From Bacillota bacterium (GTDB taxonomy: Bacteria > Bacillota > Sulfobacillia > Sulfobacillales > Sulfobacillaceae): a stretch of 64,000 nucleotides of DNA. Under the pieces are notes generated by a model that was not told the origin of the DNA, did no database searches, and saw only the letters and a list, made by a program, of their open reading frames with translations. This document shows positions 1-64,000 of this stretch, one piece after another; the stretch's first letter is position 1, and each line of letters begins with the position of its first letter. The stretch spans positions 1-64,000 of the forward strand of contig JAKACZ010000018.1 of the NCBI GenBank assembly GCA_021820965.1. The letters run 5' to 3'. Made by a program: the position numbers and the translations under genes.

Positions 1-176
1 AAAATGTGTGCCGTGCTCGGTGATGGAGATTCCGCGTGAGAATCCGCCATCGCCGTATTTTTGAAGCGGAACTCGACGGACCCGGATTTGAGGAGATTTT
101 GGCGACTTTTGCACCAGCTCCCTAGGGCCTGTGATACGCCCAACGTGCGTTGCTAGACGGAAGAGGATGACTCCAT

Positions 177-767
177 ATGATTAATGTGATGCCTTTAGTA
201 CTACTGGCCGTGCTCGTGTACATCGGGCTCTTCGTCCGACACCTGCGTCAACGGCGAGCCCTCAGCGAACATCTCATGTTTGCCGTATTTTATGCTTACA
301 TTGTCGGCGTGGTCGCGGTCTGCTTTTTTCCGCTACCGGTTCAGCCGTCCTTGCTCCGTAGCCTGCACCAGGCCGGGTATCACGCCGCCATCGCGTGGAA
401 CCCTCTGCGCTCATTGGCTTTAACCCTGACCCACGATCGGCTGCCCGATATCGTCTACAGTGTGGGAGGAAACCTACTTCTGTTGTTCCCGTTGGGGCTT
501 CTGCTACCACTGACTTCTGCGAAGGTGTCCACCCACACGGCATGGATTACCGGTATCGTCCTCTCGGTCACCATAGAAACCGCCCAGTACACGCTGGACG
601 GCGTATTGGGGTTCGCATACCGGTCACCGGCCGTGGAGCAGGTGGTCTTGAACGGGATCGGTTGTGGGGTGGGAGGGATCGTTGTGGGCCGTCTCGCGAC
701 GCGCGGCCTGTTGCCGACCTATCGATGGACACGACGTATGCCAGACTCCAGCGCCAGCGCAGAATAA
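177..767 (+). CDS. VanZ-like family membrane protein
   Basis: A 196-residue hydrophobic protein with about five membrane segments (near residues 4-20, 34-52, 92-113, 119-137 and 150-172). The family signature is visible as a GNLLLLFPLG stretch near residue 98, an ETAQ motif near 133 and VLNGIG near 156. VanZ-like proteins are integral membrane proteins of mostly unknown role; some confer teicoplanin tolerance. The start has a GAGGATG ribosome site eight bases upstream. The gene stands alone and converges on the minus-strand zinc-ribbon gene. The family call is good but no substrate or reaction can be given. Confidence 0.75.
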   Translation: MINVMPLVLLAVLVYIGLFVRHLRQRRALSEHLMFAVFYAYIVGVVAVCFFPLPVQPSLLRSLHQAGYHAAIAWNPLRSLALTLTHDRLPDIVYSVGGNLLLLFPLGLLLPLTSAKVSTHTAWITGIVLSVTIETAQYTLDGVLGFAYRSPAVEQVVLNGIGCGVGGIVVGRLATRGLLPTYRWTRRMPDSSASAE

Positions 768-997
768 CAGGGATGGGGCTGGACCGGGACTTGCTTGGTG
801 CGGTCTCGGGGGCGAATCTGCACGAAGCCCTCAAGCGTTGATCCGGTTGATTGCTTGGCGGAAAGACCTAGATTTGTATAGAGTGTCCCCAGTCGTTTCG
901 AGAGTGGCCTTGGAACTCGGTCTTTGCCATACTAGAGAGTATCAGCCCGAGTTTCCCTCCGGTATAGACCGAAGGGAATCCCCGGATCGACCCCGCA

Positions 998-1068
998 GCA
1001 AGGGATTCCCCTTGCGACCGTTCACTCCCGAAAGGGAGGACGGCCGTTCGTCCTCCCCGCAAGGGGAA
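998..1068. repeat. Nested palindromes between convergent genes
   Basis: Perfect 11-base arms at 1006-1016 and 1058-1068 (TTCCCCTTGCG and its complement) enclose two smaller hairpins: 1025-1038 (CTCCC, GAAA loop, GGGAG) and 1036-1055 (GAGGACG/CGTCCTC). A competing hairpin, GCAAGGG/CCCCTTGC, sits at 998-1015 and reuses one outer arm. The element lies in the roughly 325-base gap between the VanZ-like gene and the zinc-ribbon gene. It could be a complex bidirectional terminator, a structured RNA end or a small palindromic repeat. I see no coding sequence in this gap. Confidence 0.6.
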
Positions 1069-1093
1069 CATGTTACGACCGAATTTGCTAAGA

Positions 1094-1585
1094 CTAGTCG
1101 AATAACTGCGCGTCATCTTCGTCCCAGTTCTCATCATCATCATCACCATCATCATCTTCGTCGTCGTCAATAACGAGACAGTCTTCATCCGCATCGAATA
1201 CCACGTTTCCGCAGTGAGGACAGGTGAGTTGCACGCCCTCTCGGCTGAAGAGCGCTTCATTATAGGAGGATTCAAGCTCACACACTGGACACTCCAATTC
1301 GAGATAGGCCACATTGTCATCCTCCCCGGCGTCATCGAATCGGTCGGTTTCCTCGCCGTCGCCGAGGTAAACGTCCTCTTCTAAGGACATTAAATCGGAG
1401 TCGATCTCCTCCACATATTCCTCTAATTCCATCTGATTTTGACTGACCTCTTCGACATCTAAGGCCAGTTCACGAAGTACGTCAACTACGTCGGCCATGA
1501 TCTGACCCTCGCGGCCTCGCTCGCGGAGATCAATGCGCTCCGCCAGGTTAGCCAGCTGTGAAACTCGACGCCGCAGCTCTGCCAC
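1094..1585 (-). CDS. CD1247-type zinc-ribbon acidic protein
   Basis: A 163-residue, strongly acidic protein. The first 70 residues are helical and coiled-coil-like. A zinc ribbon follows, with paired cysteines at 99/102 (CPVC) and 122/125 (CPHC), and the last 30 residues are almost all Asp and Glu. This layout matches the small Firmicute proteins described as having a CD1247 N-terminal domain; their function is unknown. The start has a strong AAGGAGGTG ribosome site. It lies downstream of efp on the same strand but behind the efp terminator, so it is probably a separate transcript. The long aspartate run reads as poly-histidine on the other strand, which is not a gene. Confidence 0.7.
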   Translation of the reverse strand: MAELRRRVSQLANLAERIDLRERGREGQIMADVVDVLRELALDVEEVSQNQMELEEYVEEIDSDLMSLEEDVYLGDGEETDRFDDAGEDDNVAYLELECPVCELESSYNEALFSREGVQLTCPHCGNVVFDADEDCLVIDDDEDDDGDDDDENWDEDDAQLFD

Positions 1586-1644
1586 ATGAGCACCTCCTTA
1601 TCCGTTACACCCATAACCTAACCAATCGCCTTGCTTTCATGCAC

Positions 1645-1670
1645 AAAAAAAAGACGCCCGCAAGGCGTCC
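1645..1670 (-). terminator. Rho-independent terminator after efp
   Basis: On the minus strand a GACGCC/GGCGTC stem closed by a short loop is followed directly by a run of eight T. It lies 14 bases past the efp stop codon. Confidence 0.9.
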
Positions 1671-1683
1671 TCGAGATTTGTTG

Positions 1684-2241
1684 TCAGGCCCGGCCAACAT
1701 ACTGGCCCGTGCGCGTATCCACCGTGATCACCGTGCCTTGTTCGATAAACAGCGGCACCTTAATCACGGCGCCGGTTTCCAGCTTGGCTGGCTTGGTGCC
1801 GCCCGTCGCGGTGTCCCCTTTAAATCCGGGATCAGTTTCCACAATAGTTAAATCCACCGAGTTGGGCAGTTCCACGCCAATACTGGAGCCCTTGAACAGG
1901 ATCACATGGCATAACATGTTTTCTTTGAGAAACTGCACCCCGTCCCCAATGTCCTCGCGCGACAGTGCGATTTGTTCAAAGGTTTCGGTATCCATAAAGG
2001 TGTATTCGTTGCCGGTGGCATATAAAAACTGCATCTCGCGCTTCTCCACGCGCGCTTGCGGCACGCGCTCGCCGGCGTTAAAGGTGCGGTCCACGACACC
2101 GCCGGTTTGCAAATTGCGCAGCTTGGTCCGCACAAACGCCGAACCCTTGCCCGGCTTCACATGTTGGAACTCAATAACCTGAAAGACGACCCCGTCCAAT
2201 TCCAGGGTGACACCGTTGCGAAAGTCGTTGCTCGAAATCAT
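1684..2241 (-). CDS. efp: Translation elongation factor P
   Basis: A 185-residue protein of the usual EF-P length with three beta-barrel domains. EF-P binds ribosomes stalled on polyproline stretches and restores peptide bond formation. The loop that reaches the peptidyl-transferase centre is visible ([10 protein letters not shown]), with the modifiable lysine at position 32. The C-terminal signature around FKGDTATGG and [16 protein letters not shown] is intact. The gene follows aroQ by 44 bases on the same strand and ends at a strong terminator, so it probably closes the gcv-glyA-aroQ-efp transcript. I saw no gene for the lysine-modifying enzyme in this window. Confidence 0.97.
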
Positions 2242-2285
2242 CCCAACGCTCCTCGGTCAAGTTTTGAAAAAGTAATTCCAACATA

Positions 2286-2726
2286 TCATACTTTTTCGGG
2301 CCAAACCATGTGAGTCAGATGCTGCACGGCGAGCCGATAGCCATCCACCCCCAGCCCGCTGATTTGGCCCAGGCACACCGGAGCGATTAGGGAATGGGCG
2401 CGAAAGGGTTCCCGGCGGTAGATATTGCTAATATGCACCTCAACCGCCAAGAATCCCAATCCGGAAATGGCATCCCGCAGCGCATACGACTGATGCGTCA
2501 ACGCACCCGGGTTAATCGCCAATCGCTCGACCCCCTCATCCCGCCAAGATTCCAAGCGGTCGATTAAAGCCCCTTCGTGATTGGATTGAAAAAAGAGCAG
2601 ACTAACCTGGGGAAATGCCTCAGTCAGTTGGTGCTGCAGCGACTTTAGCGTGGTTCCGCCATAAATATCCGGCTGGCGCTCGCCCAAGCGACCTAAGTTG
2701 GGCCCGTGCATGACGCCGATCTTCAT
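2286..2726 (-). CDS. aroQ: 3-dehydroquinate dehydratase, type II
   Basis: A 146-residue type II dehydroquinase, which dehydrates 3-dehydroquinate to 3-dehydroshikimate, the third step of the shikimate pathway. Visible motifs are the N-terminal [10 protein letters not shown] and DIYGG (catalytic Tyr about 22), [10 protein letters not shown], the substrate loop [17 protein letters not shown], the catalytic-His strand [15 protein letters not shown], and the C-terminal [10 protein letters not shown]. The start overlaps the glyA stop by four bases, so the two are translationally coupled. The other shikimate genes aroB, aroK, aroC and aroE lie 6-10 kb upstream on the same strand. Confidence 0.95.
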
Positions 2727-3964
2727 GACGGTGTCAATCCGGGCAGCGGGTGTGCGGCGGCCATCTCGGACACCTGGCTGGCGTAGCCGCTCAAATCCGC
2801 ACCCGATGGCGCTTGAATGACCGCAGCGATAATCTCCGCCAGGTGCTCCATGTCTGTGGCGTCAAGGCCCCGGGTGGTCACTTGAGGGGTTCCCAGCCGC
2901 ACGCCCGACGCGACCGTAGGTTTTTCCTGGTCGAAGGGAATGGTGTTCTTGTTAACGGTAATGCCAACCGCGGCCAATCGCTGCTGGGCCTCTTTCCCAG
3001 TAATGCCGCTAGCTTTCACATCGACCAGCATCAAATGGTTGTCGGTCCCACCGGACACCAGCCGAATCCCTCGGCTGATCAGGCCCTGTGCCAACCGCGC
3101 GGCATTGTCCACCACCCGCTTTTGATACTCCCGAAACTCGGGCTTCTGTGCTTCCTGAAAAGCGACTGCCTTGCCCGCAATGACATGCATCAGAGGACCT
3201 CCCTGAAGGCCGGGAAAGACAGTCTTGTCAATGGCTTTGGCCCAACCCTGACCGGTCAGGATGAATCCTCCGCGCGGCCCGCGCAGCGTCTTATGCGTGG
3301 TCGAGGTCACGAAGTCGCTGTACGGCACCGGATTAGGGTGCAAACCGGTGGCCACCAATCCGGCAAAGTGCGCCATATCCACCATCAACAGCGCACCGAC
3401 TTCGTCCGCAATCGACCGAAAAGCGGGAAAGTCCCAAATGCGCGGGTAAGCGGAGCCGCCCGCCACAATGAGTGCCGGACGCACACTATGGGCCCGTTGC
3501 CGAACCTGATCCATGTCTAGCATCTCGGTCTGAGGGTCTACCTGATAATGCTCGGCATGATAAAGTTGGCCGGACACACTGACGGGGCTGCCATGCGTCA
3601 GATGGCCGCCGTGGCTGAGCTCCAGACCCATGATGGTGTCACCCGGTTTTAGCACGGTGAGGTACACCGCCAGATTGGCCGGCGCTCCCGCATGCGGCTG
3701 CACGTTGGCGTGCTCGGCACCGAAGAGTTGCTTCACACGCTCGCGGGCCAGTTCTTCCACCGTGTCCATATTCTCGCAGCCGCCGTAGTACCGCCGTCCG
3801 GGATATCCCTCGGCATATTTGTCGGTCATGACCGAGCCAACCGCTTCGCGCACCGCGGGCGACGTCCAATTTTCCGATGCGATAAGTTCAAGGTGTTGCT
3901 GTTGGCGCCGTTCTTCTTGTTGAATTGCCGCGTACACGGCCGGATCGACCTCGTTTAACCTCAT
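2723..3964 (-). CDS. glyA: Serine hydroxymethyltransferase
   Basis: A PLP enzyme that interconverts serine and glycine with tetrahydrofolate. It consumes the methylene-THF and glycine made by the neighbouring glycine cleavage system. The PLP lysine lies in [14 protein letters not shown], preceded by the [12 protein letters not shown] strand. The frame is open 33 bases further upstream, but I place the start at the ATG at 3964 ([11 protein letters not shown]) because it overlaps the gcvPB stop as ATGA and matches the usual N-terminus, giving about 413 residues. Its place at the end of gcvT-H-PA-PB makes one glycine/one-carbon operon. Confidence 0.96.
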
Positions 3965-5433
3965 GATACCCCGGATCCCCCTTTGAGTTGTGCCCAAGTT
4001 AGCACCGGGCGGCGAGCCGCCGCGGCTTCGTCGAAACGCCGGACCACCGTATGATGGGGGGCCGTATGCAGCATCTCGGCATCCCGGTCGATTTCCTGGT
4101 TAATCGCATGCATGGCGTCAACAAACCGGTCCAGCGTCTCTTTGGACTCGGTCTCGGTCGGCTCAACCATGAGAGCCTCATCCACCACCAGCGGAAAGTA
4201 CACGGTTGGCGGGTAGAAGCCATAATCGATAATGCGCTTGGCTACATCCAGCGCCTTGCCTCCCCGGCGCTTTTGTTCTGTGAGCGACAAGACGAACTCG
4301 TGTTTCACCGTTCGCGCATACGGTGTGTGATAGTCGGGTGTCAACCGCTTTAAGAGATAGTTCGCATTTAACACCGCGGTTTCCGAGACCTCTTTGAGGC
4401 CTTGGGCACCTTGCGAACGCAGGTAGGCATAGGCTCGCACCAGCACCCCGACGTTTCCGTAAAACGAACGGACCTTGCCGATGGAGCGGCCGCGGCTGTC
4501 ATTCCACCGAAACCCTTGGTCATCGCGGGTTAACCGGGGATACGGCAGGTAAGGGATAAGTGGCGATTTAACGCCGACGGGACCCGACCCCGGGCCCCCG
4601 CCTCCGTGCGGCGTGGAGAAGGTCTTATGCAGGTTTAAGTGCACCACGTCAAATCCCATATCTCCTGGACGCACTCGCCCCATCACCGCATTGGCATTGG
4701 CTCCGTCGTAGTACAGAAGTCCGCCCGCTTGATGAACCACGTCCGCGATCTCCAAGATGTCCTCCTCGAAGAGTCCCAGAGTGTTGGGATTGGTTAGCAT
4801 TAAGCCGGCCGTTTGTCCGTTCACCAATCCCCGTAGCGCATCCACATCAACCCCGCCTCGGCTGTTGCTGGGGACGACCTTTACCTGATACCCGGCCATC
4901 GCCGCACTAGCCGGGTTGGTTCCATGGGCGGAGTCCGGCACCAAAATTGTCGTCCGCTTTTCGCCACGATCGGCCAGATACGCTCTAATCATCAAAATGC
5001 CGGTCAATTCGCCGTGAGCGCCCGCCGCCGGCTGGAGCGAGACCGCGTCCATGCCCGACAGCTCTTTCAAGCCCTCCTCCAACCCATACATGAGCTCAAG
5101 CAAGCCCTGCACGGTGTACTCCGGCTGGAGCGGATGCACGTCGGCAAAGCCGGGAAGCGAGGCCGCCCAGTCATTCACTTTAGGGTTGTACTTCATGGTG
5201 CAGGAACCCAATGGATAGAACCCGCTATCGACACCGTAATTCAAATGGGAAAGTGCTGTGTAATGCCGCACCACGTCATTTTCCGCCACCTCGGGCAAGC
5301 CTAACGGGGTGGTCCTGAGCAATTCCGGGGGAATTTTCGATGCGGGGTCAAACGGGGGCACATCATTGCGCGGGTCAAATCGCACCCCCCGGCGACCGGG
5401 TCGGGACCGTTCAAAAATTACCGGGACATCCAT
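3961..5433 (-). CDS. gcvPB: Glycine dehydrogenase (decarboxylating) subunit 2
   Basis: The C-terminal half of the split glycine decarboxylase (P protein), about 490 residues. With GcvPA it decarboxylates glycine using PLP and passes the aminomethyl group to the lipoyl arm of GcvH. The PLP lysine lies in [18 protein letters not shown]. The frame opens further upstream, but the ATG at 5433 (MDVPVIFE) has a GAGGAGGTG ribosome site six bases before it and gives the standard N-terminus. This start overlaps the end of gcvPA by 16 bases. Confidence 0.96.
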
Positions 5434-6749
5434 GCCGACACCTCCTCGACCAAGCGGTCGCAATCCTCTTTGGTCCGACGTTCGGTGACCGCCAGTTGCC
5501 ACAGGCCCTGCCACTGGGGCTCCCAATCTCCCAGCGCCATGCCCCCTAATATTCCCTGTTGCCAAAGAGCTCGATTAAGCTCTTTAATGTCACCCGGAAC
5601 ACGCACGGCAAACTCATATAAGAACGGGGCGTCGGGATCGGGTCGGGCGATCCCGACCTCAGCCAGGCGATCGGCAAGATAGCGTGCCATCTGGGCGGAC
5701 AACACCGCCACCTCGCGAAGTCCCTCCGGGCCCAAAAGCGATAGATAAATAGTGGCCATCAAGGCATTTAACGAGTGGTTGGAGCAAATGTTGGAGGTCG
5801 CTTTTTCGCGGCGAATGTGCTGCTCGCGTGCCTGCAGGGTCAGCACGAAGCCCCGGCGCCCATCGGCGTCCTGGGCGGCTCCCACCAGACGCCCCGGAAT
5901 CTTTCGCACCAGCGGTTCCTGAACGGCAAAAAACCCAAACGTGGGGCCGCCATAGTTCATGTGGTTTCCCAGCGGCTGGCCTTCCCCCACCACGATATCG
6001 GCACCCATGTCGCCGGGCGGTTTTAAAACGGCCAGCGACACCGGATCCGCCGCCACAATCGCCAACGCGCCCACCAGGTGGGCCGCGTCGATGGCGGGCT
6101 GAACCTCGGTCAGGCGCCCCAACATGTCCGGGTATTGTGCGACCACGCCCGCCACCGTCTCGTCCATGACCCGGTGAAGCTCGTCAATGCCATCGACCAC
6201 CACAAGTTCCCCGCCACGCCCATTGAGATAGGTCGCCACCACTTGGCGGCTATCGGGATGCGTGCCCCTAAGCGCCACAATGCGGTTCCGCTTGCTTTTA
6301 TGGGCCAAAGCCAAGAGTGCCGCTTCACCCACCGCGGACGCGCCGTCATACATCGAGGCCTGCGCCGCGTAGGTGCCGGTCAGCGACTGGATCATGCTTT
6401 GGAACTCAAAAATAGCGGCCAATGTCCCCTGCGAGAGCTCCGCCTGATATGGAGTATAGGATGTGACAAACTCACCGCGGCTCGCCAGTGCCCCCACCGC
6501 CGCGGGGATAAAGCGGTCATAGTACCCGCCCCCTAGAAAGCTCGGCATCTCGGTCACGTTAACGTTTTTTGCGGCAAGCCCGGTGAGGTGCCGCGTCAAT
6601 TCCATCTCCGTGAGGGCCGGGGGCAAGTCCAGCGGTCGTGTGAGTCGAGCCTTCTCGGGAATGTCCTGGAAAAGGGCATCGACGGAATCGATGGACAGTG
6701 TCTCAAGCATAGCTTGCCGTTCGTCCAAAGTGTGTGGTATGTAACGCAA
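5418..6749 (-). CDS. gcvPA: Glycine dehydrogenase (decarboxylating) subunit 1
   Basis: The N-terminal half of the split P protein, about 443 residues. It contributes to the PLP site and pairs with GcvPB. Family stretches such as [34 protein letters not shown] and [11 protein letters not shown] are plain. I chose the TTG at 6749 ([15 protein letters not shown]) over the in-frame ATG at 6824. It has an AAGGAG ribosome site six bases upstream, lies one base past the gcvH stop, and matches the usual start of the family. The more upstream start would lie inside gcvH. Confidence 0.95.
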
Positions 6750-6750
6750 G

Positions 6751-7116
6751 TTATTCTCCTTCGATCTTTTGCCGGTAGCTGTCGGCGGACATGACATCGC
6801 CGGGCACCGCATCCTCAAGCTCAAAGATCCACCCTTCTCCGTACGGATCCTGGTTGATGAGCTCGGGGCTGCCCTGCAGGGCCTCGTTTACGCGACGTAC
6901 GGTTCCCGACGCCGGACTATATAAATCCGAGACCGACTTGACTGACTCAATGACGCCAATGGTGTCGCCCGCCTCAACCGGCGCGCCTACTTCGGGCAAC
7001 TCCACGAAAACCACATCTCCAAGAGAATCCTGGGCGTAATCGGTAATCCCCACTCGCCCGTCCGCGTTGATCCATTCATGATCACTGGTATATTGCAAGT
7101 GCTCTGGAAATTGCAT
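6751..7116 (-). CDS. gcvH: Glycine cleavage system H protein
   Basis: A 121-residue lipoyl carrier that shuttles the aminomethyl intermediate between the P, T and L proteins. The lipoylation site is lysine 60 in GVIESVKSVSDLYSP. The flanking TSDHEW start and NEALQGSPELINQDPYGEGW are typical. The frame is open 35 codons further, but the ATG at 7116 (MQFPEHLQYT) has a ribosome site (AGAGGGG) and the standard family N-terminus. It lies 26 bases after gcvT. No lipoyl ligase or L protein gene is in the window. Confidence 0.96.
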   Translation of the reverse strand: MQFPEHLQYTSDHEWINADGRVGITDYAQDSLGDVVFVELPEVGAPVEAGDTIGVIESVKSVSDLYSPASGTVRRVNEALQGSPELINQDPYGEGWIFELEDAVPGDVMSADSYRQKIEGE

Positions 7117-7142
7117 GACCCTAACCCCTCTCTTTGTGCAGT

Positions 7143-8231
7143 CTACGAATCCGCCGCGCGTCGATAGAAGGGGGTCTTGACAACCCGGGCGGGGACCGTC
7201 CGACCCCGGATTTCGACCCAAAGCGGCGTACCCACTTTAGCCGATGCGATATCAAGCAGGGCCAGCGCGATCGCCTGGCCCAGCGTCGGCGACTTCGTAC
7301 CAGATGTGATCCGGCCAATCACATGACCGTCAACCGATGCCCTCACCGGGTATCCCGGGCGGGCGATGCCGCCGTCCACCGTCAGACCCACAATGCGGCG
7401 CTTTAACCCCTCCGCTTTTTGTCGCGCCAGGGCTTCTTTGCCCACGAAATCTTCTTTATCCAGTTTGACGAAAGGGGCCAACCCCGCCTCCAACGGAGAT
7501 ATCTCCGGCGTCAACTCGTGCTCGTACAACGGAAGTCGTGCCTCCAGCCTGAGTGTGTCACGCGCGCCCAGCCCCACCGGGCCGGCGCCTGCATCGATAA
7601 GCCTTTCCCAAACCGCGAGCGCGTTGGACGCGGGCAGATAAAGCTCAAATCCGTCCTCTCCGGTATAGCCGGTGCGCGAGATGAAGAGGTCTAGCCCATC
7701 GAACTTGGCCGCCGCGGCATGGTAATAGGCCATACCGTTCAAGTCGGCACTAACTCTGGGTGCCAATAAGGCTTTGGCGGTTGGACCCTGGACGGCTATC
7801 AGCGCGGTGTCGGCGCTACCATTCTCTAAACTCACTCCATCCCATCCCACCGCCATCTGGTTAATCCAGCCCCAGTCCCTGTCGGTATTGCCCGCATTCA
7901 CCACCAGCATGTACCGCTCGGGATCAACCCGGTAAATCAATAAGTCGTCAACCGTGCCGCCGTCGGGATAACACATCGGGGTATAGAGCGCCTGCCCCAG
8001 CTCAAGCGAAGAGGGCCGGTTGGTGACCAAATAATCCAGAAACGCGGCGGCGCCATGTCCTGAGACGAAAAACTCGCCCATGTGGCTCACATCAAAAATA
8101 CCGACATCGCGCCGCACGCGATTATGTTCATCAATAATCCCGCCGTAATCAACCGGCATGGAAAAACCGCCAAACTCCATCATCTTTGCCCGATGCTGAC
8201 GGTGCCAAGCGGTTAATGGCGTTTCACGCAT
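7143..8231 (-). CDS. gcvT: Aminomethyltransferase (glycine cleavage T protein)
   Basis: A 362-residue enzyme that releases ammonia from the aminomethyl-lipoyl group on GcvH and makes 5,10-methylene-THF. The N-terminal TPLTAWHRQHRAKMMEFGGFSMPVDYGG, the folate-domain signature around GTVDDLLIYR (conserved catalytic Asp), SRTGYTGEDGFELY and the C-terminal barrel (IGRITSGTKSPTLGQAIALA) are intact. It is the first gene of gcvT-H-PA-PB-glyA-aroQ-efp. The 118 bases between it and aroB show no recognisable glycine riboswitch. Confidence 0.96.
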   Translation of the reverse strand: MRETPLTAWHRQHRAKMMEFGGFSMPVDYGGIIDEHNRVRRDVGIFDVSHMGEFFVSGHGAAAFLDYLVTNRPSSLELGQALYTPMCYPDGGTVDDLLIYRVDPERYMLVVNAGNTDRDWGWINQMAVGWDGVSLENGSADTALIAVQGPTAKALLAPRVSADLNGMAYYHAAAAKFDGLDLFISRTGYTGEDGFELYLPASNALAVWERLIDAGAGPVGLGARDTLRLEARLPLYEHELTPEISPLEAGLAPFVKLDKEDFVGKEALARQKAEGLKRRIVGLTVDGGIARPGYPVRASVDGHVIGRITSGTKSPTLGQAIALALLDIASAKVGTPLWVEIRGRTVPARVVKTPFYRRAADS

Positions 8232-8349
8232 GGGACACCTCTTTTCGCTTCTCCTGGTTCATGATAGCGTCTCGACTGGCAGGACACAATGTTATCGCGG
8301 CATTCTCGCATAAGCGGAGGAGGAGCGCCCGCCTGGCCCCATTGCGGCT

Positions 8350-9417
8350 TTAGCGCTTAAGCTCTTCCACGACCGAACGCACCAACTCCGCATCCAGTTC
8401 GCGCACTAAAACCGGCCTGCCCACATCCTCCAGTAGCACCCAGGTGAGACCGCCGGTGCGCGCCTTTTTATCTCGGTACAACTGCTGCCACAACCGCGAA
8501 AACTCCAAGGCGGGCATGACCTTAGGTAGGCCCCAGCGGGTCAGCCAGGCGGATACCCGCTCGCGAACCGCGGGCGAGAGTCCACGCGTCCGCTCGGACA
8601 GTCTGAGCGCTGCCAACGTGCCCAAGCCTATCGCTTCTCCATGCGTCATCACCCCATAGCCGAGCAAGTTCTCAATAGCGTGGCCGATGGTGTGACCAAG
8701 GTTTAAGAACATCCTGGGTCCGCTTTCGTACAGATCCTGGTTGACCAGAGCGACCTTGATTTTGGCAGTTTCCCGCACAATTTCGGCCCATACTCCCACC
8801 GAGCCTTCTTCTAAATCGACCTCGCTTAAGATGTCGTACAACCATCCGCCCTGGATAAGCGCCGACTTCAACACTTCGCCCAGACCGGCACGCCACTGGC
8901 GAAGGGGCAAGGTCGACAAAAACTTGGTATCCACCGCCACCATCTGAGGGAGATGAAACGCCCCCACCAAGTTTTTCCCGAACGCCGTATTCACTCCCAC
9001 CTTGCCGCCGATGGCAGCATCCACCTGAGCCAGGAGCGACGTAGGAATAGCCGCCCAGGCGATCCCGCGAAGGTAGGTGGCGCACGCGAACCCCACCAAA
9101 TCGGTGCATGTGCCCCCGCCCAGCGCGGCTACAACGGTGTCGCGGGTAGCCCCTTGCTCGGACAACCAGTTGTACACCCTTTCAACCGTACCCAGAGTTT
9201 TTTTCTCTTCACCTAGTTCGAGCAGCATCACCCCGTCCGCGCCAATATCCCCAGCCAGGTCGTTCGCCCAGCGACCCAAAGTGGCATCGGCCACCAAAAG
9301 CCGCCGAGGTCCGAGCTCTCGCACCCGGGCTTGCCAGGGCACGTCAAGCAAGATGACCGAGCGCCTGGTGGTGTCGCTGGTAATGCTGAGTTCTCGCGCA
9401 TCATCGCCCTCTGTCAT
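8350..9417 (-). CDS. aroB: 3-dehydroquinate synthase
   Basis: A 355-residue NAD- and metal-dependent enzyme that cyclises DAHP to 3-dehydroquinate, the second shikimate step. Visible motifs are the NAD-binding GGGTCTDLVGFACATYLRG, PTSLLAQVDAAIGGKVGVN with the conserved lysines, and the metal ligands in NLGHTIGHAIE and THGEAI. Its start overlaps the end of aroK by 17 bases. It ends the yqeG-aroE-pilD-aroC-aroK-aroB run; a gap of 118 bases then separates it from gcvT. Confidence 0.96.
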   Translation of the reverse strand: MTEGDDARELSITSDTTRRSVILLDVPWQARVRELGPRRLLVADATLGRWANDLAGDIGADGVMLLELGEEKKTLGTVERVYNWLSEQGATRDTVVAALGGGTCTDLVGFACATYLRGIAWAAIPTSLLAQVDAAIGGKVGVNTAFGKNLVGAFHLPQMVAVDTKFLSTLPLRQWRAGLGEVLKSALIQGGWLYDILSEVDLEEGSVGVWAEIVRETAKIKVALVNQDLYESGPRMFLNLGHTIGHAIENLLGYGVMTHGEAIGLGTLAALRLSERTRGLSPAVRERVSAWLTRWGLPKVMPALEFSRLWQQLYRDKKARTGGLTWVLLEDVGRPVLVRELDAELVRSVVEELKR

Positions 9418-9910
9418 CTGTATGTTCCTTCCACCATCGCACTAGTGCCGTCACAATTTTTTCTGGGTCTTGGCTTTCGGTGTCCACGCGAAGCAGTGCC
9501 AACTCTTTGTACAGAGGACGCCGCACGGCGTATAAGCGGGCAAAGGCGGCAAGCCCCTGGGAGGCCAGCGGCCGCGCCGAGCCCTCAGCCCGTTGAAACA
9601 GGATCTCAGGCCGCCCATCCAGCCATATCACCAAGAAATCCCGCCCCAAGAGCACCTGACTTTGTGGCTTTAACGGCGTCCCCCCGCCCGTAGCGAGCAC
9701 ATACGGGGTGCTGGCGGACTCGACCAAGTAGGCCAAAGCGCTGGCTTCCGCCTCACGAAAAGCCGCCTCTCCCGTCCGCGCGAACACGTCGTGGACGGAC
9801 TTACCCAAACGCTGTTCCACCATCCGGTCGAGGTCGTACCAGGGACACCCTAGGCGCTCGGCCAGCTGCTGGGCGACCGTGCTCTTTCCCGCACCCATCA
9901 TGCCGATCAA
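9401..9910 (-). CDS. aroK: Shikimate kinase
   Basis: A roughly 169-residue P-loop kinase that phosphorylates shikimate at the 3-hydroxyl. The Walker A is GMMGAGKST, followed by the shikimate-binding DLDRMVEQ, FRE and ATGGGTPL, and the lid arginine region around RPL. The start is uncertain. TTG at 9910 (then IGMMGAGKS) has no ribosome site at the right spacing. An in-frame CTG six bases upstream would restore the usual LALIGMMG strand and sits 11 bases after a GGAG. It lies 10 bases after aroC and overlaps aroB. Confidence 0.93.
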   Translation of the reverse strand: MIGMMGAGKSTVAQQLAERLGCPWYDLDRMVEQRLGKSVHDVFARTGEAAFREAEASALAYLVESASTPYVLATGGGTPLKPQSQVLLGRDFLVIWLDGRPEILFQRAEGSARPLASQGLAAFARLYAVRRPLYKELALLRVDTESQDPEKIVTALVRWWKEHTDDRGR

Positions 9911-9920
9911 CGCCAGCGGT

Positions 9921-11078
9921 TTAATAGCTCCGCACCCTTTCTTGCCACACCTGGGCCCGTTCCTTTATTTCGCCCAGACTGTCGCCGCCGAACTTTTCCA
10001 GCACGGCATCGGCCAGCACGTGCATCACCATGGCTTCGCCAATAACGACAGCGGCAGGCACCGCGGTGACGTCCGATCGCTCCACCGTGGCCAAGAACGG
10101 CTCCTTGCTCTCGATGTCAAAGGAGCCCAGAGGCGACATCAAGGTGGAGAGAGGCTTCATGCCCACACGGACTTTAAGCGGCATGCCGGTGGTGATACCG
10201 CCTTCCAGTCCGCCAGCACGGTTGCTACGTCGCGAAAAACCTGAATCCTGGTCCCACCAAATGGCGTCGTGGACGGCAGAACCCTGCTGATCCGACTGTT
10301 CAAATCCGCTTCCGACTTCAACCGCCTTCATGGCAGGTATTGAAAGCAACGCCCGCCCGAGTTGCCCTTCTAGCCGGCGATACCACTGGACATAGCTGCC
10401 TAAACCGACCGGGATGCCGTAGGCGACGATTTCAAATGTTCCCCCCAACGTATCTCCCGACTCTTTTGCGGCGTCGATGGCGCGCATCATTTGATCCGCC
10501 GCGGCGTCGTCAACCACCCGAACAGGAGATTTTTCCGCACGACGGATCTCGGCGAGACTCCAGTCCCCGGTGCGGGCGCGAATCGGGCCGATGCTCACAA
10601 CATGCCCGTACACCTCAATGCCCAATTCGCGTAGAAAGGCGCGTGCCACAGCACCCAAAGCCACCCGCATGGTGGTCTCGCGCGCCGAAGCCCGTTCCAG
10701 CACATTGCGCAAATCGCGATGTCCATACTTGATGCCGCCCACCAGATCGGCGTGCCCGGGACGTGGACGGGTTACCACCCGATCGGGCGTCCCCGGGTCG
10801 GGCGACATTGACTCCCGCCAATTGTCAAAATCCCGGTTGCTGACGGTCAGCGCGACCGGACTTCCCAGTGTGCGGCCGTGCCTAACGCCCCCCCAAATTT
10901 GAACTTGATCCCGTTCAATCGCCATGCGCCCTCCGCGACCGTAGCCCTTTTGCCGCCGGACCAAATCTTCGTCAATAATGTTGCGGGTCAACGGCACCCC
11001 GGCCGGAACCCCTTCCAGGATGCCAACCAAACCCGGCCCATGCGACTCGCCGGCCGTAACAAACCGCCACTGTTCCAC
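9921..11078 (-). CDS. aroC: Chorismate synthase
   Basis: A 385-residue reduced-FMN-dependent enzyme that converts EPSP to chorismate, the last shikimate step. All three family signatures are present: GESHGPGLVGILEGVPAG at the N-terminus, RPGHADLVGGIKYGHRDLRNVLERASARETTMRVA (around residue 105-140) in the middle, and the RSNRAGGLEGGITTGMPL region toward the C-terminus. Length is normal. It lies between the prepilin peptidase and aroK on the minus strand, in a tight run of biosynthetic genes. Confidence 0.96.
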   Translation of the reverse strand: MEQWRFVTAGESHGPGLVGILEGVPAGVPLTRNIIDEDLVRRQKGYGRGGRMAIERDQVQIWGGVRHGRTLGSPVALTVSNRDFDNWRESMSPDPGTPDRVVTRPRPGHADLVGGIKYGHRDLRNVLERASARETTMRVALGAVARAFLRELGIEVYGHVVSIGPIRARTGDWSLAEIRRAEKSPVRVVDDAAADQMMRAIDAAKESGDTLGGTFEIVAYGIPVGLGSYVQWYRRLEGQLGRALLSIPAMKAVEVGSGFEQSDQQGSAVHDAIWWDQDSGFSRRSNRAGGLEGGITTGMPLKVRVGMKPLSTLMSPLGSFDIESKEPFLATVERSDVTAVPAAVVIGEAMVMHVLADAVLEKFGGDSLGEIKERAQVWQERVRSY

Positions 11079-11101
11079 GTTTCGGACCCCCTGGATTTCG
11101 A

Positions 11102-11689
11102 TTACTTGCGCAGCATATCTACCAGTCCAACTAAGCCGCCCAATGCCAAAAATGGCCCCAGCGCCATCAGTTGGTTGCGCCGGCGGCGACTGAGCAGCAG
11201 CAAGGCCAAGGCGTAAAGACCGGCTGTCCAGATACCCAGCACCACACTCACCAGACCGGCCGGATATCCCAGCGCCAAGGCCAGCACGGCGGAAAATTTC
11301 ACGTCACCCATGCCCAGTCCGCCGTGGCTGATCAGATTGACCGCGAGATAAAAGAGGAACACCGCTACCGCGACCAGAGCCGCGCTCAGCCAGTGGCCGT
11401 AGTGAAAACGCGCTGCTATCGCCCAAACCCCCATCAGTGCGACCAGTCGGTTGGGAATGATTTGGTGAGTGCGGTCAACCACGGCGACCACCGCTAAGAG
11501 ACCCACGAAAGGGGCAAACCATTCGATGTCGCCGGGCCGCATGAAAACCCATCCGGTGCCGAGTCCCACAATCACCGTAAGTCCTGCAGCCCAAAGCCGG
11601 TCGGCGCGGGTGGCGGGAGCTCCCCACCAGGGCCCCGACGCATAAACTAACAAGGCGCACGCCAACACCGCGGCCGCCGTTAAAGCCAT
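11102..11689 (-). CDS. Prepilin peptidase (A24 family), short form
   Basis: A 195-residue membrane aspartic peptidase with about six helices. The two catalytic aspartates are visible: D in VVDRTHQIIPN near residue 72 and the GMGDVK motif near residue 127. Family members cleave the leader from type IV prepilins or competence pseudopilins at the membrane. This copy lacks the N-terminal cytoplasmic cysteine/methyltransferase domain of PilD/ComC, like the short A24 peptidases. The start overlaps the end of aroE by 10 bases, and its place among aro genes gives no clue to substrate. No pilin gene is in the window. Confidence 0.85.
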   Translation of the reverse strand: MALTAAAVLACALLVYASGPWWGAPATRADRLWAAGLTVIVGLGTGWVFMRPGDIEWFAPFVGLLAVVAVVDRTHQIIPNRLVALMGVWAIAARFHYGHWLSAALVAVAVFLFYLAVNLISHGGLGMGDVKFSAVLALALGYPAGLVSVVLGIWTAGLYALALLLLSRRRRNQLMALGPFLALGGLVGLVDMLRK

Positions 11690-12468
11690 GGTCTAACCGC
11701 CTCCCACATGGCATCGCGGGGACCTTCCTCCCCAAACCAGAAATGCCAGGCAAGTGCAGCCTGCTCAATCAGAAGGGTTAGGCCGTCGATAACCACGCTG
11801 CCGGCATCACGGGCCAACGTCGCGAATTGCGTTTGACGCGGGCGGTACACCCATTCTACGGCCAATCCTCCCGGCGCGGGTACGGGCCATTCGGATAGAA
11901 AAGATTCCCCCAATTGGCCAAGCGGGGTGGCATTAACCACCACGCGCCACCCCCTGGGTTTGAGACGGTCGTCCCATGAAACGCGTTCATGAGCCCAATC
12001 GCACTTTTCCGGGCGCCGGGCGGCCGCCGCCACGCGGTAACCCAACCGGTTCAACACCGCCGCGCTGGCACGCGCCGCTCCGCCCGATCCCAGCACCAGG
12101 GCCTCTGACCCCCGCACGCTGGCAAAAGGAACCAGCCGGAACAGAGCCTCGCAGTCGGTATTCGCCCCCGCCCATCCGTTGGCGGTTATGCGCACCGTAT
12201 TGGCCGCACCCGCGTCGCTGACCCATACGTCACGTGCGGCCAACATGGGCAGTACCTGCTCTTTGAGGGGCCTGGTGAAGTTAACGCCGTGACCGCCCAA
12301 CTTGTCAAAGGCATCCATCTTTTGCCCGAGCTGGTCCGGGGTGCACTCGACCGGAAGGTAGAAGGCCATGCGCTTGCGCGATTGAAATGCATAATTATGC
12401 AGAACCGGTGACAGCGAATGACTGATGGGACTTCCGAATACAGCGTATAGGGCCATGCGGTTGCTCAT
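11680..12468 (-). CDS. aroE: Shikimate dehydrogenase
   Basis: An enzyme of about 262 residues that reduces 3-dehydroshikimate to shikimate with NADPH. The substrate site AVFGSPISHSLSPVLHN and the catalytic lysine in NFTRPLKEQV (usually NVTIPHK) are present. NTDCEAL, the Rossmann loop VLGSGGAARA and the C-terminal LLIEQAALAWHFW are also visible. Several positions differ from the commonest consensus, so it is somewhat divergent. I place the start at ATG 12468 (MSNRMALYAVFG), just after the upstream gene; the open frame before it overlaps that gene. Confidence 0.92.
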   Translation of the reverse strand: MSNRMALYAVFGSPISHSLSPVLHNYAFQSRKRMAFYLPVECTPDQLGQKMDAFDKLGGHGVNFTRPLKEQVLPMLAARDVWVSDAGAANTVRITANGWAGANTDCEALFRLVPFASVRGSEALVLGSGGAARASAAVLNRLGYRVAAAARRPEKCDWAHERVSWDDRLKPRGWRVVVNATPLGQLGESFLSEWPVPAPGGLAVEWVYRPRQTQFATLARDAGSVVIDGLTLLIEQAALAWHFWFGEEGPRDAMWEAVRPWL

Positions 12469-12473
12469 CGGCC

Positions 12474-12986
12474 TTAGGCCTGATCGCCCAGCCGGGGCGC
12501 TTCTCGGCGCGGCAGCAGAGCACGTTCGAGGCGGCGCACCAACTGGGTCGTCCAAAATTCGCGCTCGTTTAGGGGGAGCACCAAGATGGTAAAAAGTTTG
12601 AGGCGGTTGCCGCCGAGAATGTCGGTAAAGACTTGGTCCCCCACGACCGCCGTCTGCCGGTGATGGGTTCCCATTTTTCGCATGGCCAGACGGAATGCGC
12701 GCCGCCGCGGCTTGGCCGCTTTAGCAATCGTCATCACACCGATATGCCGACCAAAGCGCTCGACCCGCTCGCTCATATTATTGGATACAATGCAGGTCTT
12801 CAACTGATGCGCCTTGACCTCGCCCAGCCATCTCCGCAACTCGTCGGACGCCGTAGCCTGATTCCAGCCAACCAGCGTGTTGTCCAGGTCGAGAATCAAC
12901 CCCCTGACACCGCGCTCCACTAAACGGTTTAAATCGATGTCATAAATCGATTGTACGAATAACTGCGGCTGGAGAATTTGAATCAT
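12474..12986 (-). CDS. YqeG-family HAD phosphatase
   Basis: A 170-residue HAD-superfamily protein. The nucleophile motif is LDLDNTL near residue 32, motif II is CIVSNN near 65, the lysine follows in AKPRRRAF, and the acidic motif IV is GDQVFTDILGGN near 117. YqeG-family proteins are related to mitochondrial phosphatidylglycerophosphatase Gep4, but the bacterial substrate is not settled. In Bacillus yqeG also lies near aroE, as here. It is first in the run yqeG-aroE-pilD-aroC-aroK-aroB and is divergent from sufC. Confidence 0.88.
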   Translation of the reverse strand: MIQILQPQLFVQSIYDIDLNRLVERGVRGLILDLDNTLVGWNQATASDELRRWLGEVKAHQLKTCIVSNNMSERVERFGRHIGVMTIAKAAKPRRRAFRLAMRKMGTHHRQTAVVGDQVFTDILGGNRLKLFTILVLPLNEREFWTTQLVRRLERALLPRREAPRLGDQA

Positions 12987-13103
12987 ACCACTGCTCCTTC
13001 ATGCACCGTTCCCTATGAGTATACCAGGAAGCGGGAGTTCTCTAACGTTCACCAACAATTTATCGGTGGAAAAACCGGTTGGGCGGGCGTCTGATCCAGC
13101 CGG

Positions 13104-13131
13104 TTGACATTTTGTGTCGTACCGGTACACT
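13104..13131 (+). promoter_or_regulatory. suf operon promoter with overlapping palindrome
   Basis: TTGACA at 13104-13109 and TACACT at 13126-13131 are separated by 16 bases, a strong housekeeping promoter. A perfect 10-base palindrome GTACCGGTAC at 13120-13129 covers the spacer end and part of the -10 box, a natural place for a repressor. It lies 57 bases upstream of the sufC start. Confidence 0.8.
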
Positions 13132-13144
13132 GAAACTAGCAATA

Positions 13145-13161
13145 CTGAGTAAACTACTCAG
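13145..13161 (+). promoter_or_regulatory. Inverted repeat in the suf leader
   Basis: CTGAGT and ACTCAG are perfect arms separated by five A/T-rich bases. The repeat begins about 14 bases after the -10 box and ends 26 bases before the sufC start. It is too short for a terminator and fits an operator for a dimeric regulator; an Rrf2/SufR-type protein is a guess. Confidence 0.5.
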
Positions 13162-13187
13162 AAATGATTCGGACCGAGGAGGCTAAC

Positions 13188-13958
13188 ATGTCAGCACCAG
13201 TTTTGGAGATTTCCGACCTTCACATTCAGATTGACGATAAGCCCATCCTGAGCGGCCTAACGGTCACCGTCAGGGGTGGCGAAATTCACGCGGTAATGGG
13301 TCCCAACGGAACCGGCAAGACCTCCCTGGCACAGACGCTCATGGGACACCCGCGCTATACCGTGACTCAGGGGCGTGTCACCCTGGACGGCCATGACGTA
13401 CTCCGCATGCGACCCGACGAACGAGCCCGCCAGGGGCTGTTTTTGGCCATGCAGTACCCGAGCGAAATTTCCGGCGTGACTACCGCCAACTTCCTGCGGG
13501 CCGCCATCAACGCGCGGCGCGGCGAGGGAAACAACATTCCTCTGAAAGAGTTTCGCGACCGGCTGGACGAGGTCATGAAGTTCTTGGACATGGACCCGAA
13601 ATTTGCTAACCGGTACCTCAACGAGGGCTTTTCCGGCGGGGAGAAAAAGCGCAACGAAATCCTGCAGATGCTCATGTTGAGGCCGCGCATTGCGATTTTG
13701 GACGAGATTGACTCGGGACTTGACATTGATGCCATCAAAGTGGTCGCCAAGGGAGTCAATTCGCTGAAGGGACCGGATTTCGGCGCGCTTATCATTACGC
13801 ACTATCAGCGGATTTTAGATTATGTGCGGCCCGATGTCGTGCACATTATGGTTGACGGGCGCATTGTCAAATCGGGTACGGCTGCCCTGGCAGAAGAGTT
13901 GGACAAGAAAGGCTACGAGTGGGTGCGGAGCGAACTGGCGCACGCGGGCCGAGCTTAG
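13188..13958 (+). CDS. sufC: Fe-S assembly ATPase SufC
   Basis: An ABC-type ATPase of about 256 residues. It is soluble and works with SufB and SufD as the scaffold complex that builds iron-sulfur clusters. Walker A is GPNGTGKTS, the signature is FSGGEKKRNEI and Walker B is IAILDEIDSGLDID. The SufC-specific MQYPSEISGV stretch is present. I place the start at ATG 13188 (MSAPVLEI), preceded by GAGGAGG; eight codons of open frame lie upstream. It is first in sufC-D-S-U-B-Rieske, with nine bases to sufD. Confidence 0.97.
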   Translation: MSAPVLEISDLHIQIDDKPILSGLTVTVRGGEIHAVMGPNGTGKTSLAQTLMGHPRYTVTQGRVTLDGHDVLRMRPDERARQGLFLAMQYPSEISGVTTANFLRAAINARRGEGNNIPLKEFRDRLDEVMKFLDMDPKFANRYLNEGFSGGEKKRNEILQMLMLRPRIAILDEIDSGLDIDAIKVVAKGVNSLKGPDFGALIITHYQRILDYVRPDVVHIMVDGRIVKSGTAALAEELDKKGYEWVRSELAHAGRA

Positions 13959-13967
13959 GAGGGCAGA

Positions 13968-15239
13968 ATGACTGAGACAGCCATAGTCAGCTCGGAAGCT
14001 GACCTAAAATTATTAATCGCTGAGCGTTTCCCCAGTGAGCCCCAGTGGATGCTAAAGCGCCGCCTGAAGGCCGCCCAAGACTATTTCGCACTGGATTGGC
14101 CTCGTCTTGAACGCACTCCGCTGAAATTGCGCAAGCTAGAGGATATTCCGGTGTTTCAGGCTCTCCCGGCGATGGCCGTACAGGACGGCTCGCCGGCCGA
14201 GGGAGTCGTTATCCGCCTATCCAACAACCAAGTGGTGTCGCTGACCGTGCCTGAGCGTTGGCTTCATCAGGGCGTAGTGCTGGAGCCGCTCAAGGAGGCG
14301 CTCACCCGGCCCGAGGTGCAAGAGTATCTGGGCTCGCTGATTGCCGATGATAGCGACAAAATCGCGGCGCTAAACGGAGCGCTGTGGCAGAACGGAGTAT
14401 TTCTGCGGGTGCCGCCGGAACTGGACGAAACGGTCGAGGTCTCAGTGGAACACTACGCCGACAAAAACGTCCGAACGCTTTTCACCAAGAATCTTTTTGT
14501 CTGCGGATCGCACAGCCGGGTGGTGGTCACGGAGAGGCTCTCCACGGGTCCCCGCGACGACAAGATGCTGCTGTCGGAAAACACCGAAATCGTCGTCGAC
14601 GAAGGCAGTCGCCTCGAGTATGGGGCCATTCAGCATTGCGACCCTAAGGTCGACGGCTTCATTCAGCGATCGGGACGGGTTGCCCAGGACGGACACCTGG
14701 AATGGAATATCGGCGAGTTTGGGGCAGGGTTAATCGTAGCCAGTCACAACACCCACTTGGCCGAACCTGGCGCATCGACCCGCAGCACCACCGTCTTTTT
14801 TGGGTCGCATCAGCAGCATCAGGACTATACCGCCCGAAGCTACCACCATGCGCATCACACCGTCAGCGACATGGTTGCTCGGGGTGTCATGAAGCATAAG
14901 GCGCGCAGCATCTTCACCGGACTCACCCAAATCGACAAGGGCGCGCATGGGTCCGACGGGCGGCAAAAGGAACAAACGCTAATGCTGTCCGACGATTCTC
15001 GCGCCGATGCTATTCCCTCCTTGCTGATCGATGAACACGATGTGTTCGCCGCGCACGCCGCCAGCGCCGGTCCGGTTGACAAAGCCGCCGTCTTTTACCT
15101 GACCAGCCGCGGGCTCACTGAAGCGGAAGCCGTCCGCTTGATTGTTCACGGATTTCTGGCCCCCGTCATTGACACCATTCCCCGCGCGCAACTCCGGGCC
15201 GAGGTGTGGGACGCGGTAGAGAGGAAGATCCGCGAATGA
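13968..15239 (+). CDS. sufD: Fe-S assembly protein SufD
   Basis: A 423-residue member of the SufB/SufD family. The C-terminal half carries the family beta-helix pattern: SRSTTVFFGSHQQHQDY, MKHKARSIFTGLTQIDKGAHGSDGRQ, DDSRADAIPSLLIDEHDVFAAHAAS and [13 protein letters not shown]. It pairs with SufB and SufC in the assembly scaffold. The N-terminal 150 residues are more divergent, as is normal for SufD. It has a GGAGGGC ribosome site and overlaps the sufS start by four bases. The GSDGRQKEQTLMLSD segment distinguishes it from SufB. Confidence 0.95.
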   Translation: MTETAIVSSEADLKLLIAERFPSEPQWMLKRRLKAAQDYFALDWPRLERTPLKLRKLEDIPVFQALPAMAVQDGSPAEGVVIRLSNNQVVSLTVPERWLHQGVVLEPLKEALTRPEVQEYLGSLIADDSDKIAALNGALWQNGVFLRVPPELDETVEVSVEHYADKNVRTLFTKNLFVCGSHSRVVVTERLSTGPRDDKMLLSENTEIVVDEGSRLEYGAIQHCDPKVDGFIQRSGRVAQDGHLEWNIGEFGAGLIVASHNTHLAEPGASTRSTTVFFGSHQQHQDYTARSYHHAHHTVSDMVARGVMKHKARSIFTGLTQIDKGAHGSDGRQKEQTLMLSDDSRADAIPSLLIDEHDVFAAHAASAGPVDKAAVFYLTSRGLTEAEAVRLIVHGFLAPVIDTIPRAQLRAEVWDAVERKIRE

Positions 15240-16459
15240 TTGAGCCATTGGTCGATGTTGAACGCGACTTCCCCATCTTCAATCGAACAATCAATGGCCA
15301 TCGGCTGGTATGGCTGGACTCGGCGGCGACCTCGCAGAAGCCTGAAGCGGTCGTTCAGGCGGTGGACCGGTTTTACCGCGAATCCAACGCCAACGTGTTG
15401 CGTAGCGTCCACACGTTGGCCGACGAAGCCACCACCGCCTTCGCCCGCGCGAGGGAAAAAGTGGCGCGGTTCATTGGCGCCGATCAAGCGGAGGAAGTAA
15501 TTTTCACCCGCGGCACGACGGAAAGCCTAAACCTGGTGGCACGCAGTTTTGGCGACATGTTCGTCAAAGAAGGCAACGAAATTGTGCTTTCGCCGATGGA
15601 ACACCACTCTAATCTAATCCCCTGGCAGCAGTTGGCACGGCGTACGGGTGCCTTGTTAAAGTATGTTGACTTAACTGAGGATGGCCGCATTACGGCCGAG
15701 GGGCTACAGCAGGTTATTGGACCCCAGACCCGGGTTGTTGCGCTGTCAAAAATCTCTAACGTGTTGGGTGCCATCAATCCGGTTGAAATAGCGGCAGAGA
15801 TGGTCCATCGGGTGGGCGGCGTACTGGTGGTAGACGGAGCTCAGTCGGTTCCGCACCAACCTACCAATGTCAAGGACTTGGGCGCGGATTTCCTAGCCTT
15901 TTCCGGGCACAAAATGTGCGGCCCTACCGGCATTGGAGCGCTTTGGGGACGGATGGAGTGGTTGGAGAAGATGGAACCAGTGATATTTGGCGGCGAGATG
16001 ATTAGCTACGTCGACCGCGACACGGCGACTTGGGCCGAGGTGCCGGAAAAGTTCGAAGGCGGAACGCCAAACATCGCTGGCGCGATTGGATTGGGCGCGG
16101 CCGTCGATTATCTGGAACAGGTCGGCATGGAAAGGATTTCCCAGCATAGCCAGGCGTTGGGAGAACGGGCCTTTGAGGTACTGGCCGATATCCCCGGGGT
16201 GTCCGTTTACGGACCCCAGCGACCACATGGCGCAGCGGTGGCCTTCAATATTGAGGGCGTCCATCCCCACGATGTCGCACAGGTGTTTGATGCACAAGCG
16301 GTGGCGATCCGGGCTGGACATCACTGTGCCCAGCCGCTGATGCAATGGCTTGGTGTCGGATCGACCGCCCGGGCCAGCGTTTATCTCTATAACGGCGATG
16401 CTGACATCGACCGCCTGCGCGAGGCAATCTTAGAGACAAAGAGGTTTTTCCGACGATGA
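15236..16459 (+). CDS. sufS: Cysteine desulfurase SufS
   Basis: A PLP enzyme of about 407 residues that removes sulfur from cysteine as an enzyme-bound persulfide for Suf assembly. The PLP lysine lies in FSGHKMCGPTGIGALWG, and the persulfide cysteine lies in RAGHHCAQPLMQWLG. These are the class II (SufS/CsdB) features. The start ATG at 15236 overlaps the sufD stop as ATGA; a further 10 upstream codons are open but lie inside sufD. The start of sufU overlaps its end in the same way. SufU is the expected sulfur acceptor. Confidence 0.97.
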   Translation: MIEPLVDVERDFPIFNRTINGHRLVWLDSAATSQKPEAVVQAVDRFYRESNANVLRSVHTLADEATTAFARAREKVARFIGADQAEEVIFTRGTTESLNLVARSFGDMFVKEGNEIVLSPMEHHSNLIPWQQLARRTGALLKYVDLTEDGRITAEGLQQVIGPQTRVVALSKISNVLGAINPVEIAAEMVHRVGGVLVVDGAQSVPHQPTNVKDLGADFLAFSGHKMCGPTGIGALWGRMEWLEKMEPVIFGGEMISYVDRDTATWAEVPEKFEGGTPNIAGAIGLGAAVDYLEQVGMERISQHSQALGERAFEVLADIPGVSVYGPQRPHGAAVAFNIEGVHPHDVAQVFDAQAVAIRAGHHCAQPLMQWLGVGSTARASVYLYNGDADIDRLREAILETKRFFRR

Positions 16460-16881
16460 GTCTAGAGGATCTATACCGGGAAACAATTTTGGACCATAAC
16501 CAGTCGCCGCGCAATCGCCACGAACTTCAAAATCCGACCAAAACAGTCGGTTTATTAAACCCAACCTGTGGCGATCAGATCAAACTGGATCTACAATTAG
16601 ATCATGGCAAAGTGACAGATGTGGGATTCTCAGGACACGGATGCTCCATCAGCATGGCTTCTGCCTCCATGATGACGGAAGCCATCAAAGGTAAATCGGT
16701 GGACGAAGCACTCCAATTGGTCCGTCGCTTCAAAGCTTTTCTGACCGGCACGCCAAGTGCTGAGCCATTGGGGGATTTGGAAGCTTTGCAGGGGGTTTCC
16801 CAGTTTCCGAGCCGGGTCAAATGCGCCACATTGGCGCACAATGCCCTAGAGAAGGCGTTGACCGACGGCGCAAGCGATTAA
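16456..16881 (+). CDS. sufU: Zinc-dependent sulfurtransferase SufU
   Basis: A 141-residue IscU-fold protein that takes the persulfide sulfur from SufS. The three conserved cysteines are visible in NPTCGDQ (near residue 41), GHGCSISMASASM (near 66) and RVKCATLAHNAL (near 128). The 19-residue insertion between the second and third cysteine that marks SufU rather than IscU is present (LTGTPSAEPLGDLEAL). Start and sufS stop overlap as ATGA. Its presence in the Bacillus gene order supports a Gram-positive type Suf system. Confidence 0.95.
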   Translation: MSLEDLYRETILDHNQSPRNRHELQNPTKTVGLLNPTCGDQIKLDLQLDHGKVTDVGFSGHGCSISMASASMMTEAIKGKSVDEALQLVRRFKAFLTGTPSAEPLGDLEALQGVSQFPSRVKCATLAHNALEKALTDGASD

Positions 16882-16896
16882 AGGAGGGAGAGAACC

Positions 16897-18294
16897 ATGG
16901 CATCCAAGCCGATAGTCAGTGACGAGTACCAGTACGGATTCAACGACGGTGATGTCGGTGTTCTCAAGTTTGCCCGAGGTCTCCGCCGTGAGACCGTCGA
17001 GGAGATTTCCAAGATCAAGCAGGAACCGAAGTGGATGCTTGACTTCCGCCTGCACGCGCTGGATGTGTTCATGAAGAAGCCGATGCCAAGGTGGGGCGGA
17101 AACCTGGATAACTTGAACTTCGACGACATTGTCTATTACGTGCGGCCCTCGGAAAACCAAGGCCGAACCTGGGACGAGGTTCCGCAGGCGATTAAGGACA
17201 CGTTCGAGCGACTGGGTATTCCGGAGGCAGAGCGCAAGTTCCTGGCCGGCGTCTCAGCGCAATACGAGTCTGAGGTTGTTTACCACAGCATTCGCGACGA
17301 TCTCAAGCAAAAGGGCATCATCTTCACCGACACCGACACCGCCTTGCGCGAATATCCCGAGATTTTCCGTGAGTATTTCGGCACGGTGATTCCGCCTGAG
17401 GACAATAAGTTTGCCGCATTGAACTCGGCGGTGTGGTCGGGCGGGTCGTTTGTGTACATTCCTAAGGGTGTGCGCTCGGACATTCCGCTGCAAGCCTATT
17501 TTCGCATCAATTCAGAGAATATGGGGCAGTTTGAGCGCACCCTGATTATCGCCGAGGAAGACTCCTTCGGACATTATGTGGAAGGCTGTACCGCCCCCGT
17601 ATACTCCAGCGAATCGCTGCATTCGGCGGTTGTGGAGATTCTAGTCAAGGATCGCGCGCGCATGCGCTACACCACGGTGCAGAACTGGGCGCCCAACGTG
17701 TATAACCTGGTCACCAAGCGCGCGGTGGCATATCGTGACGCGACGATGGAGTGGGTAGACGGCAATATTGGCTCGAAGCTCACCATGAAATACCCCTCCG
17801 TGTACATGGTGGGAGAGGGTGCCAAAGGCATGGTGCTGTCGATTGCCGTGGGCGGCAAGGGCCAACATCAGGACACCGGGGCGAAAATGATTCATGCCGC
17901 TCCGCACACGACCTCCACCATCGTGTCCAAGTCAATCAGCCAGCACGGAGGCAAAACCACCTATCGGGGACTGGTTCACTTCGCCCCCAATGCGTTGGAA
18001 TCAAAGGCCAACGTGCGGTGCGACACGCTCATCATGGACGACAATTCCAACTCGGACACCATTCCCTACAGTGAGGTCTCCAACGCCAATGTGGAGATGG
18101 AGCATGAGGCCACGGTCACTAAGGTGAGCGAGGAAGCCTTGTTCTACCTCACCAGCCGCGGACTTTCAGAAGAGGAAGCTACCCGCATGATTGTGATGGG
18201 CTTCATAGAACCCTTCACCCGGGAGCTGCCCATGGAATTCGCCGTGGAGATGAACCGTCTGATTAAGTTCGAGATGGAAGGGGCTATTGGCTAG
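16897..18294 (+). CDS. sufB: Fe-S assembly scaffold SufB
   Basis: A 465-residue core scaffold protein of the SufBCD complex, of standard length. Typical stretches are [68 protein letters not shown] and [16 protein letters not shown], the last with the conserved histidine region. [19 protein letters not shown] is also plain. It has an AAAGGAGGG ribosome site 15 bases after sufU and is followed, with a one-base overlap, by the Rieske ferredoxin gene. Confidence 0.97.
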
Positions 18295-18605
18295 TGGCGT
18301 TTGTTCGGGTCATGGACGCCCAAGATGTCGTCGAAGGGCGCCCGGCTTTGGCGGTGGTGGGCGATATTGAAGTAGCGGTCTTCCGCGTAGGCGACCAGCT
18401 CTTCGCCATTGACGACCTTTGCAGCCACGCCCAAGCCTCTTTATCGGAGGGCACGCAATACGATTATCTCGTGGAATGCCCGCGCCACGGAGGCAGATTT
18501 GACATTCGCACCGGCAAGGCACGCCACTTCCCTGCCGTTTCACCGGTTCAAAGCTTCCCGGTGAAAGTCGAGGATAACGGGGTTTTCATCGATGTTGACG
18601 ACTGA
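18294..18605 (+). CDS. Rieske-type [2Fe-2S] ferredoxin
   Basis: A 103-residue soluble ferredoxin. Both Rieske boxes are visible: CSHAQASLSEG (Cys-X-His near residue 43) and CPRHGGRFDIRTG (Cys-X2-His near 62). It resembles the NDO/NirD-type ferredoxins that feed electrons to dioxygenases, or, next to suf genes, ferredoxins of uncertain role. The GTG start shares one base with the sufB TAG. As the last gene of the suf operon it may be a client of, or electron donor to, Fe-S assembly; that is inference. A hairpin follows immediately. Confidence 0.9.
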   Translation: MAFVRVMDAQDVVEGRPALAVVGDIEVAVFRVGDQLFAIDDLCSHAQASLSEGTQYDYLVECPRHGGRFDIRTGKARHFPAVSPVQSFPVKVEDNGVFIDVDD

Positions 18606-18629
18606 CAAGAGGGCTCTCGGGCCCTCTTG
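18606..18629. terminator. Bidirectional terminator between suf operon and sigK
   Basis: Perfect nine-base arms CAAGAGGGC/GCCCTCTTG with a TCTCGG loop fill the space between two convergent stop codons. The T-runs are short, so strength is uncertain. Confidence 0.75.
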
Positions 18630-19361
18630 TTATCGCTTCTGCCCCGATTGCGACGGGTCCGCCACGGTCAATTCACGTAAAATTTTACGAACTGCCCGCT
18701 TTTCAATACGCGAGACGTAACTGCGTGAAATCTTCAGGTGTCGGGCAATATCCCGCTGTGTCATGCGTCCGTGTCCGTTAATCCCAAATCGCAGCTCAAG
18801 CACCAGCCGCTCTTTGGCGGTGAGGTCCTTGACGAAATTGCGTACCCACTGCATGACCACATCGACTTCTACTTGGTCGGCAACGATGTCGCCATCGGTT
18901 CCGAGGACGTCGAGCAATGAAATTTCATTACCCTCACGGTCTACCCCGATGGGATCGTACAAACTCATTTCCCGGCCATTCTTTTTGCGCGATCTCAGGT
19001 GCATGAGCACTTCGTTGTCAATGCAACGGGCGCAATAGGTGGCCAGTCGCACGCCTTTGCCCGGATCAAACGAGTCGATCCCTTTGATGAGGCCAATGGT
19101 GCCAATAGATATGAGGTCATCCGGGTCCTCCCCGCTGGTGTGGTACTTCTTGACCACGTGCGCAACCAAACGCAAGTTGTGTTCAATCAGGCGCTGCCGT
19201 GCTCCTAAGTCACCCGCTTTGAGCGCTAGCACCGCCTCGCGCTCCTCCTCGTCGGTGAGCGGCTGTGGAAATGCATTGCCGCCTATGTATCCTGCCAGCC
19301 AGACGGCCCCACGCACCGCCGCCACCACGATCAGGACCAGTGCGCCGATACTGCCCAGCAT
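18630..19361 (-). CDS. sigK: Sporulation sigma factor SigK (pro-form)
   Basis: A sigma-70 family factor of about 243 residues that directs late mother-cell transcription during sporulation. The N-terminal hydrophobic pro-sequence (LGSIGALVLIVVAAVRGAVWL) precedes the conserved NAFPQPLTDEEE. Regions 2 (EHNLRLVAHVVKKYHTSGEDPDDLISIGTIGLIKGIDSF) and 4 (RMTQRDIARHLKISRSYVSRIEKRA) are plain. I chose ATG 19361, preceded by GGTGGGG. The gene is in one piece, with no skin-type interruption. Processing of the pro-sequence by a SpoIVFB-type protease is expected; that gene is not here. Confidence 0.95.
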   Translation of the reverse strand: MLGSIGALVLIVVAAVRGAVWLAGYIGGNAFPQPLTDEEEREAVLALKAGDLGARQRLIEHNLRLVAHVVKKYHTSGEDPDDLISIGTIGLIKGIDSFDPGKGVRLATYCARCIDNEVLMHLRSRKKNGREMSLYDPIGVDREGNEISLLDVLGTDGDIVADQVEVDVVMQWVRNFVKDLTAKERLVLELRFGINGHGRMTQRDIARHLKISRSYVSRIEKRAVRKILRELTVADPSQSGQKR

Positions 19362-19603
19362 GTTGTCCCCACCCCTTTGCCTGCCGGCGATGGCAGGGAG
19401 AGTCCGGATTTCCATAGCTTATGCTAATCAGAGCCAAATGGTGTCTGTACGGTGCCTAACTTTTAAAAGGCGCGACCACACCTTTTCTATCTGTGGAATT
19501 TCGCAACCTAAGGCGTTAAAGCATGGCCCGGCGTTTAGGCTACCCACTCCGACGTAGTCTTTTCATAGGTACCCCAGCAACCCTCGGTTGTGATACAGCA
19601 TGA

Positions 19604-19622
19604 CCGCGGCTAAAGCCACGGA
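19604..19622. repeat. IS-end hairpin near the tnpA relic
   Basis: CCGCGGCTAAAGCCACGG forms a short stem with an AAA-type loop. It closely matches, in reverse, the hairpin at the outer end of the iscB element (22698-22718), both built on GGCT-AA-AGCC. Such subterminal hairpins are what IS200/IS605-type transposases bind. Confidence 0.5.
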
Positions 19623-19669
19623 GATTGATGACGACCAACTCCTGGCTTCCGAAAAATTCGCATCCGTTT

Positions 19670-20000
19670 GCGCTTCTTGGTGAGCGAATCTCCCTCGAGA
19701 AGTTTTTTGATGCCGCGTTGCTCTCTGGCGGATTGGCGCTGCACCTTGATCGAATTTGGTGGGGAAGACCATGGTGGGCATCCATCCGGCACTCAATCTC
19801 TCCACCCTGATCAATAATCTCAAGTCCGCCAGCCAGTTCTCGCCGCATGCGCAACCGGTTTGCCAATCATCTCGCGACGTTTTATGGGAAACCGTACTTT
19901 TGGGACCGCGCCTATTACGTCGAGAGTGTCGACGGAGCATCGTTAGAGACGGTAAAACGCTATGTCGAGACTCAAGGGACAAAAGAAAAACCCCGCGAGG
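19670..20000 (+). pseudogene. IS200-type (Y1) transposase TnpA, frameshifted
   Basis: Three frames together spell one IS200/REP-type TnpA. ADWRCTLIEFGGE ends in frame at about 19766, then the frame shifts into MVGIHPALNLSTLINNLKSAS from 19771. It shifts again near 19835 to SSRRMRNRFANHL, continuing through YFWDRAYYVESVDGASLETVKRYVETQ up to about 19990. The HUH region between GGE and MVGIHP is missing or mangled: the family expects an Asp-His-Val-His stretch there and only DH survives. The protein cannot be made as a single chain, so the copy is dead unless rescued in trans. Confidence 0.75.
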
Positions 20001-20335
20001 CGGCCAAGAGGCCACCGCCCGTGACCGAAGGAAATCCCTTGACTCCACCCTTCAGATTGTCACGCTCCCGGCTTCGCCCGGGAAGGATAATTGCACGGGC
20101 ATTATGTTCAATGGAGTTGGCAGATGCAGCACTTTACCTAACCCGCAGCCGAGCCGGCGATTCAGACGCCGGTTCGGCTCAAAATACCCGACCGGCCAGT
20201 CCACGAATTGGACTGGCTCGCCATACTACTTATCTTCATTGCGAGGCGCGAAAATGTGGGTTGTGATACTCTATATCGTGTACGGTTCTGAAGTGGGCAT
20301 GACCTATGACGATCTAATCCGCAACGCAAGTTGCG

Positions 20336-20731
20336 GTGAGGGGCGGTCAGACATTGAACAATCTTGCGCGTTATAGAACTTACCGCGGAGTCGCTCGGGC
20401 TTTACATCCCCAGTTGCTGCAGATCTTACCGTCGTCGCAGCTAATGCACGGTGCCCGCCTGCTAGGGGTGGTGGAGCACGGGACTATAACCCTCGAGAGT
20501 GAAGACGAAAGCAGCGTTTTGATGGATTTCGTGCGGGCTCCCATTGCTGCAATGCGCTATCTCAAAGAAACCTCGGGGTTGTCTTCAGCCCAACGGATAG
20601 TCTTGCAGGCATTCACGGACTCGTTTACGTCCTTATTTCGGGTCCAAGAGCGCAACCCCCATCGGGGAGTACACCTCGCGTCGCAAACAACTGGTGCACT
20701 GCCCGGTCGCCCGGCCTGTCGGCCGCGGTGA
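20336..20731 (+). pseudogene. Conserved hypothetical protein, probably truncated
   Basis: A GTG-started frame of about 131 residues. Residues 43-110 (GARLLGVVEHGTITLESEDE, SVLMDF, SLFRVQE, RGVHL) resemble a family of uncharacterised bacterial proteins with an acidic DSEDE-XX-VLMDF motif and a later SLFXVE-PGVGVXVRDLL motif. Here the second motif breaks off after RGVHL and the frame runs into arginine/proline-rich sequence, which suggests a frameshifted end. It lies between the tnpA relic and the iscB element. Function is unknown. Confidence 0.4.
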
Positions 20732-21066
20732 GAACAACTCCGACTTAGCCCTGCGATTGCTCGGAATACGTGGCCATCTCGAGCATACATTGATCGCCAG
20801 TTTGTTTGTATGTAAACGTTTATCGCTTGACCGCTGAAGGTTATTGACTTCATGCCCCCATCGTTCCGGAGATTTCGTCGTCAGTCCGCTTTTGAACACA
20901 ATACCTGCGCATTCCCATCCTGCGGATACTGCGCCTTCTTAGGCGGCAGCCAAGAGGGGGTCAAGGAGGTTAGCCCGCAGGGCTAGACATGTCAGAGGTT
21001 TTGTTCGACTCCCACCCGGCTTGGTGAAGCGCCGACGGGAGTCATTCACCAAATGCCCGCGAGAAG

Positions 21067-21118
21067 CCCCCGCCTTTAGGCGTGGGGAGGAAAGCGGGCT
21101 TCCGCCGTTAGGCGGAAA
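21067..21118. repeat. End hairpins of the iscB element (iscB 3' side)
   Basis: Two hairpins follow the iscB stop: TTCCGCCGTTAGGCGGAA (21101-21118, overlapping the last codons) and CCCCGCCTTTAGGCGTGGGG (21067-21086). The second repeats the structure of the hairpin at 22698-22718 on the other side of the gene, so these mark the two ends of an IS200/IS605-like element of roughly 1.7 kb. Confidence 0.55.
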
Positions 21119-22394
21119 CAGGTTTTTTCTCATAATGCCACCCCTCATTGCGTTGAAGAATGCGACAGTGTTTATACGAAATCCCTTGGGCCACTCTTTG
21201 CCCATGGGAGGAAATGTCAAAGCGGCCATTGGCCCGCACCAACACGCGGCCGGTGTGGGTTCCGGCGTACTTCCCTTTCGGCACCACCGCCCGCACGAGG
21301 TCCCCGGTCTGAAACCCGAAGTGGACCTTCTGCCGTGACCGATGCCGGATCGGGAAGCCATAGGCATCGGTCCCACACAGTTGCCGGTTGCCGCGCCCCT
21401 TCGCGGTCCAGATCTGCACGGAGGCCGGCAGGCGGGTGAACCTATCCGGTGCACTTTCGCCCACGCAGAGGGCGTCGAAGTAGTGCTCCTTCGGGAATCC
21501 ATGGTCGAGCCGCTGCTTCTTGGTGCGTCCGCCGGATCCCCCTTCGACGGGCAGCCCCGTCGCTTTCAGCTGTTCATACAACCGCCACCGGGTGGCGTTC
21601 ATCATGGCGGCATCCTTGAGGGGCTTCCGGGCTTGGACTTGGATGTCCGGATGTCCGAATTCCGCCGCGGTCTCATTGTTCTTCGTGAGATTGCAGGGTT
21701 CGCACGCTAAGGTTAAGTTGCTGACCCGATCGGTCCCACCCCGGCTCTTTGGTGCGATGTGTTCCACCTGCAAGGGGACATCGGTGGCGCCGCAGTAAGC
21801 ACAGCGGTGCCCCCACTTCGCTAGCAGGTACTCCCGCACTTCGTAGCCCTGCAAGGTGCTTTGCTGGTATTCCACGCCCGAGATTTCTGCATTCTGTAGC
21901 TTTTGCGTATCGAACTTGACGTGTTCGACGCTGAGATCGGTAATCGGCGCGAATTTTCGGAGTTTCGCCAGGGCATGCAAGGTCTGATCAACCCGGGCTT
22001 CCAAGCTCGGCGGCAACCACCCGTCTTTGCGCTTGCGGTTCTGAAAGCGGGGTTTGCGATAGCGGGTCTTGCGATGCCGTCGCCCTCGACGGAGGGCGCG
22101 TCGGGCATCCAGCTTGGCTTTGATGCCCGCTTTGTGGACAATCTCCCCAAAGAAGAGGACCTTGGGGCCTTTGGCTCCCTCCAAGAGGATGGCCACTCCG
22201 GTCGTCTTGCTGCCTGGGTCAAACTTAACCCGAAGCGGCTGAAACGCGGATTCTGCCGCCGCCCGATCTTTCAAGCGGATGGTGAACGGAGCCATCTGAT
22301 GAATGACCGCTCGACCCCGTTCTAGCAACTGGCGGGCTCGTTTTTCGCTGCAGGGCATTAAGGGTTTCTTCTGTCGGTCCAACACAAAAACCAT
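21108..22394 (-). CDS. iscB: IscB RNA-guided nuclease
   Basis: A transposon-borne ancestor-type relative of Cas9, about 428 residues from ATG 22394 (preceded by GGAGG). An N-terminal PLMP domain (residues 1-45, motif KKPLMPCSEKRARQLLERGRA) is followed by RuvC-I with Asp59 in VKFDPGSKTTGVAI. An arginine-rich bridge helix (98-122) comes next, then RuvC-II with Glu157 in LSVEHVKF. The HNH domain (198-240) has zinc pairs CAYC and CEPC and His212 in VEHIAPKSRGG. RuvC-III carries His304 and Asp307 in KEHYFDALC. All nuclease residues are present, so it is predicted active. Residues past 330 form the target-motif-reading domain. The frame is open 65 codons further upstream, but that segment overlaps the omega-RNA. 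No intact tnpA adjoins it. Confidence 0.93.
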   Translation of the reverse strand: MVFVLDRQKKPLMPCSEKRARQLLERGRAVIHQMAPFTIRLKDRAAAESAFQPLRVKFDPGSKTTGVAILLEGAKGPKVLFFGEIVHKAGIKAKLDARRALRRGRRHRKTRYRKPRFQNRKRKDGWLPPSLEARVDQTLHALAKLRKFAPITDLSVEHVKFDTQKLQNAEISGVEYQQSTLQGYEVREYLLAKWGHRCAYCGATDVPLQVEHIAPKSRGGTDRVSNLTLACEPCNLTKNNETAAEFGHPDIQVQARKPLKDAAMMNATRWRLYEQLKATGLPVEGGSGGRTKKQRLDHGFPKEHYFDALCVGESAPDRFTRLPASVQIWTAKGRGNRQLCGTDAYGFPIRHRSRQKVHFGFQTGDLVRAVVPKGKYAGTHTGRVLVRANGRFDISSHGQRVAQGISYKHCRILQRNEGWHYEKKPVSA

Positions 22395-22735
22395 GAGACT
22401 TCCTCCCTCGCCATCCCCCGTAAGGGGGCTGGTAACGTCTTCGTGCAAAGATCTCTCCGCGCCAATGTTCCCCTGGGTTGCATCGTCCCTCCGCACGGCT
22501 CGCACTACCCCGAGCTGGCGTTTAACGGAGGACCAAAGTCCCGGGACTTCGTTTGAAGCCCGGGAGAGAGCCGGGGGCTGGAGAAGCACCCCCGGGTCTG
22601 CACCATGGGAACGGAGCCGCTCGCCTCCCGCAGCCTACTTGCGAAAGCTGCTGTCAGTTCCGGCGGCTAAGACTGGTCATAGTCGGGCTTTTACAAGCCC
22701 CCGGCTTTAGCCGTGGGGTCTATGACCCGTTTGAT
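22395..22735 (-). ncRNA. Omega-RNA region of the iscB element
   Basis: The roughly 340 non-coding bases directly upstream of iscB are packed with G+C-rich hairpins. Examples are CCCCCGGCT/AGCCGTGGGG at the outer end, CCCGGGCTT/AAGTCCCGGG near 22540-22565, and the CCCCCGGCTC/GAGCACCCCCGGG region near 22570-22600. Near the gene the minus strand reads CCCAGGGGAACATTGGCG then GGAGAGATCTTTGC, resembling the conserved 3' part of known IscB omega-RNAs (as I remember them). The guide would come from just outside the outer hairpin, beyond about 22720. Exact ends are not visible by eye. Confidence 0.7.
22698..22718. repeat. Outer end hairpin of the iscB element
   Basis: CCCCCGGCTTTAGCCGTGGGG folds into a stem with a TTTA loop at the distal end of the omega-RNA region. 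It is the counterpart of 21067-21086 and probably marks the element boundary. The flank beyond it would supply the guide. Confidence 0.55.
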
Positions 22736-22748
22736 CCGATTCCAGCGC

Positions 22749-23507
22749 TTATGCCTTTTTTATGGTTGAGCCTAGTAGCCTAGCTTGGGCCCTTGAACTT
22801 AGATTGCGCTGATGCGCCTTGCGGTCAAATTTTTTCGGGTTCCATTTGCCCCCCACCCACTCTAGCATTTCTTCGTGTTCGGGATGATCGGGATCCTCTA
22901 TGGCTTCCAAGAACATGGCATACCCGGGCGCACCTCCCACATCTTCCGGAGGACAGGCATTGGCGCCGTCGAGAATGCCTGGTGACTTTTTTTCCCCTGC
23001 TTGGAGGTGCCGGATGTGCTGCACCTTTATCCGATGGTGCCATTCATCCCCCAAATCATAGATGTAATCAAAGACACTGCCCCGTCGAGAAATGGCATCC
23101 TGTAAAACCACACTGTCCGCTCGTTGCAGAAAGGCATCACCCGCGGCCGCGGGGTCCCCGTCCTGCGTACCATGAATGTCAAACTCCCAAAGGTGTCCTC
23201 CTGTCCATCCCATAACGGCAAGAAGTGCTTCATGAAGCTGTCTCAGCGTTATCGTGCCCGGCACCGTGAAAAGCCGCCATACCCTGGGCGCAACGTACTG
23301 GAGGCTGACCTCCAGTTCATAAACGGTCGCTGGGTTTTTCTGCTGGTCTGTGTAAGACTTTGAGGGTGGGTTGCCTGGTTTTGGCGGCGGGTTCTTACCC
23401 TCCACTTGAACCCACATGAATCCTCTTTTCGGACTCATTGTTCGCCTCGCCTTATGCGGGCTTGCCCCGAAGCGGTTCTTGGCTTTGATTTTATCGAAGT
23501 TAGACAC
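22749..23507 (-). CDS. Plasmid pRiA4b ORF-3-like protein
   Basis: A protein of up to 252 residues. Residues 60-200 carry the pRiA4b ORF-3 fold: YELEVSLQYVAPRVWRLFTVPGTITLRQLHEALLAVMGW, then HLWEFDIHG, FDYIYDLGDEWHHRIKVQ and the C-terminal CPPEDVGGAPGY. The family is common on plasmids and in accessory DNA; its function is unknown. The GTG start at 23507 has no close ribosome site, so an internal ATG (residue 24 or 31) is possible. It ends beside the iscB element, in an accessory block. Confidence 0.85.
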   Translation of the reverse strand: MSNFDKIKAKNRFGASPHKARRTMSPKRGFMWVQVEGKNPPPKPGNPPSKSYTDQQKNPATVYELEVSLQYVAPRVWRLFTVPGTITLRQLHEALLAVMGWTGGHLWEFDIHGTQDGDPAAAGDAFLQRADSVVLQDAISRRGSVFDYIYDLGDEWHHRIKVQHIRHLQAGEKKSPGILDGANACPPEDVGGAPGYAMFLEAIEDPDHPEHEEMLEWVGGKWNPKKFDRKAHQRNLSSRAQARLLGSTIKKA

Positions 23508-23509
23508 CT

Positions 23510-23858
23510 ACGGCAAAACTTGAGCTCCTTTTGGCGAAGGAGACGGCGATAGGTGTTCCGTATGGGCACTAACGTCGTACCGGGGCCCTGATGTACGCCT
23601 TGGTGAGGGGATGCCATCGGCCGCGCCTAGAATGGCTGCGCCGTCGACGTCCAAGCCCCATGGTGAACGCTACTCATGGCAGATGGATACGAACCGTCTC
23701 ATCCTATGGCGAGAACCACCGAGTCAACTACCCCGGCGCACAGCCGCGTTTTAGGACAGGCTCCTTGAATGCATAACAAAACCACGCGCCACCCACTCTT
23801 GATCGCCGGCCTAATCAGGGGCGGGCGCAGGCATTGTGTTCAACAGTGATGCCTTCCT
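23510..23858. other. Intergenic stretch without a recognisable gene
   Basis: About 350 bases between two minus-strand genes. Short open frames occur on both strands, but none has a ribosome site or a recognisable protein pattern. I see no tRNA, repeat or clear promoter beyond the A/T-poor flank. Confidence 0.5.
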
Positions 23859-23859
23859 C

Positions 23860-24135
23860 TCACCGCCCCCGGATGACGTCCTTTAAGGTGCCTCGGACCG
23901 TCTCCACGTCAACGTCGACCATAGCCTCAGCGTTGAGCAGCGCCTCGGCCACACTGCAAGTTTGTACGATACGCCCGACCTGTTCAAGGGCTCCTTGGGC
24001 GGCTGATACCTGGGTTAAAATGGCATGGCACGACTCCTGCTGACTGACCAGCTGCTGGATTCCGCGGATCTGGCCCTCGATCCGTTTAAGCCGATTCAAC
24101 ACGTCTCGTTCATCCCAATACACCTTGCGGCTCAC
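23860..24135 (-). CDS. CsoR/FrmR-family repressor with unusual ligand set
   Basis: A 91-residue helical DNA-binding protein of the DUF156 family, whose members sense copper, nickel, formaldehyde or persulfide. The core RLKRIEGQIRGIQQLVSQQESCHAILTQVSAAQGAL is typical, with the first cysteine at 36. Canonical CsoR then needs His at +25 and Cys at +29 from it; here those are Ser and Ala, and the second cysteine is at 60 (+24). So this is not a standard copper sensor. It is divergent from the glutaredoxin gene across a shared promoter region with an inverted repeat, which suggests it controls that redox cluster. Confidence 0.88.
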   Translation of the reverse strand: MSRKVYWDERDVLNRLKRIEGQIRGIQQLVSQQESCHAILTQVSAAQGALEQVGRIVQTCSVAEALLNAEAMVDVDVETVRGTLKDVIRGR

Positions 24136-24163
24136 GTCATACTCCTCCTTCTTTCTCCCTCTG

Positions 24164-24181
24164 TATACCCCAGCCGGTATA
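24164..24181. promoter_or_regulatory. Candidate CsoR-family operator
   Basis: An imperfectly centred inverted repeat, TATACC then CCAGCC then GGTATA, lies between the divergent repressor and glutaredoxin genes. The TATACCCC half-site is like operators of the CsoR/CstR family. It is about 28 bases before the repressor start and 65 before the glutaredoxin start, so it could control both. Confidence 0.55.
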
Positions 24182-24246
24182 TGTTATTATACATTAGAGG
24201 ACGGCCAAACTAAACCGCTCCCAATGCAGAACTGGAGGGGTCTTTT

Positions 24247-24486
24247 ATGGTAGTGGTATATACGACGCCGACGTGCCCACACTGCAAGTCGGCCAAACGC
24301 TATCTCAAAGAGCGGCGTATTCCATTTCGCGAAGTGGACGTAAGCCGATCGGAGGAAGCGGGCAGAAGCCTAAAGCGCAAGTCGGGCCAGACCGGAGTGC
24401 CTGTGATTGATGTCAACGGGCAAATCATCGTCGGATTTAACCGGCCCAAGTTGGACCGAGCCTTGGGTATTCGCTCGCTTGATTAG
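24247..24486 (+). CDS. Glutaredoxin-like protein (CPHC)
   Basis: A 79-residue single thioredoxin-fold protein of NrdH/glutaredoxin type. The redox motif CPHC is at residues 10-13 in VVYTTPTCPHCKSAKRYL. The cis-proline lies in TGVPVIDVNG and the C-terminal VGFNRPKLDRAL completes the fold. It would reduce disulfides in the cytoplasm. A GGAGGGG ribosome site lies upstream. It stands in a small redox cluster with the CsoR-family repressor and, 400 bases on, the UGA-containing thioredoxin-fold protein. Its motif TPTCPHC is closely parallel to that protein's TPT-UGA-PYC. Confidence 0.9.
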   Translation: MVVVYTTPTCPHCKSAKRYLKERRIPFREVDVSRSEEAGRSLKRKSGQTGVPVIDVNGQIIVGFNRPKLDRALGIRSLD

Positions 24487-24487
24487 G

Positions 24488-24892
24488 CCAAACTATGATA
24501 GATTCATGCCATAAGGGCCTGGTAAGAGGGCCCGCCATCTTGCAGGTTCAGTACTGTTTGGCGCTGCACCAGCATGTTCGTCGTAGCTGGCGAAATGAAA
24601 GGCGGTTGGCCATCGTGTCAACACATATCCCTTACGAGGGCAGAGACAATGGATTCGGCGACACCATGGTCAAGGTGGTACTCAGGCCGACAACCAGAGA
24701 GCCGCTCTTAAGAGCGTAGAGATTCGTGTATCATGGGCCTAGCTCCATCGTCACCAGCGGCGCAAAGCGCGGACACAGCCCCTAGGCCGACGTGAGAACC
24801 CAAGGCGACTGCCGCGGCGAACATCGGCGCCAGTAATAGCGGGCACCGGGCGAGGCAGCAAAATTGTGATTGTCGATTTCGAGGAGGTTATC
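24488..24892. other. Intergenic stretch without a recognisable gene
   Basis: About 400 bases between the glutaredoxin and the UGA-containing gene. The longest open frames here have no ribosome site and no protein-like pattern. No hairpin with a T-run is obvious. A promoter for the following gene is expected but I cannot place one with confidence. Confidence 0.45.
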
Positions 24893-24893
24893 A

Positions 24894-25544
24894 ATGGCGA
24901 TTATTCAAGAAAACATCCGTGGCGAGGTTCAAGAGTTTTTAAAGGACATGCGGGATCCGGTGACGGTTGATTTCTATCCGCACCCTCAAAGTCCGGCTAG
25001 CGATCCGATGAAACAGTTGCTAAGCGAGCTGCAGGACATCGCGCCCCAGATCCGCGTGGTGCAGCACAACCAGGCCGCTACGCCAATTGCCCCGGAAAAC
25101 CCGGGCGACATTGAAGGCCCGGTAACGACATTCTCGACCAACGACGCGTTCACTGGCATCCGATATCTCGGATTTCCTGGAGGGCAGGAATTTAGCACGT
25201 TCCTTCAAGATTTGCTGGATCTGTCGCAAGCCAGCGACGTCTCGCTTAGCGCGGCGACACAAGAATGGCTGCAGTCCCTAAAAGAGCCGGTGCATCTGGA
25301 AGTCTTCGTCACCCCGACCTGACCATATTGCCCCCGGGCGGTTCGCCTGGCACACGAAATGGCACGAGTCAATCCAAAATACGTCGTAGCCGATATGGTA
25401 GATGCTGCGTCGTTTCCGTCGCTTTCAGACCGCTATGGCGTCTCTAGTGTTCCCGTGACCATCGTCAACGGAAACAGCCAGCAGGTCGGAGCAGTACCGG
25501 AATCTCAGCTAACATCGGTCATACGGCGGGAATTAGGCGTTTAG
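24894..25544 (+). CDS. Candidate selenoprotein: two-domain thioredoxin-fold oxidoreductase, Sec143
   Basis: From ATG 24894 (GAGGAGG site upstream) the frame runs 142 codons, meets one TGA at 25320-25322, then stays open in the same frame to TAG at 25542, giving 216 residues if the TGA is read. The second domain spells EVFVTPT-UGA-PYCPRAVRLAH, then VADMVDAASFPSLSDRYGV and SVPVTIVNG with its cis-proline. The TGA therefore replaces the first cysteine of a CPYC redox motif. The first thioredoxin fold (residues 1-110) has no CXXC. This resembles archaeal-type protein disulfide oxidoreductases or the AhpF N-terminal domain, where only the second fold is active. A SECIS-like hairpin follows the TGA, and a SelB-like C-terminus lies at the window end. 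The alternative is a nonsense mutation in a Cys codon, making two broken halves. Confidence 0.8.
25320..25352 (+). promoter_or_regulatory. Candidate bacterial SECIS element
   Basis: Eighteen bases after the TGA comes the three-base loop GTT, closed by CGGGCG (25335-25340) and CGCCTG (25344-25349) with one G-T pair. An outer TGC/GCA helix (25329-25331 with 25350-25352) adds three pairs around a CCC bulge. Bacterial SECIS elements sit within the coding region just after the UGA, with a small apical loop containing a G roughly 16-37 bases downstream; this one fits. It is by-eye folding only. Confidence 0.6.
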
Positions 25545-25598
25545 CGGACGGGCACAGAAGAGCCGCGCCGCGCATACTGTCCGATAGGGGGCGATGCG

Positions 25599-26453
25599 AT
25601 GCGCGGCTTTTCTCTCGCTTTATCGGGCGGCGGTTTATTGGGGGCAGCCCACTTAGGCGCCTTGAAGTTCCTAGAGGAGAAACGGGTGCACGCCCAAGCC
25701 GTGGCCGGCACCTCCGCGGGCGGTTTGGTGGCCGCCCTCTACGCGCTGAATGTTCCCCTGGATCAAGTCATTGCCGCTGGCCGTGAGGTGTCACAGCACC
25801 CCACCCACTATTTCCACCTAAATACCGGTGGGTTGATTCACGAGATCTGGCGCGGGTCCGGTCCTCCTGCTACGGGCTTGATCAAAGCGCAGCCGTTTCT
25901 GGAGCGTCTCTTGGGGCTCGCTCCTCATGCCAAGAATACAGCCGACTGGACAATTCCTACCGTGCTAACCAGCGTGGACCTGGTCAGCCTTCAAGCTATC
26001 GCCTTCACCAATCGGCCCAAGGTTCATCCAGAGCGCGGTCGGTGGCAGGTCCTGACAAATCAACCGCTCTTGCTGGCCATGCAAGCCACTATGGCTCTCC
26101 CGGGACTATTCGAGGCGCCACGTCCCGGCGACCGGGTTCTGGTCGACGGCGGCACCGCCGACACACTTCCCATCGACTGGGCCTATGCCCTATATGCGGA
26201 CCGCGTGGTCGCCATCGACGTCGCCACGCCGCCACTGGTGAGTGCCGTGGGCGTAGGACTGGCTGAGGTGCTGAGCCGTTCGGAAAGTTATGCGACTGAT
26301 ACCCTGTCGCGCCTGCGGGCGGGGCGCGAAGCCCACATCACCGTACGGCCCGATACCCAACATGTCGCCTTTTTTGGGTTTAAAGACTATGACCGCTTGG
26401 TTGAAGCCGGGTGGATAGCTATGGAGAACGCGTGGCCATCATTAGATCTTTAG
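25599..26453 (+). CDS. Patatin-like phospholipase
   Basis: A 284-residue cytoplasmic protein with the patatin Ser-Asp dyad. The oxyanion loop is SGGGLLGAAHLG (residues 8-19), the nucleophile elbow is GTSAGG (Ser near 40), and the catalytic Asp lies in VDGGTADTLP near residue 186. Such RssA/YchK-type proteins hydrolyse lipid acyl esters; the substrate here is unknown. It begins 54 bases after the candidate selenoprotein on the same strand. Its stop codon overlaps the end of the convergent mutY gene by four bases. Confidence 0.9.
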   Translation: MRGFSLALSGGGLLGAAHLGALKFLEEKRVHAQAVAGTSAGGLVAALYALNVPLDQVIAAGREVSQHPTHYFHLNTGGLIHEIWRGSGPPATGLIKAQPFLERLLGLAPHAKNTADWTIPTVLTSVDLVSLQAIAFTNRPKVHPERGRWQVLTNQPLLLAMQATMALPGLFEAPRPGDRVLVDGGTADTLPIDWAYALYADRVVAIDVATPPLVSAVGVGLAEVLSRSESYATDTLSRLRAGREAHITVRPDTQHVAFFGFKDYDRLVEAGWIAMENAWPSLDL

Positions 26454-27196
26454 GCTTCCGCTGGCTTGGGCCGCGGTGCAATCTGGTACACCTGACCATC
26501 TTCAGCCGCATGTGCGGAGTCTTCCCATCCCCGGCTCACGCACGCGTCCAGCAGGGGACAAATGGTGCATGCCGGCTTTCGTGCTGTACACACCATGGCA
26601 CCAAAGTCCATCAGCGCTTGATTGAAGTCCATCGCCCCTCCGCTGGGGAGGACCGCTTCCGCCAGCGCCCACAGGCGATGGTGCATTTCCGCGCGGGTTT
26701 CCTTAAAGTCAATGCCGAAGTACCGGCCCAATACCCGCTTGACGTTGGTATCCAAAATCGGGGCGTCCTGACCGAACGCAAACGACAAGACCGCCCCGGC
26801 CGTGTAGCGTCCAACCCCAGGAAGGCTCATCAAGTCCTCGACCGTGTTGGGAAACCGACCGCCCCACCGGTTAACCACGGCGGCAGCGATGTCTTTGAGC
26901 CAGCGTCCGCGAATTTTGTAACCGAGCGGGTCGGTAATCGCTTTGACATCTTCCAGCGGCGCCAGGTTTAGCGTCTTCACATCGGGAAACTCCGCGATGA
27001 ATCGGCGGTATACGGGGATGACGGTGGCGACAGTGGTCTGGTGCAACATAATTTCTGACACGATTATCGCATAGGGATCGCGGGTCTGGCGCCAAGGCAA
27101 GTCGCGTCCGTGCTGCCGATACCAGCCGATGACGCCGGATTGAAAGGCTTTCAAGCGAAAATCGTCAATCTTGGCGACGTATTTTACTCGTTTCAC
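26450..27196 (-). CDS. mutY: A/G-specific adenine glycosylase, short form
   Basis: A base-excision DNA glycosylase of about 248 residues, expected to remove adenine opposite 8-oxoguanine. The HhH core LPGVGRYTAGAVLSFAFG, catalytic Glu in IIVSEIMLHQT, and catalytic Asp in PILDTNVKRVLGRYFG are present. So is the [4Fe-4S] motif C-X6-C-X2-C-X5-C (CTARKPACTICPLLDAC). The C-terminal NUDIX-like domain that reads 8-oxoG is absent: the protein ends about 35 residues after the cluster. This leaves its specificity less certain, and a related thymine or uracil glycosylase is possible. I place the start at GTG 27196, which overlaps the upstream stop as GTGA. Confidence 0.88.
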   Translation of the reverse strand: MKRVKYVAKIDDFRLKAFQSGVIGWYRQHGRDLPWRQTRDPYAIIVSEIMLHQTTVATVIPVYRRFIAEFPDVKTLNLAPLEDVKAITDPLGYKIRGRWLKDIAAAVVNRWGGRFPNTVEDLMSLPGVGRYTAGAVLSFAFGQDAPILDTNVKRVLGRYFGIDFKETRAEMHHRLWALAEAVLPSGGAMDFNQALMDFGAMVCTARKPACTICPLLDACVSRGWEDSAHAAEDGQVYQIAPRPKPAEA

Positions 27197-28026
27197 GACA
27201 TCGCCTCGTCCCTCGCCCGACCAAAACTTACCGGACCGCGGCGGTACTGCCACGATCGCAGTAGGCGCGCGCCGAGCGCATACCACAACCCCACCAATAC
27301 GGCGGTCCAGTAGCCAAAAAAGAGCGTGAGGGCCGCACTAAACAGGCCGACTTCCACGCCGAACACGCCGGCGGGAAAATGGTGGGCCAACATGATAAGC
27401 AATATCGCCGCCACGCCCCAAATCACCACAATGGCACTCAAAATCCACAAAAACGCCAGCATCGCCACGGCACCGAATAAGGGGCGCCCGACAATCCAGA
27501 TGACCTGATGACCCTGTGGCGTATGCTCCCGCGACAAAGTCACCGCTCCCCCCAACCTGGTCACAAACTGATTGTACAAGGTTAACGATCCTAAGGCATA
27601 GACCCCCGAGGCTATCAAAAGCATCACCGGAAACAGCATCCAGCGTTCGGGAATAATCACCGTCCAACCCCAAACATTGGCCAATATCCCCCCTGCCAAG
27701 GCAAAGGGCAAGGCCAAGGTTAGTAGGGCCCGGCTGTTGATGCCTACGGGCACGCGGACAATCCGGCCATCGACACTAATCCAGGTCAGGGGATGTGAGT
27801 GGGACCAGAGGCGGTTATACAACCACACGCCAATCCCGCGGGCGCCCAGCAATGAGGCCCAAGTCACCAGGGCCTCCACCGTACCCAATCGCCAGCCCAG
27901 CCGCGTCTGAGACCCGGTCCATATCCATACAAATACCATGGGCAAGGCCCAGACCCAAATGCCAGCCACAATCCACACGCGCGGTGCCACCCATGTCATA
28001 CACTTGACATCGCCCAATCGGCTCAC
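27193..28026 (-). CDS. Multi-pass membrane protein, function unknown
   Basis: A 277-residue protein with about six or seven hydrophobic helices (near residues 15-34, 50-64, 100-118, 125-145, 185-215 and 225-250). A short soluble segment, PLTWISVDGRIVRVPVG, lies near residue 80. I do not recognise the family. It is a Yip1-like or integral-membrane domain at most. The start is GTG with a weak ribosome site; ATG 27999 is an alternative. It is coupled to mutY by a four-base overlap and lies downstream of the PBP-like gene on the same strand. Confidence 0.7.
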   Translation of the reverse strand: MSRLGDVKCMTWVAPRVWIVAGIWVWALPMVFVWIWTGSQTRLGWRLGTVEALVTWASLLGARGIGVWLYNRLWSHSHPLTWISVDGRIVRVPVGINSRALLTLALPFALAGGILANVWGWTVIIPERWMLFPVMLLIASGVYALGSLTLYNQFVTRLGGAVTLSREHTPQGHQVIWIVGRPLFGAVAMLAFLWILSAIVVIWGVAAILLIMLAHHFPAGVFGVEVGLFSAALTLFFGYWTAVLVGLWYALGARLLRSWQYRRGPVSFGRARDEAMS

Positions 28027-28072
28027 CTGCCATTCGGCCTCAGGATTCGCCTGACGCGGTCGAATCCCTTCT

Positions 28073-29251
28073 TTAGGGACGATCTTGCGCCAGAATTTGC
28101 ATCACCGCCAGCGTATTCACCACGGCCGCGCCTTCTAGCACCGCGACCCGTTTTTGCGCCGGTGCCAAAATTACCGCGTAGCTGCCTTGGGGACGCCACA
28201 CCCGAAAGGTGACCCCGTTTTGCTTTATCGCCGGCATTTGTTGCAAAGTTTCCGAAAACATCCCGGCCAAGGCGGGAGTGTGCCCAAGCTTGGGTTCTAT
28301 CGCCAGCGGCGGCACCTGCCCCTGGTCCACAAACGGGAGGTAGCTTCTGGCGAGTTCTTCCGGGGTAGCAAAGAGGCCCGTTCCCTGACTCAGTGTAGAC
28401 GGCACAGGATGAGTCGGAACCTGGGACAGCTCTTTGGGCGACCGACTTAGGCTTGGCTGTCCCATCCCCAGCGCCAGCAAGCCTTGGCGCAGCGCATTGG
28501 TGCCCCAGACCTGGCCTATCTGCTTGAGCGGGATGGCGCCCTGTGCCAGTACGTGCCGCACGGCCGAGCTATTGAGCGCCAGCGCCAACAGCGGCGGCAG
28601 GAGCGCCAGATTGACGGCATGAGACCGCCAAAGCGACCCGGTGCCCTCGCCCACCATCGCTTCAATCATACCGTGTGCATCCGCCACCACGATTGACCCG
28701 TTTCCTTGGATGTTGTTGTCCAGGGCCCGAGTGAGGCCCGTCTGAATCGATGTGTGAATCACGCGTTTAGTCCGTGCTAGATGATAGGTGCCGTGTGAGA
28801 AGACCCAGGGTTCCCGACTGACGTCCCCCGCCAGTGTGGCGATGCTGTCAACCATCGGTGCAGATATGCCGGGTTTGGGTTCAATGACTTCTGCGGTGAC
28901 AGACCACACCCCGGCCTCGCCCTGAAATGCCCGGCGGGCGGCCGACGGCGCCAGCCACAGCGTGGGTTTTGTTCCCAACCGTCTTTCACCGATCTTTCGC
29001 GCCAATAGTTTTCGACGTTTGGGGGAAATCTGTGCAGGATTAATCACCAGGGCCTTTTGCGGGCGGGTAACCGTTAACGGCCGCCCTTCGGAACTGGTGA
29101 CGGGACCGGTAAGCACCGGCTCCACGCTGACGGCCTTCACCGGCATTCTATTGCCGATGATGTCCGGCTTCACCAACAGCAGCACCGAGCCGGCCAGGGC
29201 CAAGACCGTCACCGTCGATGACGTCACCATGAGGCGACGATTCCAACGCAT
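28073..29251 (-). CDS. Penicillin-binding-protein-like, lacks catalytic motifs
   Basis: About 392 residues, with one N-terminal membrane anchor (residues 8-27) and an extracytoplasmic remainder. The stretch SIQTGLTRALDNNIQGNGSIVVADAHGMIEAMVG matches the start of a PBP transpeptidase domain. The active-site SXXK that should follow (as GSTFK) is replaced by sequence around SLWRSHAVNLALLP, and I find no SXN or KTG. The later LSQGTGLFATPEELARSYLPFVDQG is like the region between those motifs in FtsI/PBP2-type enzymes. It is probably a non-enzymatic wall or division protein beside mltG. ATG 29251 has a strong AAGGAGG site. Confidence 0.7.
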   Translation of the reverse strand: MRWNRRLMVTSSTVTVLALAGSVLLLVKPDIIGNRMPVKAVSVEPVLTGPVTSSEGRPLTVTRPQKALVINPAQISPKRRKLLARKIGERRLGTKPTLWLAPSAARRAFQGEAGVWSVTAEVIEPKPGISAPMVDSIATLAGDVSREPWVFSHGTYHLARTKRVIHTSIQTGLTRALDNNIQGNGSIVVADAHGMIEAMVGEGTGSLWRSHAVNLALLPPLLALALNSSAVRHVLAQGAIPLKQIGQVWGTNALRQGLLALGMGQPSLSRSPKELSQVPTHPVPSTLSQGTGLFATPEELARSYLPFVDQGQVPPLAIEPKLGHTPALAGMFSETLQQMPAIKQNGVTFRVWRPQGSYAVILAPAQKRVAVLEGAAVVNTLAVMQILAQDRP

Positions 29252-29301
29252 AGGAAAACCTCCTTCGATGGAAGTTTTTCCCGTTTCCGGGAAATTCAAA
29301 C

Positions 29302-30348
29302 CTATGCATTGGGATGGCGTTTGGCATACTGAATATTGGCTAATTGTTGCTGGTAGGTCGCCGCAAACAAGAGTCGCCCGCTGCGCAGCGACACGAAGTA
29401 TAGATAGGGTACGTGAGCCGGATGCATCGCCGCCTTCAAGGTGGCCATCCCCGGGTTAGCAATAGGCCCCGGGGGAAAACCGACGTGAGCGTACGTATTG
29501 TACGGTGAGGGAGTAGTGAGGTCGGCCCGAACCAGGCCCCCTGCCAGCCGATGCCCGACAGCATAGCGAACGGTGGCATCCGATTGAAACGGCATGCCCA
29601 CTTTTAACCGGTTTAAGAATACCGCCGCCGCATCGGCATCCTGATTGGGATTTTTCGCCTCCGCCTGCACAATCGAAGCCAATGTCACCCATTGAGTCAA
29701 GGTCAGCTTGGTGCGGCTCTGACGGTATAGCCCGCGTATAACGCGCGCCTCGAATGTGTCCCACATCGTGGTAAGGGCCTCGTCTGCCGTGGTACCGTAG
29801 GGAAACTGATAGGTGGCGGGAAAGAGATACCCCTCAAGTGGGTCTCGCACCCCGGGGGAAGGCTTGGGCATTCCCGGCAAGGGCTTTTTTTCTAAGGCGC
29901 GATATTGCCGGGCGGTGCCGACGCCGGCCTGAAGCAAACGCGCGACAATCTGCTTCACAGTATAGCCTTCCGGTATCGTAACCGTGGTGACCACCACGTC
30001 ACCCGACTTCATCGCGGCCAAAATGCTGCCTAAGGATTGCGTCGGAGATAGCCGGTATGTCCCCGCGGTGAGGTGGGTCGCCAATCCACCCAACCGGCTG
30101 AGTAAATCGAACGCCCAGGCACTGCGAATAATGCCGCGGCGTTTTAACTCCGCACCAACGGCCGATGCGCTATCCCCGGGTTTGACCGTGACATATCGAT
30201 CAATCGCCACGCCCGATCGAACCGGTTGCATGAGGCGTAGCACGTAGGCCGCCAAAAACAGGACGGCCACCAACAGGGCCGCCCCGATCCATACCCGCTT
30301 TTGCCGATACCACTCGGGCTGACGACTGTTGGCCGACGGCTCAATCAC
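29302..30348 (-). CDS. mltG: Endolytic murein transglycosylase
   Basis: A 348-residue YceG/MltG-type lytic transglycosylase that cleaves nascent peptidoglycan at the membrane. There is one N-terminal membrane helix (residues 19-40) and a LysM-like segment around VTVKPGDSASAVGAELKRRGII. The catalytic region then has DPLEGYLFPATYQF, the catalytic Glu in LASIVQAEA near 232, and SPYNTYAHVGFPPGPIANPG. The GTG start has only a weak AAGG site ten bases before it. It lies between the ruvX-DUF1292 gene and the PBP-like gene, as in the Bacillus yrrK-yrzB-yrrL order. Confidence 0.94.
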   Translation of the reverse strand: MIEPSANSRQPEWYRQKRVWIGAALLVAVLFLAAYVLRLMQPVRSGVAIDRYVTVKPGDSASAVGAELKRRGIIRSAWAFDLLSRLGGLATHLTAGTYRLSPTQSLGSILAAMKSGDVVVTTVTIPEGYTVKQIVARLLQAGVGTARQYRALEKKPLPGMPKPSPGVRDPLEGYLFPATYQFPYGTTADEALTTMWDTFEARVIRGLYRQSRTKLTLTQWVTLASIVQAEAKNPNQDADAAAVFLNRLKVGMPFQSDATVRYAVGHRLAGGLVRADLTTPSPYNTYAHVGFPPGPIANPGMATLKAAMHPAHVPYLYFVSLRSGRLLFAATYQQQLANIQYAKRHPNA

Positions 30349-30369
30349 ACCGGCGCGATCCTTACGCGA

Positions 30370-31116
30370 TTATTCGTCACCTTCATCATCGAGCAGTTCC
30401 TCGTAGGCTTGGGCGACTTGCTCCCACTCTTCCTCCGACTCGATGTTGACCAACACATCATCGCCGTCCGCATCTTTCTCTAAACGAAGAATGACCGCCT
30501 CCGCCTCCTCGTCTTCCTCGGCGTCGATGGGAAGCAAGATCGCGTACTCCTTGTTCTCCACCTCAATCACGTCGACTACGACAAACTCGTGGTCTTTCCC
30601 CTCGTCGTCGGTGAGCGTGATGATTTCATCTTCGTCTTCCGCATAACCCGCCTCGAAATCTTTGTCGTCCGCCATCTGAGTCTCCTCTCTTGCCTCGGCC
30701 ATACGCTCCCGGTCGAGGTAGCCCTGCAATATCAGCGCTGCAGCCACGCCGTCGATCACCGCCTGGCGACGTTCTCGGCGTACATCTTGTCCAATCAACA
30801 GCCGTTCCGCTTCCCGCGTTGTCAAGCGCTCATCCCAGGTAGACACCGGCAACGCGCAAGATGTTCGCAACCGCTCCACAAACTGAAGGGTTTTGTCGGC
30901 TTGCGGCCCGACCGTGGCATTCATGTTCAAAGGCAATCCTACCACAATTTTCTCGACCAGCCACGAATGTGCGATATGATTAACCTTTTTAAGATCCTGG
31001 GCGCCCGAGCTTCGACGAATGGGCGGCAGGGATTGGGCAATAAGTCCGGTTTCGTCGCTGACGGCCACCCCAATCCATTTATCCCCGACGTCAAGGCCCA
31101 TTATACGTTTAGCCAT
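30370..31116 (-). CDS. ruvX: RuvX-type Holliday junction resolvase fused to DUF1292 domain
   Basis: Residues 1-140 are a complete YqgF/RuvX RNase-H-fold protein ([44 protein letters not shown]), linked to rRNA processing and resolution of recombination junctions. From about residue 155 the same frame continues as a DUF1292/YrzB acidic domain ([31 protein letters not shown]). In Bacillus these are two adjacent genes. Here there is no stop between them, but an internal ATG at 30675 (residue 148) has its own GAGGAG site six bases before. A separate DUF1292 protein of about 100 residues may therefore also be made. The start overlaps the end of ireB by eight bases. Confidence 0.9.
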
Positions 31117-31387
31117 CGTGGGAAGAGGTCAGCTCTAAGCGCCGGACATACTGTTTGATCAGCTCCTCCAACAACTCGTCGCGCTCGAAGCGGCGGATCA
31201 GGTTACGCGCGCCCATATGACTGGTAATGTAGGCCGGGTCGCCGGACAATAGGTACCCCACCAGCTGGCTGATGGGATTATACCCCTTATCTTTGAGGGC
31301 GGCGTACACTTCGCGCAACACCATGTCGGCTTCCTTTTCTTGGTCGTGGTAATCCCCGAGACGCCGAGTTTCGTCCGACATGCTCAT
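31109..31387 (-). CDS. IreB-family regulatory phosphoprotein
   Basis: A roughly 92-residue DUF965/YrzL protein. The conserved core [44 protein letters not shown] is nearly complete. In Enterococcus the family member IreB is phosphorylated by the PASTA-domain kinase IreK and modulates cephalosporin resistance. I start it at ATG 31387, eight bases after AAAGGA. It lies between alaS and ruvX, the same order as in Bacillus (alaS-yrzL-yrrK-yrzB). Confidence 0.9.
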
Positions 31388-31432
31388 ACTCCACATCCTT
31401 TCTGGGTGCCCTTCTTCGCGGTCGCCCGGCGA

Positions 31433-34048
31433 TTATCCTGCCATGCCAAAGTTTTTATCAATCCACTCCCGCGCTGCGCGCAAGAGTTCGGGCACACCTT
31501 CGGGGGAACGACCCCCGGCCTGCGCCAGGTCATCGCGCCCTCCGCCCCCGCCGTTGATGGTGCGGCTCAGGGGCTGGACCACCTCTTTGGCGCGAAATCC
31601 CTGTCCGCGTACCTTGTCCCCAAAGTATACGACCAACGAGGCCCGCTGACCATGCCGTGCTGCTAAAATGGCACCGTCCACGGCGCTTTTGACCCCATCC
31701 AGCACTTCCCTTAAGGCCTCGGAAGATTCCGCTTGTACCTCTGCTACCACAAAACGCAGGCTGCCAACTTCTTCCGCCTTCGCGGCCAGCTCACGCCCGA
31801 TGCGCTCCCGTTGATTGCGTGCCAGCTCTTCGCGCTCACTTTGATAGCGCTTCAGCTCGGCCAGCCAGGCTTCGATGCGGCTGGGCCATTCTGCCGCATC
31901 CACACCGGGGAACCAGGGCGCTAGCTGCGCCAGGGTAGCCCGCTGTTGGTCAAAGCGCGCCCAGCTATTGGTGCCGGTCACCGCCTCGATGCGCCTTGAC
32001 CCGCCGCCCACACTAGTCTCTTCAACAATCGCAAACAGGCCAATCTGCCCGGTACGCGAACAGTGGGTGCCGCCGCATAGCTCTTGGCTGGCGTCGGCAA
32101 CGGTAACGACCCGCACCAGCTCGCCATATTTGTCGCCGAAGAAAGCCAACGCACCGCCGCTTAGGGCCTCATCGCGGCCGACATAGTCAATCGAGACCGG
32201 GATGTCCGATAATATCCAGTCGTTGACCAGCCGCTCGATGGTTCGGATTTGCTCTGCCGTTAAAGGCTTGCTATAAGAAAAGTCAAATCGCAGCCGGTCG
32301 GGCGCAACCAACGACCCGGTCTGGCGCACGCCCGCTCCCAGCACTTGGCGCAGGGCCGCATGCAACAGGTGGGTGCCGGTGTGATTGCGCATGGCACCGG
32401 CACGCCGGTCCGCGTCCACTTGCAACGTGGCCGTTTGACCGCGCTGGAGGTGGCCTTGTTGCACCGTCACCCAATGCCAAATGGCGCCTTGGACCTTAAT
32501 GGTGTCCTGCACCAGCGCTGTTCCGGTGTCGGTAGTGATCACACCGCTGTCTCCGACCTGTCCGCCTCCTTCCGGATAGAACGGGGTGCGGCGGCTATAC
32601 AGCCAGCCGGACTCCCCCATCTCCAGGCGCACCACTTGATCCTGACCCAGGTAAAGGGCACCGATGGGCTGATCCTCAAGCGACAAAGACTCGTAGCCGA
32701 TAAAGTCTGACGCATCCATGGCCGGTAAGAGCTCCACCGTGGCAGCGCGATTTTGTCGCGCGCGCTCACGCTGCGCTTGCATCAGGGCGTCAAAGCTACT
32801 CTCCGCCACCTTGATGCCGCGTTCTTCCGCCGCGTCACGCGTTAAATCCAACGGGAAGCCGAACGTGTCATAGAGTAAGAAAGCATCCTCGCCCGACAGC
32901 ACGTCCCCGGCGTCGAGACCGGCCAACTTTTGCTCCAGCACCTTCATCCCGGCGTTCAGGGTGAGGAGGAACCGAGCCTCTTCTTGTTGCACCAATTCTT
33001 GAATCATGGAAACACCGGTTTGAAGCTCTGGGTAGGCGCTACCCATAATAGCGGTCACCTGCGGAACCAAGCGATATAAAAAGGGCTCCTCAAATCCCAG
33101 CTCCCGTCCGTAACGCATGGCCCGGCGCAGGATCCGCCGCATCACGTACCCGCGGCCCTCGTTGCTGAAGGAGACCCCGTCCGCCAAGAGAAAGCTAATC
33201 GACCGCACATGGTCCGCAATAACCCGAAAGGGCATCCCTTGGGTGCCGAGCTGGTAAGGCCGGTCCGACAGCTCTTCCACGGCTCTAATCAGGGGGCGCA
33301 ATAGGTCGGTATCGAAGTTGGAGTCGACGCCCTGAAGATATGCCGCCACCCGCTCCAGTCCCATGCCGGTGTCGATGCTGGGTCGCGGCAACGGTGTCAT
33401 TGTGCCGTCGTCCGCACGATCATACTGCATGAACACTAAATTCCAGATTTCCTGCAACCGGTCACATTCGCATCGCCCCAGCCCGCAGTTGGGGCCGCAA
33501 GCGTACGCCGATCCTCGATCGACGAAAATCTCGCTACAGGGTCCGCAGGGACCGGTATCGCCCATGGCCCAAAAGTTATCCTTGGCCCCCATGCGCACGA
33601 TGCGATGCGAAGGTACGCCCGCAACCTCTTGCCATAACTGAAAGGCCTCGTCGTCGGTCTCGAACACCGTCACCCAGAGCACCTCAGGCGAAATGTGGAG
33701 TTCTTCGGTTAAGAATGCCCAGGCCAGGCGAATGGCTTCTCGCTTAAAATAGTCGCCAAACGAGAAGTTGCCCAACATCTCAAAAAATGTTTGGTGGCGG
33801 GCGGTGCGGCCCACCTGGTCGAGGTCGTTATGCTTGCCTCCGGCCCGCATGCACTTTTGCACAGTGACAGCGCGCTGATAGGAGCGTTTTTCCAGGCCCA
33901 AAAAGACATCCTTAAACTGTACCATACCGGCATTGGTGAACAATAAGGTCGGATCGCCGGCAGGCACCAGAGGGGAACTGGGGACGCGCTGGTGCCCGTT
34001 CTCCTCAAAAAACTGCAAAAACTTTTGTCGTATGACGGCGGCCTCCAA
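31433..34048 (-). CDS. alaS: Alanyl-tRNA synthetase
   Basis: An 871-residue class II synthetase of full length. The catalytic domain starts with FLQFFEENGHQRVPSSPLVPAGDPTLLFTNAGMVQFKDVFLG, and the class II motifs continue through RVIADHVRSISFLLADGVSFSNEGRGYVMRRILRRA. The editing domain carries the zinc ligands in MRNHTGTHLLHAALRQVLG and CGGTHCSRTGQIG. The C-terminal DHHA1 domain ends with NGGGGGRDDLAQAGG. It may be the promoter-proximal gene of the alaS-ireB-ruvX-mltG run. The 27-base gap to the permease upstream leaves no space for a T-box leader. Confidence 0.97.
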   Translation of the reverse strand: MEAAVIRQKFLQFFEENGHQRVPSSPLVPAGDPTLLFTNAGMVQFKDVFLGLEKRSYQRAVTVQKCMRAGGKHNDLDQVGRTARHQTFFEMLGNFSFGDYFKREAIRLAWAFLTEELHISPEVLWVTVFETDDEAFQLWQEVAGVPSHRIVRMGAKDNFWAMGDTGPCGPCSEIFVDRGSAYACGPNCGLGRCECDRLQEIWNLVFMQYDRADDGTMTPLPRPSIDTGMGLERVAAYLQGVDSNFDTDLLRPLIRAVEELSDRPYQLGTQGMPFRVIADHVRSISFLLADGVSFSNEGRGYVMRRILRRAMRYGRELGFEEPFLYRLVPQVTAIMGSAYPELQTGVSMIQELVQQEEARFLLTLNAGMKVLEQKLAGLDAGDVLSGEDAFLLYDTFGFPLDLTRDAAEERGIKVAESSFDALMQAQRERARQNRAATVELLPAMDASDFIGYESLSLEDQPIGALYLGQDQVVRLEMGESGWLYSRRTPFYPEGGGQVGDSGVITTDTGTALVQDTIKVQGAIWHWVTVQQGHLQRGQTATLQVDADRRAGAMRNHTGTHLLHAALRQVLGAGVRQTGSLVAPDRLRFDFSYSKPLTAEQIRTIERLVNDWILSDIPVSIDYVGRDEALSGGALAFFGDKYGELVRVVTVADASQELCGGTHCSRTGQIGLFAIVEETSVGGGSRRIEAVTGTNSWARFDQQRATLAQLAPWFPGVDAAEWPSRIEAWLAELKRYQSEREELARNQRERIGRELAAKAEEVGSLRFVVAEVQAESSEALREVLDGVKSAVDGAILAARHGQRASLVVYFGDKVRGQGFRAKEVVQPLSRTINGGGGGRDDLAQAGGRSPEGVPELLRAAREWIDKNFGMAG

Positions 34049-34075
34049 CCGGTCGCCTCCTCCCCGTATGATGTC

Positions 34076-35164
34076 TCATTGTACCGAGGGCGTGGAATCA
34101 TGGTCAAGGGAAACAGTGACGCGGCGGTACAGATGGGCCAGCAGCACCTTCAGCGCGGCGGCAACCGGCACACCGACCAAAAGTCCGGTGAATCCCCCGA
34201 TTTCGCCGCCGGCCAGTATGGCAAAGATCACCACCAAGGGATGAAGCCCGACCGAATCACCCACGACCTTAGGCGAAATCACAGTCCCCTCCAGTTGATG
34301 AATCACGATAAAGCCAAGCACCGCGTAAAGCGACACCCAGGGTGATTGCATCAAGCCCAAAAGCACCGCCGGGATTGCCCCGGCAATGGGACCGACATAC
34401 GGCACCACATCTGTCAGGGCCGCCACCGCGCCAATCAACAGCGCAAACGGAATATGGAGCACCATCATCCAGGCGCTCGACAACACGCCCACGACCAGCG
34501 CCACGATAAGCTGCCCGCGAATGTAGCCGTTAAGCGCGCTGTCCAAATCAAAACCCAGTTTGTGAACCGATGCCTGCCAATCTACCGGAACGAACTGCCA
34601 GAACCGCTCCCGAATTCGGTGCAAATCCGCCAGCAGGTAAAAGGCTAAGATGGGCGCGATAAGAAAACTTAGCATCCCCGGTACCAGTCCAAAGGCCGCT
34701 CCCACCAGCCCGTTTAATGCCCGCAGCAGCTGCGTTTTCAGGTGGGCTCCGGTGGAGGTAATGGCTGACCGGATTGGCTCGGGCATGGGCTGATGATAAA
34801 ACCGCTCCAGCCAATAGTTCCAGGATGTCTGAACCGCTGTCGCCAGGTTGGGTAGGTATTTAATCAAATGGACACTTTCCTGTACCAGAGTGGGTATGGC
34901 GTACACCACCCCAGCAAAAACCACCAGCCCGAACAACGCATACACCAGGAGAATAGCAATGACCCGGTGAATGCGTCCGTAAAGCGATAACACCTCGACT
35001 AACGGAGCCAGCAGATAGGCCAAGACAAATGCCAGAAAGAAGGGGAACAACACGCCGCGGGCCGACGCCATGAGCCAAATGACGGCTAGCGCTACGCACG
35101 CCAAAAGCCCCCAGCGGCACCACCGCCGAGGGCTTTGGAGTTCTTCAGTCCATGACGGCCGCAT
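34076..35164 (-). CDS. AI-2E family transporter (YrrI/YtvI-type permease)
   Basis: A 362-residue membrane protein with about eight helices. The pattern is typical of PF01594: GVLFPFFLAFVLAYLLAPLVEVL at the N-terminus, a soluble middle, then the C-terminal GAVAALTDVVPYVGPIAGAIPAVLLGLMQSP and ISPKVVGDSVGLHPLVVIFAILAGGEIGGFTGLLVGVPVAAAL. Family members export autoinducer-2 or act as sodium/proton antiporters; which applies here is unknown. Bacillus has the orthologue yrrI in the same position upstream of alaS. Confidence 0.9.
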   Translation of the reverse strand: MRPSWTEELQSPRRWCRWGLLACVALAVIWLMASARGVLFPFFLAFVLAYLLAPLVEVLSLYGRIHRVIAILLVYALFGLVVFAGVVYAIPTLVQESVHLIKYLPNLATAVQTSWNYWLERFYHQPMPEPIRSAITSTGAHLKTQLLRALNGLVGAAFGLVPGMLSFLIAPILAFYLLADLHRIRERFWQFVPVDWQASVHKLGFDLDSALNGYIRGQLIVALVVGVLSSAWMMVLHIPFALLIGAVAALTDVVPYVGPIAGAIPAVLLGLMQSPWVSLYAVLGFIVIHQLEGTVISPKVVGDSVGLHPLVVIFAILAGGEIGGFTGLLVGVPVAAALKVLLAHLYRRVTVSLDHDSTPSVQ

Positions 35165-35178
35165 AAGTGCTCCGACGG

Positions 35179-35379
35179 TTAGCTGAGTCGCCGCTTGGCC
35201 ACGTGCACCAAACGGTTTCCTCCATAGCGGGCGACTTTATACATGGTGGGAGCCAAGCGCCGGGCCCCACGCCATGCGCGGGCAGCCATTGTGCGCCGTG
35301 GGCGCCTTAATAGCCAAACTCCGGCAATCACGGCGCCCACCAGCGATCCCGTCACCATTCCGGTTACATAGCGCCTCAC
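35179..35379 (-). CDS. Small basic membrane-anchored protein
   Basis: A 66-residue protein with one N-terminal glycine-rich helix (TGMVTGSLVGAVIAGVWLL, residues 6-24) and an arginine-rich tail. The glycine-zipper look is like YtxH-type small envelope proteins, but I would not assign the family firmly. Its GTG start overlaps the stop of the zinc-ribbon gene as GTGA, so both are translated together. Function is unknown. Confidence 0.65.
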   Translation of the reverse strand: MRRYVTGMVTGSLVGAVIAGVWLLRRPRRTMAARAWRGARRLAPTMYKVARYGGNRLVHVAKRRLS

Positions 35380-35567
35380 GATACCACCCCTTCCATGTCG
35401 CCTGGCTCGATTCTAGACAGCTCTCCATCAGATTCAACCCGAAACATGCGGACGCCCTTATGACTGAGCGCAAACTCGATGAAGCAATCCCAGCAATAGT
35501 ACTGACCTGTTCCCACCCGGCCTACGTTCCTGCCTTGGCACGAAGGGCACAACGGATTCTTTTCCAT
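35376..35567 (-). CDS. Small zinc-ribbon protein
   Basis: A roughly 63-residue protein with two cysteine pairs, CPSC (residues 7-10) and CWDC (24-27), spaced like a single zinc ribbon. The remainder (LSHKGVRMFRVESDGELSRIEPG) is short and partly acidic. I take ATG 35567 as start. It is coupled by GTGA overlap to the small membrane protein and lies between that and the PRC-barrel gene. No function can be named. Confidence 0.65.
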   Translation of the reverse strand: MEKNPLCPSCQGRNVGRVGTGQYYCWDCFIEFALSHKGVRMFRVESDGELSRIEPGDMEGVVS

Positions 35568-35586
35568 GGGTGTCCCCCCCAATCGG

Positions 35587-36078
35587 TTATCTCATAGAAA
35601 AGGGTGCCCCGGGCGGGTGAATTTTAATCGCTGCGGGGCTTACCTGGCTAATCTGAGCATCGGAAACCATGAGAGCCCCGAACAACAGGTCCCCCAAAAT
35701 CCCGCGCGACACCACCAGGTGCGTTACCTTCAGCGTCGTCTCATCAAATATCACATCGTTAAGCCGTCCGTAGAGGTGTCCCGACATATCCGACACCGGC
35801 CGTTTCATAAAGGCTTGATTGCGGCGCAGAACATCGCGGCGCCATCGCCGGCTCTTGTGTACCACCTGATAAGCATCGGCTAACTCCAATCCCAGACCGG
35901 TCAACCGAAACGTCGCCCGAGACGGCACGAACGGCGTATAAAAGGGTCGCGGCATCAAAAGGAACCCTTCAATCGCGAGTTCCGGCCACGACACCACGAC
36001 CTCGTCAATCCGCTGCCAGACACGCGGCTTTCCCGTGAGCCGCACCGGCAAATGTGCCACGTGCCATCCTGTCAACAT
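35587..36078 (-). CDS. PRC-barrel domain protein (YrrD-like)
   Basis: About 163 residues with two PRC-barrel-like halves. The first is centred on QRIDEVVVSWPELAIEGFLL, the second on KRPVSDMSGHLYGRLNDVIFDETTLKVTHLVVSRGILGDLLFG. Bacillus YrrD, in the same place downstream of mnmA, is also a PRC-barrel protein of unknown role. ATG 36078 follows mnmA by 13 bases. The open frame upstream of it overlaps mnmA. Confidence 0.8.
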   Translation of the reverse strand: MLTGWHVAHLPVRLTGKPRVWQRIDEVVVSWPELAIEGFLLMPRPFYTPFVPSRATFRLTGLGLELADAYQVVHKSRRWRRDVLRRNQAFMKRPVSDMSGHLYGRLNDVIFDETTLKVTHLVVSRGILGDLLFGALMVSDAQISQVSPAAIKIHPPGAPFSMR

Positions 36079-36091
36079 ATCCGGCCCCCGA

Positions 36092-37150
36092 TCAGGAAGG
36101 CTTGGTAATCTTCCCTCCCGCAACCAAGACATCGTCCTGGTATAGCACAGCCACCTGCCCCGGGCTTATGGCCCACTGCGGCTGATCAAATTCAATCTCG
36201 GCACCGTCGCTGGTGGAAATCCAGCGTGCCGGCTCCGGTTCCATGTTGTAGCGAATCTTGGCATTTCCCCAAACGGGGAACTCCGGCGTCTTTCCGGATA
36301 CATAGCTAACATTCCGCACAACAACTGAGCGCTTCAGTGCGTCCTCGCGGCTTCCGACCACCACCCGGTTGGTGCCCGCTTCCAGCCCCACCACATAGCG
36401 CGGCTCCTGGCTAGAAACATTAAGACCGCGGCGCTGGCCCACAGTATAGAACGCTATGCCCTGATGCGTCCCCAGCACCGTGCCCTCGCGGTCCACAATC
36501 TCTCCCATTTTAACGGCTTCTGGGCGGTGCTCCTTCAAGTAGCCCTGATAGTCGTTTTTGGGCACAAAACATAGCTCCTGGCTGTCAGGCTTGTGGGCCG
36601 TGGCCAAGGACCGGCTTTCCGCGATTTGGCGGCTCTCGGCCTTAGTCAGATCCCCCAAGGGGAACAGAAGGTGTGCCAAGTCAGCCTGTCCCAGCGTGTA
36701 CATAAGATAACTTTGGTCTTTGGCGTGATCGCGCGCGCGCAAGAGCTGGTACAACCCATCCTGTTCCCGCACCCGCACATAATGGCCGGTTGCGAGGTAG
36801 TCCGCTCCTTGGGATTTTGCCCAATCCCACATCGCCCCAAACTTGATGTGGCGATTGCAGAGCGCGCACGGATTTGGCGTATCCCCCGCCAAATAGGCCT
36901 CCTCAAACGGGGCAATCACCTTTTCAAAGAACGGCCGTTCGACATCCACCAACACATGCTTGATGCCCAGCTTCTTGGCGACCCGGCGAGCATCGACGAT
37001 GGCATCCAGTCCGCAACAACTATTAGTAGTCTCGGCCGGTAGGTGCCGCATCGTCACCCCAATCACGTCATAACCCTGATCTAACAACAAAGCGGCGGCC
37101 GCCGAGGAGTCGACGCCGCCGCTTAAACCTACGACCACAGTCTTCCCCAT
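36092..37150 (-). CDS. mnmA: tRNA-specific 2-thiouridylase
   Basis: A 352-residue ATP-dependent enzyme that installs the 2-thio group on U34 of tRNA(Lys/Glu/Gln). The PP-loop is GLSGGVDSSAAAALL. The catalytic cysteine pair is in NPCALCNRHIKFG (near residue 100) and ELCFVPKNDYQGYL (near 195). GQRRGLNVSSQEPRYVVG and the C-terminal beta domain are standard. It follows the Rrf2 regulator by two bases. The cysteine desulfurase gene that lies between these two in Bacillus is missing here, so sulfur may come from SufS or another desulfurase. Confidence 0.96.
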   Translation of the reverse strand: MGKTVVVGLSGGVDSSAAAALLLDQGYDVIGVTMRHLPAETTNSCCGLDAIVDARRVAKKLGIKHVLVDVERPFFEKVIAPFEEAYLAGDTPNPCALCNRHIKFGAMWDWAKSQGADYLATGHYVRVREQDGLYQLLRARDHAKDQSYLMYTLGQADLAHLLFPLGDLTKAESRQIAESRSLATAHKPDSQELCFVPKNDYQGYLKEHRPEAVKMGEIVDREGTVLGTHQGIAFYTVGQRRGLNVSSQEPRYVVGLEAGTNRVVVGSREDALKRSVVVRNVSYVSGKTPEFPVWGNAKIRYNMEPEPARWISTSDGAEIEFDQPQWAISPGQVAVLYQDDVLVAGGKITKPS

Positions 37151-37152
37151 CC

Positions 37153-37629
37153 CTATCCTCCTTCTCCCGTTGCAGTTTTAGCCAGGCCCAGCCCTTCAAT
37201 CTTTTGGCGGGCGACCAGGCGTTGTTCTCGTAGCAGTTGTTCCATGGTAATTTGGCTCATCGCTTCATCAACCGCTTCCTGCACTCGCACCCACACGTCC
37301 GGTCCGATGCACCAATTCGTTTCCGCACAGCCCGACCCTTCCACGCCGGCGCAGTCCGCTACGACAATACGGCCTTCTACCGCTTGCACCACGTCGCGAA
37401 CCGAAACTTGGTCGGGACGTCCGGCCAGTTGATACCCACCCTGGGCTCCGCGCATACCATGCACAATGCCTGCGCGTTTCAATGACGGCATCAATTGTTC
37501 CAAGTATTGCTCAGGAATGTTTTGTGCATGTGCAATGCTCCCCACCGTTAAAGGTCCCCGACCGGCATGAAGCGCCAACTCGTAGACCGCTTTAACCGCG
37601 TACCGTCCTTTGCTCGAGACTTTGAACAT
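37153..37629 (-). CDS. Rrf2-family regulator (IscR/CymR type)
   Basis: A roughly 158-residue winged-helix regulator. The DNA-binding part is FKVSSKGRYAVKAVYELALHA through NIPEQYLEQLMPSLKRAGIVHGMRGAQGGYQLAG. Three cysteines at about 93, 101 and 107 lie where IscR binds a [2Fe-2S] cluster (there 92, 98, 104). This suggests a cluster-sensing rather than a CymR-type protein; the spacing is slightly wider. ATG 37629 has a GGAG site. A TTGACC/TACGCT promoter with a 17-base spacer lies just upstream. It could control the suf operon, mnmA, or both. Confidence 0.9.
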   Translation of the reverse strand: MFKVSSKGRYAVKAVYELALHAGRGPLTVGSIAHAQNIPEQYLEQLMPSLKRAGIVHGMRGAQGGYQLAGRPDQVSVRDVVQAVEGRIVVADCAGVEGSGCAETNWCIGPDVWVRVQEAVDEAMSQITMEQLLREQRLVARQKIEGLGLAKTATGEGG

Positions 37630-37825
37630 GGGCGACACTCCCGCAATTCTTTGCTTTAAGCGTAGCATCATGCGGCTTCTCGGTCAACTCACCGGAGCCC
37701 ACGGCAGTGCTGACGCATGACGGGTCACTAATCGGCTCAACCCGATGGCGTGGCGACGGTTTAGGGGCCAGTCGAGTCAATCGCCGGGAGCAAAAGTGCC
37801 CGCGCCGTCCGCAGAACCTACGCGT

Positions 37826-38870
37826 TTAGCCGTTTCGTAAGAAACGGCTGGGGACTGGTCGATATGGCAAGACCCTCAGGTTAGGCCGCAATCGCGGTGC
37901 AATGAATGACGTAGGCCTGGAGAAACGCGTCGGAGAGTACCGATGGCTCCACGTCTCCCGCAAGAACTGGATCGTGTCGCGGTAGCCATACGTGTGTTGC
38001 AGGGTTTCGCCGATAGCCGACCACAGGGTCAGCACGTTCAAGAGATGCGCCAATTGCATGAGGCGATGCCAGTTTTTTAGCGCTTGCCAGTCGTAGGAAT
38101 AGGCATGCTCAAAATGATCGCCGTGGCGCTTTTCCACCAAAAAGTGAGCTTCGATGGCCCAGCGATGGCGACCCGCCCGGTTACACCGGGCGACGATATT
38201 GGTCGCGGTCAGGCGCTCGCGCGAGACCCAGGCCCACTGCGTCTGGTGGGCCTCGCCTTGTGCGTCCGCCCAGGTTTCGTGGCAGAACGCCACATGCACC
38301 ATGGTTGTCCGTGGCCGGCGTCCACGTATAGGCGATATCGTTCACCCAGGTGAAGGTTTGGGCGCGATCGCCCCAGCGATGCGTGCGCCGCCGTTCACCC
38401 GCGGTATCGAGCCACCGGAGGGCTTGGGCTTCTTTCCACACACTGGGCAGCACCTTCTGCGGCAGCACGATGAGGTAATCCTAATGATATTCCCGGCAGA
38501 TCTGGAAAATGGGGCCATTGGGATAGAGGCCGTCCATCACGACGAGCAAGCGGCGGCGGGGGAACCAGTCTTTGAGCCGCCGTGCTAAGCGGCGGAACGC
38601 CTTGGCGCGAACGCTGGTGGCGCGTGAACTTCTGTGTGCCGTCAATGGCGACCACCCACGCGTGGTTGACCAAGTATTGGCGCACCGCATGCCGGCGCAG
38701 CAGTTGCGTAATCCGGTCGCGCAGGCTCTGCTCCAGCGCGTCCGTCAAGGCGGGCGTGGTCGCCCCGAGATTGGCCTCGCGTCGCGAGGCATACTGAAAG
38801 GCAAAGAGGAGCAGACCGTAAAAGAGCAGTACCGTGACCTGATGGCGAATACTGCCCGGCCGTCGCCTCA
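37826..38870 (-). pseudogene. DDE transposase, ISNCY-like, broken
   Basis: The pieces in order on the minus strand form one DDE transposase: TVLLFYGLLLFAFQYASRRE, YLVNHAWVVAIDGTQKFTR (first Asp), RLKDWFPRRRLLVVMDGLYPNGPIFQICREYH (second Asp), DYLIVLPQKVLPSVWKEAQALRW, and AIEAHFLVEKRHGDHFEHAYSYDWQALKNWHRLMQLAHLLN (Glu region). A frameshift lies near 38610, a TAG stop after EYH near 38483 (the family expects a tryptophan), and another frameshift near 38300. The element is dead. The family name is from memory and is approximate. No terminal repeats were found by eye. Confidence 0.7.
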
Positions 38871-38971
38871 GCCGTCAGCCAAACGCGAATCCCAGCCCAT
38901 TGGGCTGATTTTTCTAAGTTCCCAGGCCCCCTATGAACCGACAATACCGGGCAGATCCTGTGACAGGCATG

Positions 38972-39882
38972 TTAGTCGAAGTGATGATTAGCATTAGCGC
39001 CAACCAGTGTGTGCTGAAGATACCTCAATCCCTCCTGCAATCGACTAATTCCCATATGGCTCGCGCCCTCGGTGTCCAAGGCGGCAAACATCTCGGCCAC
39101 CAAGCTATCCATGCCCTTCAGAAACCGTTCTACCGTCTCCGCCGTCACCGGCCCATGGCAGCCTACCCATTGGCGAAGCGCCGCTTGATACGATGGATCC
39201 TCTGGTTCGACCGTCCACACCGCCTTCAGGCCGGTGATAGCCGTTCGCAGGCGGGTGGCCCAGACCACGATTCCTGTGTATTAAGACCCATGTCTTTCGG
39301 TTGGCCGGGGAGGTTTTCCAGTGGAAATTGACCGTCGCGCATCCCCGTCCAGATGGTCGCGGCGACGGACGAGGGTTCCTCATCCGTCACCATAGCCTTA
39401 GCTTTTTGCACGAACGTGTCTAGGGACGCGGGCGGCACTTTTCCGGTCAATTGTTCACGCCACCACCGCTCCAACCAGTCCTGACGTTCAGCAACTGTCA
39501 CCTGCATCATCTCCCGTAATTGATAGAGGTGAGACCACAGAGCTTCCTCACCGTTTTTGAGCGCTTGCTCTGCCACGGAAAGCCGTCCCTTTAGCCGGTG
39601 CAAGCGGTCGAGTTCGGTCGCAATTGACGCCTTCTGAGCAGCTAGGACATCAGCCAGGGTCATCTGGTCCGCTAACAGCGCGTCAAGTTGGTGGAGAGAT
39701 AGACCGAGCCACCGAAGACCAATAATTTGATACAACCGAGCCAGTTCCCCGTCGGTATAATATCGGTAGCCGGATGGCGCCACGCGTGCCGGGGGTAACA
39801 ACCCGCGGTCGGTGTAAAACCGAATCACCTTGACCGATACCCCGCTCTTTCGGGATAACGCGCCAATAGAGTACTCGCGCAT
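38972..39882 (-). pseudogene. MerR-family regulator, frameshifted
   Basis: From ATG 39882 (AGGAGGG site) a MerR protein begins: YSIGALSRKSGVSVKVIRFYTDRGLLPPARVAPSGYRYYTDGELARLYQIIGLRWLGLSLHQL, with a coiled coil around residues 75-110. About residue 205 the frame changes. In the first frame it soon stops (39226). In another frame a protein-like tail continues from about 39268 to 38972 (RLRTAITGLKAVWTVEPEDP, RQWVGCHGPVTAETVERFLKGMDSLVAEMFAALD). The full protein would be about 300 residues, with a C-terminal TipAS-like effector domain. The truncated form keeps the DNA-binding part and might still act. Confidence 0.65.
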
Positions 39883-40746
39883 GGGATCTCCCTCCTCTCG
39901 TTCAGGATAGCAGTCTCCACTAGCAGGAGAGTCAACCCCTGATATGGGTTGCTCATGGAAAAACTTTTCTCGTTCCCCCACCTCTCCGGCCGGTTTCACG
40001 ACTCATGCGTCAGCACTGAGCCCACGGGCGGTTCAATAGGTACGTTGGGGGCGCTAATGGGTAATCACCACCGGTTCTCACACTATTTCAAGGCACCTTC
40101 CAGCCTCAATCCGAACAAAAAGTGGCAATGGAAAGCTGCCCAGTGTGCAGCAGATAATCAATCCATGCCTGCGCCAAGCGGCTTATAGGTCGCCATTGTG
40201 CGCCTGCCACCGGTGCACGGGCCACATCCAACAAAATCCCATGATCAGGTCAAGATTAAAGTTCGCGTACTGACCCCTTGCGACTGCGTTCACTGAGTTC
40301 ATGACGTGCTGATGCAACTTGGCCAAACACTCATCGGTTCAAAACGGGCTCACCAGCTGCGTCATCGCATCGCAAACTTCACGCCGGATGGTCGCATAGT
40401 GCTCACCGCGCTCGCAACACCGCCCTTCCATGTCTAATCGGCCACCCAGGTCACCCTCAGAGTCGACATGTGGGCCCCCGCTTGTTACAGCTGCCATCCC
40501 TGCCACCCGGCCAAACACTTGAAGTATCCCTAAGGCTGGGGCGTTACGTCCAAATTTGAAATCGGTGCCGGTTAACCCGGAATCGGTTCCCGAGTAATCA
40601 ATTCCTTGGATTCAGCCGCCACCCTAACCGTGGCCCAGAGTGTCCCACAAGATTCGACAATTGTGGAAATACACGGTAGTCAAAAAAGGACTCCAGAAGC
40701 CCCACCGCGAAAGCCTTATCATACCCATTTCCAAGGGAGGGCATCT
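39883..40746. other. Degenerate accessory stretch
   Basis: About 860 bases without a convincing gene. On the minus strand one frame is open from 40611 to 40342, meets a TGA at 40341-40339 and continues to a TAA at 40183; part of it looks protein-like (RREVCDAMTQLVSPF, then TDECLAKLHQHVMNSVNAVARGQYANFNLDLIMGF). I do not recognise it. There is no start codon with a ribosome site, so I read it as a remnant. Confidence 0.4.
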
Positions 40747-41544
40747 ATGGTGAAAATTTGGACTCTGGCCGGGCCGCTAGCATTGAGTTTGGCCCTTATT
40801 GCCGCGCCGGCGGCATCCACCATTGCACAGGCATCCCCTGCCTATCACGTGGTAAACGCGCCCCGCCTCCGAGCCAAGCCCCCGGGCCATGGCGGACCAC
40901 CATCTACCAGTTACGGCTGGGCCTCAAGCAATTGGTCCGGTTATGCCATCACCGGCAGCACCTATCAAAGCATTACCGGCTCATGGATTGTTCCTACCGT
41001 AACGGCGACTCACGGGCAGACCTACTCCTCTGCCTGGATCGGCGTCGATGGTTTTAATAATAGCGATCTCATTCAGACCGGTACCGAACAAGACGCATCG
41101 AAATCCGGTAACAGCTACTATGCCTGGTGGGAGATTCTGCCCGCCTCGGAAACGGTCATCACTTCCATGACCGTCCGTCCTGGAGATCACATGTCGGCGT
41201 CCATCGTCAACAACGGCAACGGAACCTGGACTATTACCTTGAACGACCTCACCGAAAACGAGACCTTTACCACTACCCAGGCCTATAACGGGCCGGCTGC
41301 TTCGGCCGAATGGATTATGGAAGCGCCAACCATCGGCGGGCACGTCGCCACATTGGCCAATTACGGGGAAACTACCGTGGATCCCGGCACCGTCAACGGG
41401 GGCAATCCCGGTTTGACCGCACAGGAGGGTGGCGTGATGATCCAAAAGAACCAGCAGGTCTCCACACCGTCCCTGCCGGACAGTGACACCGACGGGTTTA
41501 ACGTAGCCTACGGACCAACCACTCCGCCGGCGCCCCAATCGTAA
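40747..41544 (+). CDS. Secreted G1-family glutamic endopeptidase
   Basis: A 265-residue eqolisin-type acid peptidase (Peptidase A4/G1). A signal peptide covers residues 1-29 (hydrophobic core LALSLALIAAPAAS, then A-Q-A). After a proline-rich spacer the catalytic fold starts with SSNWSGYAITG, followed by AWIGVDGFNNSDLIQTGTEQD with catalytic Gln110 and YYAWWEILPA. AEWIMEAPT carries catalytic Glu192. These enzymes work at very low pH outside the cell, which suits an acidophile. ATG 40747 follows AAGGGAGG. The gene stands alone, with its own terminator, inside an otherwise eroded region. Confidence 0.9.
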   Translation: MVKIWTLAGPLALSLALIAAPAASTIAQASPAYHVVNAPRLRAKPPGHGGPPSTSYGWASSNWSGYAITGSTYQSITGSWIVPTVTATHGQTYSSAWIGVDGFNNSDLIQTGTEQDASKSGNSYYAWWEILPASETVITSMTVRPGDHMSASIVNNGNGTWTITLNDLTENETFTTTQAYNGPAASAEWIMEAPTIGGHVATLANYGETTVDPGTVNGGNPGLTAQEGGVMIQKNQQVSTPSLPDSDTDGFNVAYGPTTPPAPQS

Positions 41545-41551
41545 GAGTCAT

Positions 41552-41590
41552 AGAGAGCTTTCACCGAGTGCGGTGAGAGCTCTCTTCTTT
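41552..41590 (+). terminator. Terminator after the acid peptidase gene
   Basis: Fifteen-base arms (AGAGAGCTTTCACCG with one mismatch to its partner) around an AGTG loop, followed by TCTTT. It begins seven bases after the stop codon. Confidence 0.85.
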
Positions 41591-41650
41591 AGCACAGCAC
41601 ATACGAAACCGTGGGGACGGTTCACCTAAAATGCCCATCGGCGCGGGGCC

Positions 41651-41986
41651 TCAGGGAACTACCCTTCTGTACTTCCAGAAGAGAGCGAGGGTACTCGCTG
41701 TCACACCGAGGAGCCCCAGACCGACAAGAACGGGCCATGCGACCGCGACCACGGAACAGGTATGATGAGCCGAACCGAACATTGGAGGCATAATTATTAT
41801 CATTGTGGTAGGTCCATGCCTAAGTACCGCATTGACCACCGAACAAGCGTGGTGAATCCCCCATATGTTGAATGACAGCCGCATAGCCGAAAAAAACGGC
41901 ACGAACAGACCCACCGCCGAGATGAGAATCGCGGGGACGGCGATACCGCCGACGACCCGTGCTCGGATCCTGTTCGACTCCGTCAT
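41651..41986 (-). CDS. Small membrane protein, function unknown
   Basis: A 111-residue protein with about three helices (near residues 12-32, 60-75 and 80-102; last segment VVAVAWPVLVGLGLLGVTASTLALF). ATG 41986 has a strong GAGAGGGG ribosome site. Two CSVV repeats (HHACSVVNAV and HHTCSVVAVA) suggest internal duplication. I do not recognise the family. Confidence 0.55.
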   Translation of the reverse strand: MTESNRIRARVVGGIAVPAILISAVGLFVPFFSAMRLSFNIWGIHHACSVVNAVLRHGPTTMIIIMPPMFGSAHHTCSVVAVAWPVLVGLGLLGVTASTLALFWKYRRVVP

Positions 41987-42132
41987 GTGGGACCCCTCTC
42001 CCATTATTCTAGCCGTTTCTCCCTGGTTGATCCTAAAGGCGTCTTCTCCGAATTAGTTTCAACCTACGGGGGTGTATCAAGCGACCGCTCGCTTTTTGGT
42101 TTCGTTGCCCTTTTTGTGGCAGATACGAGCCT

Positions 42133-42402
42133 TTATTGGTTGATGGTTCGGGACAGATGCCGGGTGCGGATCCTGCGGTGCCAAAGGGCGGCGACAGGCA
42201 CACCCACGACCGCCGTGAGCAGGACTCCAAGCGCCAGTGATTCCCATGCGAGGGACTGGCCCATGTGCGCAAAGATGACGGCTAGGTATACTTCGTAGGT
42301 CACGAGAGCGACGAGCCATAGTACGATGGATGACCACCATCCTCGGATCGCAGCGGGTTGAAGGCGTGCGGAAGTGGTCGTCCAACCGAGCAGAACACCC
42401 AA
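42133..42402 (-). CDS. Possible small membrane protein
   Basis: About 89 residues with two clear hydrophobic helices (SSIVLWLVALVTYEVYLAVIF and ALGVLLTAVVGVPVAALW) separated by HMGQSLAWES. The only start is a TTG without a ribosome site, so it may be the tail of a decayed gene. It lies upstream of the other small membrane protein on the same strand. Confidence 0.35.
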   Translation of the reverse strand: MGVLLGWTTTSARLQPAAIRGWWSSIVLWLVALVTYEVYLAVIFAHMGQSLAWESLALGVLLTAVVGVPVAALWHRRIRTRHLSRTINQ

Positions 42403-42489
42403 TCAGAGGGCATACATCGGCAACTTACCCAGCTGAGGGCTTATCAACCCGAGGGCCAGTCCGACAATTAAAGTGGACCCCCGAACTGG

Positions 42490-43139
42490 ACGCCGTGCAC
42501 CAACACCTTACCCCCGGTAGACCATGTCGCCCGCGGCGCCTGGGACTTCTTTTGGCACCATCTGGGCGACACGGAGATTGTATCTGTAGTGAGTGGGGTC
42601 GGCAAGGTGTTTTGTGCCAGTGCCACGCAACTGCTAATTGCCCGGTTCGCTCCGGGCGAGATGTCCATGACGGGTATCTGCGGCGGGCTGCAAGACGAGC
42701 TATTAGGCGAGTCCCTCGTGGTGCCCGTGCGGTTTTGTCAGCACGATGTGGAAAGCCCGGCCACCCCAGGGGATCCGTTCGATCTGTATCAGGGTCGGTC
42801 AACTTGGTATGAGCCCGATGCCCGTCTCTTGCAACGGTTTCGGGAGTTCACTGCCTCCAGCATACGGGCCCACTTTGGCGTAGTCGTATCGGGGGACCAC
42901 CGCATTCGCAGTGCAGAGCGTCGCGAAGCCTTGCGTCGGGCATTTGGGCCATTGCCGTCGATCAAGAGTTGGCGGCGCTCGCCCAGGTATGTACGGTGAA
43001 CCGTGTTCCGTACTTGGGGATGAAGGCTGAATCCGATAATGCAAATGAACTGACCGAACAACAGCAGAAACACCACAAGTTGAAGGCTTGTGATGCGGCG
43101 TCCAACGCACTCATTGGCTTTCTGTCGTCGGTTAAATAG
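42490..43139 (+). pseudogene. MTA/SAH nucleosidase-type nucleoside phosphorylase, frameshifted
   Basis: One frame gives AWDFFWHHLGDTEIVSVVSGVGKVFCASATQLLIARFAPGEMSMTGICGGL and LVVPVRFCQHDV, then GVVVSGDH up to about 42945. It then loses the family pattern, while a neighbouring frame continues with IWAIAVDQELAALAQVCTVNRVPYLGMKAESDNANE and KACDAASNALIGFL to TAG 43139. The family's conserved MEXXA-XAXVC and RXXSD elements appear as VDQELAALAQVC and KAESDNA. So there is one frameshift near 42945, plus a degraded active-site Glu and Arg. No good start codon is visible. Confidence 0.65.
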
Positions 43140-43466
43140 CAGGTCAGTGAAGCAACGGGGGCGTTAGCGCATCAAGCCCATGGTAGTTTGGCAAGCCGGT
43201 CCAACCGTTTCGGGCGCCCTAGTTTTGATGGCAGGCCACCTTGGGCTGCCTAACAACGATTTTTTTGGTTCCAATGATACGCATGATACGCAAAAACCAC
43301 TTATACGATTTTTTACCTCCGGATTTCAATATCTGGCTTGTGAGAGTCCTGGGAAGGAATCGTTGCCGTGCCCCGAGAGGGCTTGCATGTGAAAACCAGT
43401 TGAGCAACTTGCCCGCGACATGTAGAACCCGGCCTTCCGATGAGGCCGGGTCCTTTAAGTCGGCGT
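43140..43466. other. Intergenic stretch ending in a hairpin
   Basis: About 330 bases with no supported gene. A perfect hairpin at 43427-43451 (ACCCGGCCT/AGGCCGGGT) lies 16 bases beyond the sdhB stop and probably terminates sdh transcription; the T-runs on both sides are short. Confidence 0.6.
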
Positions 43467-44225
43467 TTAGGTCGCTGCGCCGGTGGTCTCCAACTTTTTA
43501 CCACGCAACCGCCGCAAAAGAATCTTCACCGGATCATAATAGCGGTCGGCCACCCGCTCCTTCAGCGGAATGATGGCGTTGTCGGTAATCCGGATGTGCT
43601 GCGGGCACACCTCGGTGCAGCATTTAGTGACGTTGCACATGTTGACTCCCGCGTCGTTAGCCAAGAGCGGCACCCGATCAGCGCCGTCCAGGGGATGCAT
43701 CTCGTACTCGGCAATCTTTATCATAAAGCGCGGACCGAAGTATTTGTTGGTCCCCTCGTGGTTACGGAGCACGTGACAGGTGTCCTGGCACAAAAAGCAC
43801 TCGATGCAGCGGTGAAACTCCTGAATCCGTTCCGCATCGATTTGCTGCATGACGAACGGCTCCGGCTCCGTCGGTTGCAGAGGCGGAATCTCTTTGGCCA
43901 CCTTATAGTTCCAGGATACGTCGGTCACCAGGTCTTTAATAATGGGAAAGGTTTTCATCGGGTAAATGGACACCGGCTGTCCAACGTAGTCGTCCATGCG
44001 GGTCTTGCACAGCAATTTCGGCTGTCCGTTCACCTCCGCACCGCACGACCCGCAGTGCGCGGCCTTGCAGTTCCAGCGCACCGCCAGGTCCGGAGCCTCG
44101 TTGTGCTGAATCCAATGCAGCGCGTCCAGCACCACCATCCCGGTTTGTCCGGGTACCTGGTACTCGACTTCCTGGCCGCCTGACTCATCCCCGCGCCAAA
44201 CCTTTAGGGTGAAATCCTCGCTCAT
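43467..44225 (-). CDS. sdhB: Succinate dehydrogenase iron-sulfur subunit
   Basis: A 252-residue electron-transfer subunit of complex II. The [2Fe-2S] ligands are in CKAAHCGSCGAEVNGQPKLLC. The [4Fe-4S] and [3Fe-4S] ligands are in CIECFLCQDTCHVL, CNVTKCCTEVCPQHI. The sequence style (ALHWIQHNEAPDLAVRWNCKAAHCGSCG) is that of the actinobacterial/acidophile type rather than the Bacillus type. It follows sdhA by two bases. With SdhA and SdhC it forms a membrane-bound succinate:quinone oxidoreductase. Confidence 0.95.
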   Translation of the reverse strand: MSEDFTLKVWRGDESGGQEVEYQVPGQTGMVVLDALHWIQHNEAPDLAVRWNCKAAHCGSCGAEVNGQPKLLCKTRMDDYVGQPVSIYPMKTFPIIKDLVTDVSWNYKVAKEIPPLQPTEPEPFVMQQIDAERIQEFHRCIECFLCQDTCHVLRNHEGTNKYFGPRFMIKIAEYEMHPLDGADRVPLLANDAGVNMCNVTKCCTEVCPQHIRITDNAIIPLKERVADRYYDPVKILLRRLRGKKLETTGAAT

Positions 44226-44227
44226 GT

Positions 44228-45994
44228 TTAAGACTCCTTTCCGTCGACCTGCGTAACCAGTCCCGGAGCCTTGCCGTAAGTGAACAACGTGGCCAGTTCC
44301 TCCGGCATCTCTGCAACAGGCTCGGTCCTTAGTTTGATTGACGAGCCGTCTAAGGTCTCAACGAAGTTAATTTTTTGCCATTCCGGCAGCTCATCGGGAT
44401 AGTCGGTGCGCCAGTGTGCGCCGCGGCTCTCCTTGCGCTCCAACGCACTGCGCACAATGCCCTCGCTCAAGAGCAGCATGTTCTCGACGTCAAACACGGC
44501 GTGCCAGCCCGGGTTGTAAGTGCGGGATCCGTCAATCGACATGGCGGGAGCCAATTCCTTCAATTCCAAGACCTTTTCCAAACCGGTCTTGAGCAGCTCT
44601 TCCGTTCGCATAATACTGACGTAGTCAGTCATGATTTCTTGAAGCATTTCGTGAACCTTGTACGGATTCACGCCGCCTTCCCGCTTAAACGGCTCAAGTA
44701 CGCGCTCCATTTCCGCGCGAAGTTCGGCTTCGTCGATGTCGGCCAAATCGCCGGCTCCCTCCAGATACTCGCGGGCGCCCAACCCTGCCCGCCGGCCAAA
44801 TACCAAGAGGTCGGTCAGCGAATTCCCGCCCAAGCGATTGGCGCCGTGCAAACCGCAGGCGACTTCTCCGGCGGCAAACAGTCCCTCGATGTTGGTGGCG
44901 CAGTTTTCCGCTTGCACCCGAATTCCGCCCATGGTGTAATGACAGGTCGGCGCAACCTCAAACGGCTCCCGGGTAATGTCAAGGTCGGCCAGCGTCTTGA
45001 ACTGCTCGTACATGCCCGGAAGCTTGCGCTTGACGTACTCCGCCCCTTTGTGGCTAATGTCGAGGAAGGCCCCGCCGTGCGGCGAGCCGCGTCCGGCCTG
45101 CACTTCGCGAAAGATACTGCGGGCCACCACATCGCGCGCGGAGAGCTCCATGCGCTCCGGGTCATAGCGCTCCATGAAGCGCTCGCCCTCGGAGTTGCGC
45201 AACAGACCGCCCTCACCGCGGACGCCCTCGGTGACCAAAAGACCGCGCACGCCCGGCGGCCATACCATCCCGGTGGGGTGAAACTGCACCATCTCCATGT
45301 CCATCAATTCGACGCCGGCGCGAAACGCCAAAGCGGCGCCGTCTCCGGTGCTTTCCCAGCTGTTGGACGTCACTTTGAACACCTTGCCCCAGCCACCGGT
45401 GGCCATAATCACAGCGCGCGCCCGGAACAGGACGAAACGGCCGTCCGCTCGGAAGTAGCCAAAGGCGCCTGCCACCCGGTCATTTTTCACTAAAAGCTTA
45501 GTCATGGTCACTTCCTGGAAGACGTCGATACCGGTGTGAATCGCCTTGTATTGCATCGTGCGAATCAGTTCCAGACCGGTGCGGTCTCCGATGTGGCAGA
45601 GCCGTCGAAACGAGTGTGCTCCAAATGCGCGCTGCATGATTTTGCCTTCGGGGGTTCGGTCAAAGACGGCGCCCCAATTCTCGAGTTCCAACACTCGATC
45701 GGGAGCCTCTTTGGCATGGATCTCGGCCATGTGATAGTTGTTGAGAAAATGCCCGCCCCGCATCGTGTCATAGAAATGGGTCTCCCATCCGTCTTGCCCG
45801 TCCAAATTACCAAATGAAGCCGCCGCACCGCCCTCCGCCATGACCGTATGCGCCTTCCCCAAAAGCGACTTAGTGATGACCGCCACCTTGAGTCCGGTGT
45901 TTTCGGACGCCTCTACTGCCGCCCTCAAGCCCGCGCCGCCGGCACCGATGATAATGATATCGTAATCAAGGGTCTCGTAAGATTCTTGCGCCAT
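44228..45994 (-). CDS. sdhA: Succinate dehydrogenase flavoprotein subunit
   Basis: A 588-residue FAD subunit. The dinucleotide motif IIIGAGGAGLRAAVEAS is at residues 15-31, the covalent-FAD histidine lies in KAHTVMAEGG, and the active-site regions are MVQFHPTGMVWPPGVRGLLVTEGVRGEGG and PTCHYTMGGIRV. CGLHGANRLGGNSLTDLLVFG completes the FAD site. Length is normal. It oxidises succinate to fumarate on the cytoplasmic face and passes electrons to SdhB. sdhC lies directly upstream. Confidence 0.96.
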   Translation of the reverse strand: MAQESYETLDYDIIIIGAGGAGLRAAVEASENTGLKVAVITKSLLGKAHTVMAEGGAAASFGNLDGQDGWETHFYDTMRGGHFLNNYHMAEIHAKEAPDRVLELENWGAVFDRTPEGKIMQRAFGAHSFRRLCHIGDRTGLELIRTMQYKAIHTGIDVFQEVTMTKLLVKNDRVAGAFGYFRADGRFVLFRARAVIMATGGWGKVFKVTSNSWESTGDGAALAFRAGVELMDMEMVQFHPTGMVWPPGVRGLLVTEGVRGEGGLLRNSEGERFMERYDPERMELSARDVVARSIFREVQAGRGSPHGGAFLDISHKGAEYVKRKLPGMYEQFKTLADLDITREPFEVAPTCHYTMGGIRVQAENCATNIEGLFAAGEVACGLHGANRLGGNSLTDLLVFGRRAGLGAREYLEGAGDLADIDEAELRAEMERVLEPFKREGGVNPYKVHEMLQEIMTDYVSIMRTEELLKTGLEKVLELKELAPAMSIDGSRTYNPGWHAVFDVENMLLLSEGIVRSALERKESRGAHWRTDYPDELPEWQKINFVETLDGSSIKLRTEPVAEMPEELATLFTYGKAPGLVTQVDGKES

Positions 45995-45995
45995 G

Positions 45996-46751
45996 TTAGA
46001 ACAACCTCACATCATGAATGACTCCCATGATCAGGAGTCGAATATAGAGATCGGCGGCCCACACCGATGCCAGGGATGCCCAAGCCCAAGCCCCATGAAA
46101 AACGTTCCACTGCGACACTTTGTTCCACAGTTTGTAACTAGTGGAAGGCTTGCCGTGACAGGAGTAGCAGTCTTTGCCTCCGCCGACCATGTGACGGAAG
46201 GCGTGACAGGAAAAGGTGTAAAAGGTTAGCAACACCGCGTTAATGAGAAGGATGAGGCTGCCAATCCCGACGCCAAACCCGTTTTTGAAGAAAAAGGCTT
46301 CCACCGCGTCCTTCCACAAAAAGATCAGGACGATTACCGCCAAGAACCAAAAATAGCGGTGGAGATTGTTGATGGCCAACGGCCACTTCGTCTCGCCGCT
46401 GTAGCGCGGCCGGGGCCTGTCCACCTGATAGCAGGCCGGGGGATCCCAGAAAAATCCGCGGTAATATTCCTTCCGGTAGTAATAGCAGGAAAATCGAAAC
46501 AAAAACGGCACCCAAGCAACGTATAGCGCGTCCAGCACATGCCAGCCGAACCAATCGCCCACGCCCGGTGAAAAATACGGCGAAATATAGTTCTGGTACG
46601 TTCCAGTGTTGTGAAAGAATACTTCCCATAATGAATACAGCACCCAGAGTCCCAGGATCACGGCGGTGATCAAGGGCGTAACCCAATAAGCCGTTTCTTT
46701 GGCACTGCCCTTAGGCCGCGGTCCCGATGCTGTCTCTAGGGATTGAGCCAT
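45996..46751 (-). CDS. sdhC: Succinate dehydrogenase membrane subunit with CXXCH motif
   Basis: About 251 residues with five membrane helices, a single-subunit type b cytochrome anchor like those of Actinobacteria. Candidate heme ligands are His131 (NNLHRYFWF), His183/His187 (SCHAFRHMVGG) and His219 (WNVFHGAWAW). Unusually, residues 195-199 read CYSCH, a c-type heme attachment motif, in the loop between helices 4 and 5. ATG 46751 follows GGAGGGG; the open frame extends upstream without support. It is the first gene of sdhC-A-B. Confidence 0.88.
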   Translation of the reverse strand: MAQSLETASGPRPKGSAKETAYWVTPLITAVILGLWVLYSLWEVFFHNTGTYQNYISPYFSPGVGDWFGWHVLDALYVAWVPFLFRFSCYYYRKEYYRGFFWDPPACYQVDRPRPRYSGETKWPLAINNLHRYFWFLAVIVLIFLWKDAVEAFFFKNGFGVGIGSLILLINAVLLTFYTFSCHAFRHMVGGGKDCYSCHGKPSTSYKLWNKVSQWNVFHGAWAWASLASVWAADLYIRLLIMGVIHDVRLF

Positions 46752-46865
46752 GCGAATTCCCCTCCAGCGATATACCCATAAAGTGCCAGGCCAGTTGGCC
46801 GACCTTATTTGAGTATACATCACCGGCCCAAATTGGTTGTAGCTGTCAGCCTAGGCGAAAGATTC

Positions 46866-48188
46866 TCAATCCCGCTGGGAGGCTTGGCGGCGCTTTTGTC
46901 GCCATTCGGCCAGCCTGACCAAAAAGCCGCGCTCTTCGCCCTGGTCGCTGGGATCGTACAACGTAAGCCCTTCAAGCGCGGGAGAGAGGTAGGGGTCGGG
47001 TAAAAAGTGATCGGGCGCGTTATGCGGATAGCGATACGATTCCGTGATGCGAGGATTGTACGAACGATCGCGAAGTGCATCGGGAACCGGCTCATTGGGC
47101 CATCGCTCCAGGGCCTGGTCCAACTCCGCCAGCGCCTTGACGACGCTGTTCGACTTGGGTGCCATCGATAAGTAGAGCACCGCTTCCGCCATCGGAATGC
47201 GCGCTTCCGGCAGCCCCACCGTTTCCAGCGCCGAGGAGGCGGCATGCGCCACTAAAAGGGCACGCGGGTCAGCTAAGCCGATGTCTTCCGCGGCATGGAC
47301 CAAGAGCCGACGGACGATAAACCGGGGGTCCTCTCCGCCCCGCAGCATGCGTCCCATCCAGTAAAGCGCCGCGTCAGGATCGGAGCCGCGAATAGACTTG
47401 ATAAAGGCCGAGGCCAAGTCGTAATGGTGATCTCCTTTGGCGTCGTAGAAATAGGCGAAATCCTTCCACACCTGGCCCAGCATCTCCTCGGTAATGCGAT
47501 CGGCCTTTCGGCTGTCGGCCACCACGGTCAGCCGCTCCAACACTCCAAGCGCCATGCGGGCGTCGCCTCCCACGCGCCTTGCCAGCGATTTTAGCACAAC
47601 ATCATCGATAGCCGCGTCGCGCCACCATTGTTGCCGCTTCTCCCAGGCGCGCGCGAGCACCTGCTCTATGTGGGTGGCGTCCAAGGCCCGGAATTCGATT
47701 AAGAGGCATCGTGAGATCAGGGCATTGTTGAGCGATACCCAAGGGTTTTCCGTGGTGGCGCCGAGCAGCACAAAGGTTCCGTCCTCGACAAACGGCAACA
47801 ATACGTCTTGCTGGCTTTTAGAAAACCGGTGAATCTCATCGAGGAAAAGCACCGTACCTCGGCCTTCCAAACCCCAACGGCTCCTGGCCTGGTCGGCGAC
47901 CTTGCGGACGTCGGCAATGCCGGTGGCTACCGCCGATAGCGGCACGTAAGCCATCTGTTGGTCTCGCGCCAGAATTTCCGCCACCGTCGTCTTTCCTGTC
48001 CCAGGAGGGCCGTAAAAAATGCTCGACCGCAAGCGACCCCGAGCCATTGCGGCCAAAATCCCGTCCGGTCCGGTCAGCCTTTCCTGACCAATTACTTCGG
48101 ATAGCAATTGGGGTCGGAGCCGGAACGAAAGCGGTGCCGCCTCCCGGCGGCGCTCGTCGCCGAGCCCGTCAAACAAATCACCCGGCAT
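46866..48188 (-). CDS. rarA: Replication-associated recombination protein A
   Basis: A 440-residue AAA+ clamp-loader-like ATPase (MgsA/YrvN) that acts at stalled replication forks. Walker A is GPPGTGKTT, Walker B is LFLDEIHRF, sensor 1 lies in LLGATTENP, and the C-terminal domain has [35 protein letters not shown]. The frame opens 57 codons upstream inside ltaE. I take ATG 48188 ([10 protein letters not shown]), which overlaps the ltaE end by 11 bases. Bacillus yrvN sits in the same neighbourhood, near aspS and the 6S RNA. Confidence 0.95.
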
Positions 48189-49221
48189 GCCGATTGAATG
48201 TGCGCAAACGGGAAAAGGTGTCAAGCGCCTTATCGATCCCCGCGTCGTCCACGTCGAGATGCGTGACCAGCCGAATCCGCCGAAGACCCATAGTGCCCAA
48301 AGCGACACCCTCTTTTGCCGCGGCCTCAACCAGCTCGTCCGCGGAGCTCGGGGTTTCAATCATCACCATGTTGGTGGGAACCTCCGGCACCCAGGCGTCA
48401 TAGCCCATGTCCAACAAGCCGTTCAGAAGGCGGCCGGCTCGTGCGTGGTCGTCCGCCAGGCGGTGCCGGTTCTCCAGTGCCATGAGACCCGCAGCGGCCA
48501 GCACGCCGGCTTGGCGCATGCCTCCGCCGAGCCACTTTCGGTAGGTGCGCGCCTTGGTAATGAACTCGGACGAACCTACCAACACAGAACCCACCGGGGC
48601 GCCAAGACCCTTTGACAGGCAGATGGACACCGAATCGGCATCCTGCACCAAACGAGCCGGTGAAATATTTAGGGCCTGGGCCGCGTTAAACAGCCGGGCT
48701 CCGTCGACGTGCACCTGAAGCCCGAGTTCATGGGCCGCTTCAATTACCGGATCGACGCGATTGGGCGGCAGTGCCGCCCCGCCGGACCGGTTATGCGTGT
48801 TCTCAATGGCTACTAACCGCGGGTGCGGATGGTGGATGTTAGGGGGCCGCACCGCATTTTGCAGTGCTTCAGCGGAAAAGAGCCCCTCGTCACCGTCCAG
48901 CAGCGTCAGCATCGCGCCCGACCAAAGCGTGGCGGCCGCCCCTTCATAGTAATAGGCGTGACTGTCGCGGTGGATGAAAAGCTCATCCCCGCGTTCAGTA
49001 TGGCTCAAAATGGCCACTTGGTTCGCCATCGTCCCACTGGGGACAAACAGTCCCGCCGCTTTGCCTAAAAGCTCGGCCAGGGTTTGCTCAAGCCGGTTAA
49101 CGGTCGGGTCTTCGCCGTAGACGTCATCGCCAACCTCCGCCTCCGCCATGGCGCGACGCATAGCCGCTGACGGCCGGGTGACGGTGTCGGAACGCAGATC
49201 GACCGCGTATTGGCCCGTCAC
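48178..49221 (-). CDS. ltaE: Low-specificity L-threonine aldolase
   Basis: A PLP enzyme of about 347 residues that cleaves threonine and allo-threonine to glycine and acetaldehyde. Motifs are [56 protein letters not shown] and the PLP lysine in [16 protein letters not shown]. Start choice is GTG 49221; a TTG 12 bases upstream is the alternative. It lies just after trxA and could feed glycine to the glycine cleavage system encoded elsewhere in the window. Confidence 0.92.
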
Positions 49222-49222
49222 G

Positions 49223-49540
49223 TTACAACCCAAGCCTTCGCGTCAACTCGGCCTTGGGCAGGGCTCCCACGACGCGCGCCACTTCCTCCCCACCTTGGAA
49301 CCGAATAATCGTCGGTATGCTCATGACGCCATATTGCGCGGCCACGGAGGGATTTTCATCAACGTTCAGCTTGACCACCCTGAGCGCCCCTTGGCGCTCT
49401 TGAGCCAGTTCGTCAAGAATTGGGGACACCATTCGGCACGGCATGCACCATGCCGCCCAAAAGTCGACTAAAACCGGTTGGTCAGCGCTAATTAGATCCG
49501 AAAAATTCTTCTCGTCGGCGGTCACCACAAATTCTGCCAT
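49223..49540 (-). CDS. trxA: Thioredoxin
   Basis: A 105-residue thioredoxin of standard length. The redox motif is WCMPC (cysteines 32 and 35) in [23 protein letters not shown]. The second position of the pair is Met instead of the usual Gly, and the cis-proline lies in [21 protein letters not shown] 49540 has a GGAGGGAG site. A long frame upstream is non-coding; it runs through the 6S RNA gene. Both cysteines are ordinary codons, unlike the UGA-containing thioredoxin-fold gene at 25 kb. Confidence 0.94.
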
Positions 49541-49601
49541 CCTATCTCCCTCCAATAGCATTAATTTTACCCGGATTGCCCGCCTTTGCCAATGAGCGCG
49601 C

Positions 49602-49624
49602 AAAAAAGGACGGAGTACCCGTCC
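49602..49624 (-). terminator. Terminator of the 6S RNA gene
   Basis: On the minus strand GGACGG and CCGTCC arms (17 bases in all) are followed by six T. It separates the RNA gene from trxA. Confidence 0.85.
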
Positions 49625-49824
49625 CGTTAGTGTATAATACCCCCGCCATGCCGCAACGTCCGACGTTTTGAACCTGCCTAGGCAGGTGGGCACCTCCCGT
49701 TGACTTTCGCAGTCCCCACTTACCATCGGGGCAGGACGGCCGCCAACTGGGGTCAGGTTCCCTATGTTTTGGTGTTGGCTCAAAACATATCGGTCTGGTC
49801 CCGAACACGGCAGGGAGAACCTGT
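49602..49824 (-). ncRNA. ssrS: 6S RNA
   Basis: A transcription unit of about 220 bases with its own promoter and terminator but no coding frame. The 5' part (CTGCCGTGTTCGGGACCAG, then CCGATAT) and 3' part (GACGTTGCGGCATGGCGGGG) pair into a long closing stem, and both resemble the ends of E. coli 6S RNA. A short inner hairpin (ACCTGCCTAGGCAGGT) lies on the 3' side of the expected central bubble. 6S RNA mimics an open promoter and traps housekeeping RNA polymerase. In Bacillus the 6S-1 gene lies between aspS and rarA; the same is true here, which is the strongest argument. Mature ends are not known. Confidence 0.75.
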
Positions 49825-49831
49825 GCCTCTC

Positions 49832-49860
49832 ATTATAGAAGCGCACGGCGGTGTATGCAA
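49832..49860 (-). promoter_or_regulatory. Promoter of the 6S RNA gene
   Basis: Minus-strand TTGCAT (49860-49855), 17 bases, then a perfect TATAAT (49837-49832). Transcription would begin near 49824. It is the best -10 box in this part of the window. Confidence 0.8.
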
Positions 49861-49871
49861 CCCGAAAAGTA

Positions 49872-49912
49872 TCCCAACCGAGGGTGATTAGACCACCCCC
49901 GGCTGGGACAAC
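49872..49912 (-). terminator. Terminator after the DUF3243 gene
   Basis: A long stem (TCCCAGCCGGGGGTG with GGGATT-side partner CACCCTCGGTTGGGA, minus strand) around GTCTAAT, followed by TACTTTTC. It starts five bases after the stop codon and just before the 6S promoter. Confidence 0.75.
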
Positions 49913-49916
49913 GCTC

Positions 49917-50168
49917 CTATTGGAGGTCGGAGTCTTTGTCGGCCATATCAGAGACCATACCGGCCAATTTCCGCTTGTCTTCGGGACCGGCCGCCTGCCA
50001 GACGTTCTTGGCCATACGGTCCTGGGCACTCTTCGGTTCCACGCCTCCCTGAAGCATGGCGTCGCCCATCTGGATGATGTCGTCGGTGACATCCGGGTCG
50101 CCCTGTCGCTTGCGCTGGGCCGCCCGGGCCTTTAGTTCCTGGAAGGATGACGGTACTCCTTTCGCCAC
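49917..50168 (-). CDS. DUF3243 family protein
   Basis: A roughly 83-residue acidic helical protein. The pattern SFQELKARAAQRKRQGDPDVTDDIIQMGDAMLQGGVEPKSAQDRMAKNVWQAA, with the VEP and KXLW-type motif, matches the DUF3243 family of Firmicutes; its role is unknown. The frame is open upstream, but only GTG 50168 has a ribosome site (GGAGGAGGGG, six bases). A monocistronic unit closed by its own terminator. Confidence 0.75.
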   Translation of the reverse strand: MAKGVPSSFQELKARAAQRKRQGDPDVTDDIIQMGDAMLQGGVEPKSAQDRMAKNVWQAAGPEDKRKLAGMVSDMADKDSDLQ

Positions 50169-50305
50169 ATGAATCCCCTCCTCCACTAAGTGACGGGCCT
50201 GTAGGCCCATGATCAGCCTTGCCCTTACGGGCAAAAACTATCATGGGAATATTCTCATGCAAACACAGCCACACTAATGGCAACGGTGTGGAAGGAGGTG
50301 ACGTG

Positions 50306-50638
50306 ATGAGTTGGGTGGGAGCGATTGTTCGCTTCATCGTGGCAGCTATTGTTTTGATGTTGTTGGGTTACGTGGTGCCGGGATTTTCGCACCTGACCTT
50401 TTGGTCGGCGCTCCTGGCGGCGTTGGTTATCGCCTTGGTGGGGTACATTATTGAGGCGCTGTTCGGCCGCTCGGTATCCCCTTATGGGCGCGGTATCGTC
50501 GGCTTCCTGGTCTCGGCCGCCGTCATTTACGGCGCTCAATTGGTAGTGCCAGGAATGCATGTGACCATTATCGGCGCCCTGATTGCCGCGTTCGTGATTG
50601 GGTTGGTGGATCTCTTTATCCCCACGGCAGTTCGCTAA
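50306..50638 (+). CDS. Phage-holin-family membrane protein (YvlD-like)
   Basis: A 110-residue protein with four membrane helices: VGAIVRFIVAAIVLMLLGYVVPGF, WSALLAALVIALVGYIIEALFG, GRGIVGFLVSAAVIYGAQLVVPG and VTIIGALIAAFVIGLVDLFIP. This is the PF04020 pattern (phage holin family 4, YvlD); chromosomal copies are not holins with proven lytic action. ATG 50306 follows a GAAGGAGGTG site. It is the only plus-strand gene in this block and ends with a strong terminator. Confidence 0.85.
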   Translation: MSWVGAIVRFIVAAIVLMLLGYVVPGFSHLTFWSALLAALVIALVGYIIEALFGRSVSPYGRGIVGFLVSAAVIYGAQLVVPGMHVTIIGALIAAFVIGLVDLFIPTAVR

Positions 50639-50655
50639 AAGGCCTGACAGCGCAA

Positions 50656-50680
50656 GGGAGCCCGTCAGGGCTCCTTTTGA
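50656..50680 (+). terminator. Terminator between holin-like gene and aspS
   Basis: GGAGCCC/GGGCTCC arms with a GTCA loop, followed by TTTT. It serves the plus-strand gene. The minus-strand side has AAGG-only context, so it is weaker for aspS. Confidence 0.85.
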
Positions 50681-50683
50681 TCG

Positions 50684-52420
50684 TCACCGTCTGAGGGCCA
50701 GGTGCACGTCCGCCAACTGGGCCGGATCCACCGGGCTGGGCGCGTTCATCAGCGGGTCGGTTCCCCGCGCCGTCTTGGGAAAGGCAATCACGTCGCGGAT
50801 GCTGTCGGCGCCAGCCATCAGCATCAACAACCGGTCGAGGCCAAAGGCGATGCCGCCGTGCGGGGGAGCACCGTACCTGAAAGCCTCCAGTAAGAAGCCG
50901 AATTTGGCTTCGGCCTCCTCCGTACTTAATCCCAGCACCCGGAAGATGCGCGCCTGCAGCTCCGACTGGTAGATTCTCAGCGATCCCGACGCCAGTTCGG
51001 TACCATTCAGGACCACGTCATACGCCTCTGAACGCACCGAAGCGGGATCTGTCTCCAGCCGCGCGATGTCCTCGCCAAAAGGCATGGTAAACGGGTGGTG
51101 AGCCGACACCAGCCGATTTTCCTCCTCCGACCACTCGAATAAGGGAAATTCCGTCACCCAGAGAAAGCGCCAACCCGACCCCAGCCGATTTTCTTGACGG
51201 GCAAATCGAAGCCGCAGCTGACCGGCAATGCGATGCGCCTCCCAGTCATTGCCGGCAACTACCAGCAATGTGTCACCCGGATGCACCTCGGCCGCGGCCA
51301 ACAGCGCCTCGGTTTCGTCAGCGGCCAGCCACTTCGCCGCCGAGGACCGTACTCCCGTAGCACCCCACACGAACCATACCAGTCCGCTGGCGCCGAGGTC
51401 GCGGGCAGCCTCTACCCAATGATCCAGGTCCTTGCGTGAGGGCTGGTAATCGGCCAGCCGCACGCCCACCAGGTTACCGGCTTGGCTAAATACCGGCCAG
51501 TCAATCCGCTGGGCTATGTCGGTCAACGTCCTAAGAGGCGGGCCCGCCCGCAAGTCAGGCTTGTCGGATCCGTACTCCCGCATCGCCTGATGCCAACTCA
51601 TTCGTAAAAACGGCTCCAATGTGACGCCCAGCACGGCCGCAAACAGATGGCGCAGCATGTCTTCCATCAGGGTTAGAATGGTATCCCGATCGACAAACGA
51701 CATCTCAACGTCAATCTGGGTGAATTCCGGCTGGCGGTCAGCCCGTAAGTCTTCATCGCGAAAAACCTTGGCAATTTGGTAGTAACGATCTAGTCCGCCC
51801 ACCATCAAGAGCTGCTTAAAGATCTGCGGACTCTGCGGGAGGGCGTAGAAATGGCCCGGACGGTTTCGGGACGGCACCAGAAAGTCTCGCGCTCCCTCGG
51901 GCGTGGACCGCGCCAAAGCCGGCGTCTCGATATCCAAGAATCCGTGTTGGTGAAAGAATTGTCGGATGGCCATGAGGCTCTTGTCCCGCAGGATCATGTT
52001 AGCGGTCAGTTCCGGTCGCCTAAGGTCAAGGTATCGGTACTTCAGCCGCAGCACCTCATCGACGCCGGCGGCGTCGGATATGTTAAAGGGCGGCGTTTCC
52101 GAGACGGAATAGACATCGACCGCCGTTGGCACAATCTCAATGTCTCCCGACGCTAGGTCGGGATTGACCATGCCCTCAGGACGTCTTCGCACCCTCCCGC
52201 TCACGCCCACCACCGATTCGACGCGCAGCTTGTCCAATGCCTTAAACGCGGCATTTTCCGGTTCTGCTACGACCTGCACCAATCCGGTGCGGTCGCGCAA
52301 ATCAATAAAGATGAGCCCACCATGGTCACGGCGGTGGTGCACCCATCCCGCCACCCGAACAATCTCCCCCGCGCTTTCGGCATTAAGCTCCCCGGCATAA
52401 TGGGTTCGCCCCTGGGTCAT
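50684..52420 (-). CDS. aspS: Aspartyl-tRNA synthetase
   Basis: A 578-residue bacterial-type class II synthetase. The N-terminal OB anticodon domain (VRVAGWVHHRRDHGGLIFIDLRDRTG) is followed by the catalytic core (HGFLDIETPALARSTPEGARDFLVPSR, FRDEDLRADRQPEFTQIDVEMSF) and the bacterial GAD insertion. The end is GGIAFGLDRLLMLMAG. ATG 52420 overlaps the hisS stop as ATGA; the frame upstream lies in hisS. Its position after hisS matches Bacillus. Whether it also charges tRNA(Asn) cannot be told. Confidence 0.96.
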   Translation of the reverse strand: MTQGRTHYAGELNAESAGEIVRVAGWVHHRRDHGGLIFIDLRDRTGLVQVVAEPENAAFKALDKLRVESVVGVSGRVRRRPEGMVNPDLASGDIEIVPTAVDVYSVSETPPFNISDAAGVDEVLRLKYRYLDLRRPELTANMILRDKSLMAIRQFFHQHGFLDIETPALARSTPEGARDFLVPSRNRPGHFYALPQSPQIFKQLLMVGGLDRYYQIAKVFRDEDLRADRQPEFTQIDVEMSFVDRDTILTLMEDMLRHLFAAVLGVTLEPFLRMSWHQAMREYGSDKPDLRAGPPLRTLTDIAQRIDWPVFSQAGNLVGVRLADYQPSRKDLDHWVEAARDLGASGLVWFVWGATGVRSSAAKWLAADETEALLAAAEVHPGDTLLVVAGNDWEAHRIAGQLRLRFARQENRLGSGWRFLWVTEFPLFEWSEEENRLVSAHHPFTMPFGEDIARLETDPASVRSEAYDVVLNGTELASGSLRIYQSELQARIFRVLGLSTEEAEAKFGFLLEAFRYGAPPHGGIAFGLDRLLMLMAGADSIRDVIAFPKTARGTDPLMNAPSPVDPAQLADVHLALRR

Positions 52421-53676
52421 GCTTCGTCCTCCTGCCACCGTTTTTTGATGTAGTGAGCCACCTCATCCAATGCCACCAGGTCCTGCTCGCCACGGCCTAG
52501 GTCACGCACCGTAACGGTATTGCCGCTCCATTCCTGCCCCCCCACAATCAAAGCCAGTTTAGCTCGCCGCGACGCTTCTTTTAACTGCGCCTTCAGCGAC
52601 CGCCCCAGCACGTCGCAATCAGCGGCAATGTTCTGATCCCGGAGCTTGAGCGCTAACTGGTTCGCCTCCGCGTCAAATCCGGGCAGGTGCGCCACGTATA
52701 CCCGCGGCGGCGTGGGAGTCAACAGCGGCTTAGGTAGGGCCGATAGCAATCGCTCAATGCCCATGCCAAAACCCACCGCCGGAACCGACGGACCACCAAG
52801 CTCCGCCGTAAGCCCGTCATACCGGCCGCCGCCGAATAGCGCCACCTGTTCCCCCAAAGAAGGGTGTCCGACTTCGAAGACGGTCCGGGTGTAATAATCC
52901 AGCCCCCGAACCAGGTGCCGGTCGCGGCGAATACTCTGGCCGCCGGCAGCCACAATCTCCATCACCCGCTCAATGTGATCGCGACAGGCATCGCACCAAA
53001 AATCCTGAAGGTCGGGCGCCTCCTCCTTTAAGTCGACGTCGACCTTACAGTCCAACAGGCGCAGCGGGTTTTGTGTCAGGCGAATCTGGCAGTCGCGGCA
53101 CAGGGTGGACTTGCGCGCTCCGAAAAACTCCATCAGAGCCTCCCGATAGCGGGGACGGCACACCTCGCACCCTATCGAATTCACCCGGATGTCCGGATTC
53201 TTCAATCCGGCCGCGTCCACCACCCGTGTGGCCAAGAGCATCACTTCGGCATCGGCCAAAGGCGATGCGGTTCCGTAAAGCTCGGCGCCAAATTGGGTGT
53301 GTTGGCGGTAGCGTCCCGCCTCTGGGCGCTCCCGGCGAAACATGGGGCCAAAGTAACACAGCCGCACAGGCTGGGATGCGTTTTGCATACCATGCTGCAC
53401 ATAGGCGCGGGCCGCCGCCGCCGTTCCTTCCGGCCTCAAGGTCAAGTCGTCTCCGCCGGCGTCGATAAAACGGTAACTCTCATGCTGTACGATGTCGGTT
53501 GATTCCCCGATGCGGAGGAATACCGGCGTTTTCTCGAAAATAGGGGTCTCGATCGGATCGTAACCAAACCGTGCCGCCCAGGACAATGTGAGGCGCCGCA
53601 TGGCTTCAAACTGCCACCACTCGGACGCTAGCACATCTCGCGTGCCCCGCGCTGTCTGGAATTCCTCAAAGCCCAT
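52417..53676 (-). CDS. hisS: Histidyl-tRNA synthetase
   Basis: A 419-residue class II synthetase. The start reads FQTARGTRDVLASEWWQFEAMRR. Motif 2 is RLCYFGPMFRRERPEAGRYRQHTQFGAELYG, the histidine A loop is RGLDYYTRTVFEVGHPSLG, and motif 3 is VPAVGFGMGIERLL. The C-terminal anticodon domain is complete. The start overlaps the end of dtd by 11 bases and the stop overlaps aspS. Confidence 0.96.
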   Translation of the reverse strand: MGFEEFQTARGTRDVLASEWWQFEAMRRLTLSWAARFGYDPIETPIFEKTPVFLRIGESTDIVQHESYRFIDAGGDDLTLRPEGTAAAARAYVQHGMQNASQPVRLCYFGPMFRRERPEAGRYRQHTQFGAELYGTASPLADAEVMLLATRVVDAAGLKNPDIRVNSIGCEVCRPRYREALMEFFGARKSTLCRDCQIRLTQNPLRLLDCKVDVDLKEEAPDLQDFWCDACRDHIERVMEIVAAGGQSIRRDRHLVRGLDYYTRTVFEVGHPSLGEQVALFGGGRYDGLTAELGGPSVPAVGFGMGIERLLSALPKPLLTPTPPRVYVAHLPGFDAEANQLALKLRDQNIAADCDVLGRSLKAQLKEASRRAKLALIVGGQEWSGNTVTVRDLGRGEQDLVALDEVAHYIKKRWQEDEA

Positions 53677-54127
53677 GAGGCATCACCTCGTCTGTATCGA
53701 TGTAGATAGTCACCGGCCCATCATTGACCAGCCGGACTTCCATGTGCGCGCCAAAAATACCGGTCTTGGGCGGATGACCCAGCGCGGCCAGGCCGTCGCA
53801 AAAGAGCTGGTACAGCGTCTTGGCTTGGGGACCCGGCGCAGCGCGGGTGAAGTCTGGCCGACGCCCCCGTGCGATGGACCCGTATAATGTGAACTGTGAT
53901 ACCACCAAAAACTCGCCACCCACATCCGCCGCTGCCCGGCTCATTTTCCCGCCCTCATCGGAGAAAATCCGAAGGCCCGCCACCTTTTCCGCCAGCCACT
54001 TGGCGTCCCTGGCGCTGTCGGAGACGGCTATGCCCAAAAGGACCAAGAGGCCTACACCCACCGATGCGATTGTCTCCCCTTGAGAACGCACCGAGGCTTG
54101 CGAAACCCGCTGCACCAAAGCTCGCAT
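53666..54127 (-). CDS. dtd: D-aminoacyl-tRNA deacylase
   Basis: A 153-residue DTD enzyme that hydrolyses D-amino acids, and glycine mischarged on tRNA(Ala), from tRNA. The start MRALVQRVSQASV, GLLVLLGIAVSD, the catalytic SQFTLYG and the cross-dimer GXP-type motif (NDGPVTIYID) are intact. It directly follows relA and precedes hisS with an overlap, the conserved Firmicute order relA-dtd-hisS. Confidence 0.95.
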   Translation of the reverse strand: MRALVQRVSQASVRSQGETIASVGVGLLVLLGIAVSDSARDAKWLAEKVAGLRIFSDEGGKMSRAAADVGGEFLVVSQFTLYGSIARGRRPDFTRAAPGPQAKTLYQLFCDGLAALGHPPKTGIFGAHMEVRLVNDGPVTIYIDTDEVMPHGL

Positions 54128-56287
54128 TCACGCGCGCTCCCGGCTGACACGGTCAACGTGCTGAACATAGGCCAGGTTTTCCAGTCTCGTAATCAGATGA
54201 GTCAACTGGGTGAGGTTTCGCACCTCCAAATGCACTTCCACGATGGCGGTGCGGTCGCGATAGCCGCGGGCTTTGGCCGAAATGATATTGGAATCCGCCA
54301 CCACATTGGCCACATCCGCCAAGAGCCCCGGACGGTCCCAGGCATACACCCTGAGTTCCACCGGATGGGGTGCCAGCTCCGCCTCCGTCGCATCCCAGCT
54401 CACCTCAATCAGCCGCTCTGGATCTTTGGCCAGCTCCTTTTCGTTGGGGCATCCCAACCGATGCACGGACACCCCGCGGCCACGAGTTAAGTAGCCGATA
54501 ATCGGATCGCCCGGAACCGGCTCACAACAGCGGGCCAGCCGCGTCAACATGCGCCCTTGGCCGCGCACCAAGATTTCCGATCCGCTGCGCGCGGCCGCCG
54601 GGTTGCGCGCCCGAACCGGCGCGACCGGAACAATCGGATGGGATGTTTTGGCCTCCCGGTCTAATTCATCGCGAATTCGCGACATCAGCATGGGCGGGCT
54701 GGTGTTGCCTTCACTCAAAGCCACAGCCACGTCGTCCACTGACCCGTAGCCCAGCCGCTTGACAATTTCGGCCAGCCGTTCCGGGGACAACTGAAAGGCC
54801 TGGCGTTTGAGTTCGCGCTCCAACATCTCCTGACCGCGGGCCAGGTGTTCGTGACGGCGTTCACGCCGCATCCACTGGCGAATGCGGGTTTTGGCCTGGG
54901 AGGTGCGCACAATTGACAGCCAGTCAATGCTGGGCCCGGGCGATTTGCGGTTGACCAACACCTCGACGATATCGCCGCTTTCCAAAGCGGTAGCCAACGG
55001 CACAATCCGCCCATTAACCTTGGCACCAACACAGTGATTGCCGACATCGGTGTGAATGCGGTAGGCAAAGTCGACCGGTGTCGCCCCGGCCGGAAGGTCG
55101 ACCACCTCCCCTTTGGGAGTAAAGACAAATACTTCGTCGCTAAAAAGGTCAACCTTCAGCGTTTCCATGAACTCCGATGCGTCGCGCATGTCGCGCTGCC
55201 ACTCTAACAGCTGGCGGAGCCACGACAACTTCTGCTCAAATTCGCGGTCCCCTTTGCCGCCCTCTTTATACCGCCAGTGGGCGGCAATGCCATATTCGGC
55301 GGTGTGGTGCATCTCAAAGGTACGAATTTGCACCTCTAAGGGTTCACCGTGGGGGCCGATCACGGTGGTGTGCAGGCTCTGGTAAAGGTTGGACTTAGGC
55401 ATGGCAATGTAATCCTTGAATCGGCCCGGCACCGGTTTCCACAGCGAGTGCACCAAGCCCAGCACCGCGTAGCAGTCTTTCACCGATTCCACCAAAACCC
55501 GCACCGCCACTAAATCGTAAATCTCGGCAAAATTCTTGCCCTGGCCATACATCTTCAAATAGATGCTGTACAGGTGCTTGGCCCGGCCTGACACTTCGCT
55601 GACCATCCCCACCCCTTGAAGGCGCCCTTTCAGTTCGAAGATAACCTCGTCCACCGCCGCCTCGCGGAGCTGGCGCTTGGTGGCCACCAGTTCCTTCATT
55701 TCCCGGAAGGCATCGGGATGCAGGTGCTGGAAGGCTAAATCCTCCAGCTCCCACTTGATCCGAAAAATCCCTAGGCGATGCGCCAGCGGCGCGTAGATTT
55801 CCATGGTTTCCTTGGCGATGCGGTGCACCCGGTCCTGGGTCAGATGCTTTAGGGTGCGCATATTATGGAGCCGGTCGGCCAGTTTAATGAGAATGACCCG
55901 GATGTCCTTGGCCATGGCCAGAAACATCTTGCGAAGATTCTCGGCCTGCTCCTCCTCACGCGTCCTCTCTTCCAACCGGTCCAGCTTGGTGACACCATCT
56001 ACCAGTTGCGCTACTTCGCTGCCAAACCGTTCCTCAATATCGTCGAGGGTGTATGCGGTGTCTTCGACCACGTCGTGTAAAAGGGCTGCCACAATAGTGG
56101 GCGCGTCCATTTTCAAATCCGCCAGGATCGTCGCGACGGCCAAGGGGTGGGCGACATAAGGATCGCCGGAGGCCCGGCTCTGCCCGCGGTGCGCCTGCTG
56201 CGCGAATGCGAGGGCCCTCATGATCTGCTCGGCCTCGGGCGAATGGGCCCGGAAACCAAATTGCTCGACCAAGTCCAAATCGGTCAT
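54128..56287 (-). CDS. relA: Bifunctional (p)ppGpp synthetase/hydrolase
   Basis: About 719 residues, the Rel/SpoT long form controlling the stringent response. The HD hydrolase domain has PYVAHPLAVATILADLKMDAPTIVAALLHDVVEDT. The synthetase domain carries MPKSNLYQSLHTTVIGPHGEPLEVQIRT and HHTAEYGIAAHWRYKEG. A TGS domain (VFTPKGEVVDLPAGATPVDFAYRIHT) and a C-terminal ACT domain follow. The intact HD motif indicates both activities. I prefer ATG 56287, six bases after GGGGGG, over the ATG at 56293. It lies between apt and dtd. Confidence 0.96.
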   Translation of the reverse strand: MTDLDLVEQFGFRAHSPEAEQIMRALAFAQQAHRGQSRASGDPYVAHPLAVATILADLKMDAPTIVAALLHDVVEDTAYTLDDIEERFGSEVAQLVDGVTKLDRLEERTREEEQAENLRKMFLAMAKDIRVILIKLADRLHNMRTLKHLTQDRVHRIAKETMEIYAPLAHRLGIFRIKWELEDLAFQHLHPDAFREMKELVATKRQLREAAVDEVIFELKGRLQGVGMVSEVSGRAKHLYSIYLKMYGQGKNFAEIYDLVAVRVLVESVKDCYAVLGLVHSLWKPVPGRFKDYIAMPKSNLYQSLHTTVIGPHGEPLEVQIRTFEMHHTAEYGIAAHWRYKEGGKGDREFEQKLSWLRQLLEWQRDMRDASEFMETLKVDLFSDEVFVFTPKGEVVDLPAGATPVDFAYRIHTDVGNHCVGAKVNGRIVPLATALESGDIVEVLVNRKSPGPSIDWLSIVRTSQAKTRIRQWMRRERRHEHLARGQEMLERELKRQAFQLSPERLAEIVKRLGYGSVDDVAVALSEGNTSPPMLMSRIRDELDREAKTSHPIVPVAPVRARNPAAARSGSEILVRGQGRMLTRLARCCEPVPGDPIIGYLTRGRGVSVHRLGCPNEKELAKDPERLIEVSWDATEAELAPHPVELRVYAWDRPGLLADVANVVADSNIISAKARGYRDRTAIVEVHLEVRNLTQLTHLITRLENLAYVQHVDRVSRERA

Positions 56288-56317
56288 GCCCATCCCCCCC
56301 TTGTATCGTCATAGGCG

Positions 56318-56836
56318 TTAAAGCGATATCAGGGATAAGACCGGTGCGTGATCCGGCCCTAAGCGATCCCGTCCGTTTAACGCATTAAGTTCAATGAGAA
56401 AGGCGAATCCCGCGACCTTGGCTCCCAAGCGCTGCGCCAGCTCCGCACACGCCCGGACTGTTCCCCCGGTCGCTAATACATCGTCTACGATAACGACGCG
56501 CCGCCCGCTGAGACGGTCGGTGACCTCAACTTCCAACTGATTTTCTCCATATTCTAACGTATAGCTTTCACGAAATACAGGGTCGGGCAATTTTCCCGCC
56601 TTGCGTACCGGCACCAGGCGAGCGCCGAACCGGTCGGCCAGTGGGCCCGCCAACAAGAAGCCCCGGGCTTCGGGCGCCATCACCGCCTCCACCTTCAGCG
56701 GCCTAATCAACCCTTCCAGGCCGTCCACCACCTGTTTCCACGCCTCCGGCACCGCCATCACCGGCAACACGTCGCGAAATAACACGCCCGGTTGGGGAAA
56801 GTCAGGAATTTCTCGCACATACTCAGTCCAGACCAT
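56318..56836 (-). CDS. apt: Adenine phosphoribosyltransferase
   Basis: About 172 residues; salvages adenine to AMP with PRPP. The start YVREIPDFPQPGVLFRDVLPVM and MAPEARGFLLAGPLADRFGARLVPVRKAGKLP are typical, and the PRPP loop is VVIVDDVLATGGTVRA. ATG 56836 has an AGGA site eight bases upstream and overlaps the recJ stop region by 14 bases. The recJ-apt-relA order matches Bacillus. Confidence 0.95.
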   Translation of the reverse strand: MVWTEYVREIPDFPQPGVLFRDVLPVMAVPEAWKQVVDGLEGLIRPLKVEAVMAPEARGFLLAGPLADRFGARLVPVRKAGKLPDPVFRESYTLEYGENQLEVEVTDRLSGRRVVIVDDVLATGGTVRACAELAQRLGAKVAGFAFLIELNALNGRDRLGPDHAPVLSLISL

Positions 56837-59096
56837 GCATCTCTTCCTCTCCAAAAGTTCCGGATGATTCGTGATCCCGCTCGGATTCCCACAACGCCAT
56901 CTGATACACATAACTCGCCTGCAGTGAGCGGCGTTCCCCCATTTTGGCGCGGGCCGGGGATAATTCCAGTTCATCGAAGACCGCGCGACCGGCCATCAGC
57001 CCCACCTGCCCGAACTCCCAGGCGCGCCAGTGGCGCCCGAGTTTCTCCCGCGTGAGCGCCAGCCTCTGGGCTTTAGTCCGAACCCTGGGCGGCACTGCAA
57101 GAGCGCTTCGCCATAGTTCGCCCGACTCATCGAGCAGGGCAGCCGCCTCCTCCAGCTTGCGCCGGCTGCGCGGCCAGCAAAGCCATACCACCGCGTCGGC
57201 CCAGTCCCAAAGGCGCGGCCAGGGGCGCCATTGCGACACTACGATCTTTTGCACCACACCGCGACGGGCCTGCTCCTCCATGGCGGCCAGTTCGCCTAGC
57301 GGTTTGGAGGTCACATAAGCGGCCGCGCCCCGACGGGACGCCTCTAGGCGAACCGCTCGGTCCGAATCCACAACCCATATCACTCGGATCGGCGGCGATG
57401 CGGGAGGCTCCCCCTGGCGGACCGGCATGCTGCGCCGGGGAAACGGCCCGTCGAACTCCAGCACCCGCCACTGGTAGCTAAGGGACCCGCGATACCAATT
57501 GGGTTCAAGTTCCGCCACAAAGCGGACCGGATCGCCCGGCTCCAGACCCGACGCCCGGCGCCCCAGTCCGAATCCGATAGCCCGCGCCCGATGACCTTTT
57601 AAGATGAAGCTGACATGCTCTCCCTCACTGCCTACAAGGCGCGCCTCATGCACATGGCCCCGCACCAAAAAACGCGGGCTCTCAAAGCCGCGCCCGAATG
57701 GCTCAAAGCGCTCCAACTGCCGCCACAGCCCCTCAACCGGCCAGGCATCCTCAAACGCCAAATCATAGGGATCGGCCAGGTATTGCTGACGAATCACATC
57801 GTCAGCCAACCCGTGGGAGAGCACTCGGCTGAGTTCCCCCGCCCCGCGCCTGATCAGACTAAACCCGGCCGCCCCGGGGTGGCCCCCCAGCTTGGCGAAC
57901 AACTCGGCTGAATTTCTCAGATGCGCAATTAAATTCAATCCATCAACGCCGCGCGCCGACCCCCTGCCGGACTCCCCGTCCCAGGAGATGACCGCTACCG
58001 GACGGCGTAGCCAGTGACGAAACCTGGCGGCAACAATCCCAATAACCCCTTCGTGCCATCCCTCACCCGCAATGACGGTAAAGGGGTAGAGCCGACCGGA
58101 CGCATCTCGCGGAATCCTTTTCCAAGCTTCGTCGATGATGCGCTGCTCCGTCAATCGCCGCTCCCGGTTAAGCTCGGACAGGGTGCCCGCCAGCGTTTCC
58201 AGCGTAGAGATACGGTCCTCAATGAGCAAGTGCACCGCCGCGTCGGCGGCCCCCATGCGACCCGCCGCGTTTAGCCGCGGACCGGCCACAAACGCCAAAT
58301 CCTGAGCTTGAGTCCGCTCTGCTGACCGCCCCGCCCGGTCAAAGAGAGCGGTCGCCGCGGGCACCTGGCGCTGACGAATCGCAGCCAGCCCCCGAGACAC
58401 CAGCGCGCGGTTCGATCCGATCAGGGGCACCACATCGGCCACCGTTCCGATGGCAGCAATGCCGTACAACAGGTCGGGCGCGTCCGCGCCTAAAAGGCCC
58501 CGCACCAGTTGCAGCGCCACCCCGGCGCCGGAAAGCTTGTCCGTCCCCGGCTGACGCTCCGGATTGACCAACGCCGCGGCCGGCGGGAGCAGGTGGGGCA
58601 GGGCGTGATGATCGGTAATGACCAAGCAAAGGCCGAGTCGTCGGGCGGTTTCGGCGGCGTCGGGCGAACTGGAGCCGCAGTCAACCGTCACCATGAGACT
58701 CACGCCGTCCCGAACCGCATCAATCACTGCCTCTTCATGAAGTCCGTACCCTTCGTCAAACCGGTTGGGTATGTAAAAGTCCACTTGGCCGCCAAACCCC
58801 ATCAGCGCTAGTCCGCGCACCAAGACAGCGGTAGCGGTCACTCCGTCCGCGTCGTAGTCGCCGTACACCCTGACCCGCTTTCCGGCGTCAAGATGTTGTC
58901 GGATGACCTTGATAGCCTTGTCCATGTCCAAAAGCAGCTCGGGCGCATCCAGGGGGCGGCCGGGGTCCAGGTCGGACGGCTGGGCCTGCCGCCGCAATAA
59001 GAGCTCGGCCGCCCAGGGCGGCAACTCCCAAGCCTGGGCAGCATGGCGGATACCATCGGCCGAGAGCGGCTCCCGCCAAAACATTTGATTCTTCAA
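56823..59096 (-). CDS. recJ: Single-stranded-DNA-specific exonuclease RecJ
   Basis: A 757-residue 5'-3' exonuclease of recombination and base-excision repair. The DHH domain has GDYDADGVTATAVLVRGL (motif I), VTVDCGSSS and ITDHHALPHLLPPAAALVNPE (motif III). DHHA1 has GEGWHEGVIGIVAARF and GLNLIAHLRNSAELFAKLGGHPGAAGFSL, and an OB domain follows. The last roughly 190 residues are the extra C-terminal domain usual in Firmicute RecJ. The TTG start overlaps the stop of the CDF transporter gene; a GAGG site is ten bases upstream. Confidence 0.95.
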   Translation of the reverse strand: MKNQMFWREPLSADGIRHAAQAWELPPWAAELLLRRQAQPSDLDPGRPLDAPELLLDMDKAIKVIRQHLDAGKRVRVYGDYDADGVTATAVLVRGLALMGFGGQVDFYIPNRFDEGYGLHEEAVIDAVRDGVSLMVTVDCGSSSPDAAETARRLGLCLVITDHHALPHLLPPAAALVNPERQPGTDKLSGAGVALQLVRGLLGADAPDLLYGIAAIGTVADVVPLIGSNRALVSRGLAAIRQRQVPAATALFDRAGRSAERTQAQDLAFVAGPRLNAAGRMGAADAAVHLLIEDRISTLETLAGTLSELNRERRLTEQRIIDEAWKRIPRDASGRLYPFTVIAGEGWHEGVIGIVAARFRHWLRRPVAVISWDGESGRGSARGVDGLNLIAHLRNSAELFAKLGGHPGAAGFSLIRRGAGELSRVLSHGLADDVIRQQYLADPYDLAFEDAWPVEGLWRQLERFEPFGRGFESPRFLVRGHVHEARLVGSEGEHVSFILKGHRARAIGFGLGRRASGLEPGDPVRFVAELEPNWYRGSLSYQWRVLEFDGPFPRRSMPVRQGEPPASPPIRVIWVVDSDRAVRLEASRRGAAAYVTSKPLGELAAMEEQARRGVVQKIVVSQWRPWPRLWDWADAVVWLCWPRSRRKLEEAAALLDESGELWRSALAVPPRVRTKAQRLALTREKLGRHWRAWEFGQVGLMAGRAVFDELELSPARAKMGERRSLQASYVYQMALWESERDHESSGTFGEEEMHGLD

Positions 59097-59974
59097 GACC
59101 GATCATCCTCTCGATCCGGATTCACATGCACCGTCACTCCCCGCACCCGGTCTAGGGTAGTAACGGAATCCTGCACGGCGTGGGCAATATCGTGCGCGTC
59201 CACCAAGCTGAGATGCGGACTCACTTCAATTTCCATGTCCACCAACACCCCGGCCCCGTGTTGCCGCGTTCGCAACGACGACACGGTACGGACGCCGGCA
59301 ACCGCTAGCGCCGCCCCGCGAATAGCCTCCTCGGTGCCCGTGTCGGCTGCCGGATCCATCAGATCGTTGGCGGCGGTACGAAAGACATCAATCCCCGCCC
59401 ACATCACCAACAGCGCCACCACCAACGCCGCTACGCTGTCGCCCTGCGTGAATCCGATCCGATCAGCCAAAATCCCCAGTCCAGCGGCCAGTGAGGACGC
59501 GGCGTCCATTTGGTTGTCCACCGCGGCGGCTAATATCCCGTGCGACCCGGTGCGTTTGGCTAAGCGCCGCTGGCTGACCGCCATCACCGCTTTCGGCACC
59601 ATGGCTGTCAAAGCCACCGCGAAGGTTAACCAGGATGGGGGGGCGCCATGATGCGTCAGCCCGTGAATAGCAGAATTGGCCAATTCCAGTCCGGCCAGTA
59701 ACAAGAGGGTCGCGACCACATTTTGACTAACGGCCTCTGCTTTCGCGTGCCCGTAGTGATGACCGGCATCGGGCGGACGGCCCGCGCCGGCCAGCCCAAC
59801 CACGACCGCAATCGACGACAATACGTCGGCCCCGCTGTGGACGCCATCGGCAATTAAGGCCTGGGAGCGGCCAATGACGCCAATAACAATCTTCAGCACG
59901 GTGAGGACTAAGTTAAATAGGAGATTTTGCGTAGCCGCCCGCCGATTGCGGTGGTCGCTTGTGGTTGTCAGCAC
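59093..59974 (-). CDS. Cation diffusion facilitator transporter
   Basis: About 293 residues with six membrane helices and a C-terminal cytoplasmic domain. CDF metal site residues are seen in ALIADGVHSGADVLSSIAVVVG (the HSXXD motif) and in helix 5 as AVDNQMDAASSLAAGLG, where the usual HXXXD is DNQMD. Upstream GHHYGHAKAEA is also typical. It exports Zn, Mn, Fe or Co; the DXXXD-type second site suggests Mn or Fe rather than Zn, which is an inference. GTG 59974 follows GGAGGTG; a longer frame exists. Confidence 0.88.
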   Translation of the reverse strand: MLTTTSDHRNRRAATQNLLFNLVLTVLKIVIGVIGRSQALIADGVHSGADVLSSIAVVVGLAGAGRPPDAGHHYGHAKAEAVSQNVVATLLLLAGLELANSAIHGLTHHGAPPSWLTFAVALTAMVPKAVMAVSQRRLAKRTGSHGILAAAVDNQMDAASSLAAGLGILADRIGFTQGDSVAALVVALLVMWAGIDVFRTAANDLMDPAADTGTEEAIRGAALAVAGVRTVSSLRTRQHGAGVLVDMEIEVSPHLSLVDAHDIAHAVQDSVTTLDRVRGVTVHVNPDREDDRS

Positions 59975-60014
59975 GGATGGATGGCACCTCCGCCTTATTG
60001 TACCAAACATGCCA

Positions 60015-60434
60015 TTACAACCCGGACGAATAGAAGAGAACCGCCAAAACCCCGAGAATAACGCGTACACTGCGAAGCAGCGCCTTTTTTCCGGCTCGCC
60101 GAAGAAGATGCTCGGTGCGAGCCATGGCATCCCGTCCTAGGGCGGCCTGCCAGAAGATGAGGCCCGGGACCAGACCCCATAAGAGCGACAATCCACTTAG
60201 TGCCGCTCCCTCCATAATCAGATCGGACGGCGGCAGCGATTGCCGCGATTTGGGAAGTTGCCAAGCCAAAAGGGCTTCAATCAAGAAAGCGCCCGAAAGT
60301 CCCAGGACCCAGACCCAAGGTGAGGACCAATGGCCCACACGAAAAACCCAGCACAAGCCCACTACCACGATGAGCCAGGGCCAGTCGCTCAGCCAGGCGA
60401 GCCCGGCCAGGGCGAGTAATGTTCCGACTCTCAT
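60015..60434 (-). CDS. Small membrane protein, function unknown
   Basis: A 139-residue protein with about four hydrophobic segments (LLALAGLAWLSDWPWLIVVVGLCWVF, WVWVLGLSGAFLIEALLAW, GAALSGLSLLWGLVPGLIFWQAALG and a C-terminal VRVILGVLAVLFY). It is tryptophan-rich. I do not recognise it. It lies between secF and the CDF transporter on the same strand, where Bacillus has the small genes yrvC/yrvD. Confidence 0.6.
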   Translation of the reverse strand: MRVGTLLALAGLAWLSDWPWLIVVVGLCWVFRVGHWSSPWVWVLGLSGAFLIEALLAWQLPKSRQSLPPSDLIMEGAALSGLSLLWGLVPGLIFWQAALGRDAMARTEHLLRRAGKKALLRSVRVILGVLAVLFYSSGL

Positions 60435-60583
60435 CGTGCAAAAATCCGGTCCGGACGCTCCCTATCACCGGGCAGGGAGAACAAAAAAAGCAGCCTGGGA
60501 CTCCCCCTCGGGAACCCACTGACTTGTGCCTGATTGATACCCGATCGCCCCCCGCGCCTTATTTTGGCTGGGACGCCGGCTTT

Positions 60584-61483
60584 TTAGTCAGCGCGTGCGG
60601 GGCGACCGCCGCCGCGGCGGACATCGTCGCGTTTGCGCCAGAGCATCCACACCGGGCTGGCCACAAAGAGCGACGTAAAGGTCCCAAAAAACACGCCCAA
60701 CAACATGGTCACGGAAAAGTCGCGCAGGGAGGCCCCACCCAAAATCAACAAGGCGGCCAAGGCCAGCATCACGGTGCTGGAGGTATTGATGGAGCGCATC
60801 ACCACCTGGTTGAGGCTGCGGTTGACCACGTCTTCCAGCGGTTCGTTTTTGCGCTGCTTGTGGAGGTTTTCGCGGATTCGGTCAAACACGATGATGCGGT
60901 CGTTCATCGAATACCCGAAGATGGTCAGCACCGCCATAATGAAGTAGACCGTCAGGGTCACGTGAATCAGCGCCACCACCCCCACTGTTATCACCACGTC
61001 CAGTAGCAAGGCGATAATGCCGGCCAAGGCGAAGCGCATTTCAAAGCGAATGGCGATATATATGATGATGGCGGCGGTGGCAATCAAGACGGCCAACAGC
61101 GCGGTGCGTCCGGTCTGCGCGCCCACGATGCCCGACACGCGGTTGGTGGAAATCTCCTGATAGTTGCCGACAGTCTTCAGTTTGGCAAGCACCAGGTTTC
61201 GTTCATGCTCACTTATCGTGGGCGTGGTGATTTGCACTTCTTGATGCGACGAGCCCATAAAGAGCACTTGACTCTGACTGAGGTTCTCTTTTTTCAAAAC
61301 CCGGGAAACCGCCGCCGAGGTGACGGGTCGAGGGTATTTCACCACCATTTGCGTGCCGCCGGTAAAGTCGATGCCGTAATTGAGCCCGCGCATAAAAATG
61401 CCCAACAAGGCCACCAGCACCAGCATGCCGGAGAGGAGAAACCAGAGTTTATAGTGCTTGACGAAATCCAGCTGGATCTTCAT
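60584..61483 (-). CDS. secF: Protein translocase subunit SecF
   Basis: A 299-residue RND-type membrane protein with six helices that, with SecD, pulls preproteins across the membrane using the proton gradient. Signatures are GLNYGIDFTGGTQMVVKY near the N-terminus and FGYSMNDRIIVFDRIREN, with ALLILGGASLRDFSVTMLLGVFFGTFTSLFVA at the end. It follows secD by eight bases. SecD and SecF are separate here, whereas Bacillus subtilis has a fused SecDF. Confidence 0.96.
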   Translation of the reverse strand: MKIQLDFVKHYKLWFLLSGMLVLVALLGIFMRGLNYGIDFTGGTQMVVKYPRPVTSAAVSRVLKKENLSQSQVLFMGSSHQEVQITTPTISEHERNLVLAKLKTVGNYQEISTNRVSGIVGAQTGRTALLAVLIATAAIIIYIAIRFEMRFALAGIIALLLDVVITVGVVALIHVTLTVYFIMAVLTIFGYSMNDRIIVFDRIRENLHKQRKNEPLEDVVNRSLNQVVMRSINTSSTVMLALAALLILGGASLRDFSVTMLLGVFFGTFTSLFVASPVWMLWRKRDDVRRGGGRPARAD

Positions 61484-61491
61484 ATGCCTCC

Positions 61492-62706
61492 CTACCCCAC
61501 AAACACCGCGCGAATTTTGGCCCAGCCGGCGTCAGCCACCATGCGCATGAACTGCCGCGTCAGCACCACCGCGGTCACCAACGAAATCACGATGCCAATC
61601 ATCAAGGTCAAGGCGAACCCTTTCACTTCGCCGCTCCCCAGGAAGAACAAAATAATGGCGGCAATCACGGTGGTGGCATTGGAGTCGACAATGGCGCGAA
61701 TGGCGTTGCGAAAGCCGACTTCGATGGCCGCGCGGGGCTTCTTGCCACCAACCATTTCCTCACGCACGCGCGAAAAAATAATGACGTTGGCGTCGACTGC
61801 CATGCCCATCGACAAAATGATGCCAGCAATGTCGGGAATGGTCAGCACGGCATGTATCGCCCACAGAGCCCCCAAAAGCAAAAACGCATACACCCCCAAC
61901 GCAATATCGGCGAAAAATCCCGCTAGCCGGTACCAAAAAATCATCGCCAGTGCGATCAGCACGATCGCTACCGCAGCCGCCCGCTTCGAGGCCACGATGG
62001 CTTGGTGTCCCAATGTGGCGCTGACGGTGGTCTCGCTCAACACTTTGAGCTTGACCGGAAGCGCCCCCGACTGCAGCAGCAAAGCGGTTTGCTGCGCCTG
62101 CTTGAGGCTGGCGAACCCGCCAGTCATTTCGGCCTTGCCGTTTGGTATCACACTTTGGACGACGGGGCTTTCAACCAGCTTCCCGTTAAGGTAGATGGGC
62201 AGCTGTTTGCCCAAATACTTGGTGGTGGCGGCTTTGAACTTGGCCGCGCCGGTTGAGTTAAAGGTCAGATTCACCACGTATTGGCTCCGAGCGTTAATCC
62301 CCGCTTGGGCAAAGGAGAGATCGGCACCGGTTAATAATACTTTGCCGCTGGGACTCTTAATCTGCAAAAGCGCCGTCTGGTGCAAATAGTGCAAAGCCTG
62401 CTCGGGGTGCTTAACCCCGGCCACGTCGACCGTGACCCGGTTCCTCCCCACCTGCTGGATTACCGGTTCGCTCACACCTAGTTTATTGACGCGGTACGAA
62501 AGGATTTGGACCACTTTGGTCATCGCCTGCGACGTCACCGGTGCGCCCGGAGTCGGCTCGGCCTGATATGTGGCGGTCACGCCGCCCTTAAGGTCCAATC
62601 CATACTTCAAATGACTGGTAATCGGATTAATTACGGAAAAATAGCCGCCGGCCACGATTAGCACCGCCACCAGCGCCACCAGCGCAATGATGCTGCGTTG
62701 GCGCAT
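61492..62706 (-). CDS. secD: Protein translocase subunit SecD
   Basis: About 404 residues. One N-terminal helix precedes HLKYGLDLKGGVTATYQ, then the periplasmic P1-type domain with LSYRVNKLGVSEPVIQQVGRNRVTVDVAGV. The RND membrane domain follows, with IPDIAGIILSMGMAVDANVIIFSRVREEM and the conserved Asp-Ala-Asn. ATG 62706 follows GGGGGCG; the frame upstream has no support. It starts the secD-secF pair. Confidence 0.96.
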   Translation of the reverse strand: MRQRSIIALVALVAVLIVAGGYFSVINPITSHLKYGLDLKGGVTATYQAEPTPGAPVTSQAMTKVVQILSYRVNKLGVSEPVIQQVGRNRVTVDVAGVKHPEQALHYLHQTALLQIKSPSGKVLLTGADLSFAQAGINARSQYVVNLTFNSTGAAKFKAATTKYLGKQLPIYLNGKLVESPVVQSVIPNGKAEMTGGFASLKQAQQTALLLQSGALPVKLKVLSETTVSATLGHQAIVASKRAAAVAIVLIALAMIFWYRLAGFFADIALGVYAFLLLGALWAIHAVLTIPDIAGIILSMGMAVDANVIIFSRVREEMVGGKKPRAAIEVGFRNAIRAIVDSNATTVIAAIILFFLGSGEVKGFALTLMIGIVISLVTAVVLTRQFMRMVADAGWAKIRAVFVG

Positions 62707-62780
62707 CGGTTCGCCCCCTGTCGGAAATCGCCTCATTATAGACCTCGCCAAAAAATGCTGTCAAACCCACTAAAGACCTG

Positions 62781-63239
62781 TCATGGCCGAAACCGAGCGC
62801 GGACCCGGGATTGCTCCTCGGGGTCCTGGACCCCGCACCTGAGCCACAACTGGTCAAACCCGACACGCCGGTCAAACCAGGCGGTGATGCGCGCCGCGAC
62901 CTCGGCCGCATCAAGCCAGTCGGTATGCACAATCAGAGCCGCCTCGCGCCGGGCTTGGCCGATGCGATCCCACTCCTCGCGGTAAAAAGCGGGATTCCAT
63001 CCTAATTGGCGCCGGCGGTGCACTGCCTCCCAGCTAGCCGCCAAAATTACTACCCATCCGCCCGACCGGCGGTACAGATGCGGAACCCGCGAATGCTCTT
63101 GAGCAACCGGATGAGCGGTGATCCCCGCCTGGTTTAACAATTGGCTGACGCTGGTTTTTCCGGCAGCGCACACCCCCACCAATACCAAGAGATTAATAGG
63201 GGATGCTGGCGTGAAGGTTTCGCAGCGCAGATTCGTCAT
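62781..63239 (-). CDS. P-loop nucleotide-binding protein, function unknown
   Basis: About 152 residues. A Walker A loop is clear near the N-terminus: LLVLVGVCAAGKTSVSQLL. The remainder (GGWVVILAASWEAVHRRRQLGWNPAFYREEWDRIGQARREAALIVHTDWLDAAEVAARI) looks like a small kinase or AAA-type fold with a lid rich in arginine. I cannot name a substrate. Its start region overlaps the end of the phosphatase gene; ATG 63239 with GGGGAG close before it is the best guess. Confidence 0.6.
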   Translation of the reverse strand: MTNLRCETFTPASPINLLVLVGVCAAGKTSVSQLLNQAGITAHPVAQEHSRVPHLYRRSGGWVVILAASWEAVHRRRQLGWNPAFYREEWDRIGQARREAALIVHTDWLDAAEVAARITAWFDRRVGFDQLWLRCGVQDPEEQSRVRARFRP

Positions 63240-63897
63240 CTCCCCTAAGAGCCAGAGCCATGATTGAGATGTCGTCGCTCGGCCGGTCTCGTTCCAGATC
63301 GAGCGCATGGTCCATCAAGTCGCCCACAAACTGTTGAATGTCTTTCGCTTGAAGGGTGGCCAGCCGGCTTTCCCAGCGCTCCCACTCAATAGTCGCGCCA
63401 TAGCGGCGGCCGGCATGCATGAGCCCATCCGAGTACGTTAAAAGAACGCTATCGGCGTCGGCGGGAAGCTCGGCCATGGCGGGGCGTGTCTTGCGATAGG
63501 TACCAATCACCTCGGCATGGCCTTCCAGGTAGAAGACGCGGCCTTCCTGCCTCACCATCACCGGGCAGGGTGCATTACGGGCAATGACCAGCGTATGGGT
63601 GTGCAGATCCACCGACAAAAGCGCCAAGGTGGCGGTGACCCGCCCTTCCCGTGCCGTGTAGAGCATATCCTGCACCGCCCGCGCCACCGCCCCGTCGCGC
63701 GACCCATCGGCAATCAACTGCACCGCCCTCATCGCCACCATACGGCTAATCCGGCGCGCGCCCGGGCCCGATCCCTGGCCGTCGGCCAGAATCAGGGTGA
63801 GACCCCCCAGCGGCCGCTCGACCAGTTCGATGCTATCGCCGCTTTGACCCAGGCCGCCTTTGGGCATTTTGCTCCATGCCACTTCCACCCGGCGCAT
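63193..63897 (-). CDS. SpoIIE/RsbU-type PP2C serine phosphatase
   Basis: A 234-residue phosphatase domain without a sensor or membrane part. Metal-binding motifs are LTLILADGQGSGPGARRIS near residue 35, LLTYSDGLMHAG near 150 and DRPSDDISIMALAL near 210. Such domains dephosphorylate anti-sigma-factor antagonists; a stand-alone form may act in general stress or sporulation control. Its ATG shares one base with the stop of the SelB-like gene upstream, so the two are co-translated. Confidence 0.85.
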   Translation of the reverse strand: MRRVEVAWSKMPKGGLGQSGDSIELVERPLGGLTLILADGQGSGPGARRISRMVAMRAVQLIADGSRDGAVARAVQDMLYTAREGRVTATLALLSVDLHTHTLVIARNAPCPVMVRQEGRVFYLEGHAEVIGTYRKTRPAMAELPADADSVLLTYSDGLMHAGRRYGATIEWERWESRLATLQAKDIQQFVGDLMDHALDLERDRPSDDISIMALALRGDDESALRNLHASIPY

Positions 63898-64000
63898 CAG
63901 CTCACCAACTCCCGGCTGTCTCCGACCCGCCTGGTCACCCGTTCCCGGTCCAAAAGCTCCAAAAACAAAACCGTCATCCTCCGGTTGATGCCCAACGCTT
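63897..64000 (-). CDS. selB: SelB C-terminus (selenocysteine elongation factor), partial
   Basis: The window ends inside a minus-strand gene whose last 33 codons read ALGINRRMTVLFLELLDRERV, then TRRVGDSRELVS. This matches, from memory, the very conserved end of SelB's last winged-helix domain (of the form [28 protein letters not shown]). That domain binds the SECIS hairpin of selenoprotein mRNAs. The frame is open to the window edge. The piece is short, so the call rests on one motif; it gains weight from the UGA-containing redox gene at 25 kb. The 5' portion lies outside the window. Confidence 0.65.
   Translation of the reverse strand, partial: ALGINRRMTVLFLELLDRERVTRRVGDSRELVS

Follow-up and report, generated by a model that had tools for sequence, protein, structure and literature searches.

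Codon 143 of a PDO-like gene of a member of the Sulfobacillus family (order Sulfobacillales), an in-frame UGA, is very probably read as selenocysteine (Sec) in a two-domain protein of the TIGR02187 family. The gene lies in a stretch of 64,000 nucleotides (the window) from contig 39 of an assembly of 4.63 Mb (98.84% complete, 5.58% contamination). The reading draws on the homologue alignment, the selection acting on the codons beyond the UGA, the Sec machinery encoded in the same assembly, and a hairpin immediately 3' of the UGA.

Gene structure and reading frame

The frame opens with ATG at 24894 and runs through 142 codons, the TGA, and 73 further codons to a TAG at 25542-25544; apart from the TGA, it contains neither a stop nor a shift (Table 1). 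The TGA occupies the position of the first Cys of a CPYC motif, in the context TPT-U-PYC-PRAV, and the cis-proline region SVPVTIVNG of the product is undamaged. The sequence thus agrees with the earlier note, which had described an unshifted frame broken by one TGA at the catalytic Cys, an intact second fold, and a TPTCPHC motif in the neighbouring glutaredoxin. Annotation of the gene as two fragments or as a pseudogene would mask a functional redox enzyme, and the risk of such misannotation extends to its orthologues throughout the Sulfobacillus family.

Table 1. Features of the window and, in the last row, positions on other contigs of the assembly
Feature	Position	Strand	Remarks
Divergent CsoR/FrmR-family repressor	23860..24135	-	Upstream; recurrent neighbour
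Glutaredoxin, YruB family, TPTCPHC	24247..24486	+	Adjoins PDO-like gene upstream; recurrent neighbour
Ribosome-binding site AGGAGG	24882..24887	+	Sequence
Sec-containing PDO-like gene (very probable)	24894..25544	+	216 residues, U143, stop codon included; homologues, AlphaFold, Foldseek
In-frame UGA, codon 143 (predicted Sec143)	25320..25322	+	27/30 aligned sequences TGA, 3/30 TGC
Resolving Cys146 (TGC), UPYC motif	25329..25331	+	Invariant across alignment
SECIS-like hairpin core, 6-7 bp	25334..25350	+	Apical-loop GU conserved; loop start ~17 nt after UGA
Patatin-like gene	25599..26453	+	Downstream of PDO-like gene
MutY-like glycosylase gene	26450..27286	-	
IscB RNA-guided nuclease gene	21108..22589	-	NCBIfam NF040563, 433 bits
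HEARO RNA	22447..22726	-	RF02033
6S RNA	49636..49819	-	RF00013, 75 bits
selB, C-terminal end	63897..64000	-	Gene runs on, same contig, to about 65.8 kb
Further TGA sites (PDO-like, two; glutaredoxin; peroxiredoxin, two; SelD; thioredoxin)	C4:28343, C21:1181, C41:54695, C52:56159, C56:94356, C65:39600, C96:28152		

Conservation of the UGA codon and of the sequence downstream

The window gene was aligned with 29 homologues, all from the same order (n = 30), and Sec or Cys is conserved throughout at column 143, with TGA in 27 sequences and TGC in 3. When 61 genomes were searched in six frames, almost all of those from the same family and order yielded an orthologue with a single TGA, and nearly all full-length best matches within the order likewise show just one. 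In named public genomes, 80 loci were found, 12 with Sec and 68 with Cys at this column. The genome of Sulfobacillus thermotolerans Kr1, a culturable relative, has the Sec form (L082). Downstream of the UGA, dN/dS ranges from 0.02 to 0.10 in pairs with unsaturated dS, which indicates strong purifying selection, and dN is lower in the second fold than in the first in all pairs tested. The argument of the earlier note that a random nonsense mutation would rarely strike just this codon is borne out by the recurrence of TGA at one column, with TGC in the rest, and the check for downstream decay in homologues, which it had named as a counterindication, came out in favour of its reading. A Cys codon on re-sequencing, another counterindication that it named, is indirectly answered by the TGA of the homologues.

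Selenocysteine machinery

The selA, selB, selC, and selD genes, for which the earlier note had proposed to search, are all present in the assembly: SelA was matched with an E value of 2.4e-138, SelB, on the contig that holds the window, with 354.8 bits, and SelD, which carries a Sec of its own (SKSGUGCK), with 356.4 bits, and a tRNA-Sec has the anticodon UCA. Since selB and the PDO-like gene are on one contig, contamination cannot explain their pairing. Two tRNA-Sec genes are encoded, one of them identical to that of three relatives from the same genus. The second, also with anticodon UCA (C73:140575-140665; L005), is clearly unlike the genus-typical copy on C12 (L006) in sequence and may be either a second real gene or part of a contaminating contig. 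Beside the ordinary tRNA-Sec, the genome holds a gene of tRNA-Sec shape whose anticodon, GCA, is that of Cys (C31:7625-7717; L007 1503-1593); it resembles the selC* tRNA-Cys group (PMC7609411) and is also found in eight relatives (L185-L192).

The genomes G010 and G019, which come from one genus (97% and 96% complete, respectively), contain stop-free forms only, and neither SelA nor tRNA-Sec was matched in either of them. Among the genomes with the UGA form, SelA had no match in G023 and G036, both of which are fragmented assemblies; G023 has tRNA-Sec matches despite the missing SelA match.

Hairpin downstream of the UGA

A hairpin located 14 to 30 nt from the UGA, counted from its first base, was taken as a putative SECIS element. 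In evaluating it, mean folding energy was replaced by a count of how many Sec and how many Cys forms have this particular hairpin. All six pairs were complete in 27 of the 31 distinct Sec sequences and in 0 of the 70 distinct Cys sequences, both sets being phylogenetically clustered, and in the three Cys forms nearest to the window gene the hairpin is broken or weakened. Pairing was found in 89.7% of cells at the true partners, against at most 57.1% when the partners were slid. The stability of the hairpin of the window sequence alone is not unusual (z, -0.81), and, measured against synonymous shuffles, Sec forms did not fold significantly more stably than Cys forms (p = 0.13). No compensatory double changes were seen in the hairpin pairs, and covariation gives no support because the columns are nearly fixed.

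Alternative readings of the UGA

Since TGA is one base away from TGC and TGT, and since annotation pipelines would split the gene, it could be asked whether a nonsense mutation has produced a pseudogene or a Cys codon has been misread as TGA. Against this stand the TGA in the identical column of 27 separately assembled genomes, the strong purifying selection downstream of it, and the lack of TGA where the Sec machinery is absent; because of these three observations, we regard mutation and sequencing error as practically excluded. It is also conceivable that translation for the most part ends at the UGA, whether this is a genuine or a regulated stop, so that the 142-residue first fold predominates and little of the Sec product is made, for example when selenium is short. 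Release factor always competes at UGA in known selenoprotein genes, and the first fold is itself conserved; however, this fold has no redox Cys, and the dN of the second fold is the lower one in every tested pair, which together argue that selection acts on the full product. A predominant stop therefore appears highly unlikely.

Decoding as a different residue, either Cys via a selC*-type tRNA-Cys or Trp via a reassigned code, would be in line with the tRNA-Sec-shaped tRNA-Cys of this genome and its eight relatives, and a selC*-type system has been reported to insert Cys at UGA in Desulfobacterales (PMC9437257). On the other hand, a true tRNA-Sec(UCA) is present together with SelA, SelB, and SelD, and several relatives of the PDO-like gene terminate in UGA, so that this codon is not generally reassigned; the chance that another residue is inserted seems negligible. 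As for Cys, the selC*-type tRNA-Cys was rejected as the decoder because its anticodon is GCA and not UCA.

Family assignment and comparison with known proteins

Read with Sec at codon 143, the product belongs to a family that is already known. With Cys written for Sec, it scored 187.4 bits with TIGR02187 (NCBI name, PDO_seleno_TRX), against a curated cut-off of 185; the margin is small, and the score of 179.4 obtained in the genome scan through the stop falls below the cut-off. With TIGR03140 (AhpF), whose cut-off is 502.9, the product scored 74.2 bits. The AlphaFold model (mean pLDDT, 96.0) consists of two tandem thioredoxin folds, for which Foldseek returned archaeal and Aquifex PDOs first (1j08, 1a8l, and 2ywm) and the AhpF N-terminal domain next, in agreement with the profile search. 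While the identity suggested earlier (PDO/AhpF-NTD-like) is upheld by the TIGR02187 score and these fold matches, the description of the gene as a new selenoprotein had to be abandoned: a "homolog of AhpF, amino-terminal domain" was listed as a selenoprotein in Carboxydothermus and Symbiobacterium in 2006 (PMC1794560), the TIGR02187 selenoprotein family is also listed in PMC9312934, and a 2026 review gives TIGR02187, with UxxC, as "predicted with high confidence" (PMC13188914). An example of these selenoproteins, which are also labelled Grx-like domain proteins, is ABB15282.1. Since TIGR02187 is already in the selenoprotein literature, the gene adds a further member to an established selenoprotein family. 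As far as we searched, previous descriptions seem to be lacking only for the occurrence in Sulfobacillales and for the loss of the first-fold site; no mention of selenoproteins together with Sulfobacillus was found in the literature searched.

The predicted protein shares with the known TIGR02187 selenoproteins the family model, the UxxC motif, the placement of Sec first in the second-fold motif, and bacterial Sec machinery, but the aligned Sulfobacillales members are without the first-fold CxxC that the inspected full-length Sec forms from other families of the class and phylum keep. The N-terminal domain of AhpF is likewise built from two thioredoxin folds, of which only the second has an active CxxC. 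It gives a clear fold match to the window protein (1ZYN, 4XVG, and 5H29); the latter, in contrast to AhpF, would be a stand-alone protein of 216 residues, with Sec and no fused TrxR-like flavoprotein domain. The PDOs of P. furiosus (1A8L), P. horikoshii (1J08), and A. aeolicus (2AYT/2YWM), which are the best fold and sequence matches, have the same two tandem thioredoxin folds and a CPYC-type second site; canonical PDO carries a CxxC in each of its folds (PMC7465337), whereas the window protein has a single site, with a predicted Sec.

Loss of the first-fold site and proposed role

The first fold is without Cys in the window protein and in all other aligned Sulfobacillales sequences, which bears out the earlier suggestion that Sec143 and Cys146 would be the only redox pair. 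Elsewhere, a first-fold CxxC is present in 63 of the 68 Cys forms from named genomes, and it is retained, as CPYC, CQYC, or CMYC, in the full-length Sec forms that were inspected from other orders of the class and phylum. Among the 12 Sec forms of the named-genome loci, 2 have a first-fold CxxC and 10 do not. Cys forms with a single site occur as well (G003, G010, and G019). Between them, the natural variants cover one-site and two-site proteins with either Cys or Sec, a series that would permit a direct test of what Sec contributes to PDO chemistry.

We propose the following route: (i) UGA codon 143 would be decoded by Sec-tRNA(UCA) brought by SelB, guided by the hairpin just 3' of it, the machinery being encoded and the insertion itself predicted; (ii) of the two fused thioredoxin folds, the first, lacking CxxC, would probably be a docking or structural unit; (iii) in the second, U143-P-Y-C146 would form a selenenylsulfide and shuttle electrons; and (iv) these electrons would most likely pass from an NADPH-dependent flavoprotein of the thioredoxin reductase type to disulfide substrates, e.g., peroxiredoxins, partners suggested by archaeal PDO and AhpF. 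In Sulfolobus, it is PDO rather than thioredoxin that receives electrons from NADPH and thioredoxin reductase for the reduction of peroxiredoxins, and the C-terminal site of PDO is fundamental for thiol-transferase activity, while isomerase activity requires both sites (PMC7465337). By analogy with the Sulfolobus enzyme, the present Sec form, with its one site, would most likely act as a carrier of reductant and not as an isomerase, and we lean modestly toward a thiol-disulfide carrier with a TrxR-type donor and peroxiredoxin-type substrates. Peroxiredoxins are encoded in the same genome, two of them with an in-frame TGA at the active site. More tentatively, the first-fold CxxC may have been lost in Sulfobacillales after Sec had been gained at the second site, turning a two-site protein of the oxidase/isomerase type into a dedicated reductant carrier within the selenium-rich thiol system (Sec peroxiredoxins, thioredoxin, glutaredoxin, and three PDO-like proteins) of an acid- and metal-exposed lineage; we see this scenario as plausible, if somewhat short of probable.

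Genomic neighbourhood and further selenoprotein candidates

Several relatives have a glutaredoxin gene near the PDO-like gene, as do Sulfobacillus and two Anaerolineales loci, and a CsoR-type gene likewise recurs near the PDO-like gene in several relatives. On the downstream side, the patatin-like gene converges with the MutY-like glycosylase gene, with an overlap of 4 bases, and the order PDO-patatin-MutY is retained in several relatives. At least seven further selenoprotein candidates with an in-frame TGA at redox sites are encoded in the genome, namely, two peroxiredoxins (TPVU), a thioredoxin (WUPYC), a glutaredoxin (PGUTFC), SelD, and two more PDO-like proteins (PTUAFC and PAUPRC). All of them are in families already known to use Sec, and the genome and its lineage look rich in selenoproteins. 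Elsewhere in the window lie an IscB gene, overlapped on its 5' side by a HEARO RNA, and a 6S RNA.

Follow-up and report, generated by a model that had tools for sequence, protein, structure and literature searches.

The occurrence of an in-frame UGA exactly where the homologues of a thioredoxin-fold protein carry a catalytic Cys raises the question of whether this codon is read as selenocysteine (Sec), and whether the hairpin directly downstream is the bacterial SECIS that signals its recoding. The gene, coding for a protein disulfide oxidoreductase (PDO), resides in the window, by which we mean the whole stretch of 64,000 nucleotides of DNA that was analyzed, and its features are collected with those of its neighbors in Table 1. 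Standard ORF calling (table 11) terminated the frame at residue 142, and by such a mechanical call the catalytic domain of the selenoprotein is lost; with the TGA read as U, the product has 216 residues and carries U143 in a TUPYC motif. On the sequence comparisons described below, it is highly probable that the UGA is read as Sec and that the hairpin at 25334-25350 is a bacterial SECIS signaling this recoding.

Table 1. Positions of the selenoprotein gene, its predicted SECIS and neighboring features in the window.
Feature	Position	Strand	Details and basis
Selenoprotein gene, PDO (PDO_seleno_TRX, TIGR02187)	24894..25544	+	ATG 24894; TAG stop 25542-25544
Shine-Dalgarno-like GAGGAGG	24881..24887	+	6 nt upstream of ATG 24894; from sequence
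UGA, codon 143, predicted Sec within T-U-P-Y-C-P	25320..25322	+	aligns with catalytic Cys of homologues
Predicted SECIS, stem 5′ arm CCGGGC	25334..25339	+	comparison, covariation, codon constraint
Predicted SECIS, apical loop GGUUC (N-GU-N-N; conserved G 25341, U 25342)	25340..25344	+	alignment and published loop pattern
Predicted SECIS, stem 3′ arm GCCTGG	25345..25350	+	comparison, covariation, codon constraint
Small glutaredoxin, TCPHC, upstream of selenoprotein gene	24247..24486	+	
IscB RNA-guided endonuclease gene	21108-22589	-	433.1 bits, cut-off 175
HEARO/omega RNA of IscB	22447-22726	-	85.8 bits
6S RNA (Rfam RF00013)	49636-49819	-	75 bits
selB 3′ end (Sec-specific elongation factor)	63897..64000	-	profile match; remainder past window end, same contig

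The whole protein scored 187.4 bits with TIGR02187, a narrow pass over the curated cut-off of 185, with the UxxC in its C-terminal domain, and the same locus scored 179.4, under the cut-off, in the genome scan; the AhpF models TIGR03143 and TIGR03140 matched the same stretch of the protein as TIGR02187. The closest homologues in the named collection were those of Bacillota-labelled MAGs and Sulfobacillus harzensis, and S. thermotolerans, whose genome carries a UGA orthologue (L066), was also matched. Plasmid records with a match numbered 36, all below 60% identity, and an ahpF annotation was carried by 8 of 10 among the matches listed. The canonical archaeal PDO is a two-site protein with a CxxC in both thioredoxin domains. 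Like the PDO 1a8l, which we take to be from Pyrococcus furiosus, the window protein belongs to a family whose profile matches over nearly the full length (E 9.3e-50, positions 2-210 of 214), and its UPYC is aligned with the C-terminal CPYC of 1a8l, U143 falling on the first Cys. Unlike in 1a8l, Sec would replace this first Cys, and the N-terminal CQYC is found only in 1a8l, the profile alignment giving no counterpart in the window protein, which reads HPQSPAS there; a CxxC in both thioredoxin domains, the test for two-site membership, was not found in it.

In the conserved element of the hairpin, positions 25334-25339 pair with 25345-25350, six pairs in all, and the five-base loop between the arms starts 17 nt past the UGA; in the window sequence alone, if the G-C pair closes, a 7-bp stem with a 3-nt loop is formed. 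The initial annotation had drawn CGGGCG (25335-25340) against CGCCTG (25344-25349) with one G-T pair and a GTT loop (25341-25343) whose G lies 18 nt past the UGA, and all of these bases and the loop distance were confirmed. The 31-nt fold gave -11.2 kcal/mol (z -0.86, 38 of 200 shuffles equal or better) and the 46-nt fold -16.8 kcal/mol (z -1.58, 17 of 200), and the energy of the window gene against synonymous-codon nulls gave z -0.56. With such z values against shuffles, folding energy was dropped as proof of a SECIS; equal stability of shuffled sequence, raised earlier as an argument against the element, was thus found in part, and it is a weak test for a hairpin so short. Loose bacterial SECIS geometry, taken without the energy cut, fitted after 1181 of the 1809 TGA trinucleotides on both window strands, so geometric likeness alone is uninformative and was likewise abandoned as proof. 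The six-pair stem in the exact register followed 4 of the 1809 window TGAs, the site itself counted among them. At the gathering threshold, Rfam gave no SECIS family match over the whole window, the matches being HEARO and 6S RNA only.

The hairpin was then compared between UGA and Cys homologues at loci with the motif [U/C]P[Y/H]CP, with duplicates removed; "the order" hereafter refers to Sulfobacillales, represented by 42 genomes. L057-L070 were assigned to the order by hand from their labels and high identity, and L061 among them is labelled Actinomycetes yet resembles G032. Of 47 distinct genes with UGA from the order, 45 had all six pairs, the exceptions (L032 and L038) having four of six; none of its five Cys genes had all six, four of them keeping five pairs and one four. 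Outside the order, the full stem was found in 6 of 12 UGA genes and 0 of 73 Cys genes, and at least one pair was therefore missing in all 78 Cys homologues. When codons were redrawn randomly within each gene, the complete stem arose in 0.5% of draws for the window gene, and in 0.5-37% over the 47 genes. The fold is thus conserved in relatives that keep the UGA, the point on which its lack had been proposed to speak against a SECIS, and unlike folding energy, the comparative evidence is decisive for the hairpin. Some UGA forms of this PDO from other lineages lie off this register, namely L077 and L118 (both Anaerolineae MAGs), L190, L192 and L193, where other hairpins are possible by eye, such as GGCUGC-AGUU-GCAGCC in L190.

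Among the alternatives, the hairpin might simply reflect constraint on the protein and its codons, with CCN-CGG-GCN-GTN-CGC-CTG self-complementary by accident; the P-R/Q-A-V-R-L residues are indeed common in Cys homologues too, and GC-rich synonymous nulls reach similar energies for single genes. This reading is opposed by the absence of the six-pair stem from all 78 Cys genes and by the pattern of synonymous codons, which was determined in 46 of the order's 47 UGA genes as excess synonymous identity over codon usage in 154 usable columns. Codons +9, +5, +8 and +4, whose third bases lie within the stem, ranked first to fourth of the 154 in excess synonymous conservation: codon +9 was CTG in 44 of the 46 genes, codon +5 was CGG in 33 and CAG in 13, codon +8 was CGC in 43, and codon +4 was CCC in 44. 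The stem codons are thus frozen far past codon usage, whereas the loop codons +6 and +7 vary freely, at background level (ranks 83 and 45 of 154). This pattern of codon constraint is the stem's footprint. As further paralogues with different residues also rebuild the stem (see below), a by-product of coding constraint is very improbable.

To the alignment of main orthologues was added a selection of the UGA paralogues listed for the order, including three more from the window's genome, with 43 paralogue loci scanned; the 96 rows were reduced to 88 UGA genes and, after removal of 10 from outside the order, to 78. Among the 88, all six pairs were found in 74, and 83 had GT as the second and third loop bases. 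The alignment of the 78 from the order had 95.7% of its cells paired, compared with 16.9-45.3% in slid registers, and two-sided changes were found at five of the six pairs, in 47 cells. The cells paired, the two-sided cells and the covariation score were each reached by 0 of 500 shuffles, and the less extreme measures were reached somewhat more often, the five pairs with two-sided change in 46 of 500 and the 11 further pair types in 4 of 500. RNAalifold on the 78 rows returned only four of the six pairs, the inner ones, at -4.13 kcal/mol, and on a quick flanking-protein tree whose branch support was not inspected, at least 3+1+0+2+2+1 = 9 switches of Watson-Crick type were counted. The same rows were informative on the stem as first drawn. 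Its innermost G-C pair is present in 39 of the 78 UGA genes and without two-sided changes, so that the bases stand but this pair does not belong to the conserved stem. The proposed outer helix of TGC (25329-25331) with GCA (25350-25352) around a CCC bulge can pair in the window, but its outermost pair holds in 40 of the 78 genes and fails in 38, and no two-sided change was found in it; being not conserved, the helix and bulge were dropped from the element.

Three further UGA thioredoxin-fold genes of the window's genome carry the hairpin with other bases, with UAFC on C4, UPRC on C96 and UPYC on C65; those of C4 and C96 are in the exact register, and that of C65 is displaced by a single base and has a loop of four bases. 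Paralogues with other residues in the stem region (QMVHL, HVVNM, EAVRL and HAVRM) rebuild the stem from other base pairs, which argues against accidental self-complementarity. Six scanned paralogue loci had no row in the alignment, two of them with six pairs (one a copy of an existing row) and four with five, and L287 and L296 had poor stems in this register. A covariance model built from the alignment found the site in the window at 54 bits, the site being a training row, together with two weak matches of 10.8 and 6.6 bits. Among 20 chosen loci, the held-out UGA rows L182, L186, L194, L195 and L185 scored 36.5-51.2 bits and L077, L118 and L190 15.7-23 bits, and the Cys rows L041, L043, L027, L172 and L171 scored 8.7-31 bits, so that the model separates UGA from Cys genes incompletely. 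The active sites of the paralogues include UPYC, UPHC, UPRC, UPKC, UAFC, UTFC, UTRC, UMFC, UFRC, UGHC and others. Sec thioredoxin-fold paralogues probably arose in Sulfobacillales by a lineage-specific radiation, with SECIS elements nearly all in one register, an N-GU-N-N pentaloop and the stem rebuilt with other base pairs. The near-uniform register across many paralogues appears to be an unusual feature. If the radiation is true, it would offer a natural mutational scan of SelB requirements in this group, and some of the subfamilies may be undescribed. The 78 aligned SECIS with their compensatory changes make a good natural test of what matters in a bacterial SECIS, pointing to stem pairing and the loop GU over stem sequence.

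Alternatively, the UGA could be a true stop, or the gene a truncated pseudogene, with the protein ending at residue 142, as would follow from TGA being a stop in table 11 and from the standard ORF list. This is opposed by the 73 codons beyond the UGA, over which the frame is open and conserved, and by the position of the UGA exactly on the catalytic Cys. A search of 41 genomes found homologues in 37, and in 31 of these the best match holds one internal TGA; a UGA gene at E <1e-70 was kept in 37 of the 42 genomes of the order, with neither TAA nor TAG in place of the UGA among the main orthologues listed. Termination or decay at this codon is therefore no more credible than an accidental hairpin.

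The Sec-decoding trait, comprising selA, selB, selC (tRNA-Sec UCA) and selD, is complete in the window's genome. The selB product (626 aa, 363.8 bits) is encoded at contig positions 63897-65777, ~38 kb from the selenoprotein gene, and selA was found at 532 bits. Two tRNA-Sec(UCA) genes, with G73, are present in the genome, and a tRNA scan of the window found none. The selD gene (L209, G000 C56:94356-95279) contains one TGA close to its start and, after it, a 7-bp hairpin with a GGA loop, and is itself a selenoprotein gene. Across the order, selB was found in 36 of the 37 genomes with the UGA gene, the remaining one (G044) having selA, and tRNA-Sec(UCA) in 29 of 42, several of the others being drafts with selB. 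In G010 and G019, which are of one genus, selB and tRNA-Sec are absent and both carry a Cys copy; selA gave no match in G010 and one marginal match in G019. Three incomplete genomes depart from this pattern: G003 (59% complete) has a Cys copy despite selA and selB, in G048 (63% complete) a UGA paralogue was seen and selA and selB were not found, and G049 (71% complete) has selB and no match to the PDO family.

Several observations concern the tRNAs themselves. The first tRNA-Sec (L002) is identical to that of three genomes of the same genus. The second tRNA-Sec(UCA) is very different (L001/L019, 8482-10670 on G000 contig C73) and adjoins a radical SAM/SPASM peptide-maturase-like gene, with PqqD-like, small ferredoxin-like, recombinase-like and reverse-transcriptase-like ORFs around it by eye; no counterpart was seen among the 42 genomes, and the C73 piece could be mobile or contaminating (genome contamination 5.58%). 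A selC-like long tRNA-Cys(GCA), with U73 by eye, was also found (L003, G000 C31:7625-7717), and such genes occur in 14 of the 42 genomes at E <= 1e-8 (L244-L250, L252 and L254-L259 being listed beside L003). A G before CCA marks a tRNA of the Ser/Sec type, and the G-CCA end was present in all 30 UCA tRNA genes among the matches listed. The selC-like tRNA-Cys(GCA) of the order resembles the selC-like tRNA-Cys described in the consulted part of PMC7609411. A further alternative is that a selC-like or suppressor tRNA inserts cysteine or some other amino acid at the UGA; the occurrence of these genes and the selC-like tRNA-Cys with a UCA anticodon published elsewhere (same part of PMC7609411) could be cited in its favor. 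It is the least probable alternative of all, given the GCA anticodon of the selC-like tRNA-Cys here, the Ser/Sec-type ends of the UCA tRNAs and the presence of selA and selD.

We thus return to Sec insertion at a SECIS as the preferred reading of the UGA in the redox motif; the initial annotation had proposed it, and it is upheld by the agreement with published SECIS features, the compensatory changes, the stem-codon constraint and the Sec machinery in the genome. The analysis itself established a conserved covarying hairpin, codon constraint, downstream coding, a genome that contains selA, selB, tRNA-Sec and selD, and Cys where the machinery is missing. SelB binding and its loop contact, Sec insertion and the chemistry of the product are predicted from established bacterial Sec biology, to which the standard Sec route belongs. 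By this route, SelD, SelA and tRNA-Sec would make Sec-tRNA, and SelB, bound to the SECIS, would carry it to the ribosome. With the ribosome at the UGA, SelB-GTP with Sec-tRNA-Sec(UCA) would bind the stem-loop, probably contacting it mainly via the loop GU, and Sec would be delivered instead of termination, giving the full-length PDO with a UPYC site in its C-terminal thioredoxin domain. The product would be a PDO-type oxidoreductase with a single selenol-thiol site and presumably thiol-disulfide chemistry. The standard bacterial Sec route is also described in the consulted sections of PMC13188914.

Upstream of the selenoprotein gene lies the small glutaredoxin, whose TCPHC form is shared by the window's genome and another of the same genus (L023). 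Its Cys is UGA in L031, L038, L048, L051, L067, L069, L070 and L155 (T/S-U-PHC, with TUTYC in L067), and the glutaredoxin represents a second Sec/Cys switch adjoining the selenoprotein gene.

The element was finally compared with known systems. The published bSECIS model, given again in a 2026 review (PMC13188914), places the element directly after the UGA in the coding region, with a 4-16 bp upper stem, a 3-9 nt apical loop, a G at loop position 1 or 2 (usually N1-G-[G/U]-N-N2), 16-37 nt between UGA and loop, and an MFE <= -7.5 kcal/mol; the same features are described in the consulted part of PMC1088965. The window hairpin agrees with the model at each point, having an in-frame UGA, the 5-nt loop GGUUC, a 6-bp stem, a distance of 17 nt and -11.2 kcal/mol. 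Unlike in the model, many paralogues of one order share nearly a single register here, with a pentaloop at UGA+17. For the protein, one of the predicted selenoprotein families in the consulted part of PMC13188914 is TIGR02187 with UxxC, under the name 'Homolog of AhpF N-terminal domain (Grx-like domain protein)', and the consulted part of PMC1794560 records members of it from Carboxydothermus and Symbiobacterium; in the consulted portions of the Sulfobacillus selenocysteine literature, formate dehydrogenase and PrxU are mentioned and the TIGR02187 family is not. The gene described here is like the known AhpF-N-terminal-homolog family in the NCBIfam model that it matches and in having UxxC at the same place, and unlike the known TIGR02187 members in belonging to a new lineage, Sulfobacillales, where it occurs in 37 of 42 genomes, and in passing the cut-off only narrowly (187.4 vs 185). 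The selenoprotein family and the SECIS mechanism are already published, and what is new is the Sulfobacillales membership: an acidophile order with selenium in several thioredoxin-fold proteins, which may have a bearing on metal and oxidative stress.
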